The notes beneath the pieces are model-generated. The model saw only the letters and a list, made by a program, of their open reading frames with translations. It was not told the DNA's origin and ran no database searches. Shown piece by piece: positions 1-32,297 of a stretch of 32,297 bases of DNA (the stretch's first letter is position 1; the number at the start of each line of letters is the position of its first letter). The stretch is from Burkholderiales bacterium (GTDB lineage: Bacteria > Pseudomonadota > Gammaproteobacteria > Burkholderiales > Burkholderiaceae_E): assembly GCA_947463885.1 (NCBI GenBank), contig CANHUQ010000009.1, forward strand, positions 1 to 32,297, in the 5' to 3' direction. The position numbers and the translations under genes were made by a program.

Positions 1-602
1 GGATAGGCCACATGGCCTTGCACACCTTTGACGATCAGCTTGCCGTGCAGTGAGCCGCGGCGGCCGTTCTTCAGCATGTCGCCCAGCGCATTGACCGACG
101 TGGGTTCACCGATGATGCAATAGTCGATCTGCGTGCCGCGCGTCTGCAGGGCCTCGACGACCCGCACCGTGCCATCGATGGCCGGGCCTTCTTCGTCGGA
201 GGTGAGCAGGACGCCGATCGATCCGGGGTGATTCGGATGGGCTGCAATGAATTCCTCGATCGCCACCACGATGGCGGCCAGCGAGGATTTCATGTCGGCC
301 GCGCCCCGTCCGTACAGATGCCCGTCGCGCTCGGTGGGCTCGAAGGGATCGGCATGCCACCACTGCCTGGGGCCTGCGGGCACCACGTCGGTGTGTCCTG
401 CAAAGACCAGCAGCGGGCCGGGCGACGCACCGCGGCGCACCGCCCACAGGTTGTCGACCTCACCGAATCGCATGGGTTCGCACTCAAAACCCAGTGGTGC
501 CAGCCGGGCGGCGATCACGCTCTGGCAGCCGGCGTCTTCCGGAAAAACCGAGCGCCTGCGGATCAGCTCTTCGGTCAGGTCGCGTACGGGACAGGGGGTC
601 AT
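1..602 (-). CDS. dapE: Succinyl-diaminopimelate desuccinylase, partial (C-terminus beyond left edge)
   Basis: Hydrolyses N-succinyl-L,L-diaminopimelate to succinate and L,L-diaminopimelate, the last succinylase-branch step toward meso-diaminopimelate and lysine. It is a cytoplasmic di-zinc enzyme of the M20 peptidase family. About 200 N-terminal residues are visible, roughly half of a typical 375-residue protein. The metal site is readable: FAGHTD gives H70 and D72, GRGAADMK gives the bridging D103, TSDEEGP gives the catalytic E137 and ligand E138, and IIGEPTS gives E166. These line up with the well-studied Haemophilus enzyme at a constant +3 offset. The ATG at 602 lies 5 bp after the stop of the upstream YffB-like gene, with AGGA a few bases before it, so the two genes are almost certainly co-transcribed. 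The frame is open to position 1 and the gene is truncated only by the window. Confidence 0.96.
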
Positions 603-607
603 GGGGA

Positions 608-1024
608 TCAGTCCTGATCGTGTGCAGTCGAGGGCTTGGGGAGGCTGTTGCCCGGATCGGTGCTCGGACCCACAAAGAGTCCCCGGTAGAGCGGCTCTGA
701 AAAGCCCACGAGGATGCGATTGCCGATTTCGAGCACAGGCCGGCGCACCAGTGTGGGCACCTCGAGCATCAGCTCGCTGGCGCTGGCCTGGTCCACGATG
801 GCGGCACGCCGCGCTGGATCGACCTGGCGCCAACTGGTGCCGCGCCGATTGAGCAGCGCGTCCCAGGGCAGGTGCGACATCCAGCGACCCAACAGCTCCG
901 GGCTCAATCCATCTTTGCGAAAATCGTGGACGGCGAAGGGCACCTGGTGGGTACGCAGCCAGCTGCGTGCCTTGCGGACCTGATCGCAGGTGTCGATGCC
1001 GTAAAGGCGCGCAGTCACGGTCAT
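608..1024 (-). CDS. yffB: YffB/Spx-type ArsC-family protein
   Basis: A 138-residue thioredoxin-fold protein of the ArsC/Spx family, closest by eye to Escherichia coli YffB. Shared features are the [12 protein letters not shown] start with a single cysteine at C13, the DFRKDGL segment, [10 protein letters not shown], and the VRRPVLEIG stretch near the C-terminus. It lacks a second nearby cysteine and is not expected to be a genuine arsenate reductase; YffB proteins have been proposed to use glutathione, but their physiological role is not settled. The E. coli gene also sits directly upstream of dapE, so this neighbourhood is an old conserved pairing. Its ATG overlaps the pilU stop as TGATG, which indicates translational coupling. 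The last 15 or so residues are a polar tail beyond the usual YffB end. Confidence 0.88.
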
Positions 1025-2235
1025 CAGAGGTTGATCGAGAACCCGGAAAACGACGGGCCATCGGCCGCGCGCGTTGCGTCAGGGGCGCCCGAGGGAGCGG
1101 TGCCGCCAGCGCCGGTCACCGCGGGGCGCCGTGCCGCCGGCGTTGCAGCCGGTGTGGCGCGCCCGGGCAGGGGCTGGTCGTCGACGTTTTCCAGCAACCA
1201 GAGCAGGTTGGTGGGGGAGTCGGCCTGGGCGAGCGCATCGTCCAGGGTGACTTTCTTGCTGCGCACCAGCTCCACCAGCGCCCGCTCGAAGGTCTGCGAG
1301 CCCGGCGACAGGCTCTTTTCCATCGCCTCGCGCACTTCGCCGATGCGTCCCTGCTCGATCAGCTCGGAGATCAGGGTGGTGTTGGTGAGGATCTCGACGG
1401 CGGCAATACGCCCGCCGGCCGTGGCCGGCAGCAGCCGTTGCGACACCACGCAGCGCAGCGTGGCCGCCAGGTCGGACAACATGACCCGGCGATTTTCGGG
1501 CGCGTAAAAGCCGAGGATCCGGGTGAGCGCGTGCGCCGCCGTGTTGGCATGCAGCGTGGACAGCACCAGGTGCCCGGACTGCGCATAGGCCATGGCAGCA
1601 CTCATGGTGTCGGTGTCGCGGATCTCGCCGATCATGAGGCAGTCGGGGGCCTGGCGCAGCGCATTGCGCAAGGCCACATCCAGCGCCTCAGTGTCTGTGC
1701 CGATCTGGCGCTGGTTCACCAGCGAACGCCGATGCCTGAAGGTGTACTCGATCGGATCTTCCAGGGTCAGGATATGACCGGAGGCATGCTGATTGCGGTA
1801 GTCGAGCAGGGACGCCAAGGTGGTGGATTTGCCCGAACCGGTGGCGCCCACCATGAGCAGCAGCCCGCGCTTTTCCATGACCATTTCGGTCAGGAACGGG
1901 GGCAGCCCGAGGGTGTCGAAACCGGGCACTTCACCCGGGATGTAGCGCACCACGGCGGCGGCACTGCCGCGCTGGCGAAACACCGAGAACCGAAAACTGC
2001 CCACCCCGCGCAGGCCGTAGCCAATGTTCAGCTCATTGTCCTGCTCGAACTGCGCCCACTGACGCTCGGTCAGCACCTCGCGCAGCAAATGCTCGACCGA
2101 TGCCGGCTCCAGCGGCTGCTGGTTGACCGCCGCCATCGCGCCATTGATCTTGATCTGCACGGCCGCCCCGGGCGACAGAAAAAGGTCCGAGGCCTTTTTC
2201 TCGCTCATCAGGGTCAACAGGCGATCCATGGCCAT
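1024..2235 (-). CDS. pilU: Type IV pilus retraction ATPase PilU (PilT/PilU family)
   Basis: Cytoplasmic hexameric secretion ATPase that assists PilT in pulling type IV pili back (twitching, DNA uptake). Motifs in order: the N-terminal PAS-like domain with [11 protein letters not shown] (residues 13-23), Walker [10 protein letters not shown] (130-138), Asp box TLEDPIEY (157-164), Walker B around CLMIGEIRD (199-207) and His box [11 protein letters not shown] (221-231). The opening [17 protein letters not shown] and the [10 protein letters not shown] segment resemble PilU more than PilT. The protein is 403 residues. The last 40 or so form an alanine/proline-rich tail not needed for the ATPase fold. 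Start: ATG at 2235, with a second in-frame ATG at 2229. It lies inside the lysine operon, 56 bp after dapD and overlapping the yffB-like gene, and no other pilus gene is present in the window. Confidence 0.92.
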
Positions 2236-2291
2236 GGTGTGGGCGGGCTCGAGTGGGCGGTGTCAGAGGTTGATGGGTTAGCCGACCGGGG

Positions 2292-3113
2292 TCAGTCGCC
2301 GCGCAGCAGATCGTTAATGGCGGTCTTGGCGCGGGTCTGGGCATCGACTTTTTTGACGATCACCGCGCAATACAAGCTGACCCGCCCATCGCCCGAGGGC
2401 ATGGAGCCCGGCACCACCACGGACCCGGCCGGCACGCGGCCGTAGAGAATTTCGCCGGTCTCGCGGTCGTAGATCTTGGTGCTTTGCCCGATGAACACGC
2501 CCATCGAGAGCACCGAGTTTTCTTCCACGATCACGCCTTCGACCACTTCGGAGCGCGCGCCGATGAAGCAGTTGTCTTCGATGATGGTGGGGTTGGCCTG
2601 CAGCGGCTCGAGCACGCCGCCAATGCCCACGCCACCCGACAGGTGCACGTTCTTGCCGATCTGGGCACAGGAGCCTACCGTGGCCCAGGTGTCGACCATG
2701 GTGCCTTCGTCGACATAGGCGCCGATGTTGACGTACGAGGGCATCAGAACCACGTTGCGGGCGATAAAACTGCCGCGGCGCGCCACGGCGGGCGGCACGA
2801 CGCGAAAGCCACCAGCGGCAAAGTCCTGGGCGCTCCAGCCATCGAACTTGGTGGGCACCTTGTCATAGAATTGCAGGTCGCCGGCCACGATCGGACGGTT
2901 GTCTTCCAGGCGGAAGGACAACAGCACCGCCTTCTTGATCCATTGATGGACGATCCACTCGCCCTTGAACTTTTCGGCGACCCGCTGGCGGCCGGTGTTC
3001 AGCTCGGCAATCACGTGTTCGACCGCCTCGCGCACCGGGGCGGGTGCATTGCCGGGATTGATGTCGGCGCGGTGTTCCCAGGCCTGCTCGATGGTGCTCT
3101 GAAGGTTGCTCAT
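2292..3113 (-). CDS. dapD: 2,3,4,5-tetrahydropyridine-2,6-dicarboxylate N-succinyltransferase
   Basis: Transfers succinyl from succinyl-CoA to tetrahydrodipicolinate, the first committed reaction of the succinylase route to diaminopimelate and lysine. The 273 residues match the family's usual length. An N-terminal helical domain (about 1-100) is followed by hexapeptide repeats forming a left-handed beta helix, for example [34 protein letters not shown] and [18 protein letters not shown]. The C-terminal part reads [14 protein letters not shown] and [20 protein letters not shown] at 3113. It follows dapC by 75 bp, and that gap contains a small hairpin plus a T-run described separately. Together with dapC and dapE the operon encodes three consecutive pathway steps. 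Confidence 0.98.
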
Positions 3114-3188
3114 GGCGGACGGTTTGCAGTGAGGTGGAAGAGGAAAAAAAGAGCGGCGAACCGCAGACAGGGCGCGTGGATGGGCGCT
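3114..3188 (-). terminator. Weak hairpin plus T-run between dapC and dapD (possible attenuator)
   Basis: On the minus strand the dapC-dapD gap contains GCGG-TTCG-CCGC, a 4-bp GC stem closed by a stabilising UUCG-type tetraloop (3153-3164). It is followed by TC and seven T residues (3150-3144). The stem is short for a full intrinsic terminator, so partial termination, pausing or a transcript-processing site is more likely than a hard stop. Seen directly in sequence; function inferred. Confidence 0.35.
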
Positions 3189-4388
3189 TCAGCGGGAGGC
3201 AAAGGCGCGGATGCGCTCGGCCGCTTCCAGGCAGGCTTCCAGGCGGTCGACGAGCGCGATGCGCACGAAGCCGGCCCCGGGGTTGACGCCCTGGACCGTG
3301 CGCGCCAGAAAACTGCCCGGCAGCAGCAGCACATTATATTGAGCGTAGAGGTCGCGCACGAAGGCGGTGTCATCGCCCCCGGGCACGCCGGCCCACAGGA
3401 AAAAGCCGCCATCGGGCGCACGCACCTGCAAGACCTGCGAGAGCACCGGGACCACCGCATCGAACTTGGCGCGGTACAGCCTGCGGTTGTCGATCACATG
3501 GGCTTCGTCACCCCAGGCGGCGGTCGAGGCCGCCTGCACGGTCAGGCTCATGGCGCCCCCGTTGTAGGTGCGCAGCAGCAGGAAGCGCTCGATCAGCTGG
3601 GCGTCGCCTGCGACGAACCCGGAGCGCAGACCCGGCAGGCTGGAGCGCTTGGACAGGCTGGAGAACACCAGCAGACGGGGAAAGTCGGTCAGCCCCTCGG
3701 CATGTGCGGCCTGCAGGGCACCCACGGGCGGCGTGGCGTCATCGGGATAAATTTCGGAGTAGCACTCGTCGGCCGCGATGATGAAGCCGTGGCGCGCCGA
3801 GCGCTTGAACAGCATCGCCCATTGCTCCTGCGACACCACCGCACCCGCCGGGTTGCCCGGTGAGCACACATAGACCAGTTGTACCCGCGGCCAGATGTCC
3901 TCTGGCACGGCGTCCCAGTCCAGCGCAAAGTTGGTTTGCGGCCCTTGATTCACGTAGTACGGCTCGGCTCCGGACAACAGGGCGGCGCCTTCGTACACCT
4001 GGTAGCAGGGGTTGGGCAGCAGCACCACCGGGCGCGGCGCCCCTTCGCGCACATCGATCGCGACCTGGGCGATGGCATAAAGCGCTTCCTTGGTCCCATT
4101 GACCGGCAGCACCTGACGCAGCGGGTCAATGGCGGGCAGGCCATATCGACGCTGCAGCCACAGGGCGACCGCCCGGCGGATGGGTTCGCCCCCGGCGGTG
4201 GGCGGATAGACCGACAGTCCGTCGAGCGCCTGCACCAGAGCCTCGCGCACCAGGGCCGGGGCCGGGTGCTTGGGCTCGCCGATCGACATGGAGATCGGCG
4301 CATGGCGCGCGTCCGCCGTGACACCTTTGAGCAGGCCGCGAAGGCGTTCGAAGGGGTAGGGCGGTAGTTTGCTGAGAATATGGTTCAA
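3189..4388 (-). CDS. dapC: Succinyldiaminopimelate transaminase
   Basis: PLP-dependent class I/II aminotransferase converting N-succinyl-2-amino-6-ketopimelate to N-succinyl-L,L-diaminopimelate with glutamate as amino donor. The 399 residues show the fold-type I landmarks: VNGTKEALY (97-105), CSPGNPAG (175-182), DECYSEIY (207-214) and the Schiff-base lysine in SSLSKRS (K247), followed by LPGLRSGF. The N-terminus LSKLPPYPFERLRGLL is characteristic of betaproteobacterial DapC. The start codon is TTG at 4388: no ATG lies nearby and the conserved N-terminus begins exactly there. The ribosome-binding sequence is weak (GAGA). It follows queF by 29 bp, in a short AT-rich patch. Confidence 0.95.
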   Translation of the reverse strand: MNHILSKLPPYPFERLRGLLKGVTADARHAPISMSIGEPKHPAPALVREALVQALDGLSVYPPTAGGEPIRRAVALWLQRRYGLPAIDPLRQVLPVNGTKEALYAIAQVAIDVREGAPRPVVLLPNPCYQVYEGAALLSGAEPYYVNQGPQTNFALDWDAVPEDIWPRVQLVYVCSPGNPAGAVVSQEQWAMLFKRSARHGFIIAADECYSEIYPDDATPPVGALQAAHAEGLTDFPRLLVFSSLSKRSSLPGLRSGFVAGDAQLIERFLLLRTYNGGAMSLTVQAASTAAWGDEAHVIDNRRLYRAKFDAVVPVLSQVLQVRAPDGGFFLWAGVPGGDDTAFVRDLYAQYNVLLLPGSFLARTVQGVNPGAGFVRIALVDRLEACLEAAERIRAFASR

Positions 4389-4417
4389 GAAAGTCTCGTA
4401 ACGCTATGTTTTATTGA

Positions 4418-4834
4418 CTATCTTACTGAAGATTCTTTTGGGAAGTCGACCAGGTCCACGCGCGGTGACGGCTTCCAGCCCCGCTTGCGGTGCTCAGCGA
4501 TCACGGTGGTGAAAATGCCCCCGCGCACATACCAGCGGGCGGTCAGGCGCATGAAACGAGGCTTGGTCGCCTCGACCATTTCGCTGAGGATCAGGTTGGT
4601 GACCGCCTCGTGAAAGGCGCCCTGATCCCGGTAGGACCATAGATAGAGCTTGAGCGCCTTGAGCTCGAGGTTTTTGCGATCGGGGATGTAGTCGAGGACC
4701 AGGGTGGCGAAATCGGGCTGGCCGGTGAGCGGGCACAGGCAGGTGAACTCGGGCGCCTCGATATGAATGTGATAGTCCCGTTCGGGCGACGGGTTGGGGA
4801 AAGTCTCAAGGCGTTTGGAAGGCGAGGTAGACAT
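4418..4834 (-). CDS. queF: NADPH-dependent 7-cyano-7-deazaguanine (preQ0) reductase QueF, short form
   Basis: Reduces the nitrile of preQ0 to preQ1 with two NADPH, a step of queuosine tRNA modification. It is a cytoplasmic enzyme of the tunnelling (T-fold) superfamily. The 138 residues fit the unimodular short QueF. The catalytic cysteine is C34 in [12 protein letters not shown], with D41 as the acid/base. The QueF motif with NADPH-binding residues is [14 protein letters not shown] (56-69), and substrate-binding H75/E76 lie in GAFHEAV. The frame is open further upstream, but the ATG at 4834 ([12 protein letters not shown]) gives the family N-terminus and the upstream part lacks homology. It appears to be the first gene of the minus-strand operon and is divergent from smc. 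Confidence 0.95.
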
Positions 4835-5085
4835 CGTGCAGATCCGTACGGTCGGACCGGGCAGGCTGGAACAGCGCGCGTCGGTCCGAAAGGTGAGGGG
4901 TCGACCGCCCAAACGGCAGGGTGTCGGGCGGCGGGGCAAGTAGCGGGCGACGCTGGCCAGAGTCGGCCGGCGCCTGGGAGCGACCCCCTGCTGGGTTACC
5001 ATTATACGGTTGCGTACCTGCCTGTCGGTCGCCCCGCCCCTTCGTGTATCCCGCATCGAGCATCTGATTCCGTGCGTCTGAAACT
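4835..5085. other. Divergent queF/smc intergenic region
   Basis: A 251-bp non-coding stretch between two divergent start codons. It contains a minus-strand promoter candidate (5001-5028, listed separately). It also holds three short palindromic elements: CGGTC-G-GACCG at 4849-4859, TCGG-T-CCGA near 4881-4889 and GGTCGACC near 4899-4906. A 14-bp duplication overlaps the smc start. I see no convincing plus-strand promoter and no recognisable preQ1 riboswitch ahead of queF. Confidence 0.6.
5001..5028 (-). promoter_or_regulatory. Candidate sigma-70 promoter for the queF-dapC-dapD-pilU-yffB-dapE operon
   Basis: On the minus strand a perfect TATAAT lies at 5006-5001, with CCGACA (four of six to TTGACA) at 5028-5023 and a 16-bp spacer. 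Transcription would begin near 4994, leaving a leader of about 160 nt before the queF ATG at 4834. The -10 is striking in a GC-rich background. Motif match only. Confidence 0.5.
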
Positions 5086-5099
5086 GTGCGACTGAAACT
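5072..5099 (+). repeat. 14-bp tandem duplication over the smc start codon
   Basis: GTGCGTCTGAAACT (5072-5085) is followed immediately by GTGCGACTGAAACT (5086-5099), identical at 13 of 14 positions. The second copy holds the real smc GTG and its first codons. The first copy offers another GTG in a different frame that reads VRLKLCD and stops at 5093-5095, overlapping the true start. Confidence 0.85.
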
Positions 5100-8000
5100 C
5101 ATCAAGCTGGCCGGCTTCAAGTCGTTCGTCGATCCAACCTCGTTTGAGGTGCCCAGTCAGCTGGTCGGGGTCGTCGGGCCCAATGGCTGCGGCAAGTCGA
5201 ACATCATGGACGCCGTGCGCTGGGTGCTGGGCGAGTCCAAGGCCTCGGAGCTGCGTGGCGACTCCATGCAGGACGTGATCTTTAACGGCTCTTCTGAGCG
5301 CAAACCCGCCGGGCGCGCCAGCGTCGAGCTGGTCTTCGACAACGCGCAGTCGCGTCTGACCGGCTCCTGGGCCGGGTTTGCCGAAATCTCGGTCAAGCGG
5401 GTGCTCTCGCGTGACGGGCAGTCCACCTATCTGATCAACAACCAGGTCGTGCGCCGCAAGGATGTGCACGACATGTTCCTCGGTACCGGGCTGGGGCCGC
5501 GCGCCTACGCCATGATCGGCCAGGGCACGGTGTCGCGCATCATCGAGGCGCGCCCCGAGGAACTGCGGGTGTTCCTGGAAGAGGCCGCGGGCGTCACTAA
5601 ATATAAGGAGCGGCGTCGCGAGACCGAGCATCGCCTGTCCGACACTCGCGAAAACCTCACGCGCGTGGAAGACATCATGCGCGAGCTGCAGGCACAAATC
5701 GATAAGCTCGAGCGCCAGGCTGAGGTGGCCCGCGAGTTCCGCACGCTGGAGGGTGACCGGGAGCTCAAGCAGCGCATGCTCTGGCTGGTGCGCCGGGATG
5801 AGGCGCAGGCCGAGCAGGCGCGCATCGGCCGTCAGGCGCAGGTGCTGGAGACCGAAATCGACGGGGCGCTGGCCGCGCAGCGCGCAGTCGAAGCCGAGCT
5901 TGAGCAGGCCCGCACTGCGCACTACGAGGCCGGGGATGCGGTCCATCGGTTGCAGGGTGACTACTATGCCGCTGCAGGCGAGGTGTCGCGCCTGGAAGGC
6001 GAGATCCGCTTTGTGAGCGATTCGCAGGCACAACTGCGCGAACGGCTGGCGGCCCTGCAGTCGCAAGCCGAGTCCGCGCGCGAGCGTGCCACGCAGTCAG
6101 ACGAGGCGCTGGGTCGCAGCGAAGAAGAAGCGGCCGTGGCGCAAGAGCGACAGGCGCAGCTGGCCGTGCGGTTGGACGATGCCTCGGCCGAGTTGCCGGC
6201 GCTGGGAGACGCGGTGCAGTCGTCCCGCGAAGCACTCGATCAGGCCCGTACCCTGGCGGCCGATACGTCGCAGCAAATTCAGGTGGTGGCGACACGTCAG
6301 CGCGGCATCGAGGAAGCACTGCGTGAGTTAGGCGATCGGCAGGCACGCCTGAGTGCTGCGCTGGGGCAACTTGAAGCCGCGCCGGTCGCCGAGTTGGAAG
6401 ACCTGACCGCGCGTCTGGAGCAGGCGCAGGCGATCGAAGAGAATGCCGCCGAGCGTGTGGGAAGCATTGAAGCGCACTGGACTGCCCTGGATGCCGCCCG
6501 CGGGCCAGCCCAAGATGGTCTGCGCGATGCACTGGGGCGTCTGGCGCAGGTCGATGCGCGGATCAGTGCCCTGCGTCAGATCCAGGAGCGGATGCGCTCG
6601 GAAAACAAGACCGCGCCCTGGCTGGCGCGCCACGGTCTGGATCAGCTCAAGCGCCTGTGGCAGCGCCTGCGCATCGAGCCTGGCTGGGAAACTGCGGTTG
6701 AGGCGGTGCTGCGCGAGCGCGTGCAATCCCTCGAAGTGGGGCGCATCGAATCCATGAGCGGGCTGCTCGATGAACAGCCACCCGCCAAGGTCGGCTTCTA
6801 CGCGTCGGCTGGTGCGCCGGGTGGGGTGGCTGCGGTCGTTCCGCAAGGGCTGGTGCCGCTGGCCGGCATGGTGCACACCGGCGATCCGCAGGTGCGGGCG
6901 CTGCTGGACGAATGGCTGCACGGCAGCTACTGCGCGGAATCATCGCAGCGTGCTGTGGCCGATCGGGCTGCGTTGCCCCTGGGCGCTCAGTTCGTGCTGC
7001 GCACCGGGCACGCCGTGGGGCGTCATCATGTCTGGCTGCATGCCCAGGACAGCGAACAGGATGGCGTGCTGTCGCGTCAGCAGGAGCTCGACAACCTCGA
7101 GCGCGAGCACCGTGCCCTGGAACTGCTGGCCGATGATGCCCGCAGCACTGCGGCGCGTGCCGAGGCCGATGCCACCCAGGCCCGTACACAACTGGCCGCT
7201 GATCGCGATGCGCTGTCGCAGGCGGTGCGTCAGGCGGCATCGCTGCGCCTGGAAACAGAGCGATGTGCGCAGCGTGTGCAGCGAGCGAGCGCCGACCGTG
7301 CGCGTCTGGACACGGATCTGGCCGACATCGCCCGCCAGCAGGAAGCTCGCGAAGCGGCCATGCTCGAAGAGTCGGCACGCTTTGAAACGCTGGACTTGCA
7401 GTTGGCCGAGCGCCAGGAAGCGGTCGAAGTCTGTCGCATGCAGGCAGAAGACAGCGACAGCGCGCTGGACGCCGCGCGCACCACCCAACGTGATCTCGAG
7501 CGTGACGAGCGCGAGGCCGCCTTCGCGGTGCGTGCGCTCGATACCCGGCGCCAGTCGCTCACAGAACAGATCGCGCAGGCGCGCGAGCAGATCGAGCGCG
7601 TGAGCGCGGAATCGGAAGGGCTGCAGGCGAGGTTGGCCGAACTGTCCGACGAGGCGGCGCGGGCCGGTCTGCAGCAGGCGCTCGAGGTGCGCATTGAAAC
7701 CGAACGACTGCTCTCGGAAGGGCGGGCGCGCCTGGATGCCCTGGGCGCCTCCATGCGCGCGTTCGATGAAGCCCGCTTGGGCCACGAGCGCTCCCAGCAG
7801 CCCTTGCGTGAGCGGCTCACCGAGCTCCAGCTCAAGGAGCAGGCGGCCCGGCTGGGCGCCGAGCAGTTCGATGAGCAGCTGCGCGAGGCGCAGGTCGATG
7901 CCGACGCCTTGCGCGCCGCCTTTGAGCACACGCCCAAGCCCGCCTGGTTGCAGGGTGAGGTCACACGGCTGGGCAACGCGATTGCCGCACTGGGTGCGGT

Positions 8001-8607
8001 TAACCTTGCCGCGCTCGATGAACTGGGTACGGCGCGCGAGCGGCTTGATTTCCTGGATGCGCAGTTGCGCGACCTGAACGAAGCGATCGCCACACTGGAA
8101 GACGCCATCCGCACCATCGACCGGGAAACCCGCACCCTGCTGCAGGACACCTTCGACACGGTGAACCGGCAGTTCGGCACGCTGTTTCCGGAGCTGTTTG
8201 GCGGCGGCGAGGCCCGGCTGGTGCTGACCGGCGAGGAGATTCTCGACTCAGGCATCACGGTGGTCGCGCAGCCTCCCGGCAAGCGCAATGCCTCGGTCAA
8301 CCTGCTGTCGGGTGGCGAAAAGGCACTCACTGCCATCGCGCTCGTGTTTGCGCTCTTTCAGCTCAACCCGGCGCCCTTCTGTCTGCTCGACGAGGTCGAC
8401 GCGCCGCTCGATGACGCCAACACCGAGCGTTACTGCGCCATGGTCCGGCGCATGTCCGACCAGACGCAGTTTCTCTTCATCACCCACAACAAGATCGCCA
8501 TGGAACTCGCCCAACAGCTCATCGGGGTCACGATGCAGGAGCGTGGCGTGTCGCGGATTGTCGCGGTCGATATCGACGCGGCAGCCCGTTTCGCGGAGGC
8601 CGCATGA
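5086..8607 (+). CDS. smc: Chromosome segregation/condensation ATPase SMC
   Basis: Structural-maintenance-of-chromosomes ATPase; the homodimer, with ScpA and ScpB, loads on and organises the origin region. The 1173 residues match the bacterial family. The N-terminal head starts [14 protein letters not shown] with Walker A GPNGCGKS (31-38) and [18 protein letters not shown] (Q-loop region). The first coiled-coil arm runs to about residue 500 and is rich in E, R, Q and A. The hinge lies near 515-665 and the return arm extends to about 1000. The C-terminal head has the signature LSGGEK (1074-1079) and Walker B FCLLDEVD with D1102/E1103. The start is GTG at 5086, fixed by the conserved N-terminus, with no clear ribosome-binding site. 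The stop overlaps zipA by ATGA. No scpA, scpB or parB is nearby. Confidence 0.98.
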
Positions 8608-10136
8608 ACGAACTGATGTCGATGCTGGGGGGCGGCAGCTCTCTGTGGGTCAGCCTGCTGGGTCTGATTGCGGTCGCGCTCTTCGTTGTACTGGCTTTCA
8701 ACCTGCTGCAGTCGATGCAGCGGCGTCGACGCGAAGCCGCGTTGCATGTCGAGCAGAGCGCGTCGACGACTGAAACGGCCACAGACGCTGCGATTGCAGC
8801 AGGGGCGCGTACATCAGGCGGCGTTGCGCGGCAGGATGGCAGGGTGGAGCCCTCATTGGGCGCCTCCACCGTGCGGGCCAGCGCAGGCGCCAGTGTGCCG
8901 ACTGGCGCACCGGTTCACACCACGGGACGTACCGAGCGGATCGAGCCAGTCTTGTCCGCGGCCTCGAACATCCCGGTGGCGCCTGCGGGGTCGGCGATGC
9001 CGCCCGCTTCCGGCACCCTGATCGAGCGGATGGGTGCCCTGCGCGACACGCTGCCTGCAACCGAACCGTATAGCGAAGGTGCCGGTGGGGCGGTCGCATC
9101 GCGCAGCGCGATCACGCCTTCCGACGCCTACCCGACGCTTGAGTCGCACGCGTCTACTGCGCGCGAGCCCCTGGCGCCTGGCGTCGCGACCGCCCCGACG
9201 CAGGCATCTGGTGTACCCGCACAGGCACCGGGTGCTGTGGCCCAGGCCAACCAGGCCTCCGCTGACCATGACCCGGCGGACACCGCCGCCCCCTCTGCCG
9301 CTGTCGCCCACAACGCGTCTGCTCCAGCCATGTCCACCCAACGTGTGTCGGGTGTGTCAGGTCGCCTTGACCCGCATATCGACTGCATCGTCCAGATCCG
9401 TCTGCCGGCACCGGTGGCGCCCGAGCGCCTGGTGTCAGTAGCCGCCGGTTTGCGCCGTGCGGGCAGCAAGCCGGTATTGGTGGAGGCCGATGGCGGTGCG
9501 GCCGGTTGGCTGGGGCTGCGGGAGGCACGCAGCCCCGTCGACCGCCTGCGGGTCGGTCTGCTGCTGGCCAATCGCCACGGCCCACTCAATGCCGCCGAAT
9601 TCGCTGAGTTTTCCGAGGCGGTGCGCAAATTTTCCGATGCGGTCCACGCACTCGACACCCGCCTGCCCGACATGGCGCCGGTACTTGAACACGCCCGGCA
9701 AGTCGACGAGTTCTGCGCCCAGCTCGACACCATGATCGGTGTCAATGTTCAGACGACCCAGCCGATCACCGAGGCGGGCCTGGCCGAACTGGCTGATGCG
9801 CTCGGGCTGGTGTCGCAGTTGGGGCAGCGTTATGTGCGCCTGAGCGACGACAACGAAGTCTTGTACGCGATGTCGGCCGGCGATCGCGCCGAGCAGATCA
9901 CCTTCCTGCTCGATGTCCCGCGCGCGCCCCAGGCCTGCCAGCCCTGGTCGAACATGGTCGAGTGTGCCAGGCGCTGTGCGCGTGCCACGCAGGGCGTTCT
10001 GATCGACGATGCCCAGCATCCTCTGACCGATGCTGCGGTCGCCGCGGTCGCCCGGCAACTCGAGTCGCATTACAAGGCGCTCGACGCAGCCGGTCTCGCT
10101 GCGGGGTCGCCGGCTGCGGTGCGGGTCTTCAACTGA
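8604..10136 (+). CDS. zipA: ZipA-like FtsZ-binding membrane anchor
   Basis: Probable inner-membrane cell-division protein that ties FtsZ to the membrane. The 510 residues follow the ZipA plan. There is one N-terminal membrane segment (about 13-36, LWVSLLGLIAVALFVVLAF) and then a basic stop, QRRRREA. A long low-complexity linker rich in Ala, Pro, Thr and Ser extends to about 250. A globular C-terminal domain (about 253-505), starting LDPHIDCIVQIRL, resembles the ZipA FtsZ-binding fold. The linker is much longer than in E. coli ZipA (328 residues in total), which is usual in Burkholderiales. The ATG overlaps the smc stop (ATGA), implying coupling. The call rests on architecture and the smc-zipA-ligA order, since this family diverges strongly in sequence. 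Confidence 0.82.
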   Translation: MNELMSMLGGGSSLWVSLLGLIAVALFVVLAFNLLQSMQRRRREAALHVEQSASTTETATDAAIAAGARTSGGVARQDGRVEPSLGASTVRASAGASVPTGAPVHTTGRTERIEPVLSAASNIPVAPAGSAMPPASGTLIERMGALRDTLPATEPYSEGAGGAVASRSAITPSDAYPTLESHASTAREPLAPGVATAPTQASGVPAQAPGAVAQANQASADHDPADTAAPSAAVAHNASAPAMSTQRVSGVSGRLDPHIDCIVQIRLPAPVAPERLVSVAAGLRRAGSKPVLVEADGGAAGWLGLREARSPVDRLRVGLLLANRHGPLNAAEFAEFSEAVRKFSDAVHALDTRLPDMAPVLEHARQVDEFCAQLDTMIGVNVQTTQPITEAGLAELADALGLVSQLGQRYVRLSDDNEVLYAMSAGDRAEQITFLLDVPRAPQACQPWSNMVECARRCARATQGVLIDDAQHPLTDAAVAAVARQLESHYKALDAAGLAAGSPAAVRVFN

Positions 10137-10141
10137 GTTGA

Positions 10142-13226
<3,085 letters not shown>

Positions 13227-13229
13227 GGC

Positions 13230-13982
13230 ATGGACGCGATCATCGGTGGCAGCGGGCTGGCCAAACTGGCGGAACTCGTCGTGGAGCGCCGCGAAGTGGT
13301 GCGCACGCCCTTCGGCGATCCGTCCTGCGCCCTGTCCTTCGGCCGGGTGGGTCAGGCGCCCGTCGTGTTCCTGGCGCGCCACGGCTATGGCCATACCATC
13401 GCACCGCACCAGATCAATTACCGGGCCAATCTGTGGGCGCTGCGCGAAGTAGGCGTGACGCGCATTTTCGCGGTCGCATCGGTCGGTGGCATTCGGGAAG
13501 ACTTCGGTCCGGGCACGATCGCGCTGCCGGATCAGCTCATCGATTACACCTACGGCCGCAAGTCCACGTACTTCGAGGGGCCCGACAACCCGGTCACCCA
13601 TATCGACTTCACCCGCCCTTACGATGAGGCCACACGCCAGGCTCTGATGGCGGGGGCACGCGCGGCGGGCGAGACGGTTGCCCTGGGTGGCACCTATGGC
13701 TGCATGCAGGGCCCCCGCCTTGAAACCGCTGCAGAGATCCGTCGCTTAGACAATGATGGCTGTGATCTGGTGGGCATGACCGGCATGCCCGAGACTGCAC
13801 TGGCGCGCGAATTGGAGCTGCCCTATGCGGTGCTCGCGGTCGTGGTCAACCACGCCGCCGGTCGTGGCGACAGCCGGGAAGCGATTTCGCTGTCTGCAAT
13901 GCAAAACGAACTCACCGATGCCATGGCGCGGGTGCGCCGCATTCTGGTCTCGACGCTCAATCGGTCAGTCGCAACCGGCTAG
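13230..13982 (+). CDS. mtnP: S-methyl-5'-thioinosine/thioadenosine phosphorylase family (PNP class II)
   Basis: Trimeric purine-nucleoside phosphorylase-type enzyme that phosphorolyses a methylthio-nucleoside during methionine/purine salvage. The 250 residues start with AIIGGSGLAKL. They include the phosphate-binding LARHGYGHTIAPHQINYRAN, ASVGGI, the THIDFTRPYD segment, QGPRLETAAEI and GMTGMPETALARELELPYA. Near the C-terminus it has VVNHAAG where MTA phosphorylases carry a DYD-type motif. This favours the methylthioinosine-specific subgroup described in Pseudomonas aeruginosa (PA3004) over true MTA phosphorylase. Substrate choice cannot be settled by eye. The start ATG lies 3 bp after galU, and the family N-terminus supports it despite poor ribosome-site spacing. 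Confidence 0.85.
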   Translation: MDAIIGGSGLAKLAELVVERREVVRTPFGDPSCALSFGRVGQAPVVFLARHGYGHTIAPHQINYRANLWALREVGVTRIFAVASVGGIREDFGPGTIALPDQLIDYTYGRKSTYFEGPDNPVTHIDFTRPYDEATRQALMAGARAAGETVALGGTYGCMQGPRLETAAEIRRLDNDGCDLVGMTGMPETALARELELPYAVLAVVVNHAAGRGDSREAISLSAMQNELTDAMARVRRILVSTLNRSVATG

Positions 13983-13987
13983 CCGCA

Positions 13988-14017
13988 TGAGGGCGCTGGC
14001 CCCACATATCGCCCTCA
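13988..14017. terminator. Inverted repeat between convergent mtnP and glnD
   Basis: TGAGGGCG (13988-13995) and CGCCCTCA (14010-14017) form a perfect 8-bp stem with a 14-nt loop. It occupies nearly all of the 32-bp convergent gap and includes the glnD stop codon. Neither side has a T-run, so it is not a canonical intrinsic terminator. It may act as a bidirectional 3'-end hairpin or a barrier to exonucleases. Confidence 0.4.
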
Positions 14018-16651
14018 GCCTTGCATCACCTCGAGCAGATCGTTTTCCAGCTGAATCTGCTGACGTGCATGGGCCAGCGCCGGGCCGTCGATCAGAAACA
14101 CGTCTTCGGCCCGTTCGCCTAGCGTCATGATGCGTGCAGCCTGCAAATTGATGCCGTGCTGCGCAAGCGTGCGGGCAATGCCATACAGCAATCCGGTCCG
14201 ATCGTTGGCCACCACTGACAGCAGATAGCGGTTGCCGCGCTCATCGGGCCGCAGATCGACCTGCGGCGTGATCGGGAAATAGCGCGAACGTCGGGATGCC
14301 CGACCGCGGACTGGCGTGTCCAGCGGACGGCGGGTGCTCAGTCGCTGCGCGAGTTCCACTTCGACCAGAGACAGGATGTCCCGGTAGTGGCCCGGCTCAG
14401 CGGCACCCGCCAGCGAAGGATCGACCACCAGAAAGCTGTCGAGTGCGCGACCGTGCCGGGTGGTGTGGACGCGTGCGTCCAGCACCGACAGGTTCTTGCT
14501 GTCGAAGTAGCCGCAGATGCGCGCAAAGAGATCGGGCTGATCGGGCAGATAGGCCACCACCTGAAAGCCCTCGCCAAAGGGCGAGACGCGGGTACGCACG
14601 ATCGGCTCATCGGTATCGGGGACGCGATGCAGCACGCGCGTTTGCCAGGCGACATCCTGCGGGTCGGTGCGCAGAAAGTAGCCGATATCGAGTTGCTTCC
14701 AGAAGTCGGCATAGTCTGCGCGGGCGACACCCGCCAGATTGAGCAGACGCATGGCCTCGGCATGACGTGCATCGATATGCGACTCGGGGTCGGCACGGTC
14801 GCCGCTGAGCGTGCGCAGCGTGCTGCGATACAGATCCTCCAGCAGCTTGCTTTTCCAGGCGTTCCAGACTTTGGGGCTGGTGCCGCGGATATCGGCCACC
14901 GTCAGCAGGTACAGCGCAGTCAGGCGGCGCTCCGAGCCCATCCGTTGGGCGAACGCAGCGATCGTATCCGGATCGCTCAGGTCCTGCTTCTGGGCCACCT
15001 GCGACATGGTGAGATGCTCGGTCACCAGAAAGGCCACCAGCTCGCAGTCCTCGCGGCTCAACCCGTGGGCGCGACAGAACCTGCGGGCATCCACGGCACC
15101 CATCGTGGAGTGGTCGCCGCCGCGACCTTTGGCGATGTCATGAAAGAGCGCTGCGATGTACAGCAGCCAGGGCCGCTCAAAACCGGCCATCAACTGGCTG
15201 CAGAACGGGTACTCGTGCGCATGCTCAGCCATCGCGAAGCGGCGCAAATTGCGCACCACCATCAGGATGTGCTGATCGACCGTGTACACATGAAAGAGGT
15301 CATGCTGCATGCGCCCGACGATGCGTCGAAAGGCCGGCAGGTAGCGCCCCAGCACCGACCATTGGTTCATGCGCCGAAGCTGGCGGGTCACCCCGCTGGG
15401 CGCTTGCAACAGGGCCAGGAACGCGGCGCGATTGGCCGGATCGCGACGAAAGGCCGCATCGATGCGGGTGCGGGCCCGCCAGATGGCGCGCAAGGTGCGG
15501 GCACTGATGCCGGTCAGGTTGCCATGAGCTTCCATGGCCAGGAAAGCTCGCAAAATCGCGGCTGGTTCGCGTTCGAAGAGTCCGTCATCGATCGCATCGA
15601 GCAGACCCCGATCATTGCGAAATTCATGGTCGATCGGTGCCTGCGGCCCGGTGTTCTCCGGGAACAGCTCGACTTCCACGCTTTGCAGCAGCAGTGTGGT
15701 GAGCTGGGTGACCGACTTGGCGCACCAGTAATAGCGCTGCATCAGGTGTTCGCTGGCCAGTCGCGCATTGTCCATGTCATGACCCTGCGCACGCGCCACC
15801 TGCGCCTGCAGATCGAAGACCAAACGGTCTTCACGGCGACTGGACACGATATGCAGCCAGGCCCGCGTGGTCATGAGACGTCGCTCATAGCCGGCCAGCA
15901 GGCGCGACTCCGCACGGCTCACGAATCCGCGCTGGGCCAGGGCAGTCCAGCTCTGACCCATGCCCGCAGCCCGGCAGATCCAGCGGATGGATTGCAGGTC
16001 GCGCAGTCCGCCCGGGCTCTCCTTCACGTTGGGCTCGAGGCTGTAGGGCGTGTCCTGATACTTGACATGCCGCTGACGCATCTCGAACAGCTTGGCGTGA
16101 AAAAACGCCCGCGGGTCCATCGCTTTTTTGAGCCGCTCATCGAGCGCCCGGTACAGGCCGCGTTGACCAAAGAGCGGGCGACGCTCAAGCAGACTGGTCT
16201 GCACCGTGATGTCGCCAGCCGACTCGACCAGGCACTCGTCCACCGTGCGCACGCTGTGACCGATTTCCAGACCCAGGTCCCAGCAGGCCCCGATCAGCCG
16301 CTCGATGCGGGCAGCGCGCTCGGGGTCTTCATGCGCAGGCACCAGCAGCAGCAGATCGACATCGGAGTGCGGCATGAGTTCGCCGCGCCCATAGCCGCCC
16401 ACGGCGACCAGGCAGCAACTGGCATGTAGCGCGCTGTCATCCCACAGTGAGCGCAGCGCCCGATCGGTCAGCCGCACCAGTCGGCTGGCCAGCTGGCGTA
16501 CATCCGGCTTCAGGCGAAAGGCATCAAGAAGTTGTGTACGCTCCTGACGCAATACGGCACGGCTCATCGCTGGCGCCGCGCCCTCAGCCAGCTCAGCGCC
16601 CAACCCGGACGGTGGAGTCTTCAAGTCAGTGCTCGTGGGGTGGCGGCTCAC
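14015..16651 (-). CDS. glnD: Bifunctional [protein-PII] uridylyltransferase / uridylyl-removing enzyme
   Basis: Nitrogen sensor that uridylylates PII proteins when glutamine is low and removes UMP when it is high. The 878 residues contain all expected domains. The nucleotidyltransferase motif is GGYGRGELMPHSDVDLLL (85-102) with catalytic D97/D99. A helical linker carries YSLEPNVKESPGGLRDLQ. The HD hydrolase domain has FHDIAKGRGGDHS around residue 503. Two C-terminal ACT domains (about 690-750 and 800-870, the latter with VVANDRTGLLYGIART) bind glutamine. The start used here is GTG at 16651, 24 bp after the map stop. An ATG at 16567 (MSRAVLRQERTQ) is a real alternative, because the 28 residues before it look like unstructured sequence. 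Confidence 0.96.
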   Translation of the reverse strand: MSRHPTSTDLKTPPSGLGAELAEGAAPAMSRAVLRQERTQLLDAFRLKPDVRQLASRLVRLTDRALRSLWDDSALHASCCLVAVGGYGRGELMPHSDVDLLLLVPAHEDPERAARIERLIGACWDLGLEIGHSVRTVDECLVESAGDITVQTSLLERRPLFGQRGLYRALDERLKKAMDPRAFFHAKLFEMRQRHVKYQDTPYSLEPNVKESPGGLRDLQSIRWICRAAGMGQSWTALAQRGFVSRAESRLLAGYERRLMTTRAWLHIVSSRREDRLVFDLQAQVARAQGHDMDNARLASEHLMQRYYWCAKSVTQLTTLLLQSVEVELFPENTGPQAPIDHEFRNDRGLLDAIDDGLFEREPAAILRAFLAMEAHGNLTGISARTLRAIWRARTRIDAAFRRDPANRAAFLALLQAPSGVTRQLRRMNQWSVLGRYLPAFRRIVGRMQHDLFHVYTVDQHILMVVRNLRRFAMAEHAHEYPFCSQLMAGFERPWLLYIAALFHDIAKGRGGDHSTMGAVDARRFCRAHGLSREDCELVAFLVTEHLTMSQVAQKQDLSDPDTIAAFAQRMGSERRLTALYLLTVADIRGTSPKVWNAWKSKLLEDLYRSTLRTLSGDRADPESHIDARHAEAMRLLNLAGVARADYADFWKQLDIGYFLRTDPQDVAWQTRVLHRVPDTDEPIVRTRVSPFGEGFQVVAYLPDQPDLFARICGYFDSKNLSVLDARVHTTRHGRALDSFLVVDPSLAGAAEPGHYRDILSLVEVELAQRLSTRRPLDTPVRGRASRRSRYFPITPQVDLRPDERGNRYLLSVVANDRTGLLYGIARTLAQHGINLQAARIMTLGERAEDVFLIDGPALAHARQQIQLENDLLEVMQG

Positions 16652-16675
16652 TGCCTGCGGCGCGCGGGACAGCGC

Positions 16676-17485
16676 TTAAGCGGCTGCAGGCAACCGTTGC
16701 GGGCGGCTTGGGCATCCGCTGGACACCGTGAGCACATCGTGGCCGGTTTCGGTCACCAGCACGGTGTGCTCCCACTGCGCAGACAAGCTATGGTCCTTGG
16801 TGACGATGGTCCAACCGTCGGCCAGCTCGCGAATCTCGCGCCGACCGGCGTTGATCATGGGCTCGATGGTGAAGATCATCCCCGGCACCAGAAGCTCGCC
16901 GGCGCCCGGTCGCCCGTAATGCAGGACCTGCGGTTCTTCATGGAACTTGCGCCCGATCCCGTGCCCGCAGAACTCCCGCACGATGGAAAAGCCGAGTGCC
17001 TCGGCATGACGCTGAATGGCGTGCCCGATATCGCCCAGCGTGGCCCCGGGGCGCACCTGATCAATGCCGAGCCACATGCATTCAAAGCTCACTTCACTGA
17101 GCCGGCGGGCCGCGATCGACGGCTCGCCCACCGAAAACATCCGACTGGTGTCGCCGTGAAAGCCATCCTTGATGACCGTGATATCGATATTCAGCACGTC
17201 GCCATGCTTGAGCACCTTGTCGCCGGGGATGCCGTGGCAGACCTGGTGGTTCACCGAGGTGCAGATGGATTTGGGGAAGGGGCGATACCCAGGCGGCGCG
17301 TAATTGAGCGGGGCCGGGATGGTTTGCTGCACCTCGACCATGTATTGATGGCATAAGGTGTCGAGCGCGCCGGTGGTGATCCCGGGGCGCACGTGGGGCG
17401 CGATGTAGTCGAGCACCTCGGAGGCCAGGCGGCAAGCGACACGCATCGCCGCAATCTCTTCTTCCGTCTTCAGGGTGATCGTCAT
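16676..17485 (-). CDS. map: Type I methionine aminopeptidase
   Basis: Removes N-terminal methionine from nascent proteins; an essential dinuclear metalloenzyme. The 269 residues from ATG at 17485 (MTITLKTEEEI) match type I length. The frame is open far upstream, but that part falls in the rpsB control region and has no homology. The full metal/catalytic set is visible: H84 in VCHGIPG, D101 and D112 in LNIDIT and HGDTSRMF, H175 in FCGHGIGRKFHEEP, E208 in FTIEPMI and E239 in AQWEHTV. It precedes glnD on the same strand and diverges from rpsB, an arrangement shared with E. coli. Confidence 0.98.
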   Translation of the reverse strand: MTITLKTEEEIAAMRVACRLASEVLDYIAPHVRPGITTGALDTLCHQYMVEVQQTIPAPLNYAPPGYRPFPKSICTSVNHQVCHGIPGDKVLKHGDVLNIDITVIKDGFHGDTSRMFSVGEPSIAARRLSEVSFECMWLGIDQVRPGATLGDIGHAIQRHAEALGFSIVREFCGHGIGRKFHEEPQVLHYGRPGAGELLVPGMIFTIEPMINAGRREIRELADGWTIVTKDHSLSAQWEHTVLVTETGHDVLTVSSGCPSRPQRLPAAA

Positions 17486-17490
17486 CGAAC

Positions 17491-17520
17491 TTGCCGCTAA
17501 CTGGTTGTTCAGGCTATGAT
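17491..17520 (+). promoter_or_regulatory. Candidate sigma-70 promoter for rpsB
   Basis: TTGCCG (17491-17496, four of six to consensus) and TATGAT (17515-17520, five of six) are separated by 18 bp, predicting a start near 17527. Its -10 shares two bases with the divergent map -10. Motif match only. Confidence 0.45.
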
Positions 17521-17524
17521 TATA
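17519..17524 (-). promoter_or_regulatory. Candidate -10 element for map (perfect TATAAT)
   Basis: The minus strand reads TATAAT at 17524-17519, which would start transcription near 17512 and give a leader of about 27 nt to the map ATG. No good -35 hexamer is present at 16-18 bp. TTGAGT occurs but only 11 bp upstream, too close for normal use. Confidence 0.4.
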
Positions 17525-17840
17525 GGCTTGCCTGGACTCAATCGGCCCAGATGACCCGCTGCAGTGAAACGCCTTAGGCGTGCTCTGCGAAGGGTGGGGT
17601 CGGCAGGTCTCGGGCAAACAACCGGCGGCGTCGCAGTGTGTGGCGTGTCCGGAATCAGGTGCGCAGATGCGCCGCGTTGGTCTCATGCAAGGTGCATGCA
17701 GGCAGCGCGGAGCGGGTGGTGGTCCCCAGGCAAATCGCCATGGATCCACCGACTGCGGGATGTCCCGAGGGTGCATGGCTGTTGGCCGTGTTCGGGCGCC
17801 CGGCACAGCGCCAGACTCAACCCTTATGGAGTGAAGCGTC

Positions 17841-18584
17841 ATGTCAACCATGCGTCAGATGTTGGAAGCGGGTGTGCATTTCGGGCACCAGACCCGTTTC
17901 TGGAACCCCAAGATGGCCCCCTATATCTTTGGCCATCGCAACAAGATTCACATCGTCAATCTTGAGAAAACCCTGGTCATGTACCAGGACGCCATGAAAT
18001 ACATGCGCCAGCTTGCGGCCAATCGCGGCACCGTGCTGTTCGTGGGCACCAAGCGCCAGGCCCGTGAAATCGTAGCCCAGGAAGCTCGTCGCGCCGGCAT
18101 GCCGTTTGTGGACGAGCGCTGGCTCGGCGGCATGCTCACTAACTTCAAGACGGTCAAGACCTCGATCAAGCGCCTGCGCGACATGGAAACCACCATCGCC
18201 GAAGGCGGTGTCGAGCGCCTGTCGAAAAAGGAAGCGCTGCTGTTTGGCCGTGAACTCGAAAAGCTGAACAAATCGATCGGCGGCATCAAGGACATGAACG
18301 GCCTGCCTGACGCGCTGTTCGTGATCGACGTGGGCTACCACAAGATCGCCATCACCGAAGCCGTGAAGCTCGGCATTCCGGTGATCGGTGTGGTCGATAC
18401 CAACCATTCCCCGGCTGGCATCGATTACATCATTCCGGGCAACGACGACTCGGGCAAAGCCATCCAGCTTTACGCTGAGGGCGCAGCCGACGCCATCCTC
18501 GCGGGCCGTGCCAACGCGCTCGAAGAAGTGGTGAAGGGCGTGGGCGGCGAGGAATTCGTCGAAGTCGAATCCGAGGAAGCGTAA
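17841..18584 (+). CDS. rpsB: 30S ribosomal protein S2
   Basis: Small-subunit ribosomal protein that binds late between the head and body of the 30S and recruits S1. The 247 residues align throughout with S2. The start is [22 protein letters not shown] (read from residue 4, shown here as the motif ends). Landmarks are [55 protein letters not shown] and [13 protein letters not shown]. An acidic C-terminal tail ends in EVESEEA. ATG at 17841 with GGAG 9 nt upstream. It forms the standard rpsB-tsf pair, 11 bp from tsf, and is divergent from map. Confidence 0.99.
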
Positions 18585-18595
18585 GGAACACACAG

Positions 18596-19486
18596 ATGGC
18601 TGAAATCACCGCATCGATGGTGAAAGATCTGCGCGAGAAAACCGACGCGCCGATGATGGAATGCAAGAAAGCGCTGACCGAAGCGGACGGCGATATGGCC
18701 AAGGCCGAGGAAATCCTGCGCGTCAAGCTGGGCAATAAAGCCAGTAAGGCGGCTTCTCGGGTGACCGCTGAAGGCATCGTGGGCGTGCATATCGCGGCCG
18801 ACGGCAAAACCGGCGCCATGGTCGAACTCAACTGCGAAACCGATTTCGTCGCCAAAAACGACGACTTCCAGGGATTCGCCAAGTCGGTCGCTGCACTGAT
18901 CGCGACGGCTGCGCCGGCCGATGTCGAGGCCCTCTCGGGGCTCACGCTCGACGGCGTGTCGGTCGAAGAGCGTCGCAAGGCACTGATCGGCAAGATCGGC
19001 GAAAACATGACCGTGCGCCGCTTCGTGCGCGTGGCGGCCAAGGGCAAGGCGCTGAGTTACGTGCACGGCGGCTCGCGCATTGGCGTGCTGGTTGATGTCG
19101 AAGGTGGCGATGACACCCTTGGCAAAGACCTGGCCATGCAGATCGCAGCCTCCAAGCCGGTGTCCCTCGACCGTTCGGGTGTGCCCGACGATCTGATCGA
19201 GAAAGAGCGCTCTATCGCCACGCAAAAGGCAGCCGAATCCGGCAAGCCAGCCGACATCATTGCCAAGATGGTCGAAGGCACGGTGCAGAAGTACCTGAAA
19301 GAGGTCACGCTGCTGGGCCAACCGTTTGTCAAGGACGACAAGCAAACGGTGGAGCAATTGCTCAAGGCGCGTGCGGCGAAAGTGCATGCGTTCACGCTGT
19401 ATGTGGTGGGCGAGGGCATCGAGAAGAAGCAGTCCGACTTCGCTGCAGAGGTGGCCGCGCAAGCCGCTGCGGCGGCGGCTCGCTGA
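18596..19486 (+). CDS. tsf: Translation elongation factor Ts
   Basis: Guanine-nucleotide exchange factor that releases GDP from EF-Tu. The 296 residues are close to the normal bacterial length. The N-terminal UBA-like domain reads [20 protein letters not shown]. The core has the EF-Tu contact motif as [14 protein letters not shown] (TDFV at about 84-87), and the C-terminal subdomain ends with a helical, alanine-rich tail. An AAGGA sits just before the ATG. Co-transcription with rpsB is expected from the 11-bp gap, and the strong hairpin downstream marks the end of this operon. Confidence 0.99.
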
Positions 19487-19521
19487 CCGGACGGAGCCAC
19501 GCAGCCGCCTCGCGCCGCCTG

Positions 19522-19568
19522 CCTGTGCAGCGCGGCGCAATTTGGGGCGCTGCGCAGGAGGGTTTTTT
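19522..19568 (+). terminator. Strong Rho-independent terminator after tsf
   Basis: The 5' arm CCTGTGCAGCGC (19522-19533) pairs over 12 positions with the 3' arm GCGCTGCGCAGG (19547-19558), with one G-T wobble and a 13-nt loop. AGGG and six T residues (19563-19568) follow. The four-base gap before the T-run may be partly closed by extra pairing with CCTG just upstream of the 5' arm. It separates rpsB-tsf from the pyrH series. Confidence 0.85.
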
Positions 19569-19673
19569 CGGCCAGAATCTGCTTACCGAACCGTGGTTGC
19601 CGGCCGGGTGTGTGCCCCGTCAGCAACGACGGTCCCCCGAACAGCCGTCCCTCGAGTAGAGAGTCCAATACCG

Positions 19674-20396
19674 ATGAATGCCGCGAGCACCCCGTACAAA
19701 CGCGTTCTGCTCAAGCTCTCTGGCGAAGCCCTGATGGGCGATGATGCTTACGGCATCAACGCCGCCACGCTGCAAGGCATGGTCGGCCAAATCCGCGAGG
19801 CCGTCTCTCTGGGGACTGAACTGGCCGTCGTCATCGGCGGGGGCAATATTTTTCGCGGTGTGGCCTTGGGCTCCACGGGCATGGACCGTGCGACTGCCGA
19901 CTACATGGGGATGCTGGCCACCGTCATGAATGCGCTGGCCCTTCAGGATGCGCTGCGTGTGGCTGGCGTACCCGCCCGCGTTCAATCGGCGCTCAAGATC
20001 GAGCAGGTTGTCGAGCCCTACATCCGCCCCAAGGCGCTGCGCTATCTCGAAGAAGGCAAGGTGGTGATCTTCGCCGCGGGCACCGGCAATCCCTTCTTCA
20101 CCACCGACACCGCGGCCGCCTTGCGTGGCGCCGAGATGGGTGCGCAGGTCGTGCTCAAGGCCACCAAGGTTGACGGTGTGTACACCGCCGATCCCATGCT
20201 CGACGCTGCCGCCACACGCTACAAGACCATCAGTTTCGATGAGGCCATCGGTCGCAACCTGAAGGTGATGGACGCCACCGCGTTCGCCCTGTGTCGCGAC
20301 CAGAAGCTGCCCATTAAGGTGTTTTCGATCTTCAAGCAGGGCGCACTGAGGCGCGTCTTGCTCGGTGAAGACGAGGGCACCATGGTGCATGTCTGA
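19674..20396 (+). CDS. pyrH: UMP kinase
   Basis: Phosphorylates UMP to UDP, essential for pyrimidine nucleotides; a hexameric amino-acid-kinase-family enzyme controlled by GTP and UTP. The ATG at 19674 gives 240 residues, the standard size. The frame is open upstream through the tsf terminator but is non-coding there. Landmarks are [15 protein letters not shown], the nucleotide-binding [50 protein letters not shown] and [14 protein letters not shown]. It lies 187 bp after tsf across a terminator, so it should have its own promoter, though none is obvious. frr follows by 17 bp. Confidence 0.98.
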
Positions 20397-20413
20397 CCCG
20401 AGGTTCAAACACC

Positions 20414-20980
20414 ATGACCACTACCGTTGCCGAGATCCGCAAGGCCGCAGAGCAGAAAATGCTGAAGTCGGTCGATGCCCTCAGGACCAATCTCTCACGG
20501 GTGCGCACCGGTCGCGCGCACGCCGGCCTGCTCGATCATGTGCAGGTCGACTACTACGGCAGCATGGTGCCGATCAGCCAGGTGGCCAACGTCACCCTGG
20601 TTGATGCACGCACCATCGGCGTGTCGCCCTGGGAGAAGAAAATGGCCGTGTTGATCGACAAAGCCATTCGCGAATCCGATCTGGGTCTGAACCCCAGCAT
20701 GACCGGTGAACTGATTCGGGTACCCATGCCGCCGCTCTCCGAGGAGCGCAGGCGCGAGCTGACCAAGGTCGTGCGCAGCGAGGGCGAAGATGCCAAGGTG
20801 GCCGTGCGCAATCTGCGCCGCGACGCCAATGGTCAGTTCAAGGAACTGCTCAAGGCCAAGGGCATTTCTGAAGACGATGATCGTCGCGCTCAGGAAGACA
20901 TCCAGAAGCTCACCGATCGGTTCGTGGTCGAGATCGACAAGCTGCTCCAGGTCAAGGAGCAGGAAATCATGACGGTCTGA
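20414..20980 (+). CDS. frr: Ribosome recycling factor
   Basis: Splits post-termination ribosomes together with EF-G. The 188 residues are very near the usual 185-186. The three-helix bundle (domain I) includes [19 protein letters not shown], and the inserted domain II reads [17 protein letters not shown]. Further landmarks are [26 protein letters not shown] and the closing [19 protein letters not shown] lies 10 nt before the ATG. It follows pyrH in the widely conserved pyrH-frr pair. Confidence 0.98.
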
Positions 20981-20994
20981 CCGCCACTGTGCCC

Positions 20995-21030
20995 ATGGCA
21001 TTGACCTTCCTGCGCCGTCGACGCTTCTGA
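20995..21030 (+). other. 11-codon arginine-rich reading frame overlapping the uppS start (possible leader peptide)
   Basis: ATG at 20995 opens [11 protein letters not shown] and stops with TGA at 21028-21030, which overlaps the uppS ATG as TGATG. It contains four arginine codons in a row (CGC CGT CGA CGC). It fills most of the 49-bp frr-uppS gap. uppS itself has no evident Shine-Dalgarno sequence, so coupling through this short frame is possible. The short frame also lacks a good ribosome-binding site, so it may be chance. Confidence 0.3.
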
Positions 21031-21806
21031 TGACTCACGACAGCTCGACCGCCTCGGTCCCCCAGACAGCCGATGTGCCCCGGCATGTGGCGATCATCAT
21101 GGACGGGAACGGTCGATGGGCCAGCGCGCGACACCTGCCCCGTGTGGCAGGGCATTCCCGCGGGGTCGACGCCGTGCGTGCCACGGTCGAGGCCTGCGTT
21201 GCACGTGGCGTCCAATACCTCACGCTCTTCGCCTTCAGTTCAGAGAACTGGCGCCGTCCGGCCGATGAAGTCTCCTTGCTCATGCGCCTGTTCATCATGG
21301 TGCTCGAGCGCGAGGTGGCGCATCTGCGTGCCAACGGAATCCGTTTAAAGGTGGTGGGCGACGTGAGCGCCTTCGAGCCGCGCTTGCAGCAGTTGATCCA
21401 GCAGTCGGAAAGTCGCACCGCCGGCAACAATCGTCTGACGCTCAACATCTGCGCCAACTATGGCGGACGCTGGGACATCCTGCAGGCGACTCGGGCCATG
21501 CTGATTGCGCGCCCCGAACTGGCTGCGCATCCTGAACAAATCACCGAAGCCGATTTGGCGCCTCATCTGGCCATGAGTCATGCGCCCGAGCCTGATCTGT
21601 TCATTCGCACCGGTGGCGAGCAGCGCATCAGCAACTTCCTGCTCTGGCAATTGGCCTATACCGAGCTGCACTTCACCGATGCCTTCTGGCCCGATTTCGG
21701 TGCCCAGGAGCTCGATCGTGCGTTTGAATCTTTTCGCACCCGCGAGCGCCGGTTCGGTCGCACCAGCGCGCAGCTTGCTGCGTCGGCGCCTGCTCCCGGC
21801 GCTTGA
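21030..21806 (+). CDS. uppS: Isoprenyl transferase (undecaprenyl diphosphate synthase)
   Basis: Adds eight cis-isoprene units to farnesyl diphosphate to make undecaprenyl diphosphate, the lipid carrier for peptidoglycan and O-antigen. It is a cytosolic/peripheral cis-prenyltransferase of 258 residues. Motifs: [13 protein letters not shown] with catalytic D25, [35 protein letters not shown] and the metal/diphosphate-binding [19 protein letters not shown], then the conserved [12 protein letters not shown]. The ATG at 21030 has no clear Shine-Dalgarno sequence and overlaps the stop of a short upstream frame. cdsA begins 14 bp after its stop. Confidence 0.97.
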
Positions 21807-21820
21807 GCATAGCCACGACG

Positions 21821-22654
21821 ATGCTCGGCCAACGTATCGTCACCGCGCTGATCCTGCTGGCCATCATCGTGCCGGCCATTTTTTTCGCGGCCCCCTGGGT
21901 CTGGGGCGTGGTCTCGCTGGCGATGTTGTGCGCGGGTGCGCTCGAGTGGGGCCGTCTGATGCATGCGCCACGTCAGGGCCTGATGCTGGCAGCCGGGCTG
22001 GCGGCGGCCGGTGCCCTCTACTTGGTCTGGCGTGGCCATCTTGCGCAAGCGCCGGCGCCCGCGATGGCTGCCATCGTCTGTGCCGGCAGTCTTGCCTTCT
22101 GGTTGTCAGTGGCGCTGGTCTCGCTTGCCCGCGTGCAACGGACCGGACCGGGGATGGCCATCGGAGGACTCGTGCTGGGCGCGGCCTGGTTGTCTTTGTA
22201 TGAATTACGGCTCGAGTCCTCGCTGATGCTGGTCTCGGCCATGGCGCTGGTGTGGTTGGCTGATATTGGAGCCTATTTTTTCGGGCGCACGCTGGGCCGA
22301 CACAAGCTCGCACCGCGTGTGAGCCCTGGCAAGACCTGGGAAGGGGCTGCCGGTGGTGCAGTGGTGGTACTGACGGTGGCCGCTGGCGTTGCGCTGTTGT
22401 GGCCAAGCCTGGCGACCCATGTGTACTCGAGCCATCTGATCAGTCATCTCGGTTGGGTTGCCGCCGCGTTGGCGCTGCTGCTGCTCACCGCGCTGAGCAT
22501 TGTCGGCGACCTCTACGAATCGTTACTCAAGCGTGTGGCCGGGGTGAAAGACAGCGGACGCACGTTGCCTGGTCATGGCGGAGTGCTCGATCGGGTCGAT
22601 GCCCTGCTGCCCACCATGCCTGCGTGCCTGTTGTTGTTGCAACTCCTGCGATAA
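21821..22654 (+). CDS. cdsA: Phosphatidate cytidylyltransferase
   Basis: Integral inner-membrane enzyme making CDP-diacylglycerol from phosphatidic acid and CTP, the precursor of all phospholipids. The ATG at 21821 ([15 protein letters not shown]) matches the family N-terminus and gives 277 residues. A TTG at 21803 overlapping the uppS stop could add six. About eight hydrophobic segments are visible. The family signature lies near residues 234-260: [17 protein letters not shown] then [10 protein letters not shown]. An upstream SPGKTWEGA motif is also typical. It sits 7 bp before dxr with no separate ribosome-binding site for dxr, which suggests reinitiation. Confidence 0.96.
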
Positions 22655-22661
22655 TCGCCTG

Positions 22662-23834
22662 ATGAAACGGCTGACCGTCCTGGGATCCACTGGATCGATC
22701 GGAGAGAGCACGCTCGATGTGGTGGCGCGCCATCCTGATCGCTATCAGATCTTTGCCCTGGTCGCGCAGCGCAGCCATACGCGCATGCTCGAACAGTGCC
22801 TGCAGTTTCAACCCGAATATGCAGTACTGACCGATTCTCATGCAGCAGCGGACTTGCGTCGTACGGTGGCCGAACGCGGTCTGCGTACAGAGGTCCTCAG
22901 TGGCGTGCAAGCGGCGGTGCAGGTCGCTGCGGCCTCGCAAGTCGATCTGGTCATGGCGGCCATTGTCGGTGCAGCTGGGCTTGAGCCAAGTCTTGCCGCT
23001 GCGCGCAGCGGCAAAACCGTGCTGCTGGCCAACAAAGAAGCGATCGTCATGGCGGGGCCAGTCTTTCTGGACGCGGTGCGCGTGGGGCAGGCGCGTGTGC
23101 TGCCGATCGACAGCGAGCACAATGCGGTATTTCAGTGCATGCCCGCAGCAGGCTCGCGTCAGGGCGTGAGCCGCATCGTGCTGACCGCCTCGGGCGGCCC
23201 CTTTCGCACCATGCCGCTTGCGCAGATGCAGCAAGTCAGCCCCGAGCAGGCGGTCGCGCACCCGAACTGGAGCATGGGGCGCAAGATCTCGGTCGATTCC
23301 GCGACCATGATGAACAAGGGGCTGGAGCTCATCGAGGCCCATTTCCTTTTTGACATGCCCCCTGAGCGGCTGGACGTCGTCATTCATCCGCAGAGCATCA
23401 TCCATTCCATGGTCGAGTACATCGACGGATCCTTGCTGGCGCAACTCGGCAACCCCGATATGCGCACACCCATTGCGCATGCGCTGGGTTGGCCGGAGCG
23501 CATCGAGAGTGGTGTGTCCATGCTGGATCTGGCCACGCATGGCCGCCTCGACTTCGAGCGCCCCGACCCCGAGCGTTTCCCGTGCCTGCGACTGGCGCGC
23601 GAAGCCCTGTCAGCCGGTGCGGCCGCGCCGTGTGTTCTCAATGCCGCCAACGAAATCGCGGTCGACGCGTTTCTCGAGCGGCGCATCCGCTTCACGGACA
23701 TTGCCCGTGTCAATGAACAGGTGCTCGATGCGCTGGGCGCGTCGTCTGCACCGACCGACACCGAAGCGGTTCTCAGTCTTGACCGACGCGCGCGTGAACG
23801 TGCGCGCGCCTGTCTCTTGGAGTGTGCGGCATGA
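22662..23834 (+). CDS. dxr: 1-deoxy-D-xylulose 5-phosphate reductoisomerase
   Basis: Second enzyme of the non-mevalonate isoprenoid pathway, converting DXP to MEP with NADPH; the target of fosmidomycin. The 390 residues from ATG at 22662 fit the family. The Rossmann motif is [14 protein letters not shown] (G8-G14). [10 protein letters not shown] follows. The metal ligands are in [11 protein letters not shown], with D150 and E152 at the same numbers as in E. coli. TASGGPFR and [18 protein letters not shown] (E222 corresponding to the third ligand) come next. It supplies the isoprenoid units that the neighbouring uppS polymerises. The stop overlaps rseP as ATGA. Confidence 0.97.
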
Positions 23835-25189
23835 TCACTACGCTGTTGGCGTTTCTCTTTGCCTTAGGTCTGCTGATTTTTGTGCACGAGCTGGGCCACT
23901 ACCTGGTGGCTAAGTGGTGTGGCGTGAAGGTGTTGCGGTTCTCGATCGGATTTGGCAAACCCTTCGTCAAATTCGTCGTCGGCCCCGATCGCACCGAGTG
24001 GTCGATTGCCCCGATCCCTCTGGGTGGCTACGTCAAGATGCTCGATGAGCGTGAGGACCCTGCCTCGCCCGTGCCGGCGGCGGAGTTGCATCGCGCCTTC
24101 AATCGACAAAGCCTGGCTAAGCGCGCGGCCATCGTTATTGCTGGGCCGCTGGCCAATTTCCTGCTGGCCATTGCACTGTATGCCGCGCTCGGCATGTATG
24201 GCACCGAAGAGCCTGCTGCGCGTTTGGCTGCGCCTGCAGCGGGCACGCCGGCCGCGGCGGCTGGCATTCAGGCGGGCGATCGGGTCATTGCAATCGATGG
24301 GCGCGATATTCGCTCATTCACCGAGTTGCGGCTGCGGCTGATCGACGCCATCGTCGAGCGGCGGGCTGCCTCACTGACCGTCGAGCGTTCCGGCAGTCCG
24401 GTGAGCCTGCCTCTGGATGCTTCGGGTTTGTCTGCGGGCGAAATCGAAAAGGATTTCGTCCGCACGCTGGGTCTTGATCTGGCCGGTGGCAGCGTCGTGG
24501 TTGGCTCGGTGCTGCCTGATGGCAGTGCGGCGCGTGCCGGTCTGCTGGCGGGCGACGAGGTGTTGGCGGTCGATGGGCGGCCGGTGTCACGCGCTTCTGA
24601 ATTGATCTCGGTGCTTCGCGAGGGCGCCGGGCGCGATATCGCGCTGGATACCCGACGCGGTGTACTCGAGCAGCGCATTGTGGTGGTGCCCCAGGCTCAG
24701 GTGTCTGATCGACCCGAAGATCAGGGCAAGACCGTCGGGCGCATTGGAGCCGCGCTGCAAAGCAAGGTCGAGATGGTGCGCATCGAGCACGGCCTGTTGT
24801 CGGCGTTGGCGCACGGTGCCAAGCAGACCTGGGACATGTCCTGGTTTTCGCTGCGCATGCTGGGCAAGATGCTCACCGGCGATCTCTCCTGGCGCAACCT
24901 CAGCGGGCCGGTGGCCATCGCTGATTTTGCCGGGCAGTCTGCAAAGATCGGCGCGCTGGCTTACATCGCTTTTCTCGCTCTCATCAGTGTGAGCCTTGGC
25001 GTGCTCAATCTGCTTCCCGTACCGGTCCTCGATGGAGGCCATTTGGTATATTACGGACTCGAGGCGATCAAGGGCCGTCCGCTGTCGGATCGGTTCATGC
25101 AACTCAGTCAGCGCGTTGGGCTCGCAGCCATTGTCGGTCTGATGGTGGTGGCCTTGTTCAACGACCTGAGCCGCCTGTTGGGCGGCTGA
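23831..25189 (+). CDS. rseP: Site-2 intramembrane zinc metalloprotease RseP
   Basis: Inner-membrane regulated-intramembrane-proteolysis enzyme. In E. coli it makes the second cut of anti-sigma factor RseA to release sigma-E and also clears signal-peptide remnants. The ATG at 23831 gives 452 residues; the in-frame GTG at 23822 is less likely. The active-site HELGH (H19, E20, H23) lies in the first membrane segment. [13 protein letters not shown] marks the second, two PDZ domains span roughly 110-310, and the third zinc ligand is in [12 protein letters not shown] (D401). The C-terminus is a further membrane helix. It overlaps dxr and precedes bamA, which couples envelope surveillance to outer-membrane assembly. 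Confidence 0.97.
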
Positions 25190-25231
25190 TCGTCAGCTGC
25201 CTCGGGCCTGTCGGGCTGCTTCAGGAGATTC

Positions 25232-27508
25232 ATGCGTCCGTTTGCGAAATCCGTGTTCGCGCTCGTCGCGAGCATGCTGAGCCATGCTGCGTGGGCGATC
25301 GATCCTTTCACTGTGCGCGACATCCGTCTGGTCGGTATCCAGCGGGTTGAGCCCGGAACGGTGTTCGGCTACCTGCCCGTGCGTGTCGGTGATCAACTCA
25401 ACGACGACCGTGCCTCGCAGGCAGTGAGGGCGCTCTACGCCACGAGCTTGTTCAATGATGTGCGCCTGGAAGTCGAAGGCGATGTACTGGTGGTTTATCT
25501 CCAGGAGCGCCCCACCATTGCCTCGGTCGAGGTGAGTGGTGCGAAAGACATCACCTCCGAGAACATGCTCAAGGCGCTCTCGGGTCTGGGCATGGCGGAG
25601 TCGCGTATTTTCGATCGTTCGCTGCTGGATCGGGCTGAGCAGGAGATCAAGCGCCAGTACCTTGCGCGCGGTCTGTACGCTGCCAAGGTCACCGCCACCG
25701 TGACGCCGGTTGAACGCAATCGGGTGAACGTGGCGCTGTCGATCGAGGAAGGCGATGTCGCCAAGATCACCGAGATCCGCTTCATCGGCAACACCGCGTT
25801 CACCGAAAAGCAGCTGCTCGACGAACTTTCCCTGAGTACACCCACCTGGTTGTCCTGGTATACCAAGTCCGATCAGTACGCGCGCGAAAAACTGGCGGGC
25901 GACCTCGAGCGTCTGCGTTCGTTTTATCTCAATCGCGGCTATCTGGAGTTTGCGGTCACGGCCACCCAGGTCTCGATCGACCCGGACCGCCAGCGGGTGT
26001 ACATCACCATCAGCGTGAACGAAGGTGAGCGTTTCACCGTGTCGGGGTACAAGTTCTCCGGCAACACCATGGGCCGAGATGGCGAGTTGGACGCACTGAT
26101 GCTGGTGCGACCGGGTCAAGTGTTCTCCGGTCAGCGTATGACCGACTCCACCCGAGCCATGACCGAATTATTCGGCTCCATCGGCTATGCGTTTGCCAAC
26201 GTCAATGCCATCCCGGAAGTCGATCGCGACAAGCGCACAGTTTTTTTCAATGTGGCGATTGATCCCGGCCGCCGGGCTTATGTGCGGCGCATCAACATCA
26301 CCGGCAATGCCCGCACGCGTGATGAAGTGATCCGCAGGGAGTTGCGCCAGTTCGAAAGCGCCTGGTACGACACCGACAAGATTCGCCTGTCTCGCGAGCG
26401 TCTGACCAGACTAGGCTACTTGACGAATGTCACCATCGATACGGTGCCAGTGCCCGACGCCCCTGACCAGGTGGACCTCACGGTCAATGTCAACGAACGG
26501 TCGTCGGGCAGTTTCATGATCGGCGCTGGTTTTTCCAGCACCGACAAGATCATCCTGACTGCCAGCATCAACCAGCAGAACTTTCTGGGCACGGGCAACG
26601 CCGTGGGCTTGTCGCTGAATACCGGCAAGACCCAGCGCACCATCGACTTCAGCAGCGTCAATCCCTACTTCACACCCGATGGCATCTCACGCAATTTCAA
26701 TGCGTATTACCGGACCTTCAACGCGCAAAACCTGGGCCTGGGCGATTACACGCTGAAAACAGCGGGTGCCGGTTTGCGGTTTGGAGTGCCGTACACCGAA
26801 GTGGATCGATTGATCGCAGGTCTGGTCTTCGAGCACAACAACATCACGTTGGGGGCTGCTCCGCCCGTGCGCTATGTCGAGTATGTGGATGCCTTTGGCC
26901 CCACCAGCTGGGCGTTGCTGGCCACTGCGGGCTGGGTGCGTGATGGGCGCGACAGTCCGCTCACCCCAACGCGCGGCGTTTATTTCGGCACCAACTTCGA
27001 AATCACGCTGCCGGTAGGCGATTTGCGCTACGCGCGGGCAGACGTATTTGCGCAGTGGTACCAGCCCCTCACCAGCCAGTACACCATCGGGCTGAGTGCC
27101 GCAGTGGCTCGGGGCTGGGCCTTGCAAGACAACATCTACCCGATTTTCAAGAACTACTATGCGGGCGGCATTGGATCCGTGCGCGGTTTTCAGCCCGCAA
27201 GCTTAGGGCCGCGTGATGCCGACAATTACCCTCGCGGCGGACAGAGCAAGTTCGTTGCCAGCGCGGAGTTCCTGTTCCCGATGCCCGGAGTGGGCAAGGA
27301 TCAGTCGGTGCGTATGTTCGTGTTTTCAGACGTGGGCAACGTCTTTCCGACCACCTTCGATTTCAACGATCTGCGGGCCTCGGTGGGCGTGGGTCTGAAC
27401 TGGATTTCGCCGCTTGGGCCCTTGAAGCTCAGTCTGGGCTATCCGGTCCGCAAGAAGCCCGAAGACAAGCTGCAGAACTTCCAGTTCCAGATCGGGACTG
27501 GTTTCTGA
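25232..27508 (+). CDS. bamA: Outer membrane protein assembly factor BamA
   Basis: Essential Omp85 protein that folds and inserts beta-barrel proteins into the outer membrane. It has 758 residues. A signal peptide of 22 residues (MRPFAKSVFALVASML ... AAWA) is followed by five POTRA domains, beginning FTVRDIRLVGIQRVEPGTVF, to about residue 420. A 16-strand barrel follows, with the conserved GSVRGFQP loop motif near residue 650 and a C-terminal phenylalanine (FQIGTGF). AGGAG precedes the ATG at good spacing. It sits 42 bp after rseP and 14 bp before skp, the usual assembly cluster. Confidence 0.98.
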   Translation: MRPFAKSVFALVASMLSHAAWAIDPFTVRDIRLVGIQRVEPGTVFGYLPVRVGDQLNDDRASQAVRALYATSLFNDVRLEVEGDVLVVYLQERPTIASVEVSGAKDITSENMLKALSGLGMAESRIFDRSLLDRAEQEIKRQYLARGLYAAKVTATVTPVERNRVNVALSIEEGDVAKITEIRFIGNTAFTEKQLLDELSLSTPTWLSWYTKSDQYAREKLAGDLERLRSFYLNRGYLEFAVTATQVSIDPDRQRVYITISVNEGERFTVSGYKFSGNTMGRDGELDALMLVRPGQVFSGQRMTDSTRAMTELFGSIGYAFANVNAIPEVDRDKRTVFFNVAIDPGRRAYVRRINITGNARTRDEVIRRELRQFESAWYDTDKIRLSRERLTRLGYLTNVTIDTVPVPDAPDQVDLTVNVNERSSGSFMIGAGFSSTDKIILTASINQQNFLGTGNAVGLSLNTGKTQRTIDFSSVNPYFTPDGISRNFNAYYRTFNAQNLGLGDYTLKTAGAGLRFGVPYTEVDRLIAGLVFEHNNITLGAAPPVRYVEYVDAFGPTSWALLATAGWVRDGRDSPLTPTRGVYFGTNFEITLPVGDLRYARADVFAQWYQPLTSQYTIGLSAAVARGWALQDNIYPIFKNYYAGGIGSVRGFQPASLGPRDADNYPRGGQSKFVASAEFLFPMPGVGKDQSVRMFVFSDVGNVFPTTFDFNDLRASVGVGLNWISPLGPLKLSLGYPVRKKPEDKLQNFQFQIGTGF

Positions 27509-27522
27509 TCGGAAGAATGCTT

Positions 27523-28119
27523 ATGACCCAGCACACCATCATCGCGGCAAGGGTTCGTCTGCAAGACCGATGGGTCTGCCTGGGCGCTGCAAGCTGCGCC
27601 CATGCATGGGAGCGGCTCTGCCGTGCGTCTATGCTGGCGGTTGCGCTGCTGGGCGTCTCGATGAGTGCCGTTCAGGCCCAGGAGACTTTGCGCATCGGGT
27701 TGGTCAACACCGAGCGCATTCTGCGCGAATCCACGGCAGCGAAAGCGGCCCAAACAAAGCTCGAGCAGGAGTTTTCCCGCCGTGAGAAAGACCTCCAGGA
27801 GGCTGCGGCGCGCCTGAAGCAACTCTCCGAACGATTGGAGCGCGACGCCTCTGTGCTGAACGATTCCGACCGGCAGCGCCGTCAGCGTGAATTCGCTGAT
27901 CAGGACAAGGACTTCCAGCGTAAGCAGCGCGAGTTCCGCGAAGACCTGAACCAGCGACGCAACGAGGAGTTGGCTGCAGTCATCGAGCGGGCCAACAAGG
28001 TGATCCGCCAGATGGCCGAGCAGGAGAAGTACGACCTCATCTTGCAGGAAGCGGTTTACGCGTCGCCGCGCATCGACATCACCGACAAGGTGCTGCGCGC
28101 GCTCAATGCGCTCAAGTAG
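27523..28119 (+). CDS. skp: OmpH/Skp family periplasmic chaperone
   Basis: Trimeric jellyfish-shaped periplasmic chaperone that shields unfolded outer-membrane proteins on their way to BamA. The mature part (from QETLRIGLVNTERILRES) is about 146 residues. It has a small beta body and long coiled-coil tentacles rich in K, R, E and Q (REKDLQEAAARLKQL and following), closing ASPRIDITDKVLRALNALK. The ATG at 27523 is preferred over 27517 because GGAAG lies 7 nt before it rather than 1. The predicted export signal is odd. The hydrophobic core MLAVALLGVSMSAVQA is preceded by about 36 residues, so the presequence is about 52 long. Starting at the internal methionine would leave no positive n-region. 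Confidence 0.9.
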   Translation: MTQHTIIAARVRLQDRWVCLGAASCAHAWERLCRASMLAVALLGVSMSAVQAQETLRIGLVNTERILRESTAAKAAQTKLEQEFSRREKDLQEAAARLKQLSERLERDASVLNDSDRQRRQREFADQDKDFQRKQREFREDLNQRRNEELAAVIERANKVIRQMAEQEKYDLILQEAVYASPRIDITDKVLRALNALK

Positions 28120-28132
28120 GCGGGGCTAAGGC

Positions 28133-29200
28133 ATGCACGCGCCGCTGCCACGCCCTGTCAGCGCAGCCGAAGTGTCCGCCAGGACCGGTGCCCAATGCCA
28201 GGGGGGCGACCCTCAGCGCAGTTTTTCCTCGCTGGCGTCTCTGGAATCGGCTGGCCCGGATGCCATCGCGTTTCTGGCTGGACGCAAGTATCTGGCCGCG
28301 GCGCAGGCCAGCCGTGCGGGCGCCATGCTCGTGACGCAGGCCTTGGCCGATCAGTTGCCCGAGCGACTCCTGAAACTGATCACGCCCGATCCCTACCTCG
28401 CCTATGCGCAACTGTCGCAGTGGTTCGAGTCCATGCTGGCCGCCCCCTCGGTCGCCGCAGCCATCCATCCTTTGGCCGTGGTGGCGGCCGATGCACAGAT
28501 CGGCGTTGATTGCCGGATCGACGCGGGGGCCGTGGTGGCTGCGGGCGCCGTCATCGGTGCGCGCAGCGTGCTGGGTGCAGGCGTGAGCATCGGCGCCGGG
28601 GCGCAGGTGGGCGAGGGCAGTGTGCTGCATCCGCGCGTCACCCTCTATGCGGGTGTGAAGCTTGGGGCGCGGGCCATCGTGCATGCCGGCACAGTCATTG
28701 GCGCCGATGGCTTCGGATTCGCGCCCTCGCCGCAGGGCTGGGTGAAGATTGCGCAGTTGGGCTCAGTGAAGATTGGGGACGATGTCGAAATCGGCGCCAA
28801 CTGCACGATCGATCGCGGTGCCCTGGACGACACGATCATCGGCTCAGGCTGCAAACTCGACAATCAGGTGCAGGTGGGCCATAACGTGCGCATTGGCGCC
28901 GGGACTGCCATTGCCGGCTGTGTGGGCATCGCCGGCAGCGCGGTGATCGGCGAGCGCTGCATGATTGGTGGTGGAGTGGGTATTGCCGGTCATATTTCGC
29001 TGTGCGATGGCGCCATCATCGGTGGCATGACCCTGGTCGAGCGCAGCATCGACACGCCGGGCTTCTATACCGGGGCCTGGCCGGTCCAGACCCACACGCA
29101 GTGGGAGCGCACCGCCGCGACCCTCAAGCAGCTTCCTCAGTTGCGCCAGCGCCTGCGTGCGCTGGCCGCACGCATCGGATTACCCAAGGATCCTTCATGA
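28133..29200 (+). CDS. lpxD: UDP-3-O-(3-hydroxyacyl)glucosamine N-acyltransferase
   Basis: Third lipid A enzyme; adds a 3-hydroxyacyl chain from acyl-ACP to the 2-amino group of UDP-3-O-acyl-glucosamine. The 355 residues have an N-terminal uridine-binding domain with [12 protein letters not shown] left-handed beta helix of hexapeptide repeats follows ([36 protein letters not shown]), then the catalytic histidine H250 in [11 protein letters not shown] and a C-terminal helical tail. It lies 13 bp after skp. Its stop overlaps the fabZ ATG as ATGA. Confidence 0.97.
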
Positions 29201-29679
29201 CAGCCATCGACGTTCGCGGCATCCTCGAATATCTGCCGCATCGCTATCCCTTCCTTCTGATCGATCGCGTCCTCGAACTTGAGGCTGGCAAGCGCATCGT
29301 CGCCATCAAGAACGTCACCATCAACGAACCCTATTTTGTTGGGCATTTCCCGCATATTCCCGTGATGCCAGGTGTGCTCATGATCGAGGCACTGGCTCAG
29401 GCGGCTGGGGTGTTGTCCTTCGAGACCCTGGGGCAAAAGTCCGACCCGGGTTCGGTCTTTTACTTCGTGGGCATCGATGGCGCGCGTTTCAAGCGCCCGG
29501 TGGTCCCTGGGGACCAGTTGCGTCTGGAAGTCGAGATCGTTCGCTTTGCCCGCTCCATCTCCAAGTTCAAGGGCGTGGCCACCGTGGACGGTCAAGTGGC
29601 CGCCGAAGCCGAGCTAATGTGCACCCTGCGTACGGTTGAGCCGCCGCAGTTGCCCGGTACGGGCGCGACCGCAGGTTGA
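29197..29679 (+). CDS. fabZ: 3-hydroxyacyl-[acyl-carrier-protein] dehydratase FabZ
   Basis: Hot-dog-fold dehydratase converting 3-hydroxyacyl-ACP to trans-2-enoyl-ACP in fatty acid elongation. It competes with LpxA and LpxD for the same substrates, so it helps balance phospholipid against lipid A. The ATG at 29197 ([19 protein letters not shown]) gives 160 residues, slightly longer than usual because of a short Pro/Gly/Ala tail. Catalytic H50 is in [14 protein letters not shown] and E64 in [16 protein letters not shown] lies 8 nt upstream. The frame runs open upstream inside lpxD but that part is not homologous. Confidence 0.98.
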
Positions 29680-29684
29680 ATCGC

Positions 29685-30548
29685 ATGGCGCGCATCCATC
29701 CGAGCGCCATCGTCGATACCGGCGCCGAGCTTGCGGCCGATGTCGAAGTCGGCCCCTATGCGGTGATCGGCCCGCAGGTCGTGTTGGGCGAAGGCACCAC
29801 CGTGGGGCCACATGCGGTCATCGAAGGGCCGACCCGCATCGGCCGCCACAACCGCATCCATGCCCACGCCACGCTGGGCGGTGCTCCGCAGGACAAGAAG
29901 TACCGGGGCGAGCCCACTCGCCTGGAAGTCGGTGACGGCAACACCTTTCGTGAATGCGTGACCGTGAATCGCGGCACGGTTCAGGATGGTGGCGTCACGC
30001 GCATCGGCCACGACAACTGGGTCATGGCCTATGTCCACATCGCCCATGATTGCCTGGTGGGCGACCACACCATTCTTGCCAACACCACGAACCTGGCCGG
30101 GCATGTGCAGATCGGCGACTGGGTCATCCTGGGCGGCTGCTCGCAGGTGCATCAGTTCTGCAAAATTGGCGCCCACGCCATGACCGGTGTGAGCACCGTG
30201 GTGCTGCACGACATCCCGCCCTTCGTCATGGCCTCGGGCAACACTGCGCAGGCGCATGGGATGAACACCGAAGGCTTGCGGCGACGCGGGTTCAGTGCGC
30301 CCAGCCTGGCCGCTTTGCGGCAAGCCTACAAGACCCTCTATCGCTCGGGACTGACGCTACAGCAGGCGCGCGAGGCCTTGTCAGAGCAGGTGCGCACGCT
30401 CCAGGCCACCGAGGCCCCGCAAGCCGGTGCATCGTCGCCCTCATCGGAAGGCCTGGCCGTGGAAGCACTGGCCGGACTGGACCCCGCCCAGGCAGTGGGC
30501 GTGCTGGTCGAGTTTCTTGCGCGCGTTGAACGCGGCATCGTGCGCTGA
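29685..30548 (+). CDS. lpxA: UDP-N-acetylglucosamine O-acyltransferase
   Basis: First lipid A enzyme; transfers a 3-hydroxyacyl chain from ACP to the 3-OH of UDP-GlcNAc. The ATG at 29685 gives 287 residues (E. coli has 262). An in-frame TTG at 29676 overlapping the fabZ stop is possible but adds only three. The beta helix repeats (IGPQVVLGEGTTVGPHAVIEG) lead to H118 and catalytic H121 in YVHIAHDCLVG. The acyl-chain-ruler position equivalent to E. coli G173 is V169. IPPFVMASGN and EGLRRRGF follow. An insertion rich in Ala, Ser and Pro near 241-262 lengthens the C-terminal helical domain. Confidence 0.97.
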   Translation: MARIHPSAIVDTGAELAADVEVGPYAVIGPQVVLGEGTTVGPHAVIEGPTRIGRHNRIHAHATLGGAPQDKKYRGEPTRLEVGDGNTFRECVTVNRGTVQDGGVTRIGHDNWVMAYVHIAHDCLVGDHTILANTTNLAGHVQIGDWVILGGCSQVHQFCKIGAHAMTGVSTVVLHDIPPFVMASGNTAQAHGMNTEGLRRRGFSAPSLAALRQAYKTLYRSGLTLQQAREALSEQVRTLQATEAPQAGASSPSSEGLAVEALAGLDPAQAVGVLVEFLARVERGIVR

Positions 30549-30559
30549 GCGCTCGCGGC

Positions 30560-31774
30560 ATGACCGAGGGGCCGCTGTCATCCGAGGTGTCCGCGCTTCG
30601 GTTGGGAATGGTGGCAGGTGAAACCTCCGGCGACATGCTGGCGGCATCGGTGCTGGCGGGCCTGACACAGCGGCTCAGCGGTGCCCCCTCCGATCCCGCG
30701 ATCATTGCCAGGCCTGTACACGCCGCAGGCATCGGCGGGCCGGCCATGCGTGATCAGGGCTTTGACCCATGGTGGTCCTCAGAGGAACTTGCGGTGCGCG
30801 GCTATGCTGAGGTGCTGCGTCAATACCCCCGCTTGCGCAGTATTCGCAATCGAGTGTTCGAGCGCATGTGCGACTGGCGCCCCGATGTGTTCGTCGGCGT
30901 CGATGCGCCCGATTTCAATCTGGACCTGGAGCGGCGGCTGCGGGCATCAGGCCTGCGGGTGGCGCATTTCATCGGGCCGTCGATCTGGGCCTGGCGCGGC
31001 GAGCGCATCCACGCCATCGGTCGCTCGGTCGACCATATGCTGCTGGTGTTTCCCTTCGAAAAGCCGCTCTACGATGCGGCAGGGATCGCCGCCACATACG
31101 TGGGGCATCCTCTGGCCGACGCCATTCCCTTGCAGGCCGATCAGGCCGGCGCCCGACGCGTGCTGAACCTGCCCGCCGACCGGCAGATCGTCGCGGTCCT
31201 GCCGGGCAGCCGAGGCGGCGAGATCACCTACATTGCGCCGTGTTTCGTGCAGACCATCGCCTGGCTGGCGCAACAGCGCCCCGAGCTGGTCTTCGTGGTG
31301 CCGGCCGCCACAGAGCGTCTGTTTGCACGGCTGCGCGCCATGATTGCGGCTGCAGGGTTGCCCGATGGCGTGGACTGCCGGCTGGTGATGGGTCATTCCC
31401 ATGAAGCCATCGCCTCGGCCGATGCGGTCCTGGTGGCCAGTGGCACGGCCACCCTTGAAGTGGCGCTGTTTCGCAAACCCATGGTGATTGCCTACCGCAT
31501 GGCCTGGGCCAGCTATCAGATCATGAAGCGCATGGGCTATCTGCCCTGGATCGGCCTGCCCAACATCCTGTGCAACGCCTCGGTGGTGCCGGAGTTCGTG
31601 CAATCGGCTGCGACTGCGCCTGCCATGGGTGCAGCGCTGCTGCGGCAATTGGACGATCCGGCGCATGCGCGTGAGCTGGCCGAGCGCTTTGCGGCGCTGC
31701 ACGAGACGCTGCGCTGCAACTGCGGGCAACGCGCGGCCGACGCGTTGCTTGAACTGTCGCGTCGACCCGCATGA
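30560..31774 (+). CDS. lpxB: Lipid-A-disaccharide synthase
   Basis: Peripheral membrane GT19 glycosyltransferase joining UDP-2,3-diacylglucosamine and lipid X into the beta-1,6 disaccharide. The 404 residues show LGMVAGETSGDMLAA near the start, IGGPAMRDQGFD, FVGVDAPDFNLDLE and the conserved FIGPSIWAWRGERI. Later come VGHPLADAIPL, VLPGSRGGEITY and LVASGTATLEVALF with PMVIAYRM. It lies 11 bp after lpxA. Its TGA at 31772-31774 sits in the first unit of the 14-bp array, overlapping an ATG at 31771. Confidence 0.97.
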   Translation: MTEGPLSSEVSALRLGMVAGETSGDMLAASVLAGLTQRLSGAPSDPAIIARPVHAAGIGGPAMRDQGFDPWWSSEELAVRGYAEVLRQYPRLRSIRNRVFERMCDWRPDVFVGVDAPDFNLDLERRLRASGLRVAHFIGPSIWAWRGERIHAIGRSVDHMLLVFPFEKPLYDAAGIAATYVGHPLADAIPLQADQAGARRVLNLPADRQIVAVLPGSRGGEITYIAPCFVQTIAWLAQQRPELVFVVPAATERLFARLRAMIAAAGLPDGVDCRLVMGHSHEAIASADAVLVASGTATLEVALFRKPMVIAYRMAWASYQIMKRMGYLPWIGLPNILCNASVVPEFVQSAATAPAMGAALLRQLDDPAHARELAERFAALHETLRCNCGQRAADALLELSRRPA

Positions 31775-31817
31775 GGTTAGCTGCATGAGGTTGCCCGCAT
31801 GAGGTTACCCGCATGAA
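31766..31817 (+). repeat. 14-bp tandem array of coupled start/stop mini-cistrons between lpxB and rnhB
   Basis: There are about 3.7 copies of a 14-bp unit close to CCCGCATGAGGTTA: 31766-31779 (exact), 31780-31793 (three differences), 31794-31807 (exact), and 31808-31821 whose first ten bases match. ATGs lie at 31771, 31785, 31799 and 31813. The first three open five-codon frames, MRLAA, MRLPA and MRLPA, and each TGA overlaps the next ATG as ATGA. GAGG in each unit lies 8 nt before the next ATG. The last ATG is the rnhB start. Confidence 0.9.
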
Positions 31818-32297
31818 GCGGCCCGAGCGTGTCACCACCCCGGCGCCGGTTGCCGGTTCGCCCACCCAGCCCTCGCTGCTGGTCTGGGCCGACGACGCGG
31901 GCCTGATTTGCGGCGTGGATGAGGCCGGGCGCGGCCCGCTGGCAGGGCCGGTGACCGCAGCGGCCGTCATCCTGAATCCGATGCGCCCGATCGATGGCCT
32001 GCGTGACTCCAAGCAATTGTCAGCCGCCCGGCGCGATGCGCTCGCCGAGCAGATTCGAGCCTGTGCGCTCGGATGGGCGGTGGCCAGCGCCAGCGTGGAA
32101 GAAATCGACGCGCTGAACATTCTTCAGGCAAGCCTGCTGGCCATGCGTCGGGCCGTGTTGGCGCTGCCGCAGGCGCCCGAACTGGCGCGCGTTGATGGCA
32201 ATCGTGCGCCGGTGTTGCCCTGCCGAATCGAGTTGATCGTGGGCGGCGATGCCATCGATCCGGCGATCAGCGCCGCCTCGATCCTGGCCAAGACCAC
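31813..32297 (+). CDS. rnhB: Ribonuclease HII, partial (C-terminus beyond right edge)
   Basis: Cleaves RNA in RNA-DNA hybrids and starts ribonucleotide excision repair. About 161 N-terminal residues are visible of an expected 220-240. The type-2 RNase H motif [14 protein letters not shown] supplies D36 and E37, RDSKQLS follows, and VDGN gives D129. The final AASILAKT begins the next conserved active-site segment. About 33 residues precede the core, more than in E. coli. No in-frame alternative start lies upstream, because a TGA occurs at 31786. The start is preceded by GAGG at 8 nt within the 14-bp repeat array. Confidence 0.95.

Follow-up and report, generated by a model that had tools for sequence, protein, structure and literature searches.

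Tandem 14-bp start-stop units at the lpxB/rnhB junction of a Burkholderiales bacterium and related chains before other genes

Neighbouring same-strand genes that share the tetranucleotide ATGA, in which the stop codon of the first overlaps the start codon of the second, are an established case of translational coupling (Huber et al. 2019, PMC6728339; review: PMC12548453). As described in the cited passages, a Shine-Dalgarno motif often lies within the upstream frame, and coupling has been proposed to proceed by reinitiation or by unfolding (PMC6728339, PMC12548453). For neighbouring bacterial genes the choice between reinitiation by the same ribosome and entry of new ribosomes into unfolded RNA is presented as unsettled (PMC12548453, PMC7538156), and for E. 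coli it has been argued that reinitiation is not a major coupling mechanism (PMC7538156). Among repeated elements, mycobacterial interspersed repetitive units (MIRUs) are described as inserting at start codons and as bringing with them an ORF whose coupling to the following gene start is at -4 nt (PMC12548453); at senX3-regX3 they form tandem units of 77 and 53 bp that differ between two strains (PMC4213456). Short leader ORFs (uORFs) are reviewed as delivering ribosomes and as being used in biotechnology (PMC12548453). A literature search of titles and abstracts, with most subscription journals outside its coverage, found neither tandem 14-bp start-stop chains nor a rule that unit length be 3n+2 bp.

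The lpxB/rnhB junction

The window analyzed here is a 32,297-nt stretch of contig CANHUQ010000009.1. A first-pass annotation of its sequence had described three five-codon ATGA mini-cistrons between lpxB and rnhB; all three were confirmed at the positions given below, and Pfam supports both flanking genes.

30560..31774, plus strand: lpxB, ORF with a match to Pfam LpxB (4.2e-89); its TGA (31772-31774) overlaps the ATG of mini-cistron 1
31765..31816, plus strand: 14-bp tandem array reported by Tandem Repeats Finder, 3.7 copies, consensus ACCCGCATGAGGTT
31771..31788, plus strand: mini-cistron 1, ATGAGGTTAGCTGCATGA, MRLAA and stop; without a Shine-Dalgarno core upstream
31785..31802, plus strand: mini-cistron 2, ATGAGGTTGCCCGCATGA, MRLPA and stop; GAGG 8 nt upstream
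31799..31816, plus strand: mini-cistron 3, ATGAGGTTACCCGCATGA, MRLPA and stop; GAGG 8 nt upstream
31801..31804, plus strand: GAGG, Shine-Dalgarno-like, 8 nt before the rnhB ATG, spanning the final ATG base and the second codon of mini-cistron 3; read from the sequence
31813..32297, plus strand: rnhB, ORF running off the window, with a match to Pfam RNase_HII (1.2e-26)

The 4-nt same-strand stop/start overlap of the ATGA type is found at all four steps between 31771 and 31816, with mini-cistron TGAs at 31786, 31800 and 31814, the last of which overlaps the rnhB ATG at 31813. lpxB and rnhB themselves do not overlap, the rnhB start lying 42 nt past the first ATG (31771), and ATG 31813 is the sole ATG, GTG or TTG between the last in-frame stop of rnhB (31786) and its conserved GVDEAGRG motif. 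The first-pass annotation had assigned a GAGG to every unit. Such a sequence does lie 8 nt ahead of the ATGs at 31785, 31799 and 31813, built in each case from the preceding unit's second codon and the G of its ATG, but none lies ahead of 31771. Since each unit carries its GAGG 8 nt before the next ATG, duplication made the start of one frame a ribosome-binding sequence for the next. It had also been pointed out that each start is in a new frame and that every frame closes exactly at the following start; this is true, but it is the arithmetic of a period of 14 = 3x4+2 (14+1=15) and adds no further coincidence. No Rfam family matched 31400-32297 at the gathering score, and the predicted RNA fold of 31735-31855 is unremarkable (z-score -1.39).

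Tandem Repeats Finder reports 31765-31816 with a period of 14 (84% matches, score 83) and, alternatively, with a period of 28 (score 85), and the two readings together make up the top-scoring tandem array of the window. Units 1-3 are mutually identical at 11-13 of 14 positions, i.e. they differ at 1-3, and the rnhB start resembles a decayed fourth copy, with 7-10 of 14 positions identical. The divergence of the units indicates that the slippage is not brand new. Given the base composition of the window, the expected number per 3.6 Mb is 0.04 for three ATGAs in 14-bp steps and 7e-5 for four; the genome has three such loci. The array lies about 480 bases from the window end, and the source assembly is a draft of 354 contigs, the one genome of its species; a repeat-collapse artefact of draft assembly is unlikely, since the array units differ.

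A search of 61 genomes yielded lpxB in 59; a second collection contributed its best 80 of 164 confirmed loci. Besides the window's own, 108 lpxB 3' ends were readable (9 of them congeneric); one further locus cut by a contig end (L012) was excluded, and one of the 108 (L025) is partly N-masked. An ATGA chain of equal period (8-20) between -60 and +150 of the lpxB stop was present at none of these 108 ends, whatever the downstream gene, so the array is derived and arose in this lineage. The 161 bp round the junction gave one match in their own genome at E<=0.001, with no dispersed related copies. The near-identity of the units and their absence from all 108 other lpxB 3' ends lend good support to the earlier proposal that an ATGA junction was amplified by slippage.

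Recurrence before other genes

The lpxB/rnhB architecture is not unique and recurs before many different genes in related bacteria. The same genome contains three 14-bp ATGA-chain loci, the other two, ahead of genes for an M81 peptidase and a DUF3617 protein, having unit sequences different from that at lpxB/rnhB. Period-14 ATGAGG chains occur in 10 of 74 genomes of the family, and generic ATGA chains of period 14 in 38 of the 74, versus 17 for period 13. A search with variable gaps identified 14 as the commonest equal period in the family, mostly at gene starts; other periods fell mostly in non-coding DNA or within reading frames. Beyond the family, four genomes have period-14 ATGAGG chains among the matches listed for 399 genomes sampled across the order; these chains lie at or near gene junctions (e.g. 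flgJ/flgK-like and peptide-transporter permease/ATPase-like, judged by eye from the translations). A fifth place outside the family (G358) was rejected as a 7-bp repeat. A control with the reversed pattern gave zero in every genome for the ATGAGG period-14 search, and several-fold lower counts in most genomes for another search, but it is not relied on, as reversed letters need not be equally common.

Among the 37 period-14 gene-start chains defined in the next section, a Pfam match was obtained for 32 of 33 downstream ORFs scanned, the families including cytidylate kinase, GatB, GreA/GreB-type, IspF (YgbB; with IspD upstream of the chain), MlaE, arginase and glutaredoxin. The first ATGA also closes a good upstream frame, as in lpxB, in only 12 of the 37; the remaining chains begin after the upstream gene or out of frame with it, several of them shortly past its stop, and hence need not be fed by a terminating ribosome. 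A 4-nt Shine-Dalgarno core is likewise present in the last unit of only 12 of the 37 (32%, versus 22% in shuffled units), which indicates that a strong Shine-Dalgarno site is not required; Shine-Dalgarno spacing as the sole cause of period 14 was rejected because 25 of the 37 last units lack the core.

The longest chain followed (L277:1503-1632) comprises nine mini-cistrons joined by eight links of 14 and one of 17, and lies between genes of the glycosyltransferase-9 and group-1 glycosyltransferase types; two further long chains have six mini-cistrons (one TTG start) and five (one GTG start). Three other chains depart from 14 after a series of such links, and their first deviating link measures 26, 11 or 38 nt; each value is 3n+2, but this alone proves little, since the script followed no link of another form. 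An orthologous livH/livM chain is found in three species of one genus. Between two species its 32 nt are identical, against 99 differences in 1168 flanking positions; some 2.7 changes are expected in 32 nt, so the conservation is suggestive only. Another pair of orthologous chains (L216 and L218, genomes G007 and G008), with four versus three ATGs, was considered as a case of copy-number change and rejected, as the alignment reveals one decayed unit and a similar total length.

Several further loci are recorded as observations. Two 14-bp chains on the minus strand (L181, L212) have one unit starting with TTG or GTG and keep the period; their downstream genes are, from the translations, an ABC-transporter ATPase-like and a metal-transport-ATPase-like gene. 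A 14-bp ATGA chain with diverged units precedes a GreA/GreB-family gene at three loci in two genera (L225, L266, L270), by either old inheritance or repeated origin. About fourteen near-identical 11-bp ATGAGGTGGCA units on the minus strand at L182 provide 15 ATGs, each unit being a closed four-codon frame, and the last ATG is followed by a frame of just five codons. At an apparently common locus of five congeneric genomes (L300, L302, L305, L357, L358) an 11-bp ATGA chain precedes a 35-codon frame containing PTRPYLSSKRTM, which could be a small gene or a leader. Two 12-bp in-frame chains at apparent gene starts (L142 and L189, the latter before a gene that is sdhA-like by eye) would add repeated N-terminal residues.

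Unit length and gene starts

Chains of at least three equally spaced ATGAs were collected from the 74 family genomes, with full lists for periods 11, 13, 14 and 17; periods 15 and 16 were taken from the matches listed (30 loci, the listed 16-bp places, the 15-bp places repeat-like by eye and two others). For all periods a gene start was called on two conditions: the frame beginning at the last ATG runs for 70 codons or more and has the best GC3-GC2 of all six frames, and an in-frame stop is present upstream of that ATG, no more than 75 nt ahead of the chain. Chains were classed as repeat-like if two adjacent units are at least half identical outside the ATGA.

Before this similarity filter, chains ending on gene starts numbered 38 of 63 (period 14), 2 of 25 (13), 12 of 49 (11) and 7 of 21 (17), and, among the matches listed, 2 of 48 (15) and 2 of 8 (16). 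Repeat-like chains end exactly on a gene start in 37 of 58 cases for period 14, 1 of 20 for 13, 8 of 25 for 11 and 5 of 11 for 17, and, among the matches listed, in 2 of 33 for 15 and 0 of 2 for 16. Lengths of the form 3n+2 thus make up 50 of the 53 repeat-like gene-start chains (versus the rest, Fisher P=5e-10, with periods 15 and 16 from the matches listed; 14 vs 13, P=3e-6; 14 vs 11, P=0.009). The repeat-like arrays away from gene starts, obtained by subtraction, are nearly equal in number at periods 11 (17), 13 (19) and 14 (21), so 14 is not a length that slippage as such prefers, and a general preference of this kind was rejected.

Some decisions affect these counts. One chain (L273, unit similarity 0.4) is excluded from the 37, the livH/livM chain of three species enters as one count, and L275 is kept, an N run beginning just past its last ATG. 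The members of four ortholog pairs (L216/L218, L260/L262, L266/L270, L224/L271) were counted singly and are not independent; merging them reduces 37 to 33, i.e. 33 versus 1 for 14 versus 13. Among the eight 11-bp calls, the position at which the Pfam domain begins makes a later true start probable for L313 and L343; L353, also one of the eight, and L329, one of the five 17-bp calls, had no Pfam match.

The 77- and 53-bp units given for the senX3-regX3 MIRUs (PMC4213456) are both 3n+2, consistent with the length rule. In viral contigs gene-start chains were found in 2 of 27 cases for period 11, 1 of 14 for 13, 6 of 45 for 14, 2 of 10 for 16 (two related contigs) and 3 of 7 for 17, and, among the matches listed, in 0 of 90 for period 12 and 1 of 82 for 15, a weak trend in the same direction as in the family. 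Where one ATGA alone precedes a gene start, 3n+2 distances are not clearly in excess over 3n+1 (7 vs 11 and 12 vs 6). Frame closure does not account for the peak at 14 over 11 or 17; our guess is that 14 is the shortest 3n+2 unit that holds a ribosome-binding site through to the start, and that longer duplications are rarer.

Interpretation and comparison with described systems

The best explanation, to which we give a probability of about two in three, is that replication slippage of a 14-bp unit multiplied an ATGA junction with a 4-nt lpxB/rnhB overlap in this lineage, and that units of 3n+2 bp are tolerated because the inner ATGs are used. lpxB always stops at the first ATGA and rnhB always starts at the last ATG, so a duplication of any length spares both genes. 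A ribosome starting at an extra ATG, on the other hand, would be brought to the following start only by units of 3n+2 bp; with other lengths it would read out of frame past the true start or add residues to the protein. Slippage duplications at gene starts may thus survive mainly if ribosomes from the extra ATGs terminate on the next start. The first-pass annotation had ribosomes starting at the inner ATGs, and the length rule obeyed by the gene-start arrays of the family supports this indirectly: only ribosomes starting there, by reinitiation or by fresh entry, would sense the 3n+2 length. As only 12 of the 37 chains are lpxB-like, the rule concerns such ribosomes whatever their route. At lpxB/rnhB, ribosomes ending lpxB would start at ATG 31771 by termination-reinitiation or local re-entry and then, we infer, pass serially through the mini-cistrons until they reach rnhB; the GAGG that duplication set 8 nt before each later ATG may admit further ribosomes. 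The simplest account would be a translation-compatible, nearly neutral duplication that also gave rnhB its Shine-Dalgarno sequence.

Several other readings have to be weighed against this one. We consider it improbable that the array is an adaptive, slippage-variable module whose unit number sets RnhB output, which would fall with each reinitiation step or rise with the number of entry sites: a GAGG in each unit, a range of two to nine mini-cistrons and the suggestive constancy of the livH/livM chain would suit such a control, but the diverged units speak against very recent slippage, the other lpxB 3' ends have no chain, the downstream genes are functionally diverse, and most last units lack a Shine-Dalgarno core. 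Quite unlikely, in our estimate, are silent inner ATGs, with period 14 arising from slippage between a Shine-Dalgarno sequence and an ATGAGG or ATGAGC start (natural spacing about 14 nt) and closure as a by-product. The unit of the flgJ/flgK-like locus (L179, by eye) is indeed exactly a Shine-Dalgarno sequence, a spacer and an ATG, and ATGAGG units place GAGG 8 nt from the next ATG; however, natural Shine-Dalgarno-to-start spacing varies by several nt, so periods 13 and 15 should be common and are seen at gene starts in 1 of 20 and, among the matches listed, 2 of 33 cases, 17-bp gene-start chains are not expected, and 25 of the 37 last units have no core, its frequency being 32% against 22% in shuffled ones. 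Chance or a short-repeat assembly artefact, to which a draft assembly and a single genome of the species lend some room, is very improbable in view of the 7e-5 expected per genome by base composition, the differences between units and the same architecture in other genomes, including the orthologous livH/livM chain.

Beyond the slippage-amplified junction with used inner ATGs, we tentatively raise a broader view, which seems to us possible though rather doubtful from sequence data: start-stop minisatellites may be general, repeatedly evolved translational elements of 3n+2 tandem units (mostly 14 bp) that impose serial termination-reinitiation up to nine times before a gene. Reinitiation would then have left its evolutionary trace in the length rule, and slippage would adjust operon stoichiometry by changing copy number. 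Because its effects multiply, a series of n near-identical start-stop units offers a natural test of the coupling mechanism: serial reinitiation predicts an output that drops as the n-th power of the step efficiency, and independent entry predicts no such fall. From sequence alone, the 3n+2 rule is evidence for the use of extra starts immediately ahead of genes, and it could aid the annotation of true starts and coupled operons.

The junction shares the 4-nt overlap with ATGA coupled pairs, but here the overlap is tandemly repeated, with three extra five-codon cistrons between the genes; chains or a length rule are not described for such pairs in the cited passages (PMC6728339, PMC12548453). 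Like mycobacterial MIRUs, it has a short ORF whose coupling to the adjacent gene is at -4 nt. The MIRUs, as far as these sources describe them, are longer, apparently mobile and repeated in the genome (PMC12548453, PMC4213456), whereas the 14-bp unit here is an apparent product of local slippage. Instead of a unit of tens of bp with related dispersed copies, we find 14 bp and a unit sequence that differs at each locus. Short leader ORFs, whose biotechnological use is known as 'bicistronic design', are similar in that a ribosome could be passed on from a very short ORF to the start coupled to it. They are described as single leader cistrons (PMC12548453), whereas three stand in series here, and up to nine elsewhere.
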